The notes under the pieces were generated by a model. It saw nothing but the letters and a program-made list of their open reading frames with translations, ran no database searches and had not been told where the DNA came from. The position numbers and the translations under genes are program-made. Shown here piece after piece: positions 1 through 64,000 of a stretch of DNA of 64,000 nucleotides; the first letter of the stretch is position 1; every line of letters starts with the position of its first letter. The stretch covers positions 186,001 through 250,000 of the forward strand of contig NC_021169.1 of assembly GCF_000385565.1 (NCBI RefSeq), given 5' to 3'. Origin of the DNA: Archaeoglobus sulfaticallidus PM70-1. Its GTDB lineage: Archaea; Halobacteriota; Archaeoglobi; Archaeoglobales; Archaeoglobaceae.

Positions 1-211
1 TCTCTATTTCCTTCTCGACTTTCTTTTCAATTTCCTTTACCCTCTTCTCAATCTCTTCAAGCGTAAGCTCCTCAACAATCTCATACTTTCCGGTGCTTAT
101 CCACATCAACTGGTCTTTCGTTGGTCTTTTGGCGAGAAACTTAGCTCCGGTTTTCTCATCTTCAAGGAGAATTACATTCTCTGATCCGTCTGGAAATCTG
201 ATCCTTTTCAT
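1..211 (-). CDS. hypothetical protein, truncated by window edge
   Basis: The reading frame runs leftward and its C-terminus lies outside the window. The visible 70 residues begin MKRIRFPDGSENVILLEDE and end in a charged stretch rich in Glu and Lys (residues about 50-70), which looks like the start of a coiled coil. I do not recognise the family. An in-frame ATG at 226 would add five residues. I prefer 211 because a TATA-like TAATTA lies about 27 nt upstream, fitting a leaderless mRNA. The inverted repeat at 239-256 lies just upstream and may regulate it. The gene is probably real, but its function is unknown. Confidence 0.6.
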   Translation of the reverse strand, partial: MKRIRFPDGSENVILLEDEKTGAKFLAKRPTKDQLMWISTGKYEIVEELTLEEIEKRVKEIEKKVEKEIE

Positions 212-238
212 TTGGACAAGAAACATCCATCAGATAAT

Positions 239-256
239 TAGCTTTTCGGTAAGCTA
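239..256. promoter_or_regulatory. short inverted repeat upstream of the truncated gene
   Basis: TAGCTT and AAGCTA form a perfect 6-bp inverted repeat separated by TTCGGT. It lies next to the presumed TATA element of the leftward gene starting at 211 and about 130 bp upstream of the rightward acetoacetate decarboxylase gene. It could be an operator or a hairpin; position is the only support. Confidence 0.25.
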
Positions 257-383
257 TAGTTTCCCGAAATTATTCACTTCATAAACACGAGACTCGATGA
301 GAAGAGATAACAATTATGTGGCTGAAAAACCAGTCTAAACTCAAAAGCCAAACCTTTAAATTTTTGCCAGCAACTGTAAAACC

Positions 384-1115
384 ATGCAGTGGACTTCACC
401 ACTCACAAAATTCGGAAGGTCTGCTCTTGTTCCAGAAGGGCCATGGAGCTATGCTTTCGACGCAATAGCCGTGCACGCTGTTGCTAATCCGGATAGGTTG
501 AAGAATATAACAGAGCTCAAGACTGATGGTGAGATGTGGATATACTTCGCAGACATAATTTCCCACAGTCCAAACTTTCCACAGCTAAACTATGAGACTC
601 CACAGTTAGTCCAGTACAAAGAGGTTGCCTTTTTCATCAAAATTGAATTTGAAGGAAAAAGTTATGCCTACTGCCCATTCATGTATGTTGATAACGATGT
701 TTCCCTGATGAGAGGGTACATAGTGGGATTTCCGAAGAAGATTGCGAGCATTGGGATAACAAGAGATCATCCGCTAATGAAACAGAAAATTTTCGGAGCG
801 AACGCTATGAGGGCAGGATACAGCCTGATCAGAGCAAAAGTAGAGGTGGAGGAAAAAGCTAAGAGTCTTCCCTTGGACAACTTTGGCACATGGATTCTCA
901 GAAGATACATCGGGCTGATGGGAATTGACGAACTGATCGAGTTCGTGCCAGAGGTCGAGTATGAATATATCTATAGAGGAAAAGCAACGCTCGAAATCGG
1001 AGGAGGAATAAACGATGAGCTGGAGTTTTTCAAACCAGAGAAGATACTTGAGGGATACAGATATTCAGCCTTGCTGAAGGTCAAGGATATCAGAGTTCTG
1101 AAATCAGAAAAATGA
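384..1115 (+). CDS. acetoacetate decarboxylase family protein
   Basis: The 243-residue product fits the acetoacetate decarboxylase fold. Family enzymes form a Schiff base on a lysine; here the paired lysines occur in GFPKKIASI (about residues 114-122), matching the KK pair of clostridial Adc. The upstream YCPFMYVDND segment also fits the family. Many archaeal members are not proven acetoacetate decarboxylases and may act on other beta-keto acids or as Schiff-base aldolases, so the substrate is open. A TATA-like CTTTAAATT lies about 28 nt before the ATG, suggesting a leaderless mRNA. The 3' end overlaps the end of convergent polB by 12 nt. Confidence 0.75.
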   Translation: MQWTSPLTKFGRSALVPEGPWSYAFDAIAVHAVANPDRLKNITELKTDGEMWIYFADIISHSPNFPQLNYETPQLVQYKEVAFFIKIEFEGKSYAYCPFMYVDNDVSLMRGYIVGFPKKIASIGITRDHPLMKQKIFGANAMRAGYSLIRAKVEVEEKAKSLPLDNFGTWILRRYIGLMGIDELIEFVPEVEYEYIYRGKATLEIGGGINDELEFFKPEKILEGYRYSALLKVKDIRVLKSEK

Positions 1116-3434
1116 GTCGAGGGTTTTCTGCTCGGCCTCTCCCTTAACTACTCCATCGGTATATCCGAATCTCTCAAGAATTCTCATAACAGATGGCAGA
1201 ATTTGGTTCTCGATGTAGTATTCCTTGTCTATCCTGTAAACTCCACCATCACTGCCCCGGATTATCTCCCCATCAAAGCTCTCGATCAGATCGTAAGGAT
1301 ATGCTCTATCACCTATATTTCCTGCACCCCTAACGATAACATAGCCAACCTTGGATCCAACGCTGTAATGGATCCCCATCTTCTCAGCCCTCATCGCAGC
1401 CTTAACATGTGCCTGAACGCTCTCGTACCTCGATATCTTCCTCGTTATGCTCTTGTATATTACATACTCCTCTATCCCAAAGCTGCCGGAGTTTATCTTC
1501 TCAATCACACTCTTAACAGTCTTCAGAGCTTTCTCAGGATCTCTCTCTTTCAAAAGTATCTCGATAACCATTTTCTGAACCTTTTTAGCCAGTTCACACC
1601 AGTCTCCTCTCCTGACCTCCAGACCCTTTACAATTATCCTGCCATCCTCAGTATATCCAGCATACCTCTTCTTCTCAACGAAAAATATGGTCTTGTAATA
1701 CTCATCAACCTCGATCTGTATCGGCAGCTCTTCAGACAATTTCATTATCAGCCTTTTAACCTCTGCCCTCATCTCATCAATACTCAATCCATCTTTTTTG
1801 ACGAATATGGAGTCCGTATCTCCATAAAGCACCGTGAATCCCATGTTCCTTGCAATCTCCGCAGATTTTTTGATGAAGTGTCTGCCCCATGCTGTTGTAG
1901 CCTCTGCACACTCCCTGCAGTACCATCTCGCCATGTTCCATCCGGTATAACCATAGAAAGAGTTCGTCAGGACTTTAAGAGCCTGCTGTCTGATATCAAG
2001 CACCCTGTAGTCTGGAGAGTTGTAGTCAAGAGTTTTCATTATCTTCTTTATCTCTTTTCTCTTGCCGATGAGCATCTTCAGAATTCTCTTGAAGAAGCCA
2101 TCCGGAGACTTCAAAAATCTGTGTCCAACCTCCGGAGCAGTATGGCAATCACATGGACCCTTTGCAAGTGTATCGGGACTTATGTTAAAGGCTATCATTA
2201 TGGAGGGATACATGGATGCGAAGTCCAGACAGACAACATTCTCATGCAAGCCTCTCTCTGGCTCAAGCACGAAAGCCCCTTCATAGGGCTGTGAAATTTC
2301 CGCAGGATTCGGTGCTATCTCCCCGAGCTTGTAAGCCTCGTTCAGCAAGAGCCAGTCCACCTGCTTCCCCCTACCCATTCTCGTAACATCATCAAGCGGG
2401 ATTCTGATCATCTTGGATAGTTCGTAATACATCGGAAGCAGTTCCTCGGCTATGTAGTACGTATGCAGCACATCCTGCAAAGAGTAGTTCAGAACGTCCT
2501 TTCTCTTTCCTTCCTTCCATCTCTTAGCTATATCCTTCGCAGTAATATCTGCAATCTCTATTCTCTTCCCTAGAAATTCCGCAACATTCTCGAGTTTCTT
2601 GACTTTCACATCGATAGTTCGCAAAACGATGTCATACAAATCGACATTCAGCCTTCCTGCAATCTTTGGATTCCCTCTGAGGGTTAACTCACTTCCATCT
2701 CTGCCAAGGTCGAGCTTTATTCCAAGCTTAGTTGCTCTTTTTTTGAGATATGGAAGATCAAAGGAGTTCTGATTGTATCCAACAATTATATCAGGATCTA
2801 TTTCTTTAACAACCTGAACGAACCTTTTGATTACTTCCCTCTCATTGTCCCCATTAATTATCTCCTCGTAATCTCCGGATTTTACCCCTATGACGATTAT
2901 GGGATCCCTTTCAGGATCCGGCATTCCAAAGCTGGAGAGCATCTCGCAATCAAAAGCCATTATCTTTAGATCCGGATATCCATTCTCCCTCACCCTCTCG
3001 ACACTCTCCACCTCAAACTCCCTGAAGTTTTTACCAACTAGCTTACCGGACAAAGCTATACCATCAAAACAGGCCAGATCCTTGTCTATCAGATATCTGT
3101 ATACAAAGGGTATGTCCGCTTCTCTAACATCAGCGAATTTCGAAATGCTCTCCCTGAGCTTAGGAACATGCTGAGGGTGTTTTGCAAAAACCTTGAAAAC
3201 ATCCTTTTCCTTACCTAAAATCTTTCTCTTTACTCTCTCAATTCGCTCAACAGCTATCGTCTTTTTTCCGTCCTCAACCTTAACATACGGCTCATAGTCA
3301 GATATAACATAGAAATATGGTTCAAATGTGCGATCGTACGCGACAAAAACGCCATCGCTATCCTTACACCACATTCTGACTACAGCCTTCTCGTTTTTGG
3401 TTATGTAATCTATGTCGATCAGCCAAGCTTTCAT
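1104..3434 (-). CDS. polB: family B DNA polymerase with PIP-box tail
   Basis: This is a replicative archaeal family B polymerase of 776 residues from the start used here. The 3'-5' exonuclease motifs are FDCEM (D162/E164), YNQNSFD (220-226) and YSLQD (317-321). Polymerase motifs are DFASMYPSI (D404), KVLTNSFYG (motif B) and YGDTDS (537-542, motif C). The last eight residues, QKTLDSFF, form a PCNA-interacting PIP box. An upstream in-frame ATG at 3446 would add four residues, but the TATA-like element TATAAA (3459-3464) lies about 27 nt from 3434 and only 15 from 3446. Its 3' end overlaps the convergent decarboxylase-family gene. Confidence 0.95.
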   Translation of the reverse strand: MKAWLIDIDYITKNEKAVVRMWCKDSDGVFVAYDRTFEPYFYVISDYEPYVKVEDGKKTIAVERIERVKRKILGKEKDVFKVFAKHPQHVPKLRESISKFADVREADIPFVYRYLIDKDLACFDGIALSGKLVGKNFREFEVESVERVRENGYPDLKIMAFDCEMLSSFGMPDPERDPIIVIGVKSGDYEEIINGDNEREVIKRFVQVVKEIDPDIIVGYNQNSFDLPYLKKRATKLGIKLDLGRDGSELTLRGNPKIAGRLNVDLYDIVLRTIDVKVKKLENVAEFLGKRIEIADITAKDIAKRWKEGKRKDVLNYSLQDVLHTYYIAEELLPMYYELSKMIRIPLDDVTRMGRGKQVDWLLLNEAYKLGEIAPNPAEISQPYEGAFVLEPERGLHENVVCLDFASMYPSIMIAFNISPDTLAKGPCDCHTAPEVGHRFLKSPDGFFKRILKMLIGKRKEIKKIMKTLDYNSPDYRVLDIRQQALKVLTNSFYGYTGWNMARWYCRECAEATTAWGRHFIKKSAEIARNMGFTVLYGDTDSIFVKKDGLSIDEMRAEVKRLIMKLSEELPIQIEVDEYYKTIFFVEKKRYAGYTEDGRIIVKGLEVRRGDWCELAKKVQKMVIEILLKERDPEKALKTVKSVIEKINSGSFGIEEYVIYKSITRKISRYESVQAHVKAAMRAEKMGIHYSVGSKVGYVIVRGAGNIGDRAYPYDLIESFDGEIIRGSDGGVYRIDKEYYIENQILPSVMRILERFGYTDGVVKGEAEQKTLDSFF

Positions 3435-3502
3435 TTTTACATCCATGGCTTTCTAACTATTTATACTTTGATGACCGAATTTTAACGATTTTGAAAAAAC
3501 CA

Positions 3503-3546
3503 AGAAAAGTTTATATACCATAAGGTCGGACTTTTAATTGAGGTGG
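3503..3546 (+). promoter_or_regulatory. promoter and ribosome binding site of the sulfur operon
   Basis: An A-rich BRE-like stretch runs into TTTATATA (3510-3517). A strong GAGGTGG Shine-Dalgarno sequence (about 3540-3546) precedes the ATG at 3552. This unusually clear combination argues that the DsrE-like gene heads a leadered operon. Confidence 0.6.
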
Positions 3547-3551
3547 TAAGA

Positions 3552-3941
3552 ATGGGAAAACTTGCGATAGTTCTTGCAAGTGGTGAGCTTGAGAAGCTTC
3601 AGGCTGCGAGCATAATCGGTAGTGTAGCCGCAACGCTTGGCACTGAGGTGCTCGTTTTCGCAACGATGGATGGATTAATGGCTTTTAAGAAAGATGTGGT
3701 AGAAAAGAAGGCCTGGAAGGCTGGTGAACTTGGTAAGGGAATGCTACAGGCTAATGCACCGCTTTTCATAGACACATTCAAACAGGCGAAAGAAACTGGG
3801 AATTTAAAGCTCTATGCCTGCGGAATGGTCATGGACATGCTCGGTTTGAGCATGGATGAATTTGTGGATGTCTTCGATGACAAGCTCGGGGTTACAGCAT
3901 TTCTCGGCATGACTGAAGGTGCTCAGGTTCTCTTCATATGA
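3552..3941 (+). CDS. DsrE/DsrF-like sulfur-relay protein
   Basis: The 129-residue product has the DsrE-like fold pattern: an N-terminal beta strand (KLAIVLASG) followed by helices, and a conserved cysteine at position 90 in LKLYACGMVMDMLG. Family members carry or pass sulfane sulfur, usually with TusA-type partners. The ATG at 3552 is preferred over a GTG at 3543 because GAGGTGG lies at the right distance. It is the first gene of the operon followed by tusA-like, SQR-like and DUF1641-like genes, which strongly implies a sulfur role. The exact substrate is unknown; this is not one of the DsrEFH trimer subunits by context, since no dsr genes lie nearby. Confidence 0.8.
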   Translation: MGKLAIVLASGELEKLQAASIIGSVAATLGTEVLVFATMDGLMAFKKDVVEKKAWKAGELGKGMLQANAPLFIDTFKQAKETGNLKLYACGMVMDMLGLSMDEFVDVFDDKLGVTAFLGMTEGAQVLFI

Positions 3942-3951
3942 GGTGGTCGAG

Positions 3952-4179
3952 ATGTCAAGGATAGTTGTAGATGCCAGAGGAAGCTTCTGCCCGGGACCAT
4001 TGATGGAACTGGTTAAAACAATAAAAGACGCAGAGGTTGGAACAGAGATAGAAGTCCTGTCCAGCGATGAAAGTTCCGCAAAAGACATTCCCGAGTGGGT
4101 AAAGAAGGCTGGACATGAGCTTGTTGGAGTTGAAAAGAAGGGAGATTACTGGAGTATCGTTGTCAAGAAGCTGAAATAA
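3952..4179 (+). CDS. TusA-like sulfur carrier protein
   Basis: The 75-residue protein has the TusA/SirA hallmark: DARGSFCPGPLMEL places the sulfur-carrying Cys13 in a CPxP motif. TusA proteins accept persulfide sulfur and hand it to tRNA thiolation, molybdenum enzymes or sulfur oxidation/reduction enzymes. The start at 3952 follows AGGTGG, 10 nt after the DsrE-like stop; a GTG at 3919 would extend it into the upstream gene and is unlikely. Its pairing with DsrE-like and SQR-like genes supports persulfide transfer from sulfide oxidation or polysulfide handling. Confidence 0.88.
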   Translation: MSRIVVDARGSFCPGPLMELVKTIKDAEVGTEIEVLSSDESSAKDIPEWVKKAGHELVGVEKKGDYWSIVVKKLK

Positions 4180-4195
4180 TTTATTTTTTATTTTA
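4180..4195 (+). terminator. T-rich stretch after the TusA gene
   Basis: A run close to TTTATTTTTTATTTTA follows the TusA stop and precedes the SQR-like ribosome binding site. Archaeal transcription often stops at such T-runs, so this may partly uncouple the first two genes from the last two. It could also simply be an AT-rich spacer. Confidence 0.3.
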
Positions 4196-4206
4196 GAGGT
4201 GATTTT

Positions 4207-5346
4207 ATGAAAAATATCGTTATAATTGGTGGAGGAGTTGGGGGAACTCTGGTATCAAATTACCTCTCACACAAGCTTAAAGAGGAAATTAGAGAAGGTA
4301 AGACAAAAATCACGCTCATCTCTGATAGAGATAAACAGCTTTACGAGCCCGGATTGCTTTACATGATCTTCAACAGGATGGAGGAAGGTGAGCTTTTCAA
4401 AGAGCTCACATACCTTCTGGATCCAATGATAGACCTCAAGATAGAGAGGGCAACCAAAATAGTTGCTGATGAAAACTATGTTGAAACCGAAAAGGGTAGA
4501 TACGATTACGATTACCTCGTTATAGCCACTGGATCGAGAATTGTTCCGGAAGAGGTTCCAGGGCTTGTAGAGGGTGGCCACTGGTTTTACAATGTCGAGG
4601 GTGCGAGAAGGTTAAGAGATGAGCTTGCCAGGTTCAAAGGTGGAAAAATCGTTGTCAGCATAATGGGCATCCCGCACAAGTGCCCGGTAGCTCCAATCGA
4701 AGTTACCTTCATGCTGCATGACTTCTTCAAGCTGCACAGACTGAGAGATAAGGTTGAAATCCTGTACACATACCCCATAAACAGGGTTTTCACGCTTGAG
4801 AATGTTACTGAAGTTGTTGTGGAGTACTTCAACGAGAGGGGAATCAAGTACAAGACATTCTTCAACCCGATAGAGGTTGATGCCAAGAACAAGAAGATAA
4901 TAACGCTCGAGGGGGAGGAGGAGCCATACGATCTGCTGATAGCAATACCACCCCACAAAGGCTCACAGCTGATAATCGATTCTGGCCTGGGAGATAGAGA
5001 CGGATGGGTTCCAACAGACAGATATACTCTGAAAGTAGAGGGATACGACAACATCTACGCTGTTGGAGATGCTACGAACCTGCCAGTAAGCAAAGCTGGA
5101 AGTGTTGCTCACTTTGAGGCAGAGGTTATTTCCGAGAACATTGCTGCACAGATTAAGGGGTTGCCCCCAACTGCGAGGTATTTTGGAAAGGCTATGTGCT
5201 TCATCGAGATGGGTTTCGACCTCGGCACATACATCTGGTTTGACTACGAAACCCCACCAAAACTTGTGAAGCCAAATAAATTCATTCACTGGAGCAAGAT
5301 CGCTTACAACAGGCTCTACTGGCTGACGGCGAGAGGTGTGCTGTAA
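4207..5346 (+). CDS. sulfide:quinone oxidoreductase-like FAD enzyme
   Basis: This 379-residue flavoprotein has an N-terminal FAD Rossmann motif (VIIGGGVGGT, 5-14), an ATG motif (VIATGS, 105-110) and a C-terminal FAD site (YAVGDATNLPVSKAG, 284-298) typical of the SQR family. Two redox cysteines are visible, C159 in HKCPVAP and C331 in AMCFIEMG, matching the two conserved SQR cysteines. No third cysteine appears near residues 120-130, where several characterised SQRs have one. SQRs oxidise sulfide at the membrane and reduce quinone; the reverse or polysulfide-related reactions are possible. AGAGGTGA precedes the ATG. Neighbouring sulfur-carrier genes support the role. Confidence 0.85.
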   Translation: MKNIVIIGGGVGGTLVSNYLSHKLKEEIREGKTKITLISDRDKQLYEPGLLYMIFNRMEEGELFKELTYLLDPMIDLKIERATKIVADENYVETEKGRYDYDYLVIATGSRIVPEEVPGLVEGGHWFYNVEGARRLRDELARFKGGKIVVSIMGIPHKCPVAPIEVTFMLHDFFKLHRLRDKVEILYTYPINRVFTLENVTEVVVEYFNERGIKYKTFFNPIEVDAKNKKIITLEGEEEPYDLLIAIPPHKGSQLIIDSGLGDRDGWVPTDRYTLKVEGYDNIYAVGDATNLPVSKAGSVAHFEAEVISENIAAQIKGLPPTARYFGKAMCFIEMGFDLGTYIWFDYETPPKLVKPNKFIHWSKIAYNRLYWLTARGVL

Positions 5347-5366
5347 ACAATAAGGAGGTATTAATT

Positions 5367-5834
5367 ATGGAGTTGACTGAAGAGGAAATTAAGAAGTTGA
5401 AGGAGCTTGCAAATAACGCGGATGCTTTAATTTCGCTATCAAGTGGTTTAGGAGAGATTCTGAAGAATCTTGCTGAGAATAAAGACGACATAAATGGAGT
5501 TATAGATAAACTTGTTTGGCTCGAGAAAAGTGGCAACCTTGAAAGCATACTTGGATTTGCCGCGCTGATAAAGATATTTCAGGATACGCTGTCTGACGAG
5601 GTTGTAGCCAAGAATGCAGAGATGATTTCAAATATAGGGCTTATAGCTTCAAAGTTCAGCAGTGATAACTCATTAAAGCTGTTCAACGCCATAGGAGATG
5701 CTATATGCAGATGTTCTGGAGAAGCTGAACCCGTTGGACTGTTCGGATTGCTTAAAGCCCTCAGAGAGCCAGAAGTTCAGAAAGCCCTTGGAATGCTCGT
5801 GAAAATCGCGAGAGAGATGGGCAAGAATATTTGA
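5367..5834 (+). CDS. DUF1641 family protein
   Basis: The 155-residue, mostly helical and probably soluble protein resembles DUF1641, a family of unknown function often found beside SQR-like, DsrE-like and TusA-like genes. The N-terminus is Glu/Lys rich and the middle repeats helical segments with small residues; two cysteines occur in ICRCSG. AAGGAGG precedes the ATG and the gap after the SQR-like gene is 20 bp, so it is the last operon member. A helper or regulatory subunit for the SQR-like enzyme is plausible, but no function is established. Confidence 0.75.
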   Translation: MELTEEEIKKLKELANNADALISLSSGLGEILKNLAENKDDINGVIDKLVWLEKSGNLESILGFAALIKIFQDTLSDEVVAKNAEMISNIGLIASKFSSDNSLKLFNAIGDAICRCSGEAEPVGLFGLLKALREPEVQKALGMLVKIAREMGKNI

Positions 5835-5845
5835 AGTAATCATTT

Positions 5846-5864
5846 ATTCATTTATTTTTTATTT
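5846..5864 (+). terminator. T-rich terminator of the sulfur operon
   Basis: A stretch reading approximately TTTATTCATTTATTTTTTA follows the DUF1641-like stop. It has no stem-loop and fits the T-run termination common in archaea. It separates the sulfur operon from ftr. Confidence 0.35.
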
Positions 5865-5933
5865 CGCTTGATTATAGCTAAACAAACTCGAAAACACAGA
5901 TATGTTTTTATTTCTGAAAATTCTATCACAACC

Positions 5934-6842
5934 ATGGCATTAGAACTGAATGGTGTTCCAGTAGATGATACCTACTGCGAGGCGTTTGATGGAATATATT
6001 CGAGGTTTATAATAACTGCAAAGCACAGATGGCTTTTGAAAAGTGCTGCTTATGGGGCCACTGCCCTGCCTTCGACTGTTTTTGGGGAGTCTGAAGGTGG
6101 AATAGACAGATGGCTTTCCCCATCTGAGACACCGGATGGCAGACATGGAGCTATCGCTCAGGTATGGGTTCAGAAAAGCAAGAAGTTCATGGATGTTCTG
6201 ACAAGAGAGATGAGCAAGAGAATCCGTCAGGGAGTGCTTGTGGTCCCAACAACGAGAGTGTTCAACGCTACCGATAGCGAGACCAAGTTCGATGCAGAGC
6301 TGAATATTGGAAGATGTGGAGATGGTTATGAGTGGGAAGAGGAAATGTGGGGGAGGAAGGTTATCAGGGTGCCAATAATGTTCGGAGAGTTCATAATCGA
6401 GAGATACATCGGATATGCTGAGGGTGTAGCCGGAGGAAACATCTGGTACTTCTGCGATTCAGAAGAATCTGCCCTTGAGGCTGGAGAACTTGCTGTTGAG
6501 GCTTTGAAGGAGATAGATGGAGTTATAACCTCCTTTGGCATATGCTCAGCCGGATCCAAACCTGAGACAAAGTATCCAGAAATAGGCCCCACAACGAACC
6601 ACTACTTCTGTCCAACACTCAAAAACAAGATACCCGACTCAAAGGTTCCGGATGGTGTTAAATCAATTCCAGAAATAGTCATAAACGGAATAAATCTGGA
6701 TGTTCTGAAAAAGGCAATGTATGTGTGCATGGAGGTTGCATCGAAAGTTGATGGAGTGCTCAGGATATCCAGCGGGAACTATGACGGAAAGCTGGGTCAG
6801 CACAAGATATACCTGAGAGACATTATCGAGGAGTACTCCTAA
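5934..6842 (+). CDS. ftr: formylmethanofuran:tetrahydromethanopterin formyltransferase
   Basis: The 302-residue protein is Ftr, which moves the formyl group between methanofuran and tetrahydromethanopterin in the C1 branch shared by methanogens and Archaeoglobales. The N-terminus ELNGVPVDDTYCEAFDG and the internal FGICSAGSKPETKYP are characteristic, and the length matches known enzymes of about 297-302 residues. The ATG at 5934 is chosen because a longer frame back to 5868 adds residues absent from the family. In sulfate- or iron-reducing relatives this step works in the oxidative direction toward CO2. It stands alone between unrelated genes. Confidence 0.95.
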   Translation: MALELNGVPVDDTYCEAFDGIYSRFIITAKHRWLLKSAAYGATALPSTVFGESEGGIDRWLSPSETPDGRHGAIAQVWVQKSKKFMDVLTREMSKRIRQGVLVVPTTRVFNATDSETKFDAELNIGRCGDGYEWEEEMWGRKVIRVPIMFGEFIIERYIGYAEGVAGGNIWYFCDSEESALEAGELAVEALKEIDGVITSFGICSAGSKPETKYPEIGPTTNHYFCPTLKNKIPDSKVPDGVKSIPEIVINGINLDVLKKAMYVCMEVASKVDGVLRISSGNYDGKLGQHKIYLRDIIEEYS

Positions 6843-6869
6843 ATTTTTTATTTATTCTTGACTTTTGCT

Positions 6870-9504
<2,635 letters not shown>

Positions 9505-9607
9505 GTTCATACCTCCGCGCTGATAATTTTATTCTATAAATCTGATAAGAATTTCCCATAAATTTAAAATCCGAAAGAGATATATCAAGGTTTCGTTGCT
9601 TTGATTT
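9505..9607. promoter_or_regulatory. divergent promoter region between tes-like gene and carS
   Basis: The 103-bp spacer holds two promoters. Rightward, GATATATC (about 9579-9586) is some 25 nt before the carS ATG, suggesting a leaderless mRNA. Leftward, a GATTTATAG-like TATA near 9536-9543 and GGAGGT next to the start suggest a short leader. Shared regulation of two ether-lipid genes is possible. Confidence 0.45.
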
Positions 9608-10159
9608 ATGCTTAATATAATCGCCCTGATCATCAAAACAATCTGGCTGCTCATTCCCGCTTACACACCAAACAATTTCGCGGTCGTTTTTGGTGGAGGC
9701 ATGCCTATAGATTTCAGAAAAAAATTCATAGATGGCAAGAGAATCCTCGGTGATGGAAAAACTATACGGGGATTCGTATTCGGGGTTATGGGCGGTATCC
9801 TGTGTGGGATGATTCAATACAAGATTGAGCCAATCTTCAATTTGAATTTGTTCTCATCTCTCAGCATTTTCGATGCTTTCTGCTTAATCTTTGCACTCTC
9901 TTTTGGCTCTTTAAGCGGAGATGTTTTCGGGAGCTTCATAAAGAGGAGGGCTGGAATAGAACGGGGAGGTGTTTTTCCGGTATTCGATCAGCTAACCTTC
10001 CTTGCTGTATCGCTCTTATTCGCTTATCTCATCTCCCCACACTTCAGCAGTCTGTTTACAAGAGAGGTGATAGTCACGGGACTTATTGTCACACCAGTAC
10101 TTCACCTGATCGCAAACATTATAGCTTTCAAGCTCGGGCTCAAGAATGTGCCATGGTGA
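9608..10159 (+). CDS. carS: CDP-archaeol synthase
   Basis: The 183-residue integral membrane protein transfers CMP from CTP to unsaturated archaetidic acid, giving CDP-archaeol, the precursor of polar head groups. Diagnostic segments are PAYTPNNFAVVFGGG near residues 17-31, DGKRILGDGKTIRGF (about 42-56) and RRAGIERGGVFPVFDQLTF. Several hydrophobic segments fit the known fold. It overlaps the next gene pyrE by 7 nt if pyrE starts at 10153. The neighbouring Tes-like and (3 kb away) archaetidylserine decarboxylase genes make this a lipid-rich region. Confidence 0.94.
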   Translation: MLNIIALIIKTIWLLIPAYTPNNFAVVFGGGMPIDFRKKFIDGKRILGDGKTIRGFVFGVMGGILCGMIQYKIEPIFNLNLFSSLSIFDAFCLIFALSFGSLSGDVFGSFIKRRAGIERGGVFPVFDQLTFLAVSLLFAYLISPHFSSLFTREVIVTGLIVTPVLHLIANIIAFKLGLKNVPW

Positions 10160-10710
10160 GAAAAATGGATGAGCTGAAGCGTGAGATCGTGAAAAAGCTC
10201 ATAGAAAATGGATCGCTCAAATTTGGTGAGTTCGTTCTCTCATCCGGAAAAAAGAGCAGCTACTATGTTGATGTCAAAAAGAGCCTGACAGATCCGGACT
10301 TCCTAACCCTGATATCGAAAACCATGCTCAGGCTTGCTGAAGATTGCAGACTGAATTTCGACAAGATCGCATGTATAGAGCTTGGCGGCGTCCCATTAGC
10401 AGTTGCACTCTCAATCACATCAAACAAACCATACATAATCTTCAGGAAAAAGAAGAAGGAGTATGGGGTCACTTCTGACCTTATAGGGGAAATAAATGGA
10501 GAGAGGTTTGTTGTGGTTGAGGATGTAACAACAACTGGCTCATCCGCATTATCTGTTGTCGAGAGAGTTATGGAGAGAGGAGGTAAAGTATTAGGAGTGC
10601 TGGTTGTTGTTGACAGAGAAGAGGGTGCTGAAGATGTCTTCAAAGAAAAGGGGATAGGGTTCATTCCATGCCTGAAAGCCAGCGAGCTTATGAAGTACTC
10701 TAAAGCATAA
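10153..10710 (+). CDS. pyrE: orotate phosphoribosyltransferase
   Basis: The 185-residue enzyme converts orotate and PRPP to OMP in UMP synthesis. The PRPP-binding signature is VVVEDVTTTGSSALS, and the N-terminal FGEFVLSSGKKSSYYVD fits the family. Starts at 10153 (overlapping carS) or 10165 (MDELKREI) are both possible; the second avoids the overlap. Coupling to carS is likely, perhaps because both draw on pyrimidine nucleotides, although this is inference. Confidence 0.93.
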   Translation: MVRKMDELKREIVKKLIENGSLKFGEFVLSSGKKSSYYVDVKKSLTDPDFLTLISKTMLRLAEDCRLNFDKIACIELGGVPLAVALSITSNKPYIIFRKKKKEYGVTSDLIGEINGERFVVVEDVTTTGSSALSVVERVMERGGKVLGVLVVVDREEGAEDVFKEKGIGFIPCLKASELMKYSKA

Positions 10711-10713
10711 ACA

Positions 10714-11691
10714 TTAAACAACTCTAATGATCTCCTCCAGGCTCTCCTTTCTAATTTCAATTCCAGCATCTTTCAGATAGCTTATAACCATATCCATATC
10801 CAATTCAGGGTTGAACCTGTAATTCTTCAGAGATTCGATAAGGATTTCTTTGTCCATATCCTCAAAACCAAGAATCCCCGATACAACATCCATATCCAGA
10901 CTCCCGTCAAATTTCCAGTAATGATCAATGAACTCATTGAAAAGGTCCTTATTCAACCTGTACGAATCTGTATTGACCGCGAGAGTGCAGCACAGAAAAT
11001 CGCCCAAGCACTCATTGAAGTACTCAACATCATATCCTTTCTTTGCCAGAATTGTGAGATATGGTTCCCATATCGCTATACCATCGATCTGACATTTTTC
11101 AAAGCTCTCGATCATCTTCTCAGGAGATTTGAAATAGATTACCCTGCCAGAAATATCCTTTTTGTCCATGTATCTCCTCAAATTTCTGTCCATCGTTGAC
11201 ATTTCTGATGCACCAAATATCGCGTTTCTCAAAGCTTTAATCGCTATTCCACTTCCATTCTGTGCTATTGCCGAAACTATCCTGATGTTCTTCATCAGTA
11301 TTCCCATGAGAACCTGGGTCAGTAAAGGACTTCCAGCCAGATCCACCCTTCCCTGACTCAAAGCCTTCGTTAGCTCTATTGCATCATCAAACACCCTGAC
11401 TATCATCCCGCAATCCAGTGCGGATTTTATCAGGTAAGCATACTCAGTGGATTTCAGCACGCCAACTCTCAGAATACCCTCAACAGGGTTGGGATACATC
11501 TTAACACTCCAGACCCTGTAGGATCTGGATGATACCTGCTCTCTGACTATCTTCCTTTTAGATTCAAGATTGCTTAGAATTTCAGAGACCGTAGATTTAG
11601 AGAGGTCGAGAATAGATGGTATCTCGCTCTGAAGTATTCCCTTCTCACCAACCTCCTCAAGAAGCCTTATTATCCTCTCTTCTGCAAGCAC
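10714..11691 (-). CDS. HTH regulator fused to a substrate-binding-protein-like domain
   Basis: The first about 65 residues form a winged helix (SEIPSILDLSKSTVSEILSNLE). The remaining about 260 resemble the NMT1/TauA type of periplasmic binding protein, here without a signal peptide: GILRVGVLKSTEYAYL, then GRVDLAGSPLLTQVLMG and IDGIAIWEPYLTILAKKG, with the WEPY motif of nitrate/sulfonate/thiamine-precursor binders. It is thus probably a cytoplasmic one-component regulator whose ligand domain derives from a transport receptor. The start is GTG. It converges on pyrE (3-bp gap). The ligand and the target genes are unknown. Confidence 0.7.
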   Translation of the reverse strand: MLAEERIIRLLEEVGEKGILQSEIPSILDLSKSTVSEILSNLESKRKIVREQVSSRSYRVWSVKMYPNPVEGILRVGVLKSTEYAYLIKSALDCGMIVRVFDDAIELTKALSQGRVDLAGSPLLTQVLMGILMKNIRIVSAIAQNGSGIAIKALRNAIFGASEMSTMDRNLRRYMDKKDISGRVIYFKSPEKMIESFEKCQIDGIAIWEPYLTILAKKGYDVEYFNECLGDFLCCTLAVNTDSYRLNKDLFNEFIDHYWKFDGSLDMDVVSGILGFEDMDKEILIESLKNYRFNPELDMDMVISYLKDAGIEIRKESLEEIIRVV

Positions 11692-11721
11692 AGTTCATAG
11701 TTGTATCAGGCATAGATAAAG

Positions 11722-12327
11722 CTATGCTTCAACAGCAATCGTCCTGCCAGCCTTAATCTTCTCTCCCTCTTTAACAACAAAGGCATAACCATCAGGAATC
11801 TCCAGAACAACTCTCGACCCAAACTTTATGATCCCTATTTTCTGACCTTTCTCCACAAAATCCCCCTCTTTGACATAGCAGTTTATCCTCCTCGCAAAAA
11901 ACCCAGCAATCTGAATAACCCTGAACAAACCTTTCTCATTCCTTATAAATATCTCATTCCTCTCGCTGAAGTCGTTTCTCCTGTAGGCGGGGATAAAACT
12001 CCCCTTTTTATAAACTACCTTCTCCACAACCCCGCTTACTGGAGCCCGATTAACATGGCAATCAAAAGGACTCATGAAGATCTCTATCCTCCTCTCTCCA
12101 ACAAAATCCACCCTGCCATCAGCCGGAGATACAATCCCTTCACCGATATCCCTCGGTGGATCCCGAAAAAATAAGAGTGTGAAAAGCAACGAAAACAAAG
12201 ATAGTATAATAAGAAAAACGAGATGGTCTGAGTTCAAAATGAAATTGATGAGAAACAGGACTGTTATCATGGTTATTTCTGCATATATGAGCCTCAATCC
12301 GCTCCTGTCTATCACACCAACCACCAA
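11722..12327 (-). CDS. asd: archaetidylserine decarboxylase
   Basis: The 201-residue protein belongs to the short phosphatidylserine decarboxylase-related family that converts archaetidylserine to archaetidylethanolamine. Two hydrophobic segments at about 16-54 anchor it. The motif VSPADGRV and the self-cleavage site FGSR (S171 would become the pyruvoyl group) are clear; bacterial enzymes have LGST there. The start codon is uncertain: TTG at 12327 lies 2 nt after the archaeosortase stop, with GTG alternatives just downstream. It is coupled to the upstream archaeosortase gene. Confidence 0.88.
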   Translation of the reverse strand: MVVGVIDRSGLRLIYAEITMITVLFLINFILNSDHLVFLIILSLFSLLFTLLFFRDPPRDIGEGIVSPADGRVDFVGERRIEIFMSPFDCHVNRAPVSGVVEKVVYKKGSFIPAYRRNDFSERNEIFIRNEKGLFRVIQIAGFFARRINCYVKEGDFVEKGQKIGIIKFGSRVVLEIPDGYAFVVKEGEKIKAGRTIAVEA

Positions 12328-12329
12328 AA

Positions 12330-13109
12330 TTAGTCTGATTTCTTCATGAACCTTAAATATTTCTCCTCAAGAATATCCTTCAAATCATATATCAGATCTG
12401 CAAGCTCCGGCAGTATTCGAAAGACGGTTAGCGAGATCAGGATTAAAGCCAGAGTTGCGAGAATCTTGGAAATTATGTGATGGGCTATGTAAAAACTATT
12501 CTCACCAAACCAGGAGTAGCCAAAGCTGACGGTTATGAAAACATTCCTCAAAAGGTTGAGTACATATATCACCGGTACGGAAACCATGAACGCCTTCAGT
12601 TTTCTGCTCCAGTCTGCCCTCATTCCAAGTGTAGCCCCAGCAAAAAGGGCTATACTCTCTATTCCGGTGCATGCGAGAATTATCTCAACGCACTTGCCGT
12701 TAAGATAGAGAATCCTGTCGCCGTACATCTGAATGTTGTAGCCAAGAAAGTTGGCGAGCATAACAGTCAGTTGAGCAGTTTTGGATATTAGAAAATCTCC
12801 AAGAAATCCATTCATCGCAAATGGGAAGTAAAATATGGCTGAAAGGGCTGAAAATGCACTCAAATTCAGAAAGGTATTCAGCCTGCTGACATCCCTTTCA
12901 GCGATTATGGCTATTCCAATTAATGTAAAAAGTATGAACGCTGAAACTATTATCACGGAGTTGAAATAATCTCCTATGTCAAGATAATACGGCAGCTTCG
13001 TTATCCAGCCAAAGCCAAACAGTATCCATGAAAAACCGCCGATAATGCTGTTTTTTGATATAACGAATGCGAACATCAGGGCTGCTGAGATTACAATGAT
13101 AAAATCCAT
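12330..13109 (-). CDS. artA: archaeosortase family transpeptidase
   Basis: The 259-residue multispanning membrane protein has the exosortase/archaeosortase signature: catalytic C147 in LACTGIES, Arg188 in NLLRN, and a following His pair (AHHI, 210-211) near the third catalytic position. Such enzymes cut a C-terminal sorting tripartite tail and attach surface proteins to membrane lipid. It sits directly upstream of the archaetidylserine decarboxylase gene, paralleling the ArtA-PssA-PssD functional link shown in haloarchaea. No substrate with a PGF- or similar C-terminal tail is seen in this window. The subfamily (ArtA versus others) is unproven. Confidence 0.82.
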   Translation of the reverse strand: MDFIIVISAALMFAFVISKNSIIGGFSWILFGFGWITKLPYYLDIGDYFNSVIIVSAFILFTLIGIAIIAERDVSRLNTFLNLSAFSALSAIFYFPFAMNGFLGDFLISKTAQLTVMLANFLGYNIQMYGDRILYLNGKCVEIILACTGIESIALFAGATLGMRADWSRKLKAFMVSVPVIYVLNLLRNVFITVSFGYSWFGENSFYIAHHIISKILATLALILISLTVFRILPELADLIYDLKDILEEKYLRFMKKSD

Positions 13110-13153
13110 GAAGCAAAAAGATTTAACTCAGATACTTAAACAATTCGTTTGTA

Positions 13154-13795
13154 ATGTTCGATTTACATATCCACTCAAACTACTCCGACGGAAGTTCTCC
13201 AATAAGAGATATTGCAAAAAAGGCAAAGGAGAGGAATCTGAAGGTTATTGCAATTGCGGATCACTCTATGGAGCATAAATTTGGACTGGACGAGGCTAAG
13301 GCTGTTAAAAGACAATTAGAGATAGAAAAGTACTCCTCAGCCTACAACATTGAGATACTGTCTGCCGTTGAATGCGGAATTCTTGCCGATGGGGAAATCA
13401 TGATTCCAGATTTTGACTTTGACATAATCCTCGCCTCAATACACGCAAACATAAGCTTTAAGGAATACAATCTGAGGGTAAGGAAGTGCATTGAAAAATA
13501 TGATGTCGATGTAATAGCCCATCTGTATTCCGAGATGTTCCATCCATTCGATTTTCAATTGAACGACTGTGTGGAGGATGCGTTAGACCTCATAGACTTC
13601 ATAAAGGACAATGATGTTGCTATCGAACTGAATACAGCCCATAACTCCCCTCCAGATGAGATTCTACTGCGCTGCAGGAGAATAAAATACTCTATCGGCA
13701 GTGACGCTCACTCCCTAGCAAGAATTGGTGATGTCAGAGAAGGTTTTAAAAAGGCCAAGACCATTGTAAAGGACGGGAGGTTCATAATTGAGTGA
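13154..13795 (+). CDS. PHP-domain phosphoesterase
   Basis: The 213-residue protein has PHP-domain metal motifs: DLHIHSNYSDGS (H5, H7), ADHS, and a late DAHS. PHP proteins include histidinol phosphatase, RNase-P-associated and nucleotide phosphoesterases. This short form resembles archaeal PHP proteins annotated as histidinol phosphatase-like or RNase P protein component 3-related; the gene context with Nudix and TFS does not decide. The ATG lies about 44 bp from the divergent archaeosortase start. Confidence 0.78.
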   Translation: MFDLHIHSNYSDGSSPIRDIAKKAKERNLKVIAIADHSMEHKFGLDEAKAVKRQLEIEKYSSAYNIEILSAVECGILADGEIMIPDFDFDIILASIHANISFKEYNLRVRKCIEKYDVDVIAHLYSEMFHPFDFQLNDCVEDALDLIDFIKDNDVAIELNTAHNSPPDEILLRCRRIKYSIGSDAHSLARIGDVREGFKKAKTIVKDGRFIIE

Positions 13796-14201
13796 ATGCA
13801 TAGTTCTCACAGTAGATGCGATAGTGCCCTACAGGGGCGGAATCGTTTTAATAAGAAGAAAGAACGAACCGTTTAAGGGATACTATGCCCTTCCCGGTGG
13901 GATAGTCGAGTACGGGGAGAGTGTGGAGTCTGCTGTGTTGAGAGAGCTTAAGGAAGAGACCGGACTTGATGGGAAGATTTATAAGCTGGTCGGTGTATAT
14001 TCAGATCCTAATCGAGATCCAAGAGGTCATTTCGTGTCAGTGTGTTTTATTGTGAAGGGCAAGGGCAGGCTCAAGGCCGGAAGTGATGCCAGAGAAGTTG
14101 GAGTTTTTTCGCTTGATGAGCTTCCCGAGCTTGCCTTTGATCACAAAAAGATGATAGACTCAGCAAGGGGTGATTTAGTTGGAATTCTGTCCAAAATGTA
14201 A
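13788..14201 (+). CDS. Nudix hydrolase, ADP-ribose pyrophosphatase type
   Basis: The 137-residue protein has a full Nudix box beginning GGIVEYGESVESAVLRELKE and ending ETGL (about residues 37-60). It hydrolyses nucleoside diphosphate derivatives; archaeal members of this size are often ADP-ribose pyrophosphatases, but the substrate is not certain. The start is TTG at 13788, overlapping the PHP gene by 8 nt, with GGGAGG seven nt upstream deciding the start. The 3' end overlaps the TFS gene. Confidence 0.88.
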   Translation: MSECIVLTVDAIVPYRGGIVLIRRKNEPFKGYYALPGGIVEYGESVESAVLRELKEETGLDGKIYKLVGVYSDPNRDPRGHFVSVCFIVKGKGRLKAGSDAREVGVFSLDELPELAFDHKKMIDSARGDLVGILSKM

Positions 14202-14487
14202 GAGCATAATGATATACTACCAGAACAAAGCTGTTTGCAGGAAATGCGGGTATGAAAAAGAAGTTGGAGAGAAGAGCGTTGTGCTCGTTACGAAAACAAA
14301 CAGAGAGGATGTTCCGGTTATAGAGGGGGAGAACATCAAAACGCTCCCGACAACAACTGCCATCTGCCCGGAATGCGGGAACAGAGAGGCATACTGGTGG
14401 TTAAGGCAGTTGAGGGCTGCTGATGAGAGCGAGGTAAGATTCTTCAGATGCACGAAATGTGGAAAGACCTGGAGAGAGTACGATTAA
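14179..14487 (+). CDS. tfs: transcription elongation factor TFS
   Basis: The 102-residue protein has two zinc ribbons. The N-terminal one uses C4/C7 and C20/C23. The C-terminal ribbon starts ICPECGN and ends RCTKCGKTW, with the acidic hairpin RAADES that enters the RNA polymerase funnel and promotes transcript cleavage. The start is TTG (MEFCPKCKS), 23 nt inside the end of the Nudix gene, with GGGGTGA upstream. TFS rescues arrested RNA polymerase. Its end overlaps the convergent tmk gene by 4 nt. Confidence 0.94.
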   Translation: MEFCPKCKSIMIYYQNKAVCRKCGYEKEVGEKSVVLVTKTNREDVPVIEGENIKTLPTTTAICPECGNREAYWWLRQLRAADESEVRFFRCTKCGKTWREYD

Positions 14488-15098
14488 CTTACCTCCTCCT
14501 TTTTCTTCGATTTTCCTTTAGATAAATCAACCAGAACACGATCCAGAACGAGCGATCTTATCTCATCCTGATCCCTGTTAGCATCCACCACCAGTATATC
14601 AACATCCTCATCCTCAATCGACAGAAATATCTCCCTGACCCTGCTCAGATACTCCTTCCTCTCGAACTCATTTGGCTCATCTCTATTCTTTATCCTTTCC
14701 AGAGCTTTTTCTGGATTTAAATCCAGTATTATGAGCAGATCAGGCTTTGGAGCTATCTCCTCATTCATCCTTTTCAGCTCATCTGGATCAAAACCCAGTG
14801 CACCCTGATATGCAATGGTTGAGAAGTAATACCTGTCCATAATCACTATCTTGCCGCTCTCCAGAGCAGGAATTATGTTGTTTTTAACATCGTACTCCCT
14901 GTCCAGAAGGAAAAGTCTCAGTTCTTCCTCAGGTGAGAGCCTAGACTTATAAGACTCCTTTATCTTTTTCCCCCACTTGCTATCGGTTGGCTCTTTGAGC
15001 AGGATCGCATCATATCCAAGCTCTTTAAGCTTCTCAACCAGAAATCTGGCCAGAGAGGTCTTTCCCGAACCATCTATCCCCTCAATAGCGATAAGCAC
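14484..15098 (-). CDS. tmk: thymidylate kinase
   Basis: The product (204 residues from GTG at 15098) phosphorylates dTMP to dTDP. The P-loop GIDGSGKT is at the N-terminus, DRYYFSTIAYQG is the DRY motif, and a lysine-rich tail ends it. Upstream TTG codons at 15107 and 15113 could extend it, but the family starts just before IAIEGIDG, and the palindromic TATA-like ACTTTTAAAGT (about 15117-15128) is about 25 nt from 15098. A leaderless GTG is therefore likely. Confidence 0.92.
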   Translation of the reverse strand: MLIAIEGIDGSGKTSLARFLVEKLKELGYDAILLKEPTDSKWGKKIKESYKSRLSPEEELRLFLLDREYDVKNNIIPALESGKIVIMDRYYFSTIAYQGALGFDPDELKRMNEEIAPKPDLLIILDLNPEKALERIKNRDEPNEFERKEYLSRVREIFLSIEDEDVDILVVDANRDQDEIRSLVLDRVLVDLSKGKSKKKEEVS

Positions 15099-15138
15099 AG
15101 ATGTCAATAGCAACGAAACTTTAAAAGTTTTTCAATTG

Positions 15139-15160
15139 CACGGTTTTAGCACGGTTTTAG
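15139..15160. repeat. tandem 11-bp direct repeat
   Basis: CACGGTTTTAG occurs twice in direct succession between tmk and the ABC transporter operon, upstream of the latter's promoter. It could be a paired binding site for a regulator of the transporter or a small replication-slippage product. Confidence 0.5.
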
Positions 15161-15185
15161 CAAGAAAAATAATCGAGAAATCAAA

Positions 15186-15199
15186 AAATTTATTATTAA
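15186..15199 (+). promoter_or_regulatory. promoter of the branched-chain amino-acid-type ABC operon
   Basis: AAATTTATTATTAA (approximately 15187-15200) is a TATA-like element centred about 29 nt before the ATG at 15222. This fits a leaderless or nearly leaderless operon mRNA. The 11-bp tandem repeat lies some 30 nt upstream. Confidence 0.4.
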
Positions 15200-15221
15200 T
15201 AACAGTCATAAAAGCTAAAAT

Positions 15222-16415
15222 ATGAAGTTTAGATTGTTGTTGCTGATCAGTTTACTGATCCCTGTTCTGGTTATTGGCTGCACAGAAGAGAAGGCTCCAA
15301 CCAAGACTCCAACTCCTGTTCCAGCTAATGTCCTGAAGATTGGCGTTCTAATTCCCAAAACCGGCAAGTTCCAGACTTCCGGAGTGGTGATGGAGAATTC
15401 AGCCAGGCTCGCAAAGAAGCATATCGAAGAGGAAATGGGAATAAAGGTTGAGCTTGTTTTCGCCGATTGTGGCGATTCTGCAGAAAAAACGAAGTCAGCA
15501 TTTCTCGAGCTGTCCGATAGCGTTCTGGCAGTTGTCGGAGCGTATTCAAGCACACAGGCAATTGCAGCAGCAGATACTGCAATGGAAACGAAAACCCCGT
15601 ATATCGTGAGCGTAGCTTCAGCCGGAATTATCGAGCAGAAGGTGAATGAAGGAAATAGGTATGTTTTCAGAAATGCCTACAACACCACATACTGGGGCGA
15701 ACTTGCAGTTGAGTTCCTGAAGCTATCGAAGGCTGAGGGTTACTACTTCCAGGGCTTCCAGCCACTCAGCACATTCAATCAGGGAATGCTGAATGTCATA
15801 AAGAAGTACAAGGAACCCGTCGCTGTGAGCTACTATAACCCATCCGTAGATCCAAAGGATGTTCAGAAGAAGGCTGTCGAGGCTGCCAACGCTGTTGGCG
15901 AGCATGATGTTCTGATACTAGGAGATCCCGGAAGGCTATCGATATCATACCTCAAAGAATACAGACAGAACGGTGGAAAGGGAATAGTGTATTCAATCGG
16001 TGGAGTTCTGGCTCTGCCTCAAACGCTCAAAAATCTCGAGAGTGCAGAATACACTGCCTTCCAGTCCGCAGCACTTGACAAAATAAAGGTCACAGAGTAC
16101 ACCGAGAAGTACTTCGAGGACTACAGGAAGGAATTTGGCGAGGATGCCAACAACTACGCTGGAGTTCTGACATATGATGCCATCCTTATTCTCGCAAAGG
16201 CGTTTGAGAAGTCTGGAGACGATAAGGAGATGCTCATAAAGGTGCTGGAGGAGGGAGAGTTCACCGGAGCTTGCGGCGTGTACAAGTTCAACGAAAACCA
16301 TCAGGCATTGTGGGGAAGCGAGAAGCTGAAAGGCAAGATATCAGAATGGGTTGATGGTAGAGCTGTTGTTCTATACCCAGAGGAGTACAGGGAATCGGAT
16401 GTTGTATGGCCATAG
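15222..16415 (+). CDS. ABC transporter substrate-binding lipoprotein (LivJ/AmiC type)
   Basis: The 397-residue protein has a lipoprotein signal (hydrophobic residues 5-18, lipobox VIGC, C20), a Thr/Pro-rich linker, and the periplasmic-binding fold of the branched-chain amino acid/amide receptor family: LKIGVLIPKTGKF, VVGAYSSTQAIAAAD and NYAGVLTYDAILILAKA. It would capture ligand outside the membrane for the two permeases and two ATPases that follow. Branched-chain amino acids are the default guess, but amides, urea and aromatic acids are also bound by this family, so the ligand is open. Confidence 0.88.
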   Translation: MKFRLLLLISLLIPVLVIGCTEEKAPTKTPTPVPANVLKIGVLIPKTGKFQTSGVVMENSARLAKKHIEEEMGIKVELVFADCGDSAEKTKSAFLELSDSVLAVVGAYSSTQAIAAADTAMETKTPYIVSVASAGIIEQKVNEGNRYVFRNAYNTTYWGELAVEFLKLSKAEGYYFQGFQPLSTFNQGMLNVIKKYKEPVAVSYYNPSVDPKDVQKKAVEAANAVGEHDVLILGDPGRLSISYLKEYRQNGGKGIVYSIGGVLALPQTLKNLESAEYTAFQSAALDKIKVTEYTEKYFEDYRKEFGEDANNYAGVLTYDAILILAKAFEKSGDDKEMLIKVLEEGEFTGACGVYKFNENHQALWGSEKLKGKISEWVDGRAVVLYPEEYRESDVVWP

Positions 16416-17161
16416 GCTACGAGTTGTTCTCTTCCGCAATTTTTTTATCAATTTTTGCGACATGCATAAGCCTTAATTTCAGAATCTCAAAGTTCCTTAA
16501 CCTTGCCCTAGGTTCAGTTTATGCTTCGGGAGCATATATCTCATATCACCTGTACCATCTGTCTCAAACAGGATTCGGCTTTATTTCTTCGATAGCTTTG
16601 AGCATGTTAGCCGGAATCGTTCTTGGCGTGACCCTTTACATTTTGATTAAAAGAATTGGTAGCAGCATGCTCGAAGCCACAATTATCAGTCTGGGTTTTG
16701 GTATTGCAGTTGAGGAGATTCTCAGAATTACCCACTCCAGCGGATACTACCTCATAATAGAGGATCTGAATTATACAATCTTTGGAATCAGATTATGGGA
16801 GCTGTCCGAGATCATTCTCTTTATCCTAGTTTTCCTCTCGTTGGCACTGATTTATCTCTCAAAATTCGGAATAAGGGTTAAGTTCGTTGAAGATGATCCA
16901 TTGCTCGCAGAGATATATGGTGTTGATGTTGAAAAGTACTCTCTGATTTGCATAGCTCTAACCTCTTCAGCAATATGTGTGCTCGGAGCAATGTCATCGT
17001 TCTCACTCGCAGTCTCTCCATCGATAGGCTATCTCCCGCTGATGAGCGGGATCGTGATAGCCTCACTCGCATCGATATTCAGAAGCGTCGGGATCATGCA
17101 TTACATCAAGATAGCGATCATATCCATATCATACTCGATCCTGATGATGGTGATCTGGTGA
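16406..17161 (+). CDS. livH: ABC transporter permease, LivH type
   Basis: The 251-residue protein is very hydrophobic with about seven to eight membrane segments. FLNLALGSVYASGAYISYHL near residue 31 matches the LivH signature region (N-[LF]-A-x-G). Its start overlaps the end of the receptor gene by 10 nt. It pairs with the LivM-type permease just downstream to form the channel. Confidence 0.85.
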   Translation: MAIGYELFSSAIFLSIFATCISLNFRISKFLNLALGSVYASGAYISYHLYHLSQTGFGFISSIALSMLAGIVLGVTLYILIKRIGSSMLEATIISLGFGIAVEEILRITHSSGYYLIIEDLNYTIFGIRLWELSEIILFILVFLSLALIYLSKFGIRVKFVEDDPLLAEIYGVDVEKYSLICIALTSSAICVLGAMSSFSLAVSPSIGYLPLMSGIVIASLASIFRSVGIMHYIKIAIISISYSILMMVIW

Positions 17162-17165
17162 TCTG

Positions 17166-18083
17166 ATGGAAAAAGAATACTTCGAAAGAATCAGACTGGC
17201 AAGAAGGAAATCTGCTGCTCAGGCAGCATTACTCTCGCTTCTAGCCATCGCTCTGCTACTCCCATTCCACCTCAAGTGGCTGATCAACCTCGCAATCCTG
17301 TACTCCATACTAACTCTATCATGGGTCTTCATGGAAAGATATTCAGGAAGAATAAGCCTCGGACACACAATACCTTTCGGTCTGGCAGGGTACTTCTCCG
17401 CAATACTGAACTTCTACTTCGGAGATTTTTTCTACGCTGGATGGATTCCTGGATTCGTCGCATCATCCATAATTTTCTTCATTTTAATGGAAAAAACTGA
17501 GAGAACAGGTTTCGTCTTCATAACATTCATACTCGGTGTGCTCATCTGGATCATCTCACCACTGATAACAATAACAAAGAATGGCGAGATTTATGGCGGT
17601 GAAGAGGGTTTCTCGATGATCCACATCTCAAGGGATTGCATATACCTAACATCTCTGCTCATATTGCTCATGCTGTTTTCATTCATGAAATATTTTGAGA
17701 TCAGCCATTACGGACTGAGATTTAAGGCGTTCAGAGACAATGAGGATTCTGCCAGAGTGTTGGGCATCAGATCTCACAGGGTTAAAGCCGTAACCTCCCT
17801 GATATCAGCCTTTTTCGCATCGGTAGCGGGGAATCTGTATGTGCTGCACTTCAACCATGCAAGTCCGGAGCTTTTCTCAGTCCACCTCGCGATATTTCCG
17901 TTCATAGCAACCGTATTCTTCAGAGAGCCCATAACTGGTGCGATAGCGGGTAGCTTCATAATAGTCCTGCTCTCAGACTACCTGAACTCGATATTTCCCC
18001 AGTTCCATCTCATGCTGTACGCAATCATCCTGATCCTTTCTCCCAAAATCATGAACTGGAGGGAGAGGTTTGCTGAAGGTTAA
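17166..18083 (+). CDS. livM: ABC transporter permease, LivM type
   Basis: This 305-residue membrane protein has the LivM motif RISLGHTIPFGLAGYFSA and the conserved loop GLRFKAFRDNEDSARVLGI, a hallmark of the family's coupling region. It begins 4 bp after livH. About eight to nine hydrophobic segments are visible. It completes the transmembrane part of the importer. Confidence 0.87.
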   Translation: MEKEYFERIRLARRKSAAQAALLSLLAIALLLPFHLKWLINLAILYSILTLSWVFMERYSGRISLGHTIPFGLAGYFSAILNFYFGDFFYAGWIPGFVASSIIFFILMEKTERTGFVFITFILGVLIWIISPLITITKNGEIYGGEEGFSMIHISRDCIYLTSLLILLMLFSFMKYFEISHYGLRFKAFRDNEDSARVLGIRSHRVKAVTSLISAFFASVAGNLYVLHFNHASPELFSVHLAIFPFIATVFFREPITGAIAGSFIIVLLSDYLNSIFPQFHLMLYAIILILSPKIMNWRERFAEG

Positions 18084-18717
18084 GAATGTCTCCAAGCAAT
18101 TCGGAGATCTGGTTGTGCTGAGAGAGATCAATCTAGAAATTGACAGAGGAGAGGTTATTGGTATATTCGGGCCAAACGGATGTGGAAAATCAACACTCCT
18201 GAGAATAATTTCCGGATTTGAAAAGCCGAGTTGCGGGAAGATAATAATGGAGGGTAAGAACATCACGGGGTTCTCGGTAGAGAGAAGAGCGGAGATAGGA
18301 ATAAGCTACGCTTTCCAGATTCCCAAGCCCTTTGAAAGTTTAACCGTATTCGAGAATGTTCTGGCAGGCTTTCTGCTGAGGTATGATGAAAAAGAGGCCG
18401 CAAGAAAAGCTTCAGACTTGCTCAGAAAATTCGATATAGACCACATTTCAAACAGAAAAGCCACATATCTTTCACAGGGAGAGCTGAAACTGCTTGAATT
18501 ATGCAAAAGTGTTTCAACCGAGCCCGAACTCTTGCTGCTCGATGAGCCATTTTCAGCCTTGGATAGAGAAAACTCAAAGAATGTGATGAAGAAAGTCAGA
18601 CTAATGAGAGATGATGGCATAGCGATGCTGATAACCGCCCACAAGAAGAGAATTCTGGAGAGAATATCTGACAGGATTTTCTCGATTGAAAATGGGAGGT
18701 TGATTGTGGAGGGTTGA
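18070..18717 (+). CDS. livG: ABC transporter ATPase, LivG type
   Basis: The 215-residue ATPase has Walker A GPNGCGKST, the signature LSQGELKLLEL (variant of LSGGQ) and Walker B LLLLDEPFSAL. It is shorter than usual LivG (about 250), with a compact C-terminus. The start is TTG at 18070 with GGGAGAGG upstream, overlapping livM by 14 nt. It energises transport with the LivF-type partner. Confidence 0.87.
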   Translation: MLKVKNVSKQFGDLVVLREINLEIDRGEVIGIFGPNGCGKSTLLRIISGFEKPSCGKIIMEGKNITGFSVERRAEIGISYAFQIPKPFESLTVFENVLAGFLLRYDEKEAARKASDLLRKFDIDHISNRKATYLSQGELKLLELCKSVSTEPELLLLDEPFSALDRENSKNVMKKVRLMRDDGIAMLITAHKKRILERISDRIFSIENGRLIVEG

Positions 18718-18721
18718 AGAA

Positions 18722-19396
18722 GTGATGCTGGAAGCCAGAAAAGTTAGTGTTAAAGTCGGGATAAGAGATATAATACAGGATGTGGATTTTTTCATTAAAA
18801 GGGGAGAGATTAACTTACTAACAGGCCCAAACGGCAGTGGGAAATCGACCGTATTCAGGACGATGGCTGGCTTGGTAAAAGCTCATTCTGGATCAATATA
18901 TCTCGATGGAGTTGATATAACCGATTATCCACCACATCAGAGATACAGGATGGGGATAGTTCTGGCTCCAGAGAAGATGAGGGTTGCGGAGAATCTGACA
19001 GTTGAGGAGAACATAAGGATCGGTGGTGAGATTGAGAGAGTTTACGATTTATTCCCAAAGCTCAGGAGACTCAGAAACCATAAGGCAAAGAATCTGAGCG
19101 GTGGAGAGAGACAGATGGTTGTGTTCGGGAGGGCTATAGCCTCAAACCCGAAGTATCTTCTGCTTGACGAGCCTTTTCAGGGTCTTCATGGAGATGCTGG
19201 AGATATTGTACTGGAGGAGATCCAGCGAATTAAAAAGAGAGCTGGCATTGCAGTGATAAGTCATGAGAGGGTTGAAGATCTAATAGAGATCTCCAGCAGA
19301 ATCACACTGATGATCTCAGGAAAAGTTATACATAGTAGAGAGATAACCAGTTCAGATGAGGTTATAAAAAAGCTGAGGGAGTACCTTTTGATTTAG
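18722..19396 (+). CDS. livF: ABC transporter ATPase, LivF type
   Basis: The 224-residue ATPase has Walker A GPNGSGKST, signature LSGGERQMV and Walker B YLLLDEPFQGL. The start is GTG at 18722 or the adjacent ATG at 18725; GGAGGG sits properly upstream, whereas a longer frame from 18704 would overlap livG and lacks a site. It is the last gene of the five-gene importer. The following NOP5 gene begins only 8 bp later and may be read through. Confidence 0.88.
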   Translation: MMLEARKVSVKVGIRDIIQDVDFFIKRGEINLLTGPNGSGKSTVFRTMAGLVKAHSGSIYLDGVDITDYPPHQRYRMGIVLAPEKMRVAENLTVEENIRIGGEIERVYDLFPKLRRLRNHKAKNLSGGERQMVVFGRAIASNPKYLLLDEPFQGLHGDAGDIVLEEIQRIKKRAGIAVISHERVEDLIEISSRITLMISGKVIHSREITSSDEVIKKLREYLLI

Positions 19397-19404
19397 GTGA
19401 GGTT

Positions 19405-20199
19405 ATGGCTGAGTACAAGGTATGGTTCGGGCGTGTGAGAGACTGTGAAGTGGTTGAGAGATCAGATAACTTATTCGAATCCTTCTCTAACTGTAAAAAT
19501 CCTAAAATTCCTTTTTCAGTTAAAGATGCTGGATTGAAGGTTTTTAAATCCGAAAAGGAGTATTACAACACCCTGAGAAAAGTATCCATTGCAGTTGCTG
19601 AGAAAAAAGTCGATGAAGAGCTTAGAAGTGATGAAAAATACCTCATAGCTCTGCTCAAAACCCTAGATGAGCTCGATCTCACGATTAACCTTCTCAGCGA
19701 GAAGCTGAGAGACCTTGAAGATGTCAGGGACACTATCATATGCGATGAACTTAAAGAGCTGATAAAGAGCACCAAGCAACTCAGAAAGAAGGTTGAGGAT
19801 GAGATCAACTCAAACTCGAGAAAGCTAATTCCGAACATGAGCGAGATTCTTGGGGGGGTTATAGCAGTCAGGCTGATAGAGAGAGGTGGAGGGCTTAAAA
19901 GGATCGCAGAGCTTCCAGCCAGTACGATCCAGATACTCGGTGCTGAGAAGAGCTTATTCAAAGCCCTCTCAAGAATCAAAAAGGGCAGGAAAGCAAAAAC
20001 CCCCAAACATGGAATAATATTCCAGCACCCATACATCAGAACCCTTCCAAAATCGATGAGGGGAAAGATGGCGAGATTCATGGCCGGAAAGCTTGCAATC
20101 GCTTCGAGAATTGACTTCTTCAGAGGAGAACTCAACGAGGATCTGGTTGAGACAGTCAGACTGAAGTACGAAGAGCTTAAAAAGCTTAAAAAGGGTTGA
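19405..20199 (+). CDS. nop5: NOP5 (Nop56/58-like) C/D box sRNP protein
   Basis: The 264-residue protein is the archaeal NOP5 scaffold that links L7Ae-bound C/D box sRNA to fibrillarin for 2'-O-methylation. A charged coiled-coil region lies at about 60-140, followed by the NOP domain with GGGLKRIAELPASTIQILG and HGIIFQHPYI. It lacks the long KKE tail of eukaryotic Nop56/58. AGGTGAGG precedes the ATG. It is followed after 4 bp by fibrillarin, the usual archaeal pairing. A guide RNA that it could serve is at 25722-25775. Confidence 0.95.
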   Translation: MAEYKVWFGRVRDCEVVERSDNLFESFSNCKNPKIPFSVKDAGLKVFKSEKEYYNTLRKVSIAVAEKKVDEELRSDEKYLIALLKTLDELDLTINLLSEKLRDLEDVRDTIICDELKELIKSTKQLRKKVEDEINSNSRKLIPNMSEILGGVIAVRLIERGGGLKRIAELPASTIQILGAEKSLFKALSRIKKGRKAKTPKHGIIFQHPYIRTLPKSMRGKMARFMAGKLAIASRIDFFRGELNEDLVETVRLKYEELKKLKKG

Positions 20200-20203
20200 T
20201 AGC

Positions 20204-20869
20204 ATGAGCCTTAAAGGCATTAAAATAATAGAGAAAATAGCGAATAAAACCTACCTCGCCGAGATCAATGGCAAAGAGACCATCGTCACCGAGAGCAGAA
20301 ATCCTCCGCATTATGGAGAAAAAAAGATCGGCAAGTACAGGGAGTGGATTCCGTACAGGAGCAAGCTCTCAGCGATGTTTATGAAAGGACACAGAATAGA
20401 CATCAAACCGGAATGGAAGGTTCTGTATCTGGGTGCGGCGAGCGGTACCACAGTAAGCCACATCTCCGATATTCTGGATTACGGATACATCTATGCCATA
20501 GAGTACTCCGCAAAGCCGTTCAAGAAATTCCTTGAACTCGCCATAGAGAGGCAGAATATAATCCCAATCCTCGATGATGCCGGAAAGCCTGAAAACTACA
20601 GTGGGATAGTGGAGAAGGTTGATTTTATCTACCAGGATATCGCCCAGAAGAACCAGATAGAGATATTCACAGCCAACGTGGACTTCTTTCTGAAGGATGG
20701 TGGTCATGGGTTGATAATGGTCAAGGCCCGCAGCATCGATTCAACTGCCGAGCCAGAAAGTGTTTTCGAGAGAGTGATTGATGAACTGAAAGAGAAGTTC
20801 AGAATTGTTAAGTCTGGAGGGCTTGAACCCTACCACAAAGACCACATCTTCATCCATCTCAAAGTTTGA
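20204..20869 (+). CDS. flpA: fibrillarin-like rRNA/tRNA 2'-O-methyltransferase
   Basis: The 221-residue SAM-dependent methyltransferase has the fibrillarin landmarks ESRNPPHYGEKK, the SAM-binding strand VLYLGAASGTTVSH and YQDIAQKNQ. It methylates ribose 2'-OH groups chosen by C/D box guide RNAs together with NOP5 and L7Ae. It follows NOP5 by 4 bp. Its 3' end overlaps the convergent engB gene by 11 nt. Confidence 0.96.
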   Translation: MSLKGIKIIEKIANKTYLAEINGKETIVTESRNPPHYGEKKIGKYREWIPYRSKLSAMFMKGHRIDIKPEWKVLYLGAASGTTVSHISDILDYGYIYAIEYSAKPFKKFLELAIERQNIIPILDDAGKPENYSGIVEKVDFIYQDIAQKNQIEIFTANVDFFLKDGGHGLIMVKARSIDSTAEPESVFERVIDELKEKFRIVKSGGLEPYHKDHIFIHLKV

Positions 20870-21506
20870 TTTTCCTCGTGCTTTTTGTTTTCAGAACAGG
20901 CAGAAGATCGTGCCTCTTTTTCTGAACCAACACATTTCTTATAGCTCCACCCAAAGCATCAACCTCTCCTTTTTTCGCAGAAACCGGAAAGATTCTGTGC
21001 TTCCAGTTCGTCCATGGTGGGATCATGCCAAGCTTTTCAGAAATGGCATTCAGAGTGTAATCCTTCTTCTCAACCTTGTCCATCTTATTAACAGCCAGAA
21101 ACACCTGAAAATCAAACTCATTCAGGAAATCATACATCTCAATATCTATGGGAATTTCACCCCTGCTCTCCCACCTCTCTACAATCTCCAGAAAAGACTT
21201 TCCGTCAACCACATGAATCCCGCATATGATCCTTTCAGCATTAGACTCAATGTAGTGGACAATGAAGTCCTTAACCCTCTCATTGAAGTCTCTCCTGACC
21301 CCATGAATGTACCCATAACCCGGCAGGTCGGTAACCAGAAGATCCTTATAGACCAAGGTGTTCGGCTTTATTGTCGTTCCCGGCCTCTTACCTTTCTTAA
21401 CCTCTTTGCCAAACAGCCTGGAGAATAGGGTTGACTTGCCAACATTCGATCTGCCAACAAATATTATTTCCAGCTTTATTTTCTTGGAATTGCTAAAATA
21501 AAGCAT
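20859..21506 (-). CDS. engB: EngB-type ribosome-biogenesis GTPase
   Basis: The 215-residue GTPase has G1 GRSNVGKST, G2/G3 regions GTTIKPN and DLPGYG, and G4 NKMD. This pattern matches EngB/YihA, which assists large-subunit assembly. The ATG at 21504-21506 follows shortly after a repetitive stretch. Convergent overlap with fibrillarin is 11 nt. Archaeal EngB roles are inferred from bacteria. Confidence 0.92.
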   Translation of the reverse strand: MLYFSNSKKIKLEIIFVGRSNVGKSTLFSRLFGKEVKKGKRPGTTIKPNTLVYKDLLVTDLPGYGYIHGVRRDFNERVKDFIVHYIESNAERIICGIHVVDGKSFLEIVERWESRGEIPIDIEMYDFLNEFDFQVFLAVNKMDKVEKKDYTLNAISEKLGMIPPWTNWKHRIFPVSAKKGEVDALGGAIRNVLVQKKRHDLLPVLKTKSTRKIKL

Positions 21507-21523
21507 TTGGGTTATCCGCTATC

Positions 21524-21553
21524 ACTATTCCACTATTCACTATTCCACTATCC
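21524..21553. repeat. ACTATTC heptamer repeats
   Basis: ACTATTC occurs at 21524-21530, 21532-21538 and 21539-21545, with a variant ACTATCC at 21547-21553. The array fills the gap between engB and the Sec61-beta stop codon and overlaps that stop. It may come from slippage or be a binding region near the engB promoter. Confidence 0.5.
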
Positions 21554-21712
21554 ATAGAAGATGTTCATGATGAACACTACCGCACCAATAATTAAACCGA
21601 AAGCGAAAACGCTTTTCGGATTGATCTTGATCTGTGTTTTCTCTTCCTCAAAGTACCTCATTATACCCGCTGAGGACATCAGAGGTGGTGTCTTATCCTT
21701 CCTCTTTGCCAT
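21548..21712 (-). CDS. secG: preprotein translocase subunit Sec61-beta
   Basis: This 54-residue reading frame begins MAKRKDKTPPLMSSAGIMRY and has a single C-terminal membrane span (about 35-53, FAFGLIIGAVVFIMNI). The SSAGIMRYF segment is typical of archaeal Sec61-beta, the small tail-anchored subunit of the SecYEG translocon. It is short and easily missed. It lies upstream of engB in the same direction, so the two may be cotranscribed. Confidence is high because both the motif and the topology fit. Confidence 0.93.
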   Translation of the reverse strand: MAKRKDKTPPLMSSAGIMRYFEEEKTQIKINPKSVFAFGLIIGAVVFIMNIFYG

Positions 21713-21918
21713 GATAAATGGTTGCGGGAGTTAGTATATAACTTTAATGGTATTTGGTTATTAGTTCTATTACTGGCTTACTGAATATTGCTGCAAAACG
21801 GCATCCGGAAACCAAAACCTTTTTACACCTTAAATTAAATCTGAGAAAAGTTAAAGGTTCAAAGAGGTTCAGTGAGGCTGAGAGGGCTGAGGAGGGGAAC
21901 GAATGAGAGGTGAAGACC

Positions 21919-23094
21919 ATGATCACCCATCCAACGAATGGTTCAAGGCTGAAAGAAGCTATATTGATATCGTTCCCCTTCCTGATAGTATGCGTTGTTC
22001 TTGACTTCTTTGCAGGAGCTTTTCTCGGCAGTTTTTTTGACAAGATAATGAACCATTATCCAATAATCCTTGTTATCCTCCCCGGGCTCATGGGGTTGAG
22101 GGGAAACATCTTTGGAGCAATGGCCAATCGTTTCTCAACCCTGCTCTACTTAGGAGAAATGGAGCCAAGGATCAGAAAGAACAGAAGAATCTCAAGCAAC
22201 ATATTTTTGAGCCTTATTCTTTCAATGCTTCCTGTTGTTATTCTTTGGGCCGTTGGGAGCTTGAAGGTTATGGATTTCAGCATAGCGATTGTTGTTTTCT
22301 TAATCGCAATATCCTCCACGATTTTTGCAAGCCTCATTCTGGCCTATTCCACAGCATTGGTGACAGTTATACCCTTCAGGAAGGGGACTGATCCGAACTC
22401 AATAGCTCCACCGGTAATAACATCCATAGCGGATCTTGTCACAATACCCCTCCTTGTCGGATTCATGCTGCTGTACGAAGTTTCTGGTATAACATTCTAC
22501 AGCCTCACCCTATCCGCCTTTATGCTCTTCGCGTACATGCTAATTGCTGTAAAACTTGGAATGGATGAGAAGAGAGCCCTCAAGGAAATGATCACTATCA
22601 TTGCTGGTTTAGCGGCGATATCAGCTATCTCTGGAGGAATACTCGAATCCTACAGCGATGTAATCTATGCTTCAACAATCTTCAGCGTGATGTATCCAGC
22701 AATTCTTGATAGCTCAGGAAACTATGGGTCGATCATAGGTGCCAAAACATCGACAATGCTGCATCTCGGTGAGATTGGGAAACCCCTAGACAGGAAAATA
22801 GTCTATGAGATTCTTATCTACTCGATGACCGGTATACCTCTGGCTGTGATCATGAACTCCCTCGCAACCCTCATCGTTAAGGTTACTCTCGGAAAAACAG
22901 TTGGACTCGTTCCCATTTTCCTTCTGCTATATCCGATATTCCTGCTCTTTGTGATGACGATAGCTCACCTGATAGCCATAGTCTCAGAGAAGGTTGGCTT
23001 CGATCCCGACAACACAACCGTGCCTGTTATAACCACCATCGCAGATATGATAGGTACTGCATTCACGGTTGTTATGGCTTTCCTGCTGCTGTAA
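21919..23094 (+). CDS. MgtE/SLC41-type divalent cation transporter
   Basis: The 391-residue protein holds two copies of the MgtE integral membrane domain and no N-terminal CBS or MgtE-N regulatory part, as in SLC41. Repeat marks are LPGLMGLRGNIFGAMANR with DPNSIAPPVITSIADL, and YPAILDSSGNYGSIIGAK with DPDNTTVPVITTIADM. It probably moves Mg2+ or a similar ion. The ATG at 21919 is preferred because GAGAGGTGA lies upstream; a GTG at 21910 is also in frame. The upstream 200 bp includes a purine-rich stretch (about 21850-21905). Confidence 0.82.
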   Translation: MITHPTNGSRLKEAILISFPFLIVCVVLDFFAGAFLGSFFDKIMNHYPIILVILPGLMGLRGNIFGAMANRFSTLLYLGEMEPRIRKNRRISSNIFLSLILSMLPVVILWAVGSLKVMDFSIAIVVFLIAISSTIFASLILAYSTALVTVIPFRKGTDPNSIAPPVITSIADLVTIPLLVGFMLLYEVSGITFYSLTLSAFMLFAYMLIAVKLGMDEKRALKEMITIIAGLAAISAISGGILESYSDVIYASTIFSVMYPAILDSSGNYGSIIGAKTSTMLHLGEIGKPLDRKIVYEILIYSMTGIPLAVIMNSLATLIVKVTLGKTVGLVPIFLLLYPIFLLFVMTIAHLIAIVSEKVGFDPDNTTVPVITTIADMIGTAFTVVMAFLLL

Positions 23095-23145
23095 GCTTTA
23101 GTATGCTTTAGTTACCCTTATTCTATCAACTTCATCCCGCTTTTG

Positions 23146-23757
23146 CTACACCTTGCACGATCTCATATCTACCTCAACTACCTCTCCTCCGGGTTCAACT
23201 TCCTCAAAGATCTGCCCCTCAAACCTGTATATTTCTGTCCCATCCATCAGCCAGCAGTCAGGAGGCAGTCCAGCTTTCATGCATGTTTGCGATAGAAATT
23301 CTTCACTGTCAAAGTTGAACTCGATCGCCACCTGGGGTAACAGCAAGCCTGAAAAAATTCCTCTCTTTATAAGCAAACCGTGCCTACCGATCTCAACCTG
23401 CTCTGAAATTTTTCTTACATCCACCTCTATTTTTTCCGGAGGTGTGAGGATAGTGACCTCAACAGTAACAACATCAAGCTCTTTTGTGCTTAGAGGTCTG
23501 AACCTCGGATCCTGAGTTGCAGCAGATATTGCGGATTCGATTATTGCCTCATCAAGCCTCTTGTATGGATATGGAAAGCCTATACATCCTCTCAATTCCT
23601 TGTTCTTCCTGAGCGTTACGAAAACACCCCTCTTTTCGGCAAAAACTCCATCATATCTTGTATCAATAACCTTCTTTTCTTTTAGATATACCTCGATTGC
23701 ATTTCTGGCAAGCTTCACGGCCTTTATACCTTCTTCAAGTGTGAGAAGTTTGGTCAT
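23146..23757 (-). CDS. AMMECR1 domain protein
   Basis: The product (203 residues from ATG at 23757) is an AMMECR1-family protein. The invariant segment [13 protein letters not shown] and [14 protein letters not shown] are present. The family is conserved in archaea and eukaryotes but has no settled molecular function; links to radical SAM and MEMO-like genes have been proposed from context elsewhere. A TTG at 23775 would extend it by six residues; the ATG is simpler. Confidence 0.85.
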
Positions 23758-23805
23758 AACAGTAAAAAGATCCAAGAAAATATTAGTTTATCGTATATGG
23801 TTACG

Positions 23806-24204
23806 CTAAACCATGTTCTTATTTATCCACCTGATCAATTCACCTTTCGGCATCGCCCCAACAATCTTGTCCACAGGCTTTCCATTTCTGAAGAATATCA
23901 GGGTTGGTATCGCCGTTATGGCAAACCTGTTCGCTATAGCCTGCTCTTCAGTTGTGTTCACTTTCCCGAAGACCACTTTCCCATCGTACTCCCTTGCAAG
24001 ATCATCGATAATGGGGGCAATCATCTTGCATGGAGCACACCAGTCAGCCCAGAAGTCTAGAACAACATACCTGTTCTTCAAAATCTCATTGAAGTTTGAT
24101 TGAGTTACATTAACGGGATAGTTTATCTTCTCCATTTTCTCACCCATCATCCTCTCCATTTTCTCCATTAGCTTCTTCTTCCGGATTATCTCAAGCTCAT
24201 CCAT
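23806..24204 (-). CDS. trx: thioredoxin with N-terminal helical extension
   Basis: The 132-residue protein has a thioredoxin domain with active site WCAPC (C56, C59) and the cis-Pro segment ITAIPTLIFFRNG. Residues 1-27 form a highly charged helical extension (MDELEIIRKKKLMEKMER). The start at 24204 is chosen because the frame upstream to 24276 has no family match. It reduces protein disulfides. It is the nearest gene downstream of glmM, about 80 bp away on the same strand. Confidence 0.88.
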   Translation of the reverse strand: MDELEIIRKKKLMEKMERMMGEKMEKINYPVNVTQSNFNEILKNRYVVLDFWADWCAPCKMIAPIIDDLAREYDGKVVFGKVNTTEEQAIANRFAITAIPTLIFFRNGKPVDKIVGAMPKGELIRWINKNMV

Positions 24205-24283
24205 AAATCCCAATTTCCCGATCAGCTTTTTGAAGGTTTCGCAATAGTGAGTGATGACCGCATTGATATAGATCACATTAATT

Positions 24284-25633
24284 TCAACCCAAAATCCTCC
24301 TCACAGCATCCATTCCTTCCTTGATTAGTTCTTCAGCCCTGCTTTTCGTCGTAGCCTCAGCAAAAATCCTCACTATTGGCTCCGTGCCTGAAGGTCGTAT
24401 GAGAATCCAGCCATCATCGTAGTCTATCCTCGCACCATCTGTAAAGTTCGCATCCGGGAACTCCTTTCTCAATCCATCAAGTAACTTTCGCTTGTTATCG
24501 CATCCCATCTTTTCTTTTAAGGTGTAATATCTCGGAATGTCCTTCACCAGCTCAGATATTGGTCTATCTTCCTTAGCCATAAGCTCCAGAACCTTCGCCG
24601 CACTCATTGCCCCATCCCTTGTTAGCTGAAACTCTGGAAAGATCAGTCCACCATTTCCCTCTCCTCCAAAAACGGCATTTATTTCCTTCATGACTTTAAC
24701 AACCACGGGAGAGCCAACAGCAGTATATACTATCTCCCCTCCAGCCCTCAACACAGCATCCTCAACACATTTCGAGCTTGAAATGGGAGTTACAACCTTC
24801 CCACCAAAGCTTCTGACGTAGTATTCAGCCATTAAAGCGAGCATGACATCTTCAGATATGAAGTTGCCATTCTCATCAACGAAGGTTGCCCTATCCGCAT
24901 CCCCATCATGAGCTATACCCAGATCCGCTGATGTCTCCTTGACAACCTTCTTTAGCAGCTCAACATTCTCCTCAACCGGCTCGGAACTTCTCTGCGGGAA
25001 AGTTCCATCAGGATGTGCGTTAATGGATATAACCTCACAGCCAAGCTCCTTGAGCAGTTGTGGGGTTGTAAAAACGGCTGCCCCATTCCCGCAATCAATA
25101 ACAACCCTGAACTTTTTCTTCGCTATAAGACCCTGATCAACCCTGCTTTTGATTCCATCGATGTAAAGCCTCCTGCAATCATCCTCAAAAACCTGTCCCA
25201 CCTCATTCCATTTCGCAAGCATGAAGTCCTTGCTCTTGTAAACTCTCTCACTCTCCTCATCCATCTCCCTCGTGAACTCCGTCCCATCGCTGTGAACGAA
25301 CTTGATTCCGTTGTACTCTCTGGGATTGTGGCTTGCTGTGACTATAACACCACCGGTAACATCCCTCATCTTAACATAGTACTGCAGTGCGGGAGTTGGT
25401 GCTACTCCTAAATCGATAACATCGCTTCCAACAGAGGTTATGCCAGCGATAACAGCACACTTCAGCATCTGCGATGAGATTCTTGCATCCGTTGCTATTG
25501 CAATTCTACCCTTTCTAAGGCTACCGATGACCCTTCCAAGATTCAGAGCCATTTCTGCTGTTAATTCCTCATTTGCAACTCCTCTAACACCATTAGTACC
25601 GAAAAGTTCTCCAGCACCACCAATTCTTGTCAT
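24284..25633 (-). CDS. glmM: phosphoglucosamine mutase/phosphomannomutase family
   Basis: The 449-residue alpha-D-phosphohexomutase has the phosphoserine loop VTASHNP (S101), the metal loop DGDADR, sugar-binding GGEGNGG and the phosphate-binding tail RPSGTEPIVRIFAEA. Archaeal members annotated GlmM or ManB interconvert glucosamine-6-P/-1-P or mannose phosphates; the GGEGNG loop favours GlmM-type substrates. The enzyme feeds cell-surface glycan synthesis. The C/D box sRNA region begins about 90 bp upstream on the other strand. Confidence 0.9.
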   Translation of the reverse strand: MTRIGGAGELFGTNGVRGVANEELTAEMALNLGRVIGSLRKGRIAIATDARISSQMLKCAVIAGITSVGSDVIDLGVAPTPALQYYVKMRDVTGGVIVTASHNPREYNGIKFVHSDGTEFTREMDEESERVYKSKDFMLAKWNEVGQVFEDDCRRLYIDGIKSRVDQGLIAKKKFRVVIDCGNGAAVFTTPQLLKELGCEVISINAHPDGTFPQRSSEPVEENVELLKKVVKETSADLGIAHDGDADRATFVDENGNFISEDVMLALMAEYYVRSFGGKVVTPISSSKCVEDAVLRAGGEIVYTAVGSPVVVKVMKEINAVFGGEGNGGLIFPEFQLTRDGAMSAAKVLELMAKEDRPISELVKDIPRYYTLKEKMGCDNKRKLLDGLRKEFPDANFTDGARIDYDDGWILIRPSGTEPIVRIFAEATTKSRAEELIKEGMDAVRRILG

Positions 25634-25721
25634 AAAAGCAAGTAGATTTGATAGTTTAAAAGGTATTCGAAATTCGGAAAAGTATCCAAAAGGTAATTAA
25701 TCCCCAATGCGAAGGTTATAC

Positions 25722-25775
25722 GGCGATGATGAAAGGACCCCTCTGAACCATGATGAGGGTATTGAGTTCTGAGCC
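25722..25775 (+). ncRNA. C/D box guide sRNA
   Basis: All four boxes of an archaeal C/D sRNA are present in order: C box ATGATGA (25726-25732), 10-nt guide AAGGACCCCT, D' box CTGA (25743-25746), 3-nt spacer, C' box ATGATGA (25750-25756), 12-nt guide GGGTATTGAGTT, and D box CTGA (25769-25772). GGC (25722-25724) and GCC (25773-25775) can form the terminal stem. By the D+5 rule the predicted targets are a G in AGGGGUCC... and a C in AACUCAAU.... It ends next to the truD stop on the opposite strand. Confidence 0.9.
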
Positions 25776-25776
25776 A

Positions 25777-27033
25777 TCACGACTTCTGAAATTCCCTCAG
25801 GAAAGATGTTGCGTAGCAGCCCTTTGGCAGGAAGAACTTCATGAAGACATCTCTTCCATCTATCTCATAGTAAAGCTCATCAAAGTCTATGGGTATCTCC
25901 GCAGACCTGAACTCCCCTGAGGATGAGAACTCCTTATGCTCATGCCTGAAGTCTTCAAAGCTGATGTCATCCTCTGCCAGAATATCGAGTAGCCTGTCTT
26001 TAACCCACCCCTTCACTTCCGTTTTATAGCCGGGAAGAGGCAGGCAGAGAACGGCCCTTCCAACAGATATCAGGAAATCTATTCTCTTCCTGTTTCTAAC
26101 CTCAACTGGATTGCCCGCAATCGTTAACCTACCATTCCTGATCCGGATGAAATCCACGATGTCCTCATCACAGATCTCTCTTAGGGTTTTGAACTCCGCT
26201 ATCCTGTCAGAGAGGATCCTGTTGAAGACATAGGACTGATAGGCGTGAACGAACATCATCTTCAGGTTCTTTGGCAGGCTTAGAAGTGCTTTTTCCTCAG
26301 AGTTCTCTTCAATGAGTTTTTGCAATAATGTTCTCTCATACCTCAAATGCTTTGGCAACTCCCTCAACCCAAATTTAGGATCTCTTGACTCCCAGAGCTC
26401 CTCCCTGATCTTCCTTACCTCCTCATTCTCTGAAACAAAGGGCTTTGCAACATATGTCCAGAAAGCAGCCCCATAATCCCTCTTCAGAATATGAAGGCCT
26501 ACTATATGTGTTATGTACCTTATCGTGCCGAATCTCTGGGTTCCAAAGAAGTTGGGGGAGCCTTTAACCTTCAACTCCTCAATGGTTTCATCTATTATTT
26601 CGCTGTCAGCATCGCTTTCCGTAATTCTTATTTCAAACTCATTTCCGATCAAATCTCCAAGCTTCAAAGCCCTGTTGCTCCACCCAATGACTTCTATCTC
26701 AGCATCCTTTATATGCAAGCCCTCAAGCTTTTCAGCCACTTCTCTGGCATTGGCTATTGAATAATACTGAACCGTAAAAGCCCTCTTATCTTTTGTTCCA
26801 GCATAACCAATCCTCTTCTGGCTTATTCCAAGCTTGTTGGACAGAACTCTGGCGAAGTTTATGGTATCCCAGTTTCTCTTAGCCACCCTTAAGATCAGAT
26901 GCTTGCCCTCACCAATTGCCACATCAGCAACCTCGGTTACCTTGAAGTAATCCGGTTCCTCCTTTATTAAGCCGCCTATACCTCCTGTGGAGGTTATGTA
27001 TCCCCTTATCCCAACCCTGTGCTCGACATTCAT
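25777..27033 (-). CDS. truD: tRNA pseudouridine(13) synthase TruD
   Basis: The 418-residue enzyme makes pseudouridine 13 in tRNA (and related sites). The catalytic Asp is D82 in YAGTKDKRAFT, and NFFGTQRFG is the second TruD signature. Length matches archaeal TruD (about 400-440 residues). It overlaps the upstream pth2 gene by 4 nt. The gene's 3' end directly abuts the C/D box sRNA on the other strand, so two RNA-modification functions adjoin. Confidence 0.95.
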   Translation of the reverse strand: MNVEHRVGIRGYITSTGGIGGLIKEEPDYFKVTEVADVAIGEGKHLILRVAKRNWDTINFARVLSNKLGISQKRIGYAGTKDKRAFTVQYYSIANAREVAEKLEGLHIKDAEIEVIGWSNRALKLGDLIGNEFEIRITESDADSEIIDETIEELKVKGSPNFFGTQRFGTIRYITHIVGLHILKRDYGAAFWTYVAKPFVSENEEVRKIREELWESRDPKFGLRELPKHLRYERTLLQKLIEENSEEKALLSLPKNLKMMFVHAYQSYVFNRILSDRIAEFKTLREICDEDIVDFIRIRNGRLTIAGNPVEVRNRKRIDFLISVGRAVLCLPLPGYKTEVKGWVKDRLLDILAEDDISFEDFRHEHKEFSSSGEFRSAEIPIDFDELYYEIDGRDVFMKFFLPKGCYATSFLREFQKS

Positions 27034-27377
27034 TTCAGCAGAGGTAAGTTACCGGTCACCCTATCAATCTTTTTCTCCTCGTCAGGACCTATCGCCAAAG
27101 CTGTTACTGTTCCCGGTGGAATCTCAGTCAAACCTGCATCTCTGACCAATGCCGTAACAAGACCTTCCTTTTCAGCCTTGTATTTAACCATCATCATTTC
27201 CTGCAAATCCTTAACTTTGAGAACTATCTTCTTCTGACCGCTTTTTCTCCATGCATCGACGATCTTTTTATTTGAGGCTTCATATCCAAGAATAGAAGCA
27301 TGTGCAACCTGAACGGACAACTTCCCTCTTGAAAGCTTTAAATCGTCCCTCACAACAATTACCTGCTTGTACTCCAT
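27030..27377 (-). CDS. pth2: peptidyl-tRNA hydrolase Pth2
   Basis: The 115-residue protein releases peptides from stalled peptidyl-tRNA. The Pth2 signature is KQVIVVRDDLKLSRGKLSVQ followed by VAHAS; GTVTALAIGP lies near the C-terminus. The ATG at 27377 is preferred: GGGGAT lies at good spacing, whereas a TTG at 27392 abuts the upstream gene's stop. It overlaps truD by 4 nt and is translationally coupled to it. Confidence 0.95.
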   Translation of the reverse strand: MEYKQVIVVRDDLKLSRGKLSVQVAHASILGYEASNKKIVDAWRKSGQKKIVLKVKDLQEMMMVKYKAEKEGLVTALVRDAGLTEIPPGTVTALAIGPDEEKKIDRVTGNLPLLK

Positions 27378-27392
27378 AGATATCCCCGGCAA

Positions 27393-27668
27393 CTAGTTCT
27401 CGCCAAAACCGAAGACATTCAATTCCTCAATGCTGACTGGCTTTGATTTCTCATTGAACCATCTCTCACCAACCTCTTTTGCTTCATCCTCATCAAATTC
27501 GGAGATATGGATGTTTTCAGCATCAACTTTTTCAACCCTATCCAGTGGAATTCCGATGAACCTTTCTCCCACCTTTACAATGATCATGTTCTCATACACA
27601 TCAACACTCTCGCCTACCATCGCTCCATTGCAGTAAACGAACTTGCATATCATGTCAAAATTCCCCAT
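27393..27668 (-). CDS. small beta-rich protein, possibly DUF5749 family
   Basis: The product of about 91 residues has alternating hydrophobic strands (MICKFVYCNGAMVGESVDVY, MIIVKVGERFIGIPL) that suggest a small barrel, then an acidic helix (EFDEDEAKEVGERWF). Two Cys occur near the start. It resembles archaeal DUF5749 beta-barrel proteins, but I am unsure of the match. GAAGGTGA precedes the ATG at 27668; a GTG at 27677 is also in frame. It leads the pth2-truD operon, separated by 15 bp. Confidence 0.65.
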   Translation of the reverse strand: MGNFDMICKFVYCNGAMVGESVDVYENMIIVKVGERFIGIPLDRVEKVDAENIHISEFDEDEAKEVGERWFNEKSKPVSIEELNVFGFGEN

Positions 27669-27783
27669 CACCTTCACCTTCAGTTAACTTAAACTTGGAA
27701 AATATAAGTTTTCTGTGCTTAAAGCAAACCTAAACAAAAACCCAAAGCAAAAATACTATTATCCCCAAACCAAACTGCCCTTG

Positions 27784-28425
27784 ATGATCGCAGTGGTGCC
27801 ATTCAAGTACAGAAATCCAAAAACGAGGTTGGCTAAAATACTGAGCTTGGATGAAAGAAAGAAGCTCGCCATGACCATGCTAAGGGATGTTCTCAGTGCA
27901 TTGAGCGGAGTTGACAGGGTTACCGTGGTTGTTCCGGATGACGAGAGCGTTAAAGCCTGCAGCTTTATTAACGCAAAGTTTGAGAATGCCGAAGTTGTAA
28001 TGGATGATAGAAACCTTGACGATCTCGTGAATTATTTCATCGATAGTCATGGAGAGGTCGCTGTTGTGATGGCTGATTTGCCTTTATTGAACGAGAAGAT
28101 TCTGTCAAAATTCTTTGAAACTGATGGAGATGTTGTTATCGCTCCCGGAAGAAAGGGTGGAACGAACATGTTACTCGTGAGAAACAGGATGTTTAGAGTT
28201 TCGTACCACTATGGAAGCTTTATGAAGCATTTAGCAATAGCCAAATCCAGAAAGTTGAAAGTAGTTGTGTTCGACTCGTTCTATTCCAGTATCGATATAG
28301 ATGATGAGTCAGATATTCTGGAGCTTTTGATACATGGTGAGGGAAAGGAGAGTTATAAGTTTTTGAGCTCGATTATGAGCGTTGACTGCAGTAGTAAAGA
28401 CCCGTACATCAAACGAAGAACTTGA
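27784..28425 (+). CDS. cofC: 2-phospho-L-lactate guanylyltransferase
   Basis: The 213-residue nucleotidyltransferase matches CofC, which makes the activated lactyl (or phosphoenolpyruvyl) intermediate of coenzyme F420. Diagnostic parts are VVPFKYRNPKTRLA at the N-terminus, VVVPDDESV, and VVMADLPLL with VIAPGRKGGTNMLL. The ATG at 27784 is chosen since the family starts at this residue and a TATA-like AATACTATTA lies about 30 nt upstream. F420 is used with Ftr-pathway C1 enzymes. Its end overlaps the convergent pilus-type gene by 17 nt. Confidence 0.93.
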   Translation: MIAVVPFKYRNPKTRLAKILSLDERKKLAMTMLRDVLSALSGVDRVTVVVPDDESVKACSFINAKFENAEVVMDDRNLDDLVNYFIDSHGEVAVVMADLPLLNEKILSKFFETDGDVVIAPGRKGGTNMLLVRNRMFRVSYHYGSFMKHLAIAKSRKLKVVVFDSFYSSIDIDDESDILELLIHGEGKESYKFLSSIMSVDCSSKDPYIKRRT

Positions 28426-30220
28426 ACAGAGCCCATGCAACCAAGAGCATTATGAAAGAGTGTCTGGTTCCTGTTGATATTCTCGAATCTGCAAGAACTC
28501 CTGCAACAACACCATTTCCGAATGCCTGAATGAAGGCCGCTGAGAAATAAAGGAATTTCATTTCCTCTAAAGTAGTTTTTGCCCCAGCTCCCATTACGGC
28601 AGAAGCTTCAAATAGAGATGGTAGAAATAACTTGTAGAGTACAGCATCTGTAAAAAGAAAAACAAAGAATGCAACATATATAACAAGTAAATAAACAGTC
28701 ATGTTGCTTCTCCTCTCTTTCTCCAGATATTTCATCTCTGTTATGTGCATGGCAGAAACTTCGAGTGCCTCTGAAATGCTCCCACCAGATCTAAAAGCCT
28801 CGATTATTAAAGCAACACCTCTTTTTATAATCTTGGATTTTATAGAAGCAGCGAATTTTTCAAGTGCCTCAATAAATGTGAGTCCTGCTGACATTTGATA
28901 GCTCATTTTAACTATGTACGGTGTCAGGAGGCCGTAATCTCCTCCACTCGCTCTCTTTATAGCTTGTCCAAGTGGCATACCAACTCTTCTCGATTCTGCA
29001 AGATCAATCAAAAACTTCGCGAAAAGCTCCTCAATTGCAAAAAGTTTCTTGTTTTGATATGCGAGATAGAAGGAAACTGGTCCTGTAGCTGAGAGGGATG
29101 CGAAAACAGCAAAGTCTATGTGGTCAAGTGTTACATCGTAAAACTCAATTTCCCCAATATTTCCAATTATTATCATAACCGAAGTAAAAGCAAAAGCTAT
29201 TGAAAGAATTGCAGAAGTTGAATAAACAAATACTTTTTCGACCTCTATATAATCAAGCCTTCTTTTCAGAATACCTTCTTCTCTCCTTGGCCATGCGAGA
29301 TACAGCAGTATCAGGATTATGCTCGCAAAGATCAATGAAGCGATCGTGAGGAAATACGAGAAAGGCAATTTCAGTATTCCAGCATAAACTTCAAGCTGAA
29401 CAATAATCAGAATTGAGAGGATTAGTGTGAGTAGAATAATAATAAACAACCAGATCCCCCATCCTCCATGATAGTACCTCTTCTTTCTGAACTCAATTTC
29501 AGTAAAGTATCTGTAGACGTTTGGAAATTCATTGTGAACGAGCACCATTAAGATATTGAGTATTGCAGAAACATTGAGAATACCATAAGCATCGCTCGGA
29601 TAAAGAATGAGGCCTCCGATTTGTATTGAAATTATTCCTTCCCAGATTAGAACAGAAACTATAGCGAACAGGATTGAGAGTGAAGCTAACAGGAGTGAAA
29701 GTCTTTTTCTCTCGCCCCTTTTGATCATGATTTTTGACGCATTCTCTATTGCAACAACGATGAAAATGAGGGTTAAAGCATATAGTAGAGTCCAGACATA
29801 AATATAATTAGGTGGCCACTCAAAAATTAAAATTCTAAGCCTTTTCAAAATTGAAAAGACAAGTATAAGGGCATAGAGAGTTACAAATACATTCAACAGG
29901 AAAACTGAAATATTTATCGAAAGTGTTCTGGCGACACCATCAGCTTCTCCCTTCCACCTTCTCTTCTCTAAACTTACAAAAGAATACAGGTTTGATATTA
30001 TTATCAAAATTATTGGAATGTAAAATATGTCAAATTCTAAATTTAGATGGGTAATACTCAGATTACTCAGATACTGGACCAAGAGGTCTTTAATTTCAAT
30101 AATTTTCGCAATAAACGAGTTTATAAATTCATTTTGGGTTAAGTCTAGAAATCCCGCTTTAAGAGCTGAATTAATTTTCTGAAGGCCAAAGTTTTTTATT
30201 GATTCAGTAATACCCTCCAT
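28409..30220 (-). CDS. large TadC/GspF-like membrane platform protein
   Basis: The 603-residue protein has a C-terminal GspF/TadC domain (about 395-530): ESRRVGMPLGQAIKR, MSYQMSAGLTFIEALEKFA and FRSGGSISEALEVSA are the repeated GspF helices. The first about 380 residues are a long run of hydrophobic segments with no clear relative, so it is much bigger than a simple platform protein. It probably forms the inner-membrane base of a type IV pilus-like machine with the TadB-like protein 2 bp upstream. It is the last gene of the operon. Confidence 0.75.
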   Translation of the reverse strand: MEGITESIKNFGLQKINSALKAGFLDLTQNEFINSFIAKIIEIKDLLVQYLSNLSITHLNLEFDIFYIPIILIIISNLYSFVSLEKRRWKGEADGVARTLSINISVFLLNVFVTLYALILVFSILKRLRILIFEWPPNYIYVWTLLYALTLIFIVVAIENASKIMIKRGERKRLSLLLASLSILFAIVSVLIWEGIISIQIGGLILYPSDAYGILNVSAILNILMVLVHNEFPNVYRYFTEIEFRKKRYYHGGWGIWLFIIILLTLILSILIIVQLEVYAGILKLPFSYFLTIASLIFASIILILLYLAWPRREEGILKRRLDYIEVEKVFVYSTSAILSIAFAFTSVMIIIGNIGEIEFYDVTLDHIDFAVFASLSATGPVSFYLAYQNKKLFAIEELFAKFLIDLAESRRVGMPLGQAIKRASGGDYGLLTPYIVKMSYQMSAGLTFIEALEKFAASIKSKIIKRGVALIIEAFRSGGSISEALEVSAMHITEMKYLEKERRSNMTVYLLVIYVAFFVFLFTDAVLYKLFLPSLFEASAVMGAGAKTTLEEMKFLYFSAAFIQAFGNGVVAGVLADSRISTGTRHSFIMLLVAWALFKFFV

Positions 30221-30221
30221 C

Positions 30222-31097
30222 TCATACCCCCGGCATCGATATCTTCAATAATATTGCATAGGCTATGGATATTACTGGGAGAACAATGAAGATTATTACA
30301 TATAAGACCTGAATTGAGAGCACCAAACCTGAAGTCTGAATTAAAAGCATGACAGAAAAGAGTATCATCATAAAAAGCGGGAAGGCAACGCCCAGCACAA
30401 CATAGGATTCCGCAAGAACGCTTAATGTCTCAAAAAAAGATTTCATTTTAGTCCTGTTCTCCCTCATCAACTCCTGAGCTTCTCTGAACAGATATTCTTT
30501 CAAACTACCTCCTGCGGTTATCGTTGAAATTATTCCCTGAATGACTTCTCTATATCTAGCGGAAGGCGATCTTTCTGCAGAATTCTTTAGTGCTGTGATA
30601 ATGTCCATTCCATACAGGGTTACGTCAGTATATATTTTTGAGGCTTCACTAGATATAGACTCATATGCACTTTTCTGGTTTGCAAGAGCTCTGAATAGCC
30701 CGACAGGAGTTACACCAGCAGATGCGAGGGCTGCCATAAAGGAAAGAGCATATGGAAGCTGTAACTCAATATTTCTCGCCCTCTCTCTTGCCTTATTTTC
30801 CGGATAGAAATAACCGAAAGCGTACACAAATGTGATCGTTATCATTGGAAAAGCTACCAGAATCGGGACCAATCTCGCTTTCATATTTTCTGGTAGTAAG
30901 AAAAAGAGAAGTAGTGATGACAGGGATGTTATTATTCCAGCCAGAAAACAAGAAAAGTAAATTCTAGCAACATAATATTCAGCCCGGATAAACATCTCGG
31001 CCATTAAAAGAGTGGTCTCGATTTGCGGATAGTTCTTAACCCTCCTATCAGCAAATCTACCGAAAAGTCTGTAGGCAATTTTATCGTATATCCTCAT
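30222..31097 (-). CDS. TadB/GspF-like membrane platform protein
   Basis: The 291-residue protein has one type II secretion F domain: LPYALSFMAALASAGVTPVGLF and SAERSPSARYREVIQGIISTITAGGSLKEYL span about 115-200, between N-terminal and C-terminal pairs of membrane helices. It overlaps the ATPase gene by 17 nt and lies 2 bp from the larger platform gene. Two platform proteins in one operon are usual for Tad-like and archaeal pilus systems. Confidence 0.85.
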   Translation of the reverse strand: MRIYDKIAYRLFGRFADRRVKNYPQIETTLLMAEMFIRAEYYVARIYFSCFLAGIITSLSSLLLFFLLPENMKARLVPILVAFPMITITFVYAFGYFYPENKARERARNIELQLPYALSFMAALASAGVTPVGLFRALANQKSAYESISSEASKIYTDVTLYGMDIITALKNSAERSPSARYREVIQGIISTITAGGSLKEYLFREAQELMRENRTKMKSFFETLSVLAESYVVLGVAFPLFMMILFSVMLLIQTSGLVLSIQVLYVIIFIVLPVISIAYAILLKISMPGV

Positions 31098-32655
31098 AAT
31101 CCCCTCCCGAATAGGTTTCTAGGGCATTAACTTCCTCCATAATAGATTCTTTATTTTTATAATACTTGTTAACAATAACCGTGAACTCATCATAACTCAC
31201 GCCCTTATGCATCATCCACTGCAAAACCCTCGCCCTATTCTCCATTTCCTCAAAAATTTCTTCAACCGATACTCCCTTTACCTTTGCAATATTTTCCAGT
31301 AGATACGATCTTCCCGAAAATATGAAATCGTTTATAGATTCATCGTATTTGAAAACCGTATTTACAAGCACATCCTTTGTTGCCGGATCGATGCCTATAA
31401 TCTCAGCTATTTCATCAACCTTTCTCTGCCTCTTACCACCAAGACTCAGCATCTTCTGTATGGAGACTACATGGAGGTTCTGGATCAGGATTCTCGGGAT
31501 GTTTATCGGTTCAGACTCAAGCCTGTGAATAACCGAGCTGACAGAGTCGGCGTGCATTGTGGTATAAACAACATGCCCCGTTGCCATAGCCTGAAAAGCA
31601 ACTACAGCTTCTTTCCCTCTAATCTCTCCAACGATGATGTATTCTGGCCTCTGCCTTAACGCAGCCCTCAGCAGATCATACATGTCCACCTCACCGATTC
31701 TCCTACCTCCAACGATCTCCCCAGACCCTTCCCTAGTTACAGATTTAATCCAGTTGGGGTGAGGAAGGGAAACCTCTCTAGTGTCTTCGATGCTCACAAT
31801 CTTAACATTGAAGGGTATGAAGAGACAGATTGCGTTGAGCATTGTGGTTTTACCGCTTGCAGTTCCTCCAGCAAAAACTATGTTCATCTTGTTTTCAACC
31901 ATTAACCAGTAGTATGCAGCCATTTGCGGGTTGATCGTGTTATATTTTATCAGATCAAGAACAGTAAATGGAATCTCCTGGAATTTTCTTATTGTAAAGG
32001 TTGAACCGCTTGCAGTAACTTCCCTGCCATAAGTTGCTTGTAATCTTGAACCATCAGGTAGTGCAGCGTCGAGTATAGGATCTGCAACTGAAATGTGCTT
32101 ACCGGCCTTTTGTGCAAGCTTGATGACAAAGGAATCCAGCTCATACTCCTCAAAAACTATGTTGGTTTTCAGATGCTCGTAATTTTTATGATATACATAA
32201 ACCGGGATGTATGGCCCATCACAGGAGATGTCTTCAAGCAGGGGATCCTTCATCAGAACAGTAATCTTACCATATTCGATGAAGTCTCTCCTAATATAAT
32301 AGAAAATCCTTGAATCTGCATTGATATCATAATCTGTGATTATTTTCTGAAAGATTTCCCAGAGTGTTTCAACCTTATTCTCAGCTTTCTCTATGTCAAC
32401 ATGTATCGTTTTTAGCATCGTGTCCTTGATGAACTCGAGAATGTAAAGATCTCTATCAGAAAGCTCAGGCTCAATAACCTTGTAGAAGTACTCATCATTT
32501 TCATCATCAAACAGTATTTCGACCTTTGAAAAACCTTTTTCAATATCATACGCCTCAACAAGTCTGCCCTCTACATCTATCTGAAATCCTCTCTTAACCA
32601 TTGGTTTGGTTTTTTTTCCTAGCAAAGCGTCCTTTATCCTGTCTTTTAACCCCAT
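31081..32655 (-). CDS. type II/IV secretion ATPase, GspE/TadA-like
   Basis: The 524-residue motor ATPase has Walker A FAGGTASGKTTML, the Asp box region SIEDTREVSLPHPNW, Walker B YIIVGEIRGKEA and a His box TTMHADS. It powers pilin assembly or secretion. The ATG at 32655 begins just after the stop of the coiled-coil gene. It is more like the archaeal type IV pilus ATPase than the archaellum motor FlaI by its neighbours (no archaellin or fla genes are present). Confidence 0.92.
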   Translation of the reverse strand: MGLKDRIKDALLGKKTKPMVKRGFQIDVEGRLVEAYDIEKGFSKVEILFDDENDEYFYKVIEPELSDRDLYILEFIKDTMLKTIHVDIEKAENKVETLWEIFQKIITDYDINADSRIFYYIRRDFIEYGKITVLMKDPLLEDISCDGPYIPVYVYHKNYEHLKTNIVFEEYELDSFVIKLAQKAGKHISVADPILDAALPDGSRLQATYGREVTASGSTFTIRKFQEIPFTVLDLIKYNTINPQMAAYYWLMVENKMNIVFAGGTASGKTTMLNAICLFIPFNVKIVSIEDTREVSLPHPNWIKSVTREGSGEIVGGRRIGEVDMYDLLRAALRQRPEYIIVGEIRGKEAVVAFQAMATGHVVYTTMHADSVSSVIHRLESEPINIPRILIQNLHVVSIQKMLSLGGKRQRKVDEIAEIIGIDPATKDVLVNTVFKYDESINDFIFSGRSYLLENIAKVKGVSVEEIFEEMENRARVLQWMMHKGVSYDEFTVIVNKYYKNKESIMEEVNALETYSGGDYEDIR

Positions 32656-32656
32656 A

Positions 32657-33121
32657 TCAGACACCAAGCTTCTCTAAAAGCTCTAGGTATTTTTTCCCCT
32701 CTTCCGTCTGGGAGAACTCAGCAACAACCTCTTCTGGTAAAAACCCAAGGAGCCTGTCCACCTCAGCCAGCACAAGCCTTAGCTCCTCTTCAGGTATTTC
32801 TATTTCGTTTTTCCTCCCTAGTCCAAGTAATCTCTTCAAAAACCTTTGTTTCTTTTTTACCTTAACAATTTTGGCTTCCTTTTCCTTTCTCAAATTCTTT
32901 ATCTCTTCTTTAAGTCTCTCTATTTCTCTTTCGAGTTCGAGTTTTTCCCGCTCATAATCGAGTATTTCTTTTTTAAGCTGATCGGATTTCTCCTTAATTT
33001 CCTCTTTTTTAGCTTCCAGATAACCAATAACTCTAGACAATGTGAGAGCATCCTCTATCTTTAACATTAAGTTAGCGTCCTCCACCAGTGGTTTTTCAGA
33101 TGGTATTTCTTCCTCGGGCAT
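32657..33121 (-). CDS. coiled-coil protein of the pilus-type operon
   Basis: The 154-residue protein is strongly predicted as coiled coil over about residues 30-95, rich in Glu/Lys (KEEIKEKSDQLKKEILDYE), followed by a basic patch KKKQRFLKRL and an acidic C-terminal helix. I do not recognise a family. The ATG at 33121 has GAGGATGA upstream; an ATG at 33163 would overlap the previous gene. Its position between the pilin-like and ATPase genes suggests an accessory cytoplasmic subunit, for example a motor adaptor, but this is inference. Confidence 0.7.
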   Translation of the reverse strand: MPEEEIPSEKPLVEDANLMLKIEDALTLSRVIGYLEAKKEEIKEKSDQLKKEILDYEREKLELEREIERLKEEIKNLRKEKEAKIVKVKKKQRFLKRLLGLGRKNEIEIPEEELRLVLAEVDRLLGFLPEEVVAEFSQTEEGKKYLELLEKLGV

Positions 33122-33125
33122 CTCT

Positions 33126-34472
33126 TCATCCTCTAATTCCAATTTCTGCTTCGATTTCTGCATACTTCATATGCACTTCTATATCCCTCTCACCATCCTT
33201 ACTGACACCATAAATCTTCAGGCTAACATTTTTACCTTTACTTATTTCATAGTCCACTCCTTTTTCGAAACCCAGTTTTTGAAGGCTGTTATCCAAGTAT
33301 TCATACCACGCATTCTGATAATTTGTTATTATTGTTAGATTCAAAGTATTCGTTTCAAAAACTGTACTCCTTCCCATCCTAAATTTTGTTTTTACAGAAG
33401 ACAGCCGATTCCCACTAACCTCGCTGTAATCCTTAGGAATCACATTGATTATGAGCATATCAATTTCAGTCTTAGTTCCTCGCCTATCAAAACTTATTGA
33501 GGGTAACTGGTAAAAAATATTTCCATCTTCCTGATGTAATATCGTACCACTACATTCAAAAACATACGATTGGTCGATGAACCTAAGATTACTTGATGAG
33601 AATTTTATCGCGTTACACAGATATGTAAGGTCGATATTTTTAAGTTTTCCACCTACTCCAACCTCGTCTCCTTCCTGAGTTTCATAGACTATTGTGTAAT
33701 CGGCGGAAATTTCCGGTCCATTTGAACTATAGGTAAAACTCAAAGTTAAAGGCGTTTCTGCGGAAGAAAGTACCTCTGTAAATCTATAATTTGGGTTGAG
33801 TAAATTGATTCTATAGTTTGAAATATCGTTCTCAGCATAATACCAAGATACAGGCTGATTGAGGTACTCTGTTGTTGAATTTGAGACTATCAGATACACC
33901 CCTGTCCACTCTTGTCCTTTACTTCCAGCTTTTTTTATAAATTTCACAACTGCACTTCCAACATAATCCCCATCTTTATCGTAAACGGAGACGTTAACCA
34001 GAGCGTAATCGTTTGTCCCAATATTGTTAACATTTATCGTAAGCATAAAATAAGTTATCTTTGCAATATTAGTTTCTTCAGTTCCCTGAGAGATTTCATG
34101 TGTAACCCCCTGTCCTACTGCCGAATAATCTTTTCCTTCCAGAACTCTGACAAAGGCGTTGGTAGCGTTTAAGTGTACGCTTCCACTCTGTTCCACCCCT
34201 ATTGTTCCTGAAGAGGGGGGAAACCAGAGAGTTTTGGAACCTAGTGTAATGGGTGAGGCCATAACACCCTCAACCTCAAAAATCGCCTGCATCTCCATCC
34301 TACTAACCATCTCGGAAAACTGATTTCCTACCTCCCTCATATGTGAAGCTTCATTATTCTTGATTAAAGACGGGAAAAAATCAACATTAAGGTAAGTTAT
34401 TACAATTGCGACAATACCCAATACCAGTACCATGGATAAAATACCTACTACTGCCCGTTCGTCCCTAATCAT
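33126..34472 (-). CDS. pilin-like or surface protein with N-terminal membrane helix
   Basis: The 448-residue protein starts MIRDERAVVGILSMVLVLG: a short basic head then a single hydrophobic helix, reminiscent of archaeal pilin/DUF-type N-termini such as RAVSPIIG. The rest is a beta-rich outer domain with many Thr, Ser and Asn and several NxS/T sites (for example NATN, NVS, NST). It is much larger than ordinary pilins. It heads the operon and may be the exported substrate or the tip component. The cleavage site is not evident. Confidence 0.65.
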   Translation of the reverse strand: MIRDERAVVGILSMVLVLGIVAIVITYLNVDFFPSLIKNNEASHMREVGNQFSEMVSRMEMQAIFEVEGVMASPITLGSKTLWFPPSSGTIGVEQSGSVHLNATNAFVRVLEGKDYSAVGQGVTHEISQGTEETNIAKITYFMLTINVNNIGTNDYALVNVSVYDKDGDYVGSAVVKFIKKAGSKGQEWTGVYLIVSNSTTEYLNQPVSWYYAENDISNYRINLLNPNYRFTEVLSSAETPLTLSFTYSSNGPEISADYTIVYETQEGDEVGVGGKLKNIDLTYLCNAIKFSSSNLRFIDQSYVFECSGTILHQEDGNIFYQLPSISFDRRGTKTEIDMLIINVIPKDYSEVSGNRLSSVKTKFRMGRSTVFETNTLNLTIITNYQNAWYEYLDNSLQKLGFEKGVDYEISKGKNVSLKIYGVSKDGERDIEVHMKYAEIEAEIGIRG

Positions 34473-34594
34473 TACAATCTAATTAATACCAGTTATTTAT
34501 TAATTTTACTATGATTTTTTTACATGAATGTAATTATCTTTTCGTGACAAGAAAGAAAGTCACCTTTTTATCCCATGAGAGCGAGTTAACAGCT
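34473..34594. promoter_or_regulatory. divergent promoters for the pilus operon and the tRNA methylthiotransferase
   Basis: Rightward, CTTTTTAT (about 34564-34571) lies some 26 nt before the ATG at 34595, fitting leaderless initiation. Leftward, AT-rich TATA-like sequence (TTATTTATTAATT, about 34491-34503) precedes the pilin-like ATG at 34472. Confidence 0.35.
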
Positions 34595-35872
34595 ATGGCA
34601 AAAGTGTACATAGAAACCTATGGATGCACGAGCAATCAGGCAGATTCGGACATAATGAGAGGATTGATCGCAAAGGAGTTCACACTATCGAGTATTGACG
34701 ATGCTGATGTCGTTGTGATAAACTCATGCGGTGTGGTTGAGTACACTGAAAGGAAAATACTGAGGAGGGTTCAGGAGCTCAAAAGCTCAGGAAAGAGAGT
34801 TATTCTAGCGGGATGTCTTCCCAGAATAGCAGGCATAAAAGACAGCATTGCAGACTCCATAGTATCCCCAGACAACATAGACCGGATAAGCGATGCTGTA
34901 AGAAATGTTCTTGAGGGCAAGAATGTTGTCTTCGATGAGAGAAGGAAGGTTGACAAATCAGAGTTCAGATGTGTGAAATGCAGGCTGAGGGAGAATGCGA
35001 TAGCAATAGTCTCAATATCTGAAGGTTGCCTCGGGAAATGCTCCTACTGTGCAACGAGGTTTGCGCGGGGGAGGCTGAAAAGCTTCAAACCAGAGAACAT
35101 AGTCGATGAGGTAAGGCTGGCTGTTGAGTCCGGCTTTAAGGAGATACAGCTTACCTCACAGGACACATCGGCCTATGGAAGAGACATGAACACGAATCTG
35201 GCTGAACTCCTGATGATGATTTCCGAAATCGATGGAGAGTTCAGGGTCAGGGTTGGGATGATGAATCCCAACCACATGCTGGATATCCTTGAAGATCTAA
35301 TATATTCATTTAAATCTGAGAAGATATTCAAGTTCTTCCACATCCCGGTTCAGAGCGGTTCTGATGCTGTTTTGAGAAGGATGAACAGAGAATATACCGT
35401 AGAAGAGTTTGAAGAGATCATAGTCAAGCTCAGGAAAGAGTTTGAGGATATCGTGCTATCGACAGACATAATCGTTGGTTATCCACAGGAGGGTCTTGAG
35501 GAGTTCATGGAAAGCTACAGGCTTCTAGAGAGAATAAAGCCCGACATCGTGAATATAACGAGGTTCTCATCCAGAAAAGGAACTCCTGCGAGTAAACTCA
35601 GGGATATACCTGACTGGATTAAAAAAGAGCGTAGCAGGAAGCTGACAGAACTGGTCTATAGAATAGGAAAGGAGAACAACTCAAGACATGTTGGAAAAAG
35701 ATATACCGTGCTTGTAACGAAAAAAGGGAAAGGAAACACATTTCTTGCGAGAACTGATTCTTACAGGCCGGTTATAGTTGAAGATGTCGAGATCGGGAAT
35801 TTTTACAGTGTTTTTGTTGAAGACTGCACATTCAACTATCTGAAGGGTAAAAAGATTAGTAAAAAAGATTAG
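34595..35872 (+). CDS. mtaB: tRNA N6-threonylcarbamoyladenosine methylthiotransferase
   Basis: The 425-residue radical SAM methylthiotransferase adds a methylthio group to t6A37 in tRNA. The N-terminal UPF0004 domain has C11 in ETYGCTSNQAD and further cysteines in VINSCGV and LAGCLP. The radical SAM cluster is CLGKCSYCATRFARGR. A TRAM-type RNA-binding region ends the protein. This order matches archaeal/eukaryotic e-MtaB (CDKAL1) enzymes. The longer frame back to 34511 is not conserved; the TATA-like element supports 34595. Confidence 0.92.
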   Translation: MAKVYIETYGCTSNQADSDIMRGLIAKEFTLSSIDDADVVVINSCGVVEYTERKILRRVQELKSSGKRVILAGCLPRIAGIKDSIADSIVSPDNIDRISDAVRNVLEGKNVVFDERRKVDKSEFRCVKCRLRENAIAIVSISEGCLGKCSYCATRFARGRLKSFKPENIVDEVRLAVESGFKEIQLTSQDTSAYGRDMNTNLAELLMMISEIDGEFRVRVGMMNPNHMLDILEDLIYSFKSEKIFKFFHIPVQSGSDAVLRRMNREYTVEEFEEIIVKLRKEFEDIVLSTDIIVGYPQEGLEEFMESYRLLERIKPDIVNITRFSSRKGTPASKLRDIPDWIKKERSRKLTELVYRIGKENNSRHVGKRYTVLVTKKGKGNTFLARTDSYRPVIVEDVEIGNFYSVFVEDCTFNYLKGKKISKKD

Positions 35873-36906
35873 CAGACCCTCGGTATTGGATCTGCCACAG
35901 GCTGGGGGAGGATCCTTCTAGTTCCGATGCTCGTTTCAAGGACAACCTCACTGAACTCGGAGGTGGCATGACCTATTATTGCCGCATCCTTCTGTCCTGA
36001 CTTTCTTAGAGCTTTCAGAACTTCCTCAGCCATTTCTGGGTGTACAGCCATAACAACCTTCCCCTCATTAGCCATCGAGAATGGATCCAAGCCAAGAACA
36101 TCGCAGAAGCTCTTCACATCATCCCTTATCGGGATGGCATCTTCCTCAATCAGTATTCCCACACCGCTCTTCTCAGCGATCTCGTTGAGGGATGCTGCGA
36201 TGCCACCTCGAGTGGGATCCTTCATAGCAGAAATCCCGCCAACATTCATGGCATCCTTCAAAAACATCCAGACCGGATAGACATCGGATTTAACATCCAT
36301 CTGGAATTCCAGTCCCTCTCTGATGACCATGATCGCCGAAGCATGCTCCGCAATACTGCCGTTGATTATTATCACATCTCCATCCACAACACCGCAATCC
36401 CTCACCCATGAATACGGATACTCTCTATACTCCCTCAGAACGCCGAGGTTTTTCTCCAGATACTCATTCCTCACACCAACACCAGATGTATTTATTATAA
36501 CTCCAACCCCGGAGTCAACGACCTTTGTGTCTCCGGTTATAATCTTCACACCAATCTCTCTTGCCCACCTTTCCATATCCTCCAGAATTGTTCTCAGCTT
36601 TTCTATCTCGAATCCGTCCTGGAGTACAAGCGACATCGACATGAAAGACGGTTTGGCCCCCTTTACTGCCAGATCGTTTGAGGTTCCGCATATGGCAAGA
36701 CTTCCGATGCTTCCTCCCGGAAATACTGGAGGGTCAACCACATAAGAGTCAGTTGTTAGCAAAAAATTTTCTGAGAAGTCTGTTGAGTCCTCAAGATCCC
36801 CCAGCGAGATTTCGTTAATCCTGCAGTCGAATCTGCTGACTATGTTTTGCTTTATGAAGTCCATCATGTACTTTCCGCCAGCACCATCCTCTTTTCTCAC
36901 TCTCAT
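35869..36906 (-). CDS. hypE: hydrogenase maturation protein HypE
   Basis: The 345-residue protein dehydrates the carbamoyl group that HypF places on its C-terminal cysteine to give the cyanide ligand of [NiFe] hydrogenases. The chain ends in PRVC with that cysteine last. The AIR-synthase fold marks VDPPVFPGGSIG, KGAKPSF and DPTRGGIAASLNE are present. It overlaps hypF by 4 nt. Its 3' end overlaps the convergent methylthiotransferase gene by 4 nt. Confidence 0.96.
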   Translation of the reverse strand: MRVRKEDGAGGKYMMDFIKQNIVSRFDCRINEISLGDLEDSTDFSENFLLTTDSYVVDPPVFPGGSIGSLAICGTSNDLAVKGAKPSFMSMSLVLQDGFEIEKLRTILEDMERWAREIGVKIITGDTKVVDSGVGVIINTSGVGVRNEYLEKNLGVLREYREYPYSWVRDCGVVDGDVIIINGSIAEHASAIMVIREGLEFQMDVKSDVYPVWMFLKDAMNVGGISAMKDPTRGGIAASLNEIAEKSGVGILIEEDAIPIRDDVKSFCDVLGLDPFSMANEGKVVMAVHPEMAEEVLKALRKSGQKDAAIIGHATSEFSEVVLETSIGTRRILPQPVADPIPRVC

Positions 36907-39206
36907 TTTTCCACATCCAGATATTTTGAGAGATAGATCTGTCCGAAGCTTATTCCATTATCTCCAGCAGCGGTGTATTCATTTATGTGGACTTTAACCC
37001 CATACTCCTCAGCCTTTTTATATACATGGCGGTTAAAGATCGTGTTATAAGCTACACCACCGCTCAAAACCACAGGCAAGCCTTTTCTCTCAGCAAACCT
37101 GCATGCTATCTCAGCCAGACCTTCGGCAAGGTATGCTATGATTTCTCCAGCTATAACACCTCTGTCCTCCCCATCAGCGTATCTCTCAAGACACTCAACG
37201 AATTTTCTTTTGGTTTTCAGGACGCTGACCTCTCCCTTCCTGCCATCCACAACCCTATCTGCGAACACTGGATACACTCTTCCCTCTCTGCTCCCTCCTA
37301 TCTCAGGTCCATCCGGATCCGTATCGACTGCAATCGCCTCGAGCTTCATTGCTGGCTCCCCCTCATAGGTTCTCCTGAAGCAGACCTCCAGCATTGCCGA
37401 TGCTGCGTCGAGCATTCTGCCTGTGGAAGTTGACAGAATCGTCGATAAATTGCGATCCATCAGGCTCTCGAAAAGCTCAAAGTTTTCATTCTCTCTCAGA
37501 TATTTTTCATACCCTCTCAGCAAATCGTAGTCTCCAAGATAATCGTAAACAAGCGAGAAAAGAATTCTCAAAGGATATTCTCCAGCCAGATCCCCTCCGA
37601 TGAGCCTGAAGTCCTCAAGCCTTCCAATTCTTTCAAATCTGCCTTCCTCAAGATCGATGTAAATGACTTCACCACCCCAGATCGTGCCATCATAACCATA
37701 GCCAACGCCATCAACCGAGATGGCTACGGCCCTGTCGAGGGATTTCTCGTTCATAACAGACATTCCGTGGGCGAAGTGGTGCTGAATCCTGATGAGCCTC
37801 GCATTGATTTTCTCCACCAGCTTTTCAGCGAACTGTGAGGTGTTATAAAGAGGATGAAGATCGCAGAAGACAAAATCCACTGAGTCCATTGACAGAAAAT
37901 TCTGGAAGAAGTTCAGAGATTTCTTGAAGAACTCATTGAATGTTCTGAAATCTGCCGTATTTCCAATGTACTGGCTCTGGATTATCATGCTATCCTTGAG
38001 AAAACAGATCGAGTTGTACAGCTCTGCACCGAGAGCTACCCCGTTATATCTTGATTCAAGCCTGAACGCATGAGGTATAAACCCCCTCGACTTCCTGATT
38101 ATCATCCTCCTCCCATTAACGAATTTGATGACAGAATCATCGATTCTGTTGTTTATCCTGAGATTGTGCACCAGATAGTAATCGAGGTCGAGCTCAAAAA
38201 CTCCATCATCGATGAACATCGGTTCTCCGGGCAGGTTCGCAGAGGTCATCACTATAAAATCTGCCTTCATGTTTTCAAATAGCAGATAATGTGCTGGAGA
38301 ATACGGTAGCATAACACCAATCGTGTCGAGCTCTGGAGCTACAGCGTAAAATGCATCTCTGTTTTTCTTTTTCAAAACCACAATCGGCCTTATATAGCTT
38401 TCCAGCTCATTAGCCTCAGCATTAACAACGGCTATCTCCTTCAGCTTTTCCATGTTCCTGGCCATTATTGCGAAGGGTTGCTGCTCCCTCCTCAGCTTCT
38501 TCCTCAGCTCAAAAACAACATCATCGTCAGTTATGCATGCTATATGGTATCCACCGATGCCCTTTACGGCAATAAAATGAGATGAGTCTATTAGTCTGGC
38601 TGCCATTTTAATGGCCTCATACCCCTCAGCAAGCCTTTCTTTTTTGTGGTTGAACAACAAGTAATCCGGCCCGCATTTTGGACAGGCAATCGACTGGGCA
38701 TAGTACCTTCTGTCCATAACATTCTCATACTCATTCCTGCATTCCTCACATAGGGGAAATTCGCTGAATGTAGTGTTCTCTCGATCGTAGGGCAGTGTTA
38801 TGGCAACCGAGAACCTCGCTCCACAGTCCGTGCATGATATGAACGAGTAGAGATACCTTCTATCGCTCTCATCAAAAAGTTCCTCAAGGCATTTACCGCA
38901 GATCGCAACATCGGGAGGTGGCAGTGAGAGGGCGTCAGCCTTTTTTTCAGCACTTCTCAAAATCAGAAAGTCTTCAGCTTCAAATTCTACAGTCTCAACA
39001 AAAACCTCATCAATTCTCGAAATAGGGGGTTTCTCATCTTTCATCCTTTCAATGAACAGCTCCGGATTCCTGTCAATGACTATCTCAACCGTTCCATTTC
39101 CCATATTCCTGACATAGCCTTTAAGCCCCATAGATTTGGCAAGGCGATACACAAATGGTCTGAAGCCAACCCCCTGAACTACTCCCTTCACAGTCAGTTT
39201 ATACAT
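36903..39206 (-). CDS. hypF: carbamoyltransferase HypF
   Basis: The product (767 residues from ATG 39206) makes the carbamoyl group used for hydrogenase CN ligands. Domain order: acylphosphatase (VKGVVQGVGFRPFVYRLA, residues 3-20), two zinc fingers (CGKCLEELF, SCTDCGA, CEECRNEY, CPKCGP), YrdC-like, then the Kae1-like carbamoyltransferase (RIQHHFAHGMSV, VSVDGVGYGYDGT and VVLSGGVAYN). The start at 39206 begins the acylphosphatase fold directly and sits about 28 nt from a TATA-like ATTTTAAAT. It is translationally coupled to hypE. Confidence 0.96.
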   Translation of the reverse strand: MYKLTVKGVVQGVGFRPFVYRLAKSMGLKGYVRNMGNGTVEIVIDRNPELFIERMKDEKPPISRIDEVFVETVEFEAEDFLILRSAEKKADALSLPPPDVAICGKCLEELFDESDRRYLYSFISCTDCGARFSVAITLPYDRENTTFSEFPLCEECRNEYENVMDRRYYAQSIACPKCGPDYLLFNHKKERLAEGYEAIKMAARLIDSSHFIAVKGIGGYHIACITDDDVVFELRKKLRREQQPFAIMARNMEKLKEIAVVNAEANELESYIRPIVVLKKKNRDAFYAVAPELDTIGVMLPYSPAHYLLFENMKADFIVMTSANLPGEPMFIDDGVFELDLDYYLVHNLRINNRIDDSVIKFVNGRRMIIRKSRGFIPHAFRLESRYNGVALGAELYNSICFLKDSMIIQSQYIGNTADFRTFNEFFKKSLNFFQNFLSMDSVDFVFCDLHPLYNTSQFAEKLVEKINARLIRIQHHFAHGMSVMNEKSLDRAVAISVDGVGYGYDGTIWGGEVIYIDLEEGRFERIGRLEDFRLIGGDLAGEYPLRILFSLVYDYLGDYDLLRGYEKYLRENENFELFESLMDRNLSTILSTSTGRMLDAASAMLEVCFRRTYEGEPAMKLEAIAVDTDPDGPEIGGSREGRVYPVFADRVVDGRKGEVSVLKTKRKFVECLERYADGEDRGVIAGEIIAYLAEGLAEIACRFAERKGLPVVLSGGVAYNTIFNRHVYKKAEEYGVKVHINEYTAAGDNGISFGQIYLSKYLDVEK

Positions 39207-39573
39207 TACAGTCCCTAACCGAAACAAACATTTAAAATTTTGATGGTTTGCTCAACAAAAACGAGAGGTTGATCATAAAAAGCCAAAAATAGCAGTAACT
39301 TCAATCTCGGTTTTCAGGATCAGGACTACATCATAAATCACAAACACAATTCCGATACCAAGTAAGACTTCTCAAGAGCAAAATAGGGTGAATATTTGAC
39401 AGGTCCGCACCATATGAAACAATCAGGGTCTCGAAAAACAGAAGGTGTTGCCGACCAAAAACTAAAGATTATAACCCAAAAATGAATATCTGCTAAGAAC
39501 TATAGCATCAAAAAATTTCAAAATTAAGTTCCGCAAGCGAAAAAATTTTAACTGAAATGCTGAAGGATGTGTT
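39207..39573. promoter_or_regulatory. divergent promoter region between hypF and hypA
   Basis: This 367-bp spacer separates the two hyp operons. A TATA-like ATTTTAAAT (minus strand, about 39231-39239) serves hypF, and AAAAAATTTTAA (about 39540-39551) serves hypA with its leaderless GTG at 39574. The middle (39260-39530) is AT-rich with no open frame or convincing RNA structure that I can see. It is longer than most gaps here and may hold regulatory sites. Confidence 0.4.
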
Positions 39574-39912
39574 GTGCATGAAATGAGCTTTGCATCAGCC
39601 ATAGTTGAGAACGCGCTAAAGCTTGCCGAAAAGCATAACGCTAAGAAGGTTAATTCCATAACAGTAATAGTGGGTGAGCTTTTACTCATAAACCCGGATC
39701 AGCTTGAGTTCTGCTACAGTGTTGCGAGCAAGGGAACTATTCTTGAGAACTCGAAGCTGATAATCGAGGTTTCAAAAGCCGAGATAAAATGCGTTAATTG
39801 CGGTGAGAGGTACGATTCTCCCATATACCTATGTGAGAAATGCGGTGGTTTTGTTTCCGTAAACGGTGGGAAGGATATGATTCTCAAAAAAATCGAGATG
39901 GAGGGGAATTAG
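39574..39912 (+). CDS. hypA: hydrogenase maturation nickel chaperone HypA
   Basis: The 112-residue protein binds nickel through the N-terminal MHE and carries a structural zinc site with two CxxC motifs, CVNCGERYDSPIYLCEKCGG. The start is GTG at 39574, which restores the essential second-position His; an ATG at 39583 would lose it. It delivers nickel to hydrogenase with HypB, which follows directly. The TATA-like element lies about 25-28 nt upstream. Confidence 0.95.
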   Translation: MHEMSFASAIVENALKLAEKHNAKKVNSITVIVGELLLINPDQLEFCYSVASKGTILENSKLIIEVSKAEIKCVNCGERYDSPIYLCEKCGGFVSVNGGKDMILKKIEMEGN

Positions 39913-40560
39913 ATGCACAGAATCGAGATCGATGCTGAAATGGATTTGCTCTCAGAAAATAAGAGACTTGCCGAGAAAAACAGGGAGTACCTAAAGAGCA
40001 AGGGCATAACTGCGATAAACATCATGGGTGCCATAGGCTCTGGAAAGACGCTGCTGATAGAGAAAACCTTGCAGAGTGTTGACTACAGGGTTGGAGTTAT
40101 TCTGGGCGATGTCATATGCAAGGCTGATTACGAGAGGGTTAAAAAATACGATGTCAGTGTTGAGCCAATAAACACCGGCAAGGAATGTCACTTAGACGCT
40201 CACCTGATAAGCCATGTGATTCAGTCCTTCAGCGATGTGGATCTCATCCTGATCGAGAATGTTGGAAACCTCGTATGCCCGGTGGATTTCGATCTTGGAG
40301 AGGATTACAGGGTTGTGATGGTCAGCGTAACTGAGGGGGATGATGTTGTGGAGAAGCATCCGGAGATATTCAGGCTTGCTGATGTGATAATAATCAACAA
40401 GATAGATCTGGCTGAGGCTGTTGAGGCAGATGTCGATAAGATGGTAAGGGACGCAAAAAGGATAAATGGTTCAGCGAGGATCATAAAGATGGATCTCAAG
40501 TCAGGGAAGGGATTTGATGAGTGGCTGGAGTTTTTGAGAGATGCTGTGAAGGTGAGGTAA
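39913..40560 (+). CDS. hypB: hydrogenase nickel incorporation GTPase HypB
   Basis: The 215-residue GTPase has Walker A MGAIGSGKT, ENVGNLVCPVDFDLG with the metal-binding Cys, and NKIDLAE (G4). It lacks the poly-His nickel-storage tail of some bacterial HypB; the N-terminus is only mildly charged. It starts on the base after the hypA stop. It energises nickel insertion into [NiFe] hydrogenase. Confidence 0.96.
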   Translation: MHRIEIDAEMDLLSENKRLAEKNREYLKSKGITAINIMGAIGSGKTLLIEKTLQSVDYRVGVILGDVICKADYERVKKYDVSVEPINTGKECHLDAHLISHVIQSFSDVDLILIENVGNLVCPVDFDLGEDYRVVMVSVTEGDDVVEKHPEIFRLADVIIINKIDLAEAVEADVDKMVRDAKRINGSARIIKMDLKSGKGFDEWLEFLRDAVKVR

Positions 40561-40785
40561 ATGTGTCTGGCTATTCCGGCTGAGGTCGAGGAGGTAAATT
40601 TTCCCATCGCGATAGTGAATTTTGGAGGGACCAGGAAGGAGGTCAGAATAGATCTGCTGCCGGATGTGAGGGTTGGCGACTATGTTCTCGTCCATGTGGG
40701 ATATGCCATTCAGAAGGTTGATGTGAAGGAAGTTGAAGAGCTTGCAGCAATATATCAAAAACTTCAGGAAGAAGGGATTTTATGA
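40561..40785 (+). CDS. hypC: hydrogenase assembly chaperone HypC
   Basis: The 74-residue protein starts MCLAIP, where the N-terminal Cys2 holds the Fe(CN)2CO unit with HypD. The rest is the small OB-type barrel (VRVGDYVLVHVGYAIQKV). It starts directly after hypB and overlaps hypD by 4 nt. Length is typical of the HypC/HupF family. Confidence 0.95.
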   Translation: MCLAIPAEVEEVNFPIAIVNFGGTRKEVRIDLLPDVRVGDYVLVHVGYAIQKVDVKEVEELAAIYQKLQEEGIL

Positions 40786-41855
40786 ACAAAAAAGAGCTTA
40801 TTTCCAAAATATCTGAGAAGATTCACGAAGAGGCCAAAGACGCTGGAAAGATAAAGATAATGCACCTTTGCGGAACCCATGAGGATACGATAACGAAATA
40901 CAACCTCCGTTCTCTGCTCCCAGACAACATAAAGCTCCTCAGTGGCCCGGGATGTCCGGTTTGCATAATCCCGGATGAGGATCTTCAGAAGGTCTTTCAC
41001 CTGATTGAGAAAGAAAATATCATATTCACCACCTTTGGTGATATGGCGAGAGTTCCGCACAACGGCAAATCTCTCTTCTACTACAAGGCGAAAGGATATG
41101 ACATAAGAATCGTTTACAGCATATTCGATGCCATCAAGATCGCCAGAAACTCTAGCAGGACTGTTGTTCACTTCGGTATAGGGTTCGAAACCACGATGCC
41201 GTCAACAGCTTTAGCAATCCTGGATGCTCCTGAAAACTTCTGCGTTTTCAGCTCCCACAGGTACTTCATACCGGCGATGGAGCATCTGATATCGTTGGGG
41301 GTTGAAGTTAACGGGTTCATAAATCCCGGACATGTCTCAACCATCACAGGAATTAAAGCATATGAGAAAATAAAGAAGTACGGCATCCCTCAGATAATCT
41401 CCGGCTTCGAGCCGGAAGATGTTATGCTGAGCATTTTAAAACTGATCAAAGCTATAAAGCGAGGTGATGCGGAGGTTTTCAACGAGTACACGAGGGCCGT
41501 GACCTACGACGGAAATGTTATGGCTCAGAAGGTCATGGATGATGTCTTTTCGGTTGATGACTGGGAGTGGAGGGGATTAGGAGTTGTTCCGAGGTCAGGA
41601 GCTGTGATCAAGGAGGAATACAGCGAGTTCGATGTTGTTAAAGTTTTTGAGGATGCCTTCAGCGATTTTGTTCCGGTGGAGGATAAGGCCAAAAAGGCAT
41701 GCAGATGTGGAGATGTGCTAAGGGGGATAATCACACCTTTAGATTGTCCGCTTTTCAACAAGAGGTGTACACCCAAAGACCCTGTTGGCGCGTGCATGGT
41801 GAGTTTCGAGGGGACATGCAATATCTGGGCTAAATTTGGTGTTGAAAGAAATTAG
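40782..41855 (+). CDS. hypD: hydrogenase maturation protein HypD
   Basis: The 357-residue Fe-S protein assembles the Fe(CN)2CO group with HypC and HypE. Conserved blocks are MHLCGTHEDTITKY, GPGCPVCIIPDED, GFEPEDVM and the C-terminal cysteine set (CRCGDVLRG, DCPLFNKRC, CTPKDPVGACMVS), which binds the [4Fe-4S] cluster. It closes the hypABCD operon; no hydrogenase structural gene is next to it in this window. Confidence 0.96.
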   Translation: MNKKELISKISEKIHEEAKDAGKIKIMHLCGTHEDTITKYNLRSLLPDNIKLLSGPGCPVCIIPDEDLQKVFHLIEKENIIFTTFGDMARVPHNGKSLFYYKAKGYDIRIVYSIFDAIKIARNSSRTVVHFGIGFETTMPSTALAILDAPENFCVFSSHRYFIPAMEHLISLGVEVNGFINPGHVSTITGIKAYEKIKKYGIPQIISGFEPEDVMLSILKLIKAIKRGDAEVFNEYTRAVTYDGNVMAQKVMDDVFSVDDWEWRGLGVVPRSGAVIKEEYSEFDVVKVFEDAFSDFVPVEDKAKKACRCGDVLRGIITPLDCPLFNKRCTPKDPVGACMVSFEGTCNIWAKFGVERN

Positions 41856-42499
41856 ACAGTATTTTTTATCTCAAACTCACATACCTCATCTCCCGTTCCC
41901 CAGCATTTTACCTCCTTAACCAAGTATCTCTTTCCAGTTTTACCCAACAAAATTCCTTCAATTATCCCTTCATCCGTCTTACAGTAAGTGTCATTAATGT
42001 TGGGCAAATCTCTGCACATGTAGCAATCCTCAACGACAAAAGAGTTTGGAGTTATCTCTACAACCTTCCCAAGCCTTAATTTCTCCCATAAATCAGCAAT
42101 ACCTTCATATGTTTCTCCTTCCACCTTATCCGCAAGGAGAAAATAACCAATATCGAGTCCAATTTTCCTAAGAAAAATTTTATTTTCCAGATTTAACAAA
42201 GTAAACGATCGCAGTAAAGCCCTTAGAAATTCACGGTTAGATAATCTAAAACCCTTAAAAACCTCCTGAGGAAGTAGTTGGTTTGGAGTGTTTAAGGTTG
42301 AAATGTAGTATTTTTTGATAAAATTCCTCTCAATTTCGGTTTTTACAACTTTTACCAGTTTCAACTCTGAAAGGATTTTAAGATGATGAGATATTGTAGA
42401 TTTAGATAAGCCAAGTGTTTTTGCAATTTCGGTTGTTGTCTTAGGTTTATCCAGTATTTCAAGGATCTTCAATCTGGTTTCATCTAATTCTCTAAGCAT
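41852..42499 (-). CDS. HTH regulator with C-terminal V4R-type domain
   Basis: The 215-residue protein has an N-terminal ArsR-like winged helix (TTEIAKTLGLSKSTISHHLK, about 17-36). The second half resembles the V4R ligand-binding domain, with five cysteines in YMCRDLP, YCKTDEG, VKCWGTGDEVCEFE, possibly a metal or redox site. It is divergent from rubrerythrin and lies upstream of cydAA', suggesting an oxygen- or metal-responsive regulator. The palindrome at 42518-42532 overlaps its own TATA element. It converges on hypD with a 4-nt overlap. Confidence 0.75.
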   Translation of the reverse strand: MLRELDETRLKILEILDKPKTTTEIAKTLGLSKSTISHHLKILSELKLVKVVKTEIERNFIKKYYISTLNTPNQLLPQEVFKGFRLSNREFLRALLRSFTLLNLENKIFLRKIGLDIGYFLLADKVEGETYEGIADLWEKLRLGKVVEITPNSFVVEDCYMCRDLPNINDTYCKTDEGIIEGILLGKTGKRYLVKEVKCWGTGDEVCEFEIKNTV

Positions 42500-42517
42500 A
42501 ATTGTAACTCTTACTGT

Positions 42518-42532
42518 TAGTATAAAATACTA
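42518..42532. promoter_or_regulatory. palindromic operator candidate between regulator and rubrerythrin
   Basis: TAGTAT-AAA-ATACTA is a perfect 6-bp inverted repeat. It overlaps the leftward TATA element of the HTH-V4R gene (start 42499) and lies about 30 bp upstream of the rightward TATA (GATTTATATT, about 42559-42568) of rubrerythrin. Binding here would autoregulate the HTH gene and could also affect rubrerythrin. A weaker repeat GGTTCG...CAAACC follows at about 42535-42554. Confidence 0.45.
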
Positions 42533-42591
42533 TTGGTTCGAAACATATCAAACCGTAAGATTTATATTGAACAGAGAACAGATATCCAAGC

Positions 42592-43014
42592 ATGGTAGAG
42601 TATGGTGAAAACAGGAACAGGATAGGTGTGACAAAAGGCACAGAGATCGAAGAAGCTGTGACGAATGAGTTCAGAGGAGAGACAATGGAAGTTGGATTGT
42701 ATCTGGCAATGGCAAGACAGGCTGAAAGAGAGGGTTATCCGGAGATCGCCAGAGTTTTGAGGGACATTGCAATGGATGAAGCTTATCACGCATCAAGATT
42801 TGCTGAGCTGAACGGCATGATAAAGGATACCCTTAAAGAGAGTTTGGAATACATGCTTGAGGGTGAAAGGAAAGCAAATGTACATAAGAGGAAGATTGCA
42901 GTTAAAGCCAAAGAACTCGGACTCGATGAGGCCCACGACATATGGGATGAGGCATCAAGAGATGAGTACAGGCACGCAGAGGCTCTGAAAGGTTTATTAG
43001 AAAGATACTTCTAA
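42592..43014 (+). CDS. rubrerythrin-like ferritin-fold protein
   Basis: The 140-residue four-helix protein has di-iron ligands in [14 protein letters not shown] (Glu about 26-30), [10 protein letters not shown], and DEYRHAE near the C-terminus. The rubredoxin-like domain of classical rubrerythrins is absent, as in short sulerythrin-type forms. Such proteins reduce peroxide in anaerobes. It precedes the cytochrome bd-type genes by 25 bp and may share their promoter, consistent with an oxygen-defence unit. Confidence 0.87.
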
Positions 43015-43039
43015 TTTTTTATTTTTATTAGGTGATAGG

Positions 43040-44560
43040 ATGCTGGATCAGTGGCTTTCCAGCTATCCTGCCGGATACGATAGAGTTCTTTCGATGATCG
43101 GTATCGAAATCCACTGGATAATCCTGCAGTACATTCTCGGTCTGTCTCTGTTAGCTGTTGTTGCTGAGGTAATATGGCTGAAAACGAAAAAAGAGGAGTG
43201 GGCTAAGATTTCAAGAACGATAGCGAAGGGTTTCATCATAGTTTTCGCAGTTGGTGCAGCAATGGGGACTGCTTCAGAGTTTGGCTTAGTTTTGCTATGG
43301 CCAAATCTGATTGAAGCTGCTGGCAGATACATCTATTTCCCGCTGTATGCTGAGATATTCGCTTTTCTGATGGAAGTCATTTTCATCTACATGTTCTGGT
43401 ACGCGTGGAAAAAGCTGCCTACAAAGGCACACATTGTTGTGGGTATCCTTGCGATAACAGGAGCCTGGTTTTCAGCCTCGATGATAATGAGTGTAAACAG
43501 TTACATGCAGGCCCCTCCGGGAATAATTCCCGCTTACGATAATGGCTGGAGGTTTGATGAGGGTTATCCAAAGCTAACACTCTTCGTTCCAAATGAAATA
43601 GTGTCAGCGTTAGATGTTGAAGTTTTACAATCTCTCGGAACGGATGTGCTGGGTAAAACGGACAACAGTGTGATCGTTGCCCTTCCGGTTTCGATTGTGA
43701 AACAGCTTATCTCTGACGCGTTCAGCGGTAAAACCGTTGGCGAGAGTTTGCTATATGTGGCATTAACAGATGCTGCAAAGAACTCTCTCAAAGATGTGCC
43801 CGCTCTGAATGTTGTTGATGCAATCGTTGCGAATACCGTAAAGGAGGTTGGGGTCTATACAGTAACATTCAAATCTCCAACCTACTTCGCTTCCCTTCTC
43901 CATACACTGTTTGCAGCGATAACCGTTTCATCATTCACGGTTGCTGGAGGTTATGCATTATCATACTCAAGAAAGAATGTGAAGCACGCAAAGCTCGGTT
44001 TGAAGTATGGGCTGTACTTCGCAATAGCATCTCTCGCATTTCAGGGAATTGTCACAGGGCATGAGATGGGCGTGGCTGTTGCGGAATGGAATCCTGAAAA
44101 ATTCGCTGCCATGGAAGCAAACACACCAGCATTTCTCGAAAGGATAGTAGCATATCTGTCCTATGGAAATTTCAATGCAGAGATTCCAGACTACTACCAG
44201 ATACCGGATGATCTCAGACCTCCACTCCTGATTCATTACCTGTACTATGTAAAAATCACCGTTGCAGCAGTTCTCGGGATAATGGCGCTCTTAGCAGCAT
44301 ACATGCTTTACAGAGATAGAGAGGTGTCCTACGGCTACCTGATTATCCTTCCAATAGTTGCACAGGTTGTCAGCTTTCTCGGCTGGGCTGTGAGGGAGAT
44401 CGGAAGAAAACCTTGGACGATATACGGAGTCATGGATGTTGGTACTGCCCATACGATCAACCCCCCTACTCTCGGAGAAGCAGCGATAATATCGCTCTAC
44501 TTCGTTGGGATTCTCGCTGTCCTAACATACTCGACATATAAATTCCTGTGGAGGGGGTAG
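43040..44560 (+). CDS. cydA: cytochrome bd-type oxidase subunit I, archaeal CydAA' type
   Basis: The 506-residue membrane subunit has CydA marks: H25 (IEIHWIIL), E104/E112, H288 (SLLHTLFAA) and GWAVREIGRKPW (448-459). A Q-loop-like stretch with K354 and E360 (EWNPEKFAAMEANTP) suggests quinol binding. At the site of the usual heme b558 Met ligand I read KIT (Thr407). An insert of about 110 residues (160-280) lies between two helices, far longer than in E. coli. It is followed 1 bp later by a second CydA paralog, not CydB. It reduces oxygen with quinol electrons. Confidence 0.85.
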   Translation: MLDQWLSSYPAGYDRVLSMIGIEIHWIILQYILGLSLLAVVAEVIWLKTKKEEWAKISRTIAKGFIIVFAVGAAMGTASEFGLVLLWPNLIEAAGRYIYFPLYAEIFAFLMEVIFIYMFWYAWKKLPTKAHIVVGILAITGAWFSASMIMSVNSYMQAPPGIIPAYDNGWRFDEGYPKLTLFVPNEIVSALDVEVLQSLGTDVLGKTDNSVIVALPVSIVKQLISDAFSGKTVGESLLYVALTDAAKNSLKDVPALNVVDAIVANTVKEVGVYTVTFKSPTYFASLLHTLFAAITVSSFTVAGGYALSYSRKNVKHAKLGLKYGLYFAIASLAFQGIVTGHEMGVAVAEWNPEKFAAMEANTPAFLERIVAYLSYGNFNAEIPDYYQIPDDLRPPLLIHYLYYVKITVAAVLGIMALLAAYMLYRDREVSYGYLIILPIVAQVVSFLGWAVREIGRKPWTIYGVMDVGTAHTINPPTLGEAAIISLYFVGILAVLTYSTYKFLWRG

Positions 44561-44561
44561 G

Positions 44562-45728
44562 ATGATACTCTACTTCCTAGCCTTAGTTTTTGGACTGCAT
44601 ATAGTGCTAGTCAACCTCGGTATTGCCTTCTCAACAGCCATACCTCTGCTCAAAAGAAGGGGCGAGAAAGAGGGTAACTATGCATACATAAAAACTTCAA
44701 AGCAGCTTATGAACTTCTATGCTGCCACATACGCACTTGGAGGTGTTTTCGGCACAGCATTTACTGTATTTCTGCTGAGTTTCTATCCATCCTTCATAGG
44801 ACTTGCCGGACATCTAACATTCGTTCCATTCGGGCTTGCTGTGCTGGCGATAGTGCTTCACTTCTTCGCAATCACAGCCTACTGGTACGGGTGGGACAGA
44901 TGGAGTAGTGATGTGCATTATACCTTAGGCCTGATTTTGCTCGTATCGGTGTATCTAATCCCGATTGGCTTTAGAGCTGTCTCTGCCTTCTTAAATGTAC
45001 CTGAAGGGTTGATACTGACACCAAAACCACATCTCGATGTCATTGCAGCATTTCTGAATCCAACCTTCCTGCCATTGTACTTGAAGAGCATTACAGCAGC
45101 TCTGGCTACCGGTTTCTTTACGATTTCCTCGGCGTACATGCTGAAATACGGCAGAGGAGAGAACGAGGCAATTGAGATCGTCAACAAGTTCATGCCCCTA
45201 GCAGCCATAGCATTCATAGCAACCCTCGTGCTTGGAGCTGTTTATGCAGAGGTGCTCAACATCTATGTGAACTACAAATTCAGCAATGCTTTCGGTGCTC
45301 TGGTTGGTGCAAACGCGAAGTACGATTTCAGCTGGCTTTTCACCATAAAAGTTGTCATGTTCGTGATACAGGCTCTGGCAATCATAGCTTTCCTGAAGAT
45401 CAGAAAGAATCCGGGATATAGCAGGGCAATAGTGCTCGCCGGGCCCGCCTCAATGATAGCAATTTTTGCCGGGGAGATGCTGAATTCATTCAGCCAGTAT
45501 CCATACTTCGTTGCAAAGCTTGGAGATGATGCTTTCGTTTCAAGCATCCCAGAACCAATAAGGACTTTTCTTGCTGAAAGGCTGAGTCTCGAGCTATCAA
45601 ACCCGCTGGCAACATCTTACGAGCTGTATATCATAACGCTGGTCTTCCTTGTACCCTTACTGATCTCAGCATGTGTTTTCCTGTATCTGCTACTGTTCGG
45701 CAGGGAGGTTTCAGAAGTTCCGGAGTAA
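44562..45728 (+). CDS. cytochrome bd-type oxidase paralogous subunit CydA'
   Basis: The 388-residue polytopic protein resembles a second, shorter CydA-type subunit rather than CydB. The N-terminal His13 (FGLHIVLVNLG) matches the heme-ligand His of subunit I, and LNPTFLPLYLKSITAALATG fits the second heme-ligand helix without its His. The GWxxxExGR motif and Q-loop are missing, so it likely lost the quinol site. Archaea use such CydA-CydA' pairs. It starts 1 bp after cydA and is cotranscribed. Confidence 0.8.
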   Translation: MILYFLALVFGLHIVLVNLGIAFSTAIPLLKRRGEKEGNYAYIKTSKQLMNFYAATYALGGVFGTAFTVFLLSFYPSFIGLAGHLTFVPFGLAVLAIVLHFFAITAYWYGWDRWSSDVHYTLGLILLVSVYLIPIGFRAVSAFLNVPEGLILTPKPHLDVIAAFLNPTFLPLYLKSITAALATGFFTISSAYMLKYGRGENEAIEIVNKFMPLAAIAFIATLVLGAVYAEVLNIYVNYKFSNAFGALVGANAKYDFSWLFTIKVVMFVIQALAIIAFLKIRKNPGYSRAIVLAGPASMIAIFAGEMLNSFSQYPYFVAKLGDDAFVSSIPEPIRTFLAERLSLELSNPLATSYELYIITLVFLVPLLISACVFLYLLLFGREVSEVPE

Positions 45729-45861
45729 TTCATCGGAATAATCCAGATTTACGATTTTTACCTTCTTTTAATTACTTTTCTCCAAGCTTTTCTCCAAAAA
45801 ATCCTGTTATAGACAATTAATTTATTTGCGAGATTAATAATCCAACCTTTCTGTTCTCAGC

Positions 45862-45888
45862 TCTCCGAATTGTTAGCTCTTCCGGAGA
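45862..45888. terminator. hairpin between cydA' and the CBS gene
   Basis: TCTCCG (45862-45867) and CGGAGA (45883-45888) form a 6-bp stem with a 15-nt loop. It lies between convergent genes, with a T-run (GTTTTTTAG) about 20 nt on. It may aid termination of cydAA', but archaeal terminators usually need no hairpin. Confidence 0.25.
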
Positions 45889-45912
45889 CTATAGATTAAT
45901 TGAGAGTGTTTT

Positions 45913-46347
45913 TTAGCCCATGTTGCTCCGTTTCATCTCCATAAAAGCCCTCAAAACATCTCCAACAGTTATAATTCCAACGAGATTCTTCTCCTTATCC
46001 ACAACCGGCAAACTCCTGATCCTGTACTCAACTATCAGATCGGCTGCGGCCTTTATCGTGTCATCAGGAGTTACTGTAACAACAGCCTTCCTCATTATGT
46101 GCTTGACCTTCTTTGAGGATGTCTTCCAGATGTCCACATACACCGGGCTCAGTCCAACGGAGAACATCTTTATCAGATCCATCCTGCTCACGATGCCTAT
46201 CAGCTTTCCGTTCTTCGTTACCGGCAGGGCATTATACTTCTTATCGATCACGAGATTCATCGCATCATCAACACTCATTTCCTCATCAATGGACAGGACA
46301 TCCTCGGTCATGAAGTCCTTTACCAGAAATTTTTCATGCTCCTCCAT
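45913..46347 (-). CDS. two-CBS-domain protein
   Basis: The 144-residue protein consists of two CBS repeats (VKDFMTEDVLSIDEEMSVDDA... and VKHIMRKAVVTVTPDDTIKA...), with NALPVTKNGKLIGIVSRMDL and RSLPVVDKEKNLVGIITVGD. CBS pairs bind adenine nucleotides and sense energy state. The start at 46347 is preferred over 46437 because a TATA-like GATATATCA lies about 26 nt upstream and the longer N-terminus has no family match. No effector domain is attached. Confidence 0.88.
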   Translation of the reverse strand: MEEHEKFLVKDFMTEDVLSIDEEMSVDDAMNLVIDKKYNALPVTKNGKLIGIVSRMDLIKMFSVGLSPVYVDIWKTSSKKVKHIMRKAVVTVTPDDTIKAAADLIVEYRIRSLPVVDKEKNLVGIITVGDVLRAFMEMKRSNMG

Positions 46348-46544
46348 GAGAATGAAAATAACAAAGGCTGATATATCACTTTCGTTTTTAGATCTGAAAA
46401 TAGTGGAGTTGACAGGAAGCTGATAAGATTTTAACAATACAATTATATTAAATAAACAAAAGGAAGTAAATGTTATCGCTGATCGAAAACCACCTTTGAT
46501 GTGAGCGATTTAGTAAAAAATAATTGACGAGATTCTTATTAATT

Positions 46545-46591
46545 CGAAAACTATATATATTCTAAATAACTCACTAAACGCTTGGAGGAGG
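46545..46591 (+). promoter_or_regulatory. histone gene promoter and ribosome binding site
   Basis: A BRE-like CGAAAA followed by CTATATATAT (46551-46560) is a strong archaeal promoter. GGAGGAGG (46584-46591) lies 9 nt before the ATG at 46601. Both are stronger than most sites in the window, consistent with high histone expression. An inverted repeat ATCGCT/AGCGAT (46474-46479 and 46503-46508) lies 40 bp upstream. Confidence 0.6.
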
Positions 46592-46600
46592 TGAAAGATT

Positions 46601-46804
46601 ATGGGTGAATTGCCAATTGCTCCAGTGGAGAGGTTGATAAGGAATGCTGGTGCGGAGAGGGTTAGTGAGGATGCCAAAGTCGTTTTGGCTGAGTATCTTG
46701 AGGAGTGGGCAACAGAAATAGCCAAAAAGGCTGTAGAAATAGCAAAACATGTAGGCAGAAAGACTGTTAAGGCAGAAGACATCAATCTTGCTCTCAGAAC
46801 TTAA
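46601..46804 (+). CDS. archaeal histone
   Basis: The 67-residue protein is a typical HMf-type histone fold: three helices with [39 protein letters not shown] and [17 protein letters not shown]. No N- or C-terminal tails are present. It wraps DNA as dimers and longer stacks. The convergent cytochrome c gene follows after a hairpin-bearing 100-bp gap. Confidence 0.97.
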
Positions 46805-46855
46805 AATTTATTTTCAGCTTTATTCTATTTTAAGATTCAAACTTCACTGACAATC

Positions 46856-46873
46856 TGTCCTGAAAATAGGACA
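46856..46873. repeat. short inverted repeat between histone and cytochrome c genes
   Basis: TGTCCT GAAAAT AGGACA is a perfect 6-bp inverted repeat with a 6-nt loop. It sits between two convergent genes and could act as a bidirectional terminator hairpin or protect 3' ends. Confidence 0.4.
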
Positions 46874-46903
46874 CGCCAGAGTAAAATTACTTGTGTGAAG
46901 ATC

Positions 46904-47434
46904 CTAATCAAGTTTCTTTAGATAACTGATCAGGTCATTCAAGTCTCGCTCACCCATCTGCCATCTCGGCATACAGTAGTTTAGTGTCTCATTTTCATGA
47001 ACTCCTTTTGTTATGGCAGTTTTTATCTCATCCTCGCTCATTCCTTCCTCTACCAAGGCAGAGTATCTAATGTCTGGGGATTTTTCATCGCACATCATTG
47101 GTACAAAACCGCCTGTACCGTCTCTCCCATGGCAGTTTACACAGCTACCGCCATGAACTCTTAACCAAGTTGGACCACCGGTAAATGGAATTCTCTCTCC
47201 CTCATCGTTGATGCCCGTGTAGTATATCCTCTCACCGTTTGATTCAAAACTTACTGGTCCCTGACAGCATCCTGGCGGATAGTATCTTCCATCCCCATAA
47301 CCTGAACCCATAGGACCCATTTGACTGCGTTGATCATAACCTAAATGCCCCTCAAACAACATGGAATATAGGAACAAACCCAACAAAACTCCCAACACTG
47401 AACCTACTACAATGTAAATGCCATACCGTCCCAT
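46904..47434 (-). CDS. membrane-anchored monoheme cytochrome c
   Basis: The 176-residue protein has an N-terminal membrane helix (about 4-26) and one heme site CVNCH (C98, C101, H102). A class-I cytochrome c pattern ends with YCMPRWQMGERDLNDLISYLK, offering an axial Met. The linker GPMGSGYGDGRYYPPGCCQGP is Gly-rich with two extra Cys. The start at 47434 is favoured because TATATT lies about 26 nt upstream. It likely faces outside and passes electrons, perhaps in copper or iron metabolism given the next genes. Confidence 0.85.
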   Translation of the reverse strand: MGRYGIYIVVGSVLGVLLGLFLYSMLFEGHLGYDQRSQMGPMGSGYGDGRYYPPGCCQGPVSFESNGERIYYTGINDEGERIPFTGGPTWLRVHGGSCVNCHGRDGTGGFVPMMCDEKSPDIRYSALVEEGMSEDEIKTAITKGVHENETLNYCMPRWQMGERDLNDLISYLKKLD

Positions 47435-47554
47435 ACTTTTATTAAACATTGTGTAATATAAAAAATTTACCAAAAAATTTAAATTTTTGTGAAATATCAT
47501 ATGCGAAAAAAATTGGGGGAATAATGTTAAATATTATTGAAAATAATTAGATTT

Positions 47555-47869
47555 ATGGATGGGTTTATACACTCCATGGACTGGTTCGGGTTCCCTTTTT
47601 TCGGATTTGGTATGCTATTCTGGTGGCTGTTATTCATTGTCATTGGATTTCTTGTGTACCGGGATGCAAATGAGAGAGGGATGAATGGTCCGCTGTGGTT
47701 TATACTGGTAATTCTCCCGATGATTGGCATAGTGTTTCTGTTACTGTATATTGTTATCAGGGAGTCTAAGGCTGAGAAGACACCTCTGGAGATCTTAAAA
47801 GAAAGATATGCTAAGGGAGAGATAACAAAAGAGGAATATCTGAGAATGAAGAAAGAGCTGGAGGGATAG
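47555..47869 (+). CDS. small membrane protein with C-terminal SHOCT domain
   Basis: The 104-residue protein has two hydrophobic helices (about 15-35 and 48-68) and ends with a SHOCT-type segment, LEILKERYAKGEITKEEYLRM (split across 80-100). SHOCT domains often bind nucleic acid or mediate oligomerisation but are poorly defined. The ATG at 47555 lies about 27 nt from a TATA-like TTAAATATTA; a TTG at 47537 is also in frame. It ends 1 bp before copB and is probably an accessory of that ATPase. Confidence 0.8.
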   Translation: MDGFIHSMDWFGFPFFGFGMLFWWLLFIVIGFLVYRDANERGMNGPLWFILVILPMIGIVFLLLYIVIRESKAEKTPLEILKERYAKGEITKEEYLRMKKELEG

Positions 47870-47870
47870 C

Positions 47871-49892
47871 ATGAAACATGAACACAGCATGCACGAAGAG
47901 AAGGAACATGAAATGCACGAACCGCAGCATGAAACTCATGAGCATAAAACACACGATCACCATGCACGCATGCTTCAGGATTTTAAAAAGAGATTTATTG
48001 TTTCTTCAATTCTAACGGTTCCAATCTTAGTCCTGTCTCCAGCAATTCAGAGTTTTTTTGGATTCAAGTTTGAGTTTGCAGGTTCATTATACATAACATT
48101 CTTCCTTTCATCTTTTGTTTACTTCTATGGCGGTTATCCATTCCTCAAAGGCATTGTTGATGAGCTAAAGAAGAAAAATCCGGGAATGATGACACTAATT
48201 GCCGTTGCAATAAGCGTTGCCTACTTCTACAGTTCAGCAGTTGTTTTCGGGCTCGAGGGCAAATTCTTTTTCTGGGAACTTGCAACGCTGATAGACATCA
48301 TGCTCCTTGGCCACTATATCGAGATGCGGTCTGTTTTGGGGGCTTCAAGAGCTTTGGAGGAGCTTGTCAAGATCATGCCCTCTCAGGCACACCTGATCAA
48401 AAATGGGGATGTTGTTGATGTTAGCGTAAAGATGCTCAAAGTTGGAGATAAGGTGTTAGTCAAGCCCGGAGAGAAAATACCTGTTGATGGTGTTGTGTTG
48501 GAAGGAGTCACAGCAGTAAACGAGGCAATGTTGACAGGTGAGTCAAAACCCGTTACCAAAAAAGCTGGTGATAAGGTCATCGGTGGATCAATCAACGGTG
48601 AGGGGTCAATTGTTGTTAAGGTTGAAAAGACTGGAAAGGATACATATCTCAACCAAGTAATAGAACTCGTTAGACAGGCACAGGAAACCAAATCAAGAAC
48701 GCAGGATCTGGCAAACAAGGCTGCCTTTATTTTAACAATTTTAGCCTTAACGGTTGGAACGATCACATTAATTGTTTGGCTTGCCTATGGCAAAGAATTC
48801 GTCTTTGCAATCGAAAGGGCTGTTACAGTAATGGTTATAACATGCCCTCACGCTTTGGGTTTGGCAATTCCACTGGTTGTTGCAGTATCTACATCTCTCG
48901 CTGCAAAATACGGGCTGCTGATCAGAGATAGACAGGCTTTTGAGAGAGCAAAAGACTTGCAGGCTGTTGTTTTTGATAAAACTGGTACTCTCACTAAAGG
49001 AGAATTTGGAGTTACAGACATAATACCACTTGCAGACATCGAAGAAAATAAGATTATGGAGATTGCTGCTTCATTAGAGGCTAATTCTGAACATCCGATC
49101 GCTGAAGGGATCGTAAACAGTGCTAAAAAGATGGGTGTTGAGATTACAAATGTGGAGGATTTCAGGGCAATTCCTGGCAGGGGTATTGAAGGGACCATAA
49201 ACAACGCAAAATACAAAGTTGTTAGTCCGGGTTACCTGAAAGAGTTGGGTGTTGAGGTTGACAATGAGGAAGTGGAAAAAGTAAAACAGCAGGGCAAAAC
49301 CGTGGTGTTTTTGGTTGAAGGTAGCAAACCAGTTGCAGCAATAGCTCTGGCTGATATTATAAGGGAGGAGTCCAAGGAGGCTATAAAGAAGCTTAGAGAG
49401 ATGGGTTTGAGATGCATGATGCTAACTGGAGATAACAGGTTTGTTGCGAAGTGGGTGGCGGAAGAGATCGGTTTAGATGAGTATTTTGCAGAAGTTTTGC
49501 CCCACGAGAAGGCTGATAAAATAAAGGAGGTTCAGGAGAGATATACGGTGGCGATGGTTGGGGATGGCGTGAACGATGCTCCTGCTTTAGCACAGGCGGA
49601 TGTTGGAATAGCCATTGGAGCTGGAACGGATGTTGCTGTAGAGACTGCAGACATAATCCTGGTTAAAAATGATCCGAGGGATGTTGTGGATGTGATAAAG
49701 CTTTCGAGAAAAACCTATTCAAAGATGTTTCAGAATCTGCTCTGGGCCACCGGCTACAACTTCTTTGCAATTCCGTTAGCAGCGGGTGTTTTGTATGGTT
49801 ATGGAATATTGCTCACTCCAGCAGCTGGAGCGTTGCTGATGAGCTTAAGCACGGTAATAGTTGCGATGAACGCGAGGTTGCTTAAGATGTGA
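47871..49892 (+). CDS. copB: CopB-type copper-translocating P1B-ATPase
   Basis: The 673-residue pump has an N-terminal His-rich metal-binding tail (EHKTHDHHARM and repeats over residues 1-35), six or more membrane helices, the CPH motif in TCPHALGLAIP that marks CopB, the phosphorylation site VFDKTGTLTKGE, TGES, and MVGDGVNDAPAL. CopB pumps Cu+/Cu2+ (or Ag+) out of the cell; A. fulgidus CopB is a well-known relative. It follows a SHOCT protein gene by 1 bp. The C-terminal two helices and TLLMSL-like end are intact. Confidence 0.93.
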   Translation: MKHEHSMHEEKEHEMHEPQHETHEHKTHDHHARMLQDFKKRFIVSSILTVPILVLSPAIQSFFGFKFEFAGSLYITFFLSSFVYFYGGYPFLKGIVDELKKKNPGMMTLIAVAISVAYFYSSAVVFGLEGKFFFWELATLIDIMLLGHYIEMRSVLGASRALEELVKIMPSQAHLIKNGDVVDVSVKMLKVGDKVLVKPGEKIPVDGVVLEGVTAVNEAMLTGESKPVTKKAGDKVIGGSINGEGSIVVKVEKTGKDTYLNQVIELVRQAQETKSRTQDLANKAAFILTILALTVGTITLIVWLAYGKEFVFAIERAVTVMVITCPHALGLAIPLVVAVSTSLAAKYGLLIRDRQAFERAKDLQAVVFDKTGTLTKGEFGVTDIIPLADIEENKIMEIAASLEANSEHPIAEGIVNSAKKMGVEITNVEDFRAIPGRGIEGTINNAKYKVVSPGYLKELGVEVDNEEVEKVKQQGKTVVFLVEGSKPVAAIALADIIREESKEAIKKLREMGLRCMMLTGDNRFVAKWVAEEIGLDEYFAEVLPHEKADKIKEVQERYTVAMVGDGVNDAPALAQADVGIAIGAGTDVAVETADIILVKNDPRDVVDVIKLSRKTYSKMFQNLLWATGYNFFAIPLAAGVLYGYGILLTPAAGALLMSLSTVIVAMNARLLKM

Positions 49893-50001
49893 GAGACGTA
49901 ACAGGTTCAAGCGAGAATTGTCACCGAGTAATTCAGGCATTCAACGACATCTTGATTTTCGGGATTTGATGCTGTTGTTGCCATGACAGATGAGCCAATG
50001 A

Positions 50002-50193
50002 TTTTGCAGCTACACGAAAGAAGAATACAGAAAAATTGAGGCTTTCGTAACGAGAACCATCTGCTTTGATGATGGTGAAAAAGTGATGATAAAAGCTGAC
50101 GAGGTGATTTCCAGAGATGGAACCCTGCAACAGAAATGAGCTGAAGTAAAACTCAGAAGGGCTCTTGCAAGAGTATACAAATCAAAAGGGTAA
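50002..50193 (+). pseudogene. degenerate small gene remnant
   Basis: In the 340-bp gap after copB, one frame from 50002 to 50193 reads as protein-like sequence (SYTKEEYRKIEAFVTRTI, then GEKVMIKADEVISRDGTLQQ, a TGA at 50137, then AEVKLRRALARVYKSKG) with no good start codon and one internal stop. A second frame from ATG 49983 joins its beginning, as if by a frameshift. I do not recognise the product. It could equally be chance open frame. Confidence 0.35.
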
Positions 50194-50234
50194 GAAAGTA
50201 AGAAGAATTAAAAAGATAAAAGGCTGAAAAAAGA

Positions 50235-51449
50235 TCAGTAGCTCCTTAAGAATATCTCTCTCCTGTTATCATCAAGCCTGAATTCTGCAAACTCGATTCT
50301 CGCAATCTCCCCAGATACAGAGGTCTGAATCTCTACCAGGCCCTTTTCAAAATCTATGTTCCTTATTAACCCGAATCCAAGGTATCTGCCATCCTTTGCA
50401 TAGAATCCAACAACCAGTCCATCCAAATCATCTTTGGACAGCATGAGCAGATCCTCTATTCCAAACATCTCCTTAATGGATCTTACAACCTCCCTTCCAA
50501 CTTCAACCTTACTCACAGTTACTATGCTGAGAGAGTAGCTTCCCTTTCCAGCATAAACTACCTCGGTATCAAGAATATCCTTTAAAATCTCAAGCTCATC
50601 TCTGGAAATTCTGTCCCCTATCGGATTCCATCTGGACTTTAGATTCTTCAGATTAAGCTCGATAATGGATGCTCCCTCTAAAAATTTCGAATACTTTTCC
50701 GCCCGGTAGCTGCTCCTCTGATTCTTGCTCCTCTTTCCTGCAAAGGATTCAAGCATGAACACATCGCAGTCAATAAAATCCAGAAAAGGAGGGGTCTTGA
50801 AGGCGATAATTGCTGTGGGCTCGAGTATGCTGATCTTAGCCAGCTTGTACTCATTCGCCCTCCTGCCCCTGATCCATCCAGTAGAGTCTATTATCTTCCA
50901 CCCTTCGAGCTTTCTTATCTTCTTTCTGATCTCCATGACAGCATTTATGCACCTTGTTTCCCTCCCGACAGGAGATATGCTACCAACAAAGGCACCATCC
51001 ACCACCCTTACATCAGAGATGGATGTTATTCTCCCATCCGTTATTCCGATGCCCATTGAGGCTGGGTGAGACACGCTCGCCTGCCCGATGTCGAGATCCA
51101 CTATAACCTTCTTTCCATCAAGCCTGTTGGAAAGGTATGCAGCTATGCTGCTCTTGCCGGAATCCGATTCTCCATAGATGAAAAAGGATTCGTTGCTTTT
51201 ATTTCTGAACTTTTTAACGAGCTTTTCCCATGATTCTGGAATCGTGCTTCCGTTAACTGGAATGTAAAAGGTATTATCTGGGATCTCTATGGTTGAATCC
51301 TCTTCCAGATAAACAGGAATTGTTTTTTCCTTTGCTATGCTTAGCTGATCAATCCTGCATCCGAAAACACTCACAATACCTTTTATAACCCTGATCTCAG
51401 AGGGGCCCTTGATAATTAGGGTTGTGTTCTTTTTTTCCTCCAGAATCAT
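50235..51449 (-). CDS. Clp1/Grc3-type polynucleotide 5'-hydroxyl kinase
   Basis: The 404-residue protein resembles archaeal Clp1/Grc3 kinases, which phosphorylate RNA 5'-OH ends. Walker A is GESDSGKSS (about residues 94-102), followed by VIVDLDIGQASVSHP and IIDSTGWIRGR, the Clp1 lid and Walker B. The C-terminal beta domain (about 300-404) matches the family's RNA-associated end. Substrate is uncertain: RNA processing after tRNA or rRNA cleavage is likely. It lies opposite and next to copB with a degenerate gap. Confidence 0.85.
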   Translation of the reverse strand: MILEEKKNTTLIIKGPSEIRVIKGIVSVFGCRIDQLSIAKEKTIPVYLEEDSTIEIPDNTFYIPVNGSTIPESWEKLVKKFRNKSNESFFIYGESDSGKSSIAAYLSNRLDGKKVIVDLDIGQASVSHPASMGIGITDGRITSISDVRVVDGAFVGSISPVGRETRCINAVMEIRKKIRKLEGWKIIDSTGWIRGRRANEYKLAKISILEPTAIIAFKTPPFLDFIDCDVFMLESFAGKRSKNQRSSYRAEKYSKFLEGASIIELNLKNLKSRWNPIGDRISRDELEILKDILDTEVVYAGKGSYSLSIVTVSKVEVGREVVRSIKEMFGIEDLLMLSKDDLDGLVVGFYAKDGRYLGFGLIRNIDFEKGLVEIQTSVSGEIARIEFAEFRLDDNRREIFLRSY

Positions 51450-51573
51450 GGTCTCAGGTTTTGGTCGTTTTCTATTTTAATCTATTTATGGTTAACACCA
51501 TACGGTTAATACCACAAACTGGCTGGGTGGAGTTACTTCAATTAAAATTAAAGTCAAGCACAATCTAACAAAA

Positions 51574-52521
51574 TTAAACTTTAAAGGATGGTCTGAATGG
51601 TATGAGGTCTGCCATCGTTATGAGCCCAGCTTCATGCGCCACAACTCTCTCGCTCAGGTTGACTATAACAGATGCTGTACCAAGATCCCCTTTCGTCCCC
51701 GTGCTCCTCCATCTGATTTCGTTATCTCCCTTTATTTCCACCTCTTCATACTCCTCAGCCTCAGCAACGGCATGGAACTCAATCCTGATAATCTCCTTTC
51801 CGTTAGCGAAAGCACTACCCCATCCAATCATTCCGGCAACTTTTCCTTTCTCGATCTTTCCTCCCTCTGAAAGCACTATTTTCTGCCCTTCCTCAATCTT
51901 CTCAGGCCTGACACCCATTGATGTGCAGAGCAGCATGATGGATTCTGCATAGCCAACATGGCCAGATATTCTACCGTCGCTCAACAACCTTTCAACCTCT
52001 TCCTTATCCTTCCCAATCCCAATTTTTTTCTGGAAGGGTTCCCTTCTTTTCAAGGCATCTATCTTCCTGATCGCCCTTATTTGATTGACCTCGGTGCAGG
52101 ATGCAGACAGAACCACAACCAAAGAGTCAAGCAGAAATCCAGGATTTATTCCCGATCCCAGAACTGTCACGCCATATTCCTTGGCCAGCGCATCGATCTT
52201 CTCACTAAGCTCAGGATATCTGTAGTAGGGGTAGCTGAGCGTCTCGCATGTGCTTACGATGTTGAATCCCCTTTTAATGCAATCCTCAATCTGAGGATAG
52301 ATTCCATCAACGAACGATCCGGTTGACAAAAACACAACATCTCCCTCAAAATCAAGCTTCGAGCTTATTTCAGCAGAGCTGTCGATTCCAAAATCGCTCA
52401 GCCTCTTCCCGATCAAATTTGGATTTATATCAACAGCTCCCACAACATTTATTCCTTTTTTAACACAGCATTCAGCGATTAACCTACCAATCGGTCCAAA
52501 ACCATAGATTACAGCATCCAT
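51574..52521 (-). CDS. DapB-like dehydrogenase, 2,4-diaminopentanoate dehydrogenase related
   Basis: The 315-residue NAD(P)-dependent enzyme has an N-terminal Rossmann GFGPIGRLIAECC, then VFLSTGSFVDGIYP and the DapB-like substrate region GSGINPGFLLDSLVVVL. It resembles 2,4-diaminopentanoate dehydrogenase of ornithine degradation more than DapB itself. In an archaeon the substrate may differ. It is transcribed in the same direction as, and 36 bp after, TrpB2, so the two may form an amino-acid unit. The function is a family-level guess. Confidence 0.65.
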   Translation of the reverse strand: MDAVIYGFGPIGRLIAECCVKKGINVVGAVDINPNLIGKRLSDFGIDSSAEISSKLDFEGDVVFLSTGSFVDGIYPQIEDCIKRGFNIVSTCETLSYPYYRYPELSEKIDALAKEYGVTVLGSGINPGFLLDSLVVVLSASCTEVNQIRAIRKIDALKRREPFQKKIGIGKDKEEVERLLSDGRISGHVGYAESIMLLCTSMGVRPEKIEEGQKIVLSEGGKIEKGKVAGMIGWGSAFANGKEIIRIEFHAVAEAEEYEEVEIKGDNEIRWRSTGTKGDLGTASVIVNLSERVVAHEAGLITMADLIPFRPSFKV

Positions 52522-52556
52522 ACATCAAGAAAAGAGTAAAATTTTAAAAATTTTCC

Positions 52557-53849
52557 TCAGGTTCCCTTCAGCTTTCCATTCATGAAGTCATCGTATGCCT
52601 GCAAATCGAGCAGCCCATGGCCGCTGAAGTTGAAGACTATAACTCTCTCCTCGTTTGCCTCCTTAGCTTTCAGAGCCTCATCTATCGCAACCCTGATCGC
52701 ATGAGTTGTCTCCGGAGCGGGAATTATGCCCTCAGTCTTCGCAAACAGAAGTCCAGCGTTAAATGTGGATACTTGATCAACCGCCCTGGCTTCAATAATT
52801 CCGTGCTTTACGAGCATGCAGAGTGCTGGAGCATCGCCATGGTACCTCAGCCCACCAGCATGGATTGGCGGAGGTGTGAAGTCGTGCCCGAGAGTGTACA
52901 TCTTCAACAGAGGTGTCAGTCCTGCAGTATCTCCGAAATCGTACCTGTAATCCCCCTTCGTCAGCGTTGGACATGCAGTTGGTTCCACAGCGATGATCTT
53001 TGACCCATCCTTCTCCGAATCCTTAACGAACGGGAAGCACAGCCCTGCAAAGTTGCTGCCACCACCAACGCATCCTATGAGGATGTCAGCCTTCTCATCA
53101 ACCTTCTCAAGCTGCTTTTTCGTCTCAAGCCCTATAACGGTCTGATGTAACAGAACATGATTTAGAACACTTCCGAGACTGTACTTCGTTTTATCATCGC
53201 TGGCCGCAGACTCTATTGCTTCACTTATGGCTATTCCCAAGCTACCGGGAGTGTCCGGATGCTCCTTCAGAATTTTTCTGCCGAACTCCGTCCTGTCGCT
53301 TGGAGAAGGGACCACCTCTCCTCCCCATGTCTCCATCATAACCCTTCTGTACGGTTTCTGCTCATAGCTGATCCTAACCATGAAAACCGTGCACTTCAAA
53401 TCGAAAAGCTTGGTTGCGAAGCAAAGTGCTGAACCCCACTGTCCTGCTCCTGTTTCGGTTGTGAGTCTCTCAACACCCTCTTTCATGTTGTAGTAAGCCT
53501 GAGCAACAGCGGTGTTGGGCTTGTGACTACCCGGTGGGCTAACACCTTCATACTTGAAGTATATTCTCGCAGGAGTTTTCAGTGCCTTCTCGAGCCTTTC
53601 AGCCCTTATCAGTGGAGTCGGTCTCCAGATAGCGTATATCTCCCTAACCTCATCTGGAATCCTTATAAATCTCTCATCACTCATCTCCTGCTTTATAAGC
53701 TCCTTCGGGAATATGGGTTCAAGATCTTCCGGCTTTACCGGCTCGTTTGTGGCTGGGTGCAGTGGTGGAGGGAGTGGCTCTGGCAGATCTGGCAAAATAT
53801 TGTACCATTCTTTTGGTATCTCATCATCCTCTAACAAAATCTTTTTCAT
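52557..53849 (-). CDS. trpB2: tryptophan synthase beta chain, TrpB2 type
   Basis: The 430-residue PLP enzyme has the lysine in [13 protein letters not shown] and the glycine loop [11 protein letters not shown]. Features such as the long N-terminus (residues 1-75) and [14 protein letters not shown] place it with TrpB2, the TrpA-independent paralog common in archaea. It makes tryptophan from indole and serine or recycles indole; no trpA is present nearby. The ATG is at 53847-53849. Confidence 0.92.
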
Positions 53850-53940
53850 AGTTGATGAGCACTAGCTCAATATTTAAGCTTTTTCCCAGCAGAGAGGAAT
53901 ATCCGTTCCAAAAAAGAATAAATGGAAAGAATGTTAAACG

Positions 53941-55590
53941 CTACTCTTCCTTGAGGAACCTCCTTAGCAGCTTTCCAGTGGCTGTTCTCGGAAGTGGCTC
54001 CTCTCTGAACTCAATAATCCTCGGAAGCTTGTATTTAGCTATCTGCCCCTCAAGGTACTTCAGAATGTCCTTCTTCAGATCCTCGCTTGGCTCGTATCCC
54101 TCCTTAAGCCTTATGACTGCCTTAACCACCTGCCCTCTGACTCCCTCCGGATCTGGAACCCCTATAACCGCACATTCAAGAACTGCTGGATGCTGGCTGA
54201 GGGGCTGCTCGATCTCATCCGGGCCAATTCTGTATCCGCTCGACTTGATCAGATCATCGTCTCTCGAGACAAAATAGATGTAACCGTTCTCATCCTTTCT
54301 TACGAAGTCTCCGAGGACATTCCAGCCATCCACAACGCTCTTCTTCTGCTTCTCGTCAAGCGGTCTGGTTGGGTGGTTCCAGTACCTTATGCCGGTGGGG
54401 CCTTTTATGTAGAGGTTTCCAACCTCTCCAGCCTTGCACTCCTCCTTGGTCTCCGGATCGATTATCTTCGCTATGTACCCTGGGACAGGCCATCCAATGC
54501 TCCCGGCAACCGGCTTTGGAGCGCATGTGTTGGAAACGCATATGTGGACCATCTCTGTCGCACCAAGGGACTCGTATATATCCAAACCAAACTTCTCCTT
54601 CCACTTTATCGCGGTTTCAGCTCCGAGAGCTTCTCCACCACCGGTGCACAGTCTCAGGCTTGAAAGATCGTATTTCTTCAGATACTCATCGAGGTTCGGA
54701 TTGACTAGGATCAGCCTGTAGGCTGTTGGGAGCGAAGAGAATATCGTAATCCCATGATCTTCAACGAACTTGAAGAAGTTTTCAACGCTAAACATTGGCC
54801 ATATACTGACTCCAGCCCCGTGGAAGTACGGAATCAGGCAGCCATTTCCATAACCCATCGCAAAGCTAACCGGAGCAGGGCCTCCAACGACATCATCCTC
54901 CCTCAACTTCCAGACATACTTTCCAACCAGATAAACTGCTGAGAGAACATTCTCAACAAAGTGGGCACATCCCTTTGGCAATCCAGTTGTTCCCGAAGTG
55001 AACAGAACCACTGCCGGCTTTCCGATCTCCAGAGGCACTGGATCGAACTTGGCACTCTCGTTGTATATCTCACTGAACGAAACGAATGGATCCTCTAAAT
55101 CCTCCTGATCAGTCACAATGACCTTGCTCAGCGTCTTAATTTCCGGAACGGATTCTTTAACCGCACCGAATGTCTTTTCATCACCGCTAACGAATATTGC
55201 CTTTACCTCTGCATTATTGGAGACATGAACGATTTCTTTCTTGGCCCACATCGGGTTGAGCGGAACGGGTATGGCCCCAGCCTTCATGATTCCGAAGTTC
55301 ACCGCGATCGCTTCAGGCATGTTTCTCATCCTGAAGCCAACCCTGTCGTACTTCTCAACACCGATGCCTTTCAGGAAGTTCGCAATTCTGTTGCTAAGCC
55401 TGTAGAGGTCACGATATGTCACTCTCCTGTCCATGAAGTAAACCGCTGTCTTTCTACCCCTTCCCTCCTTGATGTTTCTGTCAAGAATCTCTTCCGCCAG
55501 ATTCAACTCCTTCCTATCGCCAATATACTCCCTTACCTCATCTGGTATTATCACTTCAGGCCAAGTGTCTTCTGGAACGAGATAACTCAT
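53941..55590 (-). CDS. AMP-forming acyl-CoA ligase, possibly aromatic or fatty acid
   Basis: The 549-residue enzyme activates a carboxylic acid to acyl-AMP and then acyl-CoA. The phosphate loop VLFTSGTTGLPKGCAHF and the A8 core LGDFVRKDENGYIYFVSR are clear, ending with TGKLLRRFLKEE, whose Lys is the adenylation lysine. Sequence style resembles benzoate- and medium-chain acyl-CoA ligases, but the substrate cannot be fixed. The ATG at 55590 is chosen because GGGAG precedes it; an ATG at 55602 is also in frame. It may serve acid or aromatic catabolism with the dehydrogenase at 60320. Confidence 0.88.
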   Translation of the reverse strand: MSYLVPEDTWPEVIIPDEVREYIGDRKELNLAEEILDRNIKEGRGRKTAVYFMDRRVTYRDLYRLSNRIANFLKGIGVEKYDRVGFRMRNMPEAIAVNFGIMKAGAIPVPLNPMWAKKEIVHVSNNAEVKAIFVSGDEKTFGAVKESVPEIKTLSKVIVTDQEDLEDPFVSFSEIYNESAKFDPVPLEIGKPAVVLFTSGTTGLPKGCAHFVENVLSAVYLVGKYVWKLREDDVVGGPAPVSFAMGYGNGCLIPYFHGAGVSIWPMFSVENFFKFVEDHGITIFSSLPTAYRLILVNPNLDEYLKKYDLSSLRLCTGGGEALGAETAIKWKEKFGLDIYESLGATEMVHICVSNTCAPKPVAGSIGWPVPGYIAKIIDPETKEECKAGEVGNLYIKGPTGIRYWNHPTRPLDEKQKKSVVDGWNVLGDFVRKDENGYIYFVSRDDDLIKSSGYRIGPDEIEQPLSQHPAVLECAVIGVPDPEGVRGQVVKAVIRLKEGYEPSEDLKKDILKYLEGQIAKYKLPRIIEFREEPLPRTATGKLLRRFLKEE

Positions 55591-55767
55591 GATATCTCCC
55601 ATATTTTCACCCGATTAATGATTTTTAAAAATCGATATAAGTTTTTCGAAATTTATCGTGTATATTTTCGCGTAAAGGCGATAATATAAAAAGTTTACTA
55701 AATTTCAACGATTATAGAAAATAATAGCATGAATCAAATTTAAAACCCGCGAATAGCATTTTCAAAT

Positions 55768-56766
55768 GTGAGGTTGAAAGACTACTTCATCGAGTTGCTG
55801 AAGGAACATGGAATCGACAGCATATCAACCAGCTTAAAGCTCATCTCAAGAGACCCAATACAGCAGATGGCTGTTTATGTTGCAAATGGAAAAGCTAATG
55901 TCTGCAGAGGGTCAGAAGGAAAAGCTTTCAAGCTGAATGGTGAACCAGTTAGCGAGGCAAAGGCTTTTGTTGGAGACTGCTCCAACGCCGTATTCGGCAG
56001 GGATGAGCTAATTGAGAGAACTGAAGGTTTCCCCTATGTAGTGATCGACTGTCAGTTTTATGATCTACATAGCAAGAAAGAGAAATCCAAGGTAAAAACC
56101 CAGCTAAGAGCTACTCTGGGAGTTATCAGAGATTTCATGTGGGATGACAGGCTTGCCATTACGGGCAAAAAGATTCAGGAGTTCGAAAGGTTTTACTCCG
56201 AATCTACAGCATCCTTCATCAAAGAGAAAAATTTTGACAGGGTTATTCTGCTCGATCCAAATGCAGAGGAGGTTTACAGTGGTGAAAAAGCGGATTGCTT
56301 CATAATCGGTGGGATAGTTGATAAAACCGGGAACAAGAAGGGATGGACATCCAAAATTGGGCGGGATCTGGAGAGAGAGGGAATAGATTTCACTTCAGCC
56401 AAGATTCTGCTGAGAGGGGATACGATTGGTGTGCCAGACAGAATCAACACGATTGCCGAGATGGTCCTGCTAACAGTCCTCGATGGAATTGAGGTTGAGG
56501 AGGCAATAAGGAGAGTCCAGAGCAATCTCGTTGCAAGGTGGAGGCTTAAAAAAGAACTGCCAAAAATAACGAAGAGGCTCGACTCCAAGAGACCGTTCAG
56601 GTTCGTGCTCAAATCTGACTTCAGGAAGTTCGACTGGCTGAACCTCAGTTACAGGGACTTTCTGGAGGTTTGCAGGCAGATGGACTACATAGTGGTTGAC
56701 GATTCCCTTTTCGAAATAATACAAAAATTTGAGTTCGATGAGGTTAAGGGAGCTTACAAAGCATAG
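55768..56766 (+). CDS. trm10: archaeal Trm10-type tRNA methyltransferase (m1A9/m1G9)
   Basis: The 332-residue SPOUT-class protein resembles archaeal Trm10, which methylates N1 of purine 9 in tRNA. The C-terminal SAM-binding half shows CFIIGGIVDKTGNKKGW, LRGDTIGVPDRINTIAEM and VLDGIEVEEAIRRVQ. The N-terminal half is an RNA-binding extension (about 1-120). The start is GTG at 55768 with a TATA-like AATTTAAAA about 27 nt upstream, so leaderless. Archaeal orthologs favour adenine 9; the base preference is not seen in the sequence. Confidence 0.85.
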   Translation: MRLKDYFIELLKEHGIDSISTSLKLISRDPIQQMAVYVANGKANVCRGSEGKAFKLNGEPVSEAKAFVGDCSNAVFGRDELIERTEGFPYVVIDCQFYDLHSKKEKSKVKTQLRATLGVIRDFMWDDRLAITGKKIQEFERFYSESTASFIKEKNFDRVILLDPNAEEVYSGEKADCFIIGGIVDKTGNKKGWTSKIGRDLEREGIDFTSAKILLRGDTIGVPDRINTIAEMVLLTVLDGIEVEEAIRRVQSNLVARWRLKKELPKITKRLDSKRPFRFVLKSDFRKFDWLNLSYRDFLEVCRQMDYIVVDDSLFEIIQKFEFDEVKGAYKA

Positions 56767-56770
56767 TCAG

Positions 56771-57529
56771 CTATTCGATTAGCTTCAAAACCTCCTCCTT
56801 TATTTTCTTGAATGACTCAAATTCGCATTCAAGCTCATATGGCGGGATGTTCTCCAGATCTGCTTTGATAAAGCACTCGTTGTATGGTATTCTGCCGAGC
56901 AGGGCATATCTCTCAGAGATCATGTCGATCAGCTTTCTCGAACTCTCGTTGTCGATGTATTTGTTCAGAACAACTCCAATCTTCTTTATACCGATATCCT
57001 CAGCAAGTTTCTGAATCCTCTTCAGAGTTTCAAATGACCTCATTCCAGGCTCCACGACAGCTATCAGTAAATCAACCCCTCTGGCAGTCCCCCTGCCGAG
57101 GTGCTCTATACCCGCTTCCATATCGAGCAAAAGCACATCCTTTCTTTTGAAAATGGCATGCCTAAGAATAGCCCTCAGAAATGCATTCTGCGGACAGAAG
57201 CATCCCTCTCCTCCTTTTTCTATGGTTCCCAGAGCGAGAACCCTTATACCATGCTCATTTTTCTTGGAGTGGGCTTCGAATACATCATCTACCTTCGGAT
57301 TCAGCTTGTATGTCCCAAGTGGACCTCTGACTCGCTCCTCAATGACATCCTCAAGCTCGGATATCGGCTTTATTTCTTCCTCCACTCCAAGAACGGTAGG
57401 GAGATTTATGGAGGAGTCACAGTCTATTGCAGTAACATTGTAGCCGTCTTTCGCAAACAGATACGCGAGCATAGCTGTCAGGGTTGTTTTTCCGACTCCA
57501 CCCTTTCCTGACACTGCAATCTTGACCAT
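56771..57529 (-). CDS. CooC-like MinD-type ATPase
   Basis: The 252-residue protein has the deviant Walker A KGGVGKTT and a MinD/CooC fold: DCDSSINLP, VLALGTIEKGGEGCFCPQNA and VLLLDMEAGIEHLGRGT. CooC inserts nickel into carbon monoxide dehydrogenase; the CFCP cysteines could bind metal or bridge dimers. The start at 57529 is chosen because a TATA-like AGTAATATTC lies about 25 nt upstream and family members begin at MVKIAVSGKGG. No CODH genes are in this window. Its end is 4 bp from the convergent Trm10 gene. Confidence 0.85.
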   Translation of the reverse strand: MVKIAVSGKGGVGKTTLTAMLAYLFAKDGYNVTAIDCDSSINLPTVLGVEEEIKPISELEDVIEERVRGPLGTYKLNPKVDDVFEAHSKKNEHGIRVLALGTIEKGGEGCFCPQNAFLRAILRHAIFKRKDVLLLDMEAGIEHLGRGTARGVDLLIAVVEPGMRSFETLKRIQKLAEDIGIKKIGVVLNKYIDNESSRKLIDMISERYALLGRIPYNECFIKADLENIPPYELECEFESFKKIKEEVLKLIE

Positions 57530-57618
57530 AGCACTATTTGGAGTGGCTTTGAATATTACTTTTGCTGAAATTGAACACCACAACCAGATTTGCTAGAAAT
57601 CAGAAAATTTCAATATAA

Positions 57619-57683
57619 GGGGTGCCGATAACAGATAAAACTGCGGTGACGGCGGGACGAATAACAATGCTGGTTGGCACCCC
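57619..57683. other. 65-bp element closed by an 8-bp inverted repeat
   Basis: GGGGTGCC (57619-57626) and GGCACCCC (57676-57683) are perfect inverted repeats enclosing about 49 bp with locally high GC (GCGGTGACGGCGGGACG). Within it GATAACA and AATAACA form a loose direct repeat, and GCCG/CGGC may pair in an inner hairpin. It stands out from AT-rich flanks. It may be a structured RNA, a regulatory site of cooC (about 90 bp away) or a tiny mobile remnant; no known riboswitch or sRNA family is evident to me. Confidence 0.5.
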
Positions 57684-57876
57684 ATAAAATTATTGTATTA
57701 TGAGTAGATAAGCATTTTGGTCTGAGATGTATTTTGTAGTTTCTTAAAATTATTCCCACCACAGAATTATTTTTCAGCAGCCAGATGTGATTCAACAGAT
57801 TTTACGAGAAGAAATGACCTATGCTCTATTCTAAAAACAATAGAGAATGGAGCGGTTAAACACCCACTCGAGATTT

Positions 57877-57906
57877 GTATTGAATTACAGAGTATTGAAT
57901 TACAGA
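57877..57906. repeat. perfect 15-bp tandem repeat
   Basis: GTATTGAATTACAGA occurs twice in direct succession, just after the end of the leftward winged-helix gene. It might be a regulator-binding pair or a slippage scar. Confidence 0.6.
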
Positions 57907-57931
57907 TCTGCAAACAATAAATAAAAAATAC

Positions 57932-58186
57932 TCAACCAGCCTCAAGCAGCTCAATTCCATCCTCTGTCAGCCTTAGCTTACCCTCCTCTTCAACCACAAA
58001 TCCCTCTTTTATCAACCAGTCGAGGTTGAACTTCAGCTGAAACTCACTCAAATTCAGTTCTTTCTTTAGATCTTCGAGAGCCTTACCCTGTACTCCAATT
58101 GCAGCGACGATTTGTCTTCTATATGGACTCATCGAGGCTTTGAAAAGCCTTTCATGATGTTCCCTATCTCTAACTTTCTCAGCCAT
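57932..58186 (-). CDS. small winged-helix DNA-binding protein
   Basis: The product (about 84 residues from ATG 58186) shows a winged-helix pattern: RLFKASMSPYRRQIVAAIG, LEDLKKELNLSEFQLKFNLDWL and a wing GFVVEEEGKLRLTEDG. No metal or effector domain is attached. GGGGATG lies before the ATG. It is directly downstream of sucD in the same direction (118 bp) and might regulate that operon. The family resembles archaeal small HTH proteins of unknown role. Confidence 0.75.
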   Translation of the reverse strand: MAEKVRDREHHERLFKASMSPYRRQIVAAIGVQGKALEDLKKELNLSEFQLKFNLDWLIKEGFVVEEEGKLRLTEDGIELLEAG

Positions 58187-58303
58187 AAACATCCCCAAAA
58201 TAACTTTTATTTTCAGAACCTTATAAGTCTTTCGGGGTATTTCTAACGGACTAAAATCGGAAAAAAGTGGTAAAAATTTAGAAATAAAATTAAATTACAT
58301 TAA

Positions 58304-59161
58304 TTAATCTTCTTTCAGGAGATCTATTAGCTCCTCAAGCGTTTTCGCAACCCTGACTCCAGCCTTCTCCAGTGCTTCAGTCTTTGATTCTGCAGTTCCA
58401 CTGAAGCCCTCTATTATGGCCCCCGCATGCCCCATCCTCTTTCCTCTCGGGGCAGTTCTTCCCGCCAGAAAAGCATACACAGGCTTGGACATCTCCTTGA
58501 TGTATTCCGAGGCCACCTCTTCAGCATTGCCACCTATCTCTCCAATCAGAACAACTCTCTTTGTCTCCTTATCTTCCTCGAACATCTGAAGGACATCCAC
58601 GAATGTTAACCCCGGAATCGGGTCTCCGCCTATTCCCACAACGGTTGACTGTCCTATACCGGCTTTCGTCATGTTCTCGGCTACCTGATACGTCAGTGTC
58701 CCGCTCCTCGAAACAACTCCAACATCGCCAGGAATGAAGCATCTGTCCGGCAGCAAACCAACCTTGGACTTTCCTGGACTTATAACTCCCGGGCAATTGG
58801 GGCCGAGAAGCATTGCGTTGTAGTCTCTGACTATCCAGCTCAACTTCATCTCCTCATACAGTGGAACTCCTTCAGTTACGCAAACGACAAAGCCTATTCC
58901 AGCATCCAGTGCTTCAAGGATCGCGTCGTATGCGAATCTTGCGGGCACATAGATTATTGAGGTGTTTGGATCGGTGACCATCGCCTCCTCCATCGTGTTG
59001 AAAACCGGAACTCCATAAACCTCCTGTCCACCTTTCCCTGGGCTGACGCCTCCAACAATCTTCGTGCCGTAATCGAGCATCCTTTTCGTCTGAAAACTCC
59101 CCTGAAATCCTGTAATTCCCTGAACTATAACCCTAGTGTTTTCATCAACGAGTATCGCCAT
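58304..59161 (-). CDS. sucD: succinyl-CoA synthetase alpha subunit
   Basis: The 285-residue subunit binds CoA (VQGITGFQGSFQTKRML) and is phosphorylated on the His of MGHAGAIIEGFSGT. It interconverts succinyl-CoA and succinate with ATP or GTP in the citric acid cycle. The alpha-subunit SRSGTLTYQVAENMTK loop is intact. It starts 1 bp after sucC ends, in the same direction. Confidence 0.95.
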   Translation of the reverse strand: MAILVDENTRVIVQGITGFQGSFQTKRMLDYGTKIVGGVSPGKGGQEVYGVPVFNTMEEAMVTDPNTSIIYVPARFAYDAILEALDAGIGFVVCVTEGVPLYEEMKLSWIVRDYNAMLLGPNCPGVISPGKSKVGLLPDRCFIPGDVGVVSRSGTLTYQVAENMTKAGIGQSTVVGIGGDPIPGLTFVDVLQMFEEDKETKRVVLIGEIGGNAEEVASEYIKEMSKPVYAFLAGRTAPRGKRMGHAGAIIEGFSGTAESKTEALEKAGVRVAKTLEELIDLLKED

Positions 59162-59162
59162 T

Positions 59163-60308
59163 TCATTCCCTCCTCGTTATCTCAACCGCCTTTCTCGCAC
59201 CCTCTTCAAGCGTGTTCACGAAGTATATCTCCGCACCCTTCTCCTCCATATACTTCTTCAGAATCTCCCTGCCAATGTCCTCGTTAACGCCTACAAGCTT
59301 TACAACGAGCACAACCTTTCTGTCCATTTCATCCAGAGCTTTCACGATACCCTCCGCAACCTTCTCGCACCTCGTGATCTCTGCGAAAATGTTGATGTAA
59401 ACAACCTTGACCTTCTCATCCTTGACCACATGCAGCAGGCAGTTCTTCATTTTTTCAGGGTCTGCCAAGCCCCCTCCCGTATCGAGGAAATTGGCAGGTT
59501 TACCACCCATGTAGGCTATCATGTCCATGGTCGTCATAGCAAGCCCGGCTCCGTTGGCTATAACTCCTATGTCCCCATCTAGCCTCACATAGCTCAGCCC
59601 CTTCAGCCTTGCTTCCCTCTCAAGCTCATCCACTTCCGTTGAGTCTCTCAGACTCTCAAGCTCTGGATGTCTGAAAAGAGCGTTGTCATCTGCTATAATC
59701 ACGGCATCCACGGCATACAGCCCTTCTTTCGTTTTAACAATCGGATTTATCTCAACGAGTTCTGCCTCATACTTCCACGCAATCTCGTTTATTTTCTTGA
59801 TCAAAGAAAAGAATTCCTTGAAGTCCTCGACTCCAGCCTTGAAAAGGAGTTTTCTTATGTGGTAGTCCTGCAGGCCTATTAACGGATCGTACGACACCTT
59901 AAAGATGCTCTCCGGATGCTCCCTCGCTAATTCCTCGATGTTGATTCCGCCAATTTTGCTGAAGATTATTGTTGGCTTCCTTTCCGTTTTATCAACGATA
60001 TATGCCAAATAAAGCTCCTTCTCTACATCTATGGCTTTTTCAACCAGTAAAGCCTCAACCTTATGTCCCTTTATCATCGAACCGAGCATCTGGCTCGCTA
60101 CTTCTCTTGCCGATTCCGCATCATCGACTACCTTAACTCCTCCAGCCTTCCCTCTCCCGCCAACAAGAACCTGTGCCTTGATGACAGCTTTTCCCAGCTT
60201 TTTAACAGCCTCAACAGCCTCATCAACACTTCTAACAACATAACCCTCTGGAACAGGGATGCCATGCTCTTTGAATATTTCTTTAGCCTGATATTCGTGG
60301 AGTTTCAT
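59163..60308 (-). CDS. sucC: succinyl-CoA synthetase beta subunit
   Basis: The 381-residue ATP-grasp subunit begins MKLHEYQAKEIFKEHGIPVP, typical of SucC, with GGRGKAGGVKVV and FLDTGGGLADPEKMK. It provides the nucleotide site for the alpha subunit that follows. Its start is 11 bp downstream of the acyl-CoA dehydrogenase stop, so the three genes are probably one operon. Confidence 0.95.
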   Translation of the reverse strand: MKLHEYQAKEIFKEHGIPVPEGYVVRSVDEAVEAVKKLGKAVIKAQVLVGGRGKAGGVKVVDDAESAREVASQMLGSMIKGHKVEALLVEKAIDVEKELYLAYIVDKTERKPTIIFSKIGGINIEELAREHPESIFKVSYDPLIGLQDYHIRKLLFKAGVEDFKEFFSLIKKINEIAWKYEAELVEINPIVKTKEGLYAVDAVIIADDNALFRHPELESLRDSTEVDELEREARLKGLSYVRLDGDIGVIANGAGLAMTTMDMIAYMGGKPANFLDTGGGLADPEKMKNCLLHVVKDEKVKVVYINIFAEITRCEKVAEGIVKALDEMDRKVVLVVKLVGVNEDIGREILKKYMEEKGAEIYFVNTLEEGARKAVEITRRE

Positions 60309-60319
60309 CTCACTCCCTT

Positions 60320-61507
60320 CTAAAGCTCCCTTCTGAATGCCTGATAACCTGTCAGATACCTCCCGAGAATGAGCGTGTGGATGTCGTCTGTTCCCTCATA
60401 TGTGTAAACGCTCTCGATGTTCGCCATGTGCCTTATTGGAGAGTAGTCCAATGATATTCCGTTAGCACCCAGAAGCTCCCTCGCCACTCTGGCACAGTAT
60501 CTGGCGACAGCAACATTGTTCTTCTTGGCAAAGGATATCTGCTCGGTTGTAGCCTTTCCTTCATCCATCAGCCTTCCGAGCCTGTAGGCTACGAGCTGAC
60601 CCTTTGTTATCTCCATGAACATCTTTACAAGCTTTTCCTGAACGAGCTGGAACGATGCCAGCGGAACGCCAAACTGCTTTCTGTCCTTGGTGTAGTTCAG
60701 TGCCGTCTCAAAACAATCCATTGCAGCCCCTATGGCACCCCATGAGATTCCATATCTGGCCTGATTCAGGCATGATAGTGGTGCTCCAAGGGATTTTGCC
60801 TCAGGCAACCTGTTCTCCTCTGGCACCCTGCAGTTCACAAGGCCGAGTTCTCCAACATCTCCAGCCCTCATCGATCCTTTTCTCTTGATCTCATTCTGCT
60901 GGAAGCCCTTTGTGCCTCTCTCGATTATAAACCCCTTGACTTTTCCATCATCCACATCTCTCGCCCACACCACGGCAATATCGGCAATTCCAGCTTCTGA
61001 GATCCATGTTTTCGTTCCGTTGAGTATCCATTCATCTCCATCTCTCTTCGCTGTGGTCTCCATGCTTCCCGGATCAGAGCCGTGGTTCGGCTCAGTCAGT
61101 CCAAAGCATCCTATTATCTCCCCCTTCGCAAGCTTTGGCAGATACTTCCTCTTCTGCTCCTCGCTGCCGTACCTCCATATCGGATACATCACCAGTCCGG
61201 ATGTAACGGCAACGAAGCTCCTCATAGAGCTGTCAACTCTCTCAACCTCCTGACATATCAGCCCAAATTCAGTATAGCTCGCCCCCGGACATCCATATTC
61301 CTCAGGCAGAAAAGCTCCAAGCAAGCCGAGTTCACCCATCTTTGGAGCGATCTCTCTCATGTTCAGTGGCTCTTCATTGTGGAAAGCGTCTGCCACAAGT
61401 GGCAAAATCTCGTTTTCCATAAACTCCCTAACAGAGTTCCTTACGAGCTTCTCTTCTTCTGTAAGCAGCTCATCAATATTGTAGAAATCGATTCCTTTAA
61501 ATGCCAT
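60320..61507 (-). CDS. acyl-CoA dehydrogenase, glutaryl-CoA dehydrogenase-like
   Basis: The 395-residue FAD enzyme has the acyl-CoA dehydrogenase signatures CFGLTEPNHGSDPGSM and ARYGISWGAIGAAMDC, with the catalytic Glu in YTYEGTDDIHTLILGR. The RKQFGVPLASFQLVQEKL and YEGTDDIHT patterns fit glutaryl-CoA dehydrogenase, which decarboxylates as it oxidises. The start at 61507 has GGTGG before it. Placement beside sucCD and near an acyl-CoA ligase fits degradation of aromatics or lysine-type substrates through glutaryl-CoA. Electron acceptor is unknown. Confidence 0.88.
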   Translation of the reverse strand: MAFKGIDFYNIDELLTEEEKLVRNSVREFMENEILPLVADAFHNEEPLNMREIAPKMGELGLLGAFLPEEYGCPGASYTEFGLICQEVERVDSSMRSFVAVTSGLVMYPIWRYGSEEQKRKYLPKLAKGEIIGCFGLTEPNHGSDPGSMETTAKRDGDEWILNGTKTWISEAGIADIAVVWARDVDDGKVKGFIIERGTKGFQQNEIKRKGSMRAGDVGELGLVNCRVPEENRLPEAKSLGAPLSCLNQARYGISWGAIGAAMDCFETALNYTKDRKQFGVPLASFQLVQEKLVKMFMEITKGQLVAYRLGRLMDEGKATTEQISFAKKNNVAVARYCARVARELLGANGISLDYSPIRHMANIESVYTYEGTDDIHTLILGRYLTGYQAFRREL

Positions 61508-61609
61508 ACAACCACCAACATAATTAATGCATATATTACTATACAAAATTTTCGGTAATCGTTTTCCGAAATAAGATAACCTTAAATATTTTGCATTCCA
61601 AGTATTTCT

Positions 61610-62584
61610 GTGACCTCAAGGATAGTCGTTGAGATCCTTAGAGTTCTGTCTGAAGCTGAATCCCCTCTTAGTTCGAAGGATATTGCAGATTCGCTTAAGG
61701 AGAAGGGAATAAATCTTGAACCGAGAACTATAAGATACCATCTCAGCAAAATGGATAAAGCTGGACTGACGCAAAAGCCAGTAAAGTACAAGCGAATCAT
61801 AACTCCAAAGGGAAAAGAAGTTCTCAGAAGGAGTTTGGTTTTCGAGAGGCTTGGAGAGTTCTCGGAGAGAGTGGAATACAACGTTTTCATGTCTAACTTC
61901 AGCATCGATGAGTTTAAAGGTACGATCCCAACGAACATCGCAATCCTCGACAAAAAACACTACGAAAAGGCAATGACAATCCTCAACGAGGTCTCGCAAT
62001 CGAGATTCATCGTGTCAGATCTGATAACAGTGATTGACGAGAGCGAGAGGGCTGGATATCTCGAGATCCCGAAGAATAAGTTCGCTGTCGGGATAGTCTC
62101 GAACACGATTTTTGATGTCATACTCAGAAAGTATGGTGTTGTACTCACACCCGAAGCTTCCGGACTGCTGCATGTTGAGAAGAAAGTCCCTCAGGGTTTC
62201 TCTGAGCTTATAAGCTATTCCGGAACAACATTAAGCCCTGGATGGCTGTTCGTGAAATCCAGGCTGACTTCCGTGTTCCGGGCTGAGAAGAAGGGATATG
62301 GGGATGTGATAGCAACGATAAGAAGCTTCAATGTGCATCTGATAGATGTTGTCAAACGGAGAGTTTCTGAGATTGAAGAGAAGGGTATCAGGGGGATCAT
62401 AAGTATATCCTATCCGCTTGAGAATCATATAATACAATCGATAAACTTCAAAGCCAACCTGATAATCTATGCTGGTGTAAACTACCTCGCTCCCCTGCAG
62501 GAAAAGGGTCTGAATCCAGAGATTCACATAAACGAGCAGCTTATAGAGATTTCAGAGTTTAAAAAGCCCGAAAAGTACATCTAA
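61610..62584 (+). CDS. NrpR-like transcriptional repressor
   Basis: The 324-residue protein has an N-terminal winged helix (LSSKDIADSLKEKGINLEPR, about 20-40) and one NrpR regulatory domain (DUF128), with VGIVSNTIFDVILRKYGV and FSELISYSGTTLSPGWLF. NrpR represses nitrogen genes in methanogens and responds to 2-oxoglutarate; this protein has one HTH and one regulatory domain. The GTG at 61610 is about 25 nt from a TATA-like CTTAAATATT. It is divergent from the acyl-CoA dehydrogenase operon, so control of carbon rather than nitrogen genes is possible. Confidence 0.82.
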   Translation: MTSRIVVEILRVLSEAESPLSSKDIADSLKEKGINLEPRTIRYHLSKMDKAGLTQKPVKYKRIITPKGKEVLRRSLVFERLGEFSERVEYNVFMSNFSIDEFKGTIPTNIAILDKKHYEKAMTILNEVSQSRFIVSDLITVIDESERAGYLEIPKNKFAVGIVSNTIFDVILRKYGVVLTPEASGLLHVEKKVPQGFSELISYSGTTLSPGWLFVKSRLTSVFRAEKKGYGDVIATIRSFNVHLIDVVKRRVSEIEEKGIRGIISISYPLENHIIQSINFKANLIIYAGVNYLAPLQEKGLNPEIHINEQLIEISEFKKPEKYI

Positions 62585-62752
62585 GCTTTAACCAACCCGA
62601 TACATTCTGTGTTTAAAACCATAACCTGCTTTGCCAGATTCTGACTCCAACTCTTCCATTCATTTTCTATTCTTCACAATCCATTATCAAACATCCAGTC
62701 CATCTGCCAGCTAACGACAAAAAGTTATTAAATAAAAGGATTTACTAGTTTT

Positions 62753-63529
62753 ATGAATGTTCTCCTCAGCAGAAAAGATGCAATGAGGCTGCTAATCATC
62801 TCAGAACTAGTACTGAGAAAGGAAACAAATCAGAGAGACATCGCGAGAAAGTTTAACCTCACCCCTCAGGCTATTTCAGAGCATTTTAAAGAGTTGGTCG
62901 ATGAGGGATATATAAGGGTAATACACAAGGGATTCTATGAGGTCACGGAAAAAGGAACTGAATGGTTAACCAAAAACCTGTTTGACCTTCATATTTTCTC
63001 TGAAGAGCTGATAAAGAAGCTGTACTCAAAATCTATCGTTGCTATAGCTTCTGGAGATATCAAAGAGGACGACAGAATATCTTACTGGTATCAGGATGGG
63101 TTTATATATGCCAAGAAAAACAAGACGGGCAACGGCATAGCCTTAACTTCGGCCTCAGATGGAGAAGATGTTCTGATTAAACCCCTCGAGGGATTCGAAC
63201 CCCCAAAGAAGGGAGAAATAATCGTTGTAAAGGTTCCGGATATTGGAGAGGGTGGGAGCAGAAAGATTAACTACGGGGAGTTCTCCAAACTGATAAAGGA
63301 TAATCCGAAAAAGATAGTTGTTGCTATTGGAGTGGAAGCTCTGGTTGCCTGCCGGAAGATAAGGGTTGAACCAATATTCTTTGGTTCAAAAGAAGTCTGC
63401 ATCGAGGCATCTCACCATGGTGCCGGGGTTATCGCTGTATGCACGGAGAGTTTGCTCGACAACCTGCTCGTAAGCCTGGTGGATGAAGGTTTGAACTTCA
63501 AAATCGTCAGCTTCAACCTAAATGCATAA
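62753..63529 (+). CDS. winged-helix regulator with a conserved archaeal C-terminal domain
   Basis: The 258-residue protein has an N-terminal MarR-like winged helix (NQRDIARKFNLTPQAISEHF, about 26-45). The rest (95-258) is an uncharacterised domain with strand IIVVKVPDIGEGGSRKINYG and later VVAIGVEALVACRKI, and four Cys. I do not recognise a named ligand domain. It is upstream of the deacetylase-family gene in the same direction (about 30 bp), and may be cotranscribed with it. Confidence 0.7.
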   Translation: MNVLLSRKDAMRLLIISELVLRKETNQRDIARKFNLTPQAISEHFKELVDEGYIRVIHKGFYEVTEKGTEWLTKNLFDLHIFSEELIKKLYSKSIVAIASGDIKEDDRISYWYQDGFIYAKKNKTGNGIALTSASDGEDVLIKPLEGFEPPKKGEIIVVKVPDIGEGGSRKINYGEFSKLIKDNPKKIVVAIGVEALVACRKIRVEPIFFGSKEVCIEASHHGAGVIAVCTESLLDNLLVSLVDEGLNFKIVSFNLNA

Positions 63530-63561
63530 TATTAAATATTTCTATAGCCATTTCGTTTTTA

Positions 63562-64000
63562 ATGACAGAAAATCTAACAACCGGAATATTCTATCATGAA
63601 AGCTTCAGCAGAAGGAGCTATCTGACAATTGGAACCAGGCTTAAGGATTTTCCAAGAGCTTTCGAGTTTCTGAAAAAGAAGTACAGCAATATTGAAATTT
63701 TTGAGTCCGAACCTGTTAGTGAGGATCTCATACTCAAGGTTCACTCTCTGGAGTTGCTGGAAGGAGTAAAAAATGACACACTATGCTCCACAGCCTGGCA
63801 CTCTGCTGGTGGTGTGGTTACAGCTACCGAGAAGGTGTATAAATCAGAGATAAGAAACGCCTTCTGCTTCATAGGGGCTGGAGGACATCATGCCGGAAGA
63901 AAAACATTCTGGGGCTTCTGCTGTTTCAACGATGTTGTTCTGGCAATGACGAACATCTGGGAGAAATATGGGGATGTCAGATTTGCGATAATAGATACCG
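63562..64000 (+). CDS. histone deacetylase superfamily protein, truncated by window edge
   Basis: The visible 146 residues match the N-terminal part of the class II histone deacetylase/acetylpolyamine amidohydrolase family: TGIFYHESFSRRSYL at the start, then FIGAGGHHAGRKTFWGFCCFND with the paired catalytic His residues. The remainder with metal ligands runs past 64000. It deacetylates lysines, acetoin-type or polyamine substrates; the true substrate is unknown. The window already encodes a tailless histone, which lacks the tails such enzymes modify in eukaryotes. Confidence 0.85.
   Translation, partial: MTENLTTGIFYHESFSRRSYLTIGTRLKDFPRAFEFLKKKYSNIEIFESEPVSEDLILKVHSLELLEGVKNDTLCSTAWHSAGGVVTATEKVYKSEIRNAFCFIGAGGHHAGRKTFWGFCCFNDVVLAMTNIWEKYGDVRFAIIDT

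Follow-up and report, generated by a model that had tools for sequence, protein, structure and literature searches.

The window analysed here is the whole 64,000-nucleotide stretch of the Archaeoglobus sulfaticallidus PM70-1 genome (GC content 43.3%); the genome itself is one contig of 2,076,931 bp and 99.87% complete. The genes and features of the locus, in window coordinates, are as follows.

41852 to 42499, minus strand: gene for an MsvR-like regulator with an ArsR-type HTH and a V4R domain (V4R 2e-17, HTH_5 4e-13), divergent from the likely operon
42535 to 42554, no strand: operator-like inverted repeat GGTTCGA-N6-TCAAACC (GGTTCGAAACATATCAAACC), between the regulator gene and rbr
42561 to 42568, plus strand: TATA-like box (TTTATATT); the start codon of rbr follows about 27 bp downstream
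42592 to 43014, plus strand: rbr, rubrerythrin-like diiron protein of 140 aa (PF02915, E 4e-14), first gene of the likely operon
43040 to 44560, plus strand: cydA, predicted catalytic, heme-bearing subunit of 506 aa, CydAA' subtype d (PF01654, 225 bits; key residues kept)
43526 to 43888, plus strand: insertion of about 120 aa (cydA residues 163-283) between TM4 and TM5, predicted extracytoplasmic and conserved across subtype d
44252 to 44254, plus strand: AAA codon of Lys405, at the axial-ligand position of heme b558 (E. coli Met393), an alignment column with K, M and H only
44562 to 45728, plus strand: cydA', CydA-derived partner subunit of 388 aa without the catalytic glutamates (PF01654, 81 bits; CydA' clade; Foldseek)

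Identity of the second subunit

The open reading frames place the TAG stop codon of cydA at 44558-44560 and the ATG of cydA' at 44562, leaving 1 bp between the two genes. The GGAGGGGG stretch near the 3' end of cydA, just before cydA', could provide cydA' with a ribosome binding site. Two CydA-type genes 1 bp apart had been proposed in the original prediction; indeed, both reading frames lie exactly where it placed them, and both products match PF01654 (E 1.3e-66 for CydA and 6.3e-23 for CydA') well above the cut-off of 26.2 bits. The genome holds no other PF01654 match. The euryarchaeal anaerobe named there as the setting also fits the organism. The predicted lack of a CydA-CydB arrangement was likewise confirmed, as CydB (PF02322) is absent from the genome when searched with a limit as loose as E <= 1, and heme-copper oxidase (PF00115) was not found in the genome.

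The cydAB-like gene order and size of the pair would also suit an ordinary CydAB oxidase with a very divergent CydB as the second gene product. CydA and CydB have a common fold, and the AlphaFold model of CydA' (mean pLDDT 75.6) does match CydB chains in Foldseek (best E 2e-5, TM 0.53-0.64); its matches to solved CydA chains are nevertheless better (best E 5e-11, TM 0.69-0.80). In a Pfam profile search, neither CydA nor CydA' matched any CydB family, and the PDB matches of both are CydA chains. Profile comparison with hhalign aligned CydA' to the CydA profile at 97% probability and gave no match to E. coli CydB (probability 0.4), and the equivalent of H19 is present in 52/52 CydA' sequences where the alignment covers it (H13 in the window). 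A 106-sequence tree unites the 50 CydA' (that of the window and 49 other archaeal ones) in one clade (SH-aLRT 99), separate from all CydA. A divergent CydB is thus ruled out by profile, fold and tree, and we regard that reading as exceedingly improbable. The grouping of the second subunit with CydB, named at the outset as the result that would speak against the prediction, was not seen, since all three approaches point to CydA. With paired CydA-family genes, no CydB in the genome, and a second product within the archaeal CydA' clade, the assignment of the second subunit as CydA' and of the pair as CydAA' is supported.

Heme ligands, quinol site and inserted domain

The first subunit had been credited with both the GWxxxExGR motif and the quinol site. 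The motif is present (GWAVREIGRKPW, with E453), and window CydA retains, in E. coli numbering, H19, E99, E107, S140, N148, H186, K252, E257, W441, E445 and R448. For the quinol residues the claim held only in part: K252 and E257 are kept as K354 and E359, but Q249 is replaced by N351 and R391 by Y403. By contrast, and as predicted, the alignment shows that the second subunit lacks both GWxxxExGR and E257; E99, E107 and E445 are gone as well. These losses recur across CydA' sequences, with E99 replaced by Ala or Ser and E74 by Thr (57/57 each), no Glu at 107, and E445 missing from 56/57. Four residues ahead of the E445 position lies an invariant Glu (57/57; E305 in the window). Through its invariant His, CydA' may possibly hold a fourth, extra heme. 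Many CydA' proteins carry Lys at both b558-ligand positions. A genome search for the heme synthase AhbD (TIGR04545) returned radical-SAM matches that were all below the cut-off (best 243.8 against 500 bits).

In E. coli, heme b558 is ligated by His186 and Met393, the latter being the sixth ligand (PMC6853902), and these His/Met ligands have been reviewed as conserved in bd oxidase structures (PMC8951039). Window CydA keeps the former as H288 and has Lys405 in place of the latter. Across 70 CydA sequences, a count that leaves out the aberrant haloarchaeal CydA-like protein L040 with its Leu, column 393 holds Lys in 39, Met in 28 and His in three and no other residue, whereas columns 392 and 395 of the same sequences hold eight to nine residue types each. 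The three sequences with His393, a separate Thermoproteota group, carry Met at 186, so that the His/Met pair is swapped. A ligand-supplying column should show just such a restriction to Lys, Met and His, together with a reciprocal Met186/His393 group. Lys405 is probably a ligand of heme b558, forming a His288/Lys405 pair, since all three residues accepted at this position are able to coordinate iron. At the loci of the swapped group (L139-L141; for example, L140:2595-4025), the gene following the Met186/His393 cydA encodes a product of about 354 aa with no Pfam family match.

A second site accompanies the first. Lys393 occurs with Lys449 in 39/39 sequences, giving GRKPW in place of GRQPW next to the conserved R448. 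At least three switches between Lys and Met are forced by strongly supported branches of a tree built without columns 393 and 449, and position 449 follows 393 in 3/3 independent pairs (p 0.25, too few for significance). This constant pairing beside R448 may instead be electrostatic or structural, and Lys is a rare heme ligand; it is therefore quite possible that Lys405 does not ligate iron at all, leaving b558 five-coordinate or otherwise ligated and the lysine engaged in a salt bridge or in proton release near the propionates. The main rival to ligation is a salt bridge of Lys405 with R448/K449. Against it stand the confinement of the column to iron-ligating residues between variable flanking columns and the swapped His/Met pair of the other group. 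The AlphaFold model of CydA (pLDDT 51) is too poor for the K405-H288 geometry, although its best Foldseek matches are still bd CydA (E ~1e-3).

Returning to ligation by lysine, we regard as about evenly balanced the broader proposal that a thermophilic-archaeal branch of bd oxidases, that of the window included, uses a His/Lys-ligated b558. In this branch Met and Lys would have replaced each other three times or more, the residue after Arg448 changing with them on every occasion, and a His/Met-swapped group would be its sister. Within the literature searched, to which Murali et al. 2021 is external, no description of Lys at the b558 ligand position was found. Archaeal CydAA' would break the His/Met rule in an orderly way, with only ligand-capable residues and a coupled second site. 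If true, this provides a natural series for the study of how the entry heme is tuned, and single substitutions in a thermostable enzyme make such tuning of the electron-entry heme directly testable.

Electrons probably reach this heme from menaquinol, a donor suggested by K354 and E359 and by a proposal made for A. fulgidus (PMC3949148). In recent E. coli structures, K252 and E257 seem to stabilise the Q-loop instead of lining the quinol pocket (PMC13189123); the residue argument for menaquinol is therefore indirect. The Q-loop of window CydA is short: the E257 and M393 positions are separated by 46 residues, versus 136 in E. coli. Several close Archaeoglobaceae (the g2, g6 and g8 genomes) have Leu in place of E257, which weakens the case for a quinol site. 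Such degraded Q-loops in relatives would fit another donor, such as a c-type carrier or electrons derived from CO, and cooS (TIGR01702) lies immediately before cydA at loci L143 and L144. Window CydA itself, however, retains K354 and E359, and no cooS adjoins cydAA' in the window; a donor other than menaquinol is accordingly judged quite unlikely here. At those two loci, which belong to two Archaeoglobaceae genera (L143:1881-3683 and L144:1873-3645), cooS is directly 5' of cydA, perhaps as a CODH-CydAA' operon, and a divergent MsvR-like gene lies upstream. Near the oxidase genes of the window, the minus-strand gene at 46904-47500 encodes a possible electron carrier, which has a single cytochrome c domain (PF13442, CxxCH) and is hydrophobic over a stretch at its N-terminus.

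Subtype d CydA proteins also share the insertion between TM4 and TM5, found in 33/33 members examined with 28 conserved positions. Neither Pfam, searched at E 10, nor the PDB profiles gave a match to it. Its residues 181-260 are modelled mostly at pLDDT 59-83 as mixed alpha/beta structure within the otherwise poor AlphaFold model. By analogy with the topology of E. coli CydA, the insertion would sit on the outer face beside the Q-loop.

Genomic neighbourhood and distribution

The rubrerythrin-like gene ends 25 bp upstream of cydA and is probably co-transcribed with cydAA'. A homologue with 84-94% identity flanks cydAA' at three further loci (L004, L005 and L142; inverted in L142). For the divergent gene at 41852-42499, the best NCBIfam match is NF053755 (MsvR; E 3e-30), with a score of 105.7 bits against a cut-off of 220; hence the gene is called MsvR-like and is not assigned as MsvR. 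Homologues of this gene occur near cydAA' at L005, L142, L143, L144, L147 and L155. Outside Archaeoglobaceae, cydAA' adjoins neither a rubrerythrin nor a regulator gene at the loci that were read, so the link of the oxidase with these neighbours is lineage-specific. Just upstream of the MsvR-like gene, at 39574-41855, open reading frame translations reveal hypA, hypB, hypC and hypD-like hydrogenase maturation genes.

In Methanothermobacter thermautotrophicus, msvR is divergent from the oxidative-stress operon of fpaA, and MsvR controls this operon for an O2-reducing F420H2 oxidase (PMC3729527). The window shares this layout of a divergent regulator, whose target would be rbr-cydA-cydA'. Between them, the operator-like repeat in its form GGTTNGA-N6-TCNAACC is matched exactly just once in the whole 2.08 Mb genome, at this site; in L005 and L142 the orthologous genes are preceded by the pattern as well. 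The conserved repeat includes TTNG-N8-CNAA, a mere resemblance to the MsvR box; the exact box, TTCGN6-10CGAA, occurs in the window twice, less often than expected by chance, and both sites lie outside the operon promoter. The spacing of the TATA-like box from the rbr start codon suggests that the operon mRNA may be leaderless.

The survey of the pair's distribution took in 394 genomes from the phylum of the window, 55 from its family and 398 from Thermoproteota, and about 50 loci were read in detail for gene context. In every case examined, a non-canonical archaeal CydA has a neighbouring CydA' encoded on the same strand. The CydA and CydA' trees show the same three-way split into subtypes b, c and d; these mirrored splits indicate a single ancient duplication, after which the two genes would have been inherited together. 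Subtype d comprises the window, other Archaeoglobaceae, Pyrodictiaceae, Acidilobaceae and further Thermoproteota. Subtype c includes genome G449, which we take to be Caldivirga maquilingensis, and subtype b includes G117, presumably A. fulgidus with its genes AF2296/AF2297. In A. fulgidus, AF2296 and AF2297 are adjacent and both named cydA (PMC3949148). The original prediction had CydAA' as a type found only in archaea; a scan of genome contigs, with a reach of close relatives, yielded archaea only among its matches.

Among the 55 Archaeoglobaceae genomes, 18 contain a CydA match and 37 contain none; those with a match have subtype d or b, never both in one genome. Four further near-complete genomes of the window's genus gave no match, and a fifth (G283, locus L005) has a damaged copy. 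At positions 1257-3951 of that locus (L005/L154), cydAA' carries several 1-bp indels, and the adjacent genes for rubrerythrin and the MsvR-like protein are intact. This looks like gene decay; the source is a MAG, in which assembly error is possible.

Proposed role and relation to known systems

From gene order, homology, residues, synteny and the conserved repeat, we infer activity, electron donor, heme content, Lys ligation and role. Taken together, the locus very probably encodes a CydAA' menaquinol:O2 reductase that has CydA' in place of CydB, that probably has a b558 held by His288/Lys405, and that would remove O2 along with rubrerythrin under the MsvR-like regulator. CydA would bear the heme centres, with electrons from menaquinol entering at the outer face, and CydA', a decayed CydA paralog, would serve as the structural partner that CydB is elsewhere. 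The complex is predicted to reduce O2 to water, most likely for the removal of trace O2 in a strict anaerobe, while the co-encoded rubrerythrin would remove peroxide and the divergent, putatively redox-sensing regulator would control rbr-cydA-cydA'. An oxygen-scavenging unit with rubrerythrin had been foreseen originally; the divergent MsvR-like gene and the conserved synteny strengthen that suggestion, the rest of which is inference. For Archaeoglobales, the operon is a candidate unit of redox-controlled oxygen defence, and it comes with a specific putative operator.

The catalytic glutamates of CydA are intact, as would also be expected of a respiratory, energy-conserving terminal oxidase that enables microaerobic growth. 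The A. fulgidus pair, for which a menaquinol-to-O2 role was proposed, is highly expressed in all anaerobic conditions tested (PMC3949148), a level that may favour the same view. On the other hand, Archaeoglobus neptunius did not grow at 0.5-5% O2 (PMC8322695), a comparison made by genus and not by presence of cydAA'. The many family genomes without a CydA match and the frameshifted copy in the same genus look like those of a dispensable defence trait, and the operon layout is of the redox-stress type. A respiratory function is thus rather unlikely, and oxygen defence remains the preferred role.

Archaeal CydAA' itself is already known, and an Archaeoglobus pair was noticed in 2014; new beyond the literature searched are, provisionally, the Lys/Met/His pattern, the inserted domain, and the arrangement of MsvR-like gene, rubrerythrin gene and operator. 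Murali, Gennis and Hemp reportedly described the archaeal CydAA' (qOR4a) in the ISME Journal in 2021, and the Caldivirga maquilingensis enzyme is said to contain b hemes only. The window resembles C. maquilingensis CydAA', as reportedly described, in its adjacent CydA paralogs, the lack of CydB, and quinol and active-site residues that lie in CydA and not in CydA'. Unlike the window protein, the CydA of G449 (presumably C. maquilingensis) has Met at 393, Ala in place of W441 and no insertion of about 120 aa, and it belongs to subtype c. Because the two subtypes differ, the b-heme-only result cannot simply be carried over to the window enzyme. AF2296/AF2297 of A. fulgidus also form a CydA-CydA' pair, in the same archaeal family and with Lys at 393 and 449; they represent another subtype, however, with a CydA' about 31% identical to that of the window and no long insertion.

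The name CydAA' has also been given to OR-N enzymes of Nitrospinota and Nitrospirales, a proposed CydA-type pair described as lacking a quinol site and probably using cytochrome c as donor (PMC10839748, PMC12342949). Unlike these, window CydA retains K252/E257 (K354 and E359). With the CydAB of E. coli bd-I and G. thermodenitrificans, the window shares the CydA fold, the ligands H19, E99, E107, H186 and E445, the proton-path residues and the GR(Q/K)PW motif. It departs from canonical CydAB in having CydA' for CydB, Lys for Met393, and a CydA with a short Q-loop and the TM4-TM5 insertion.
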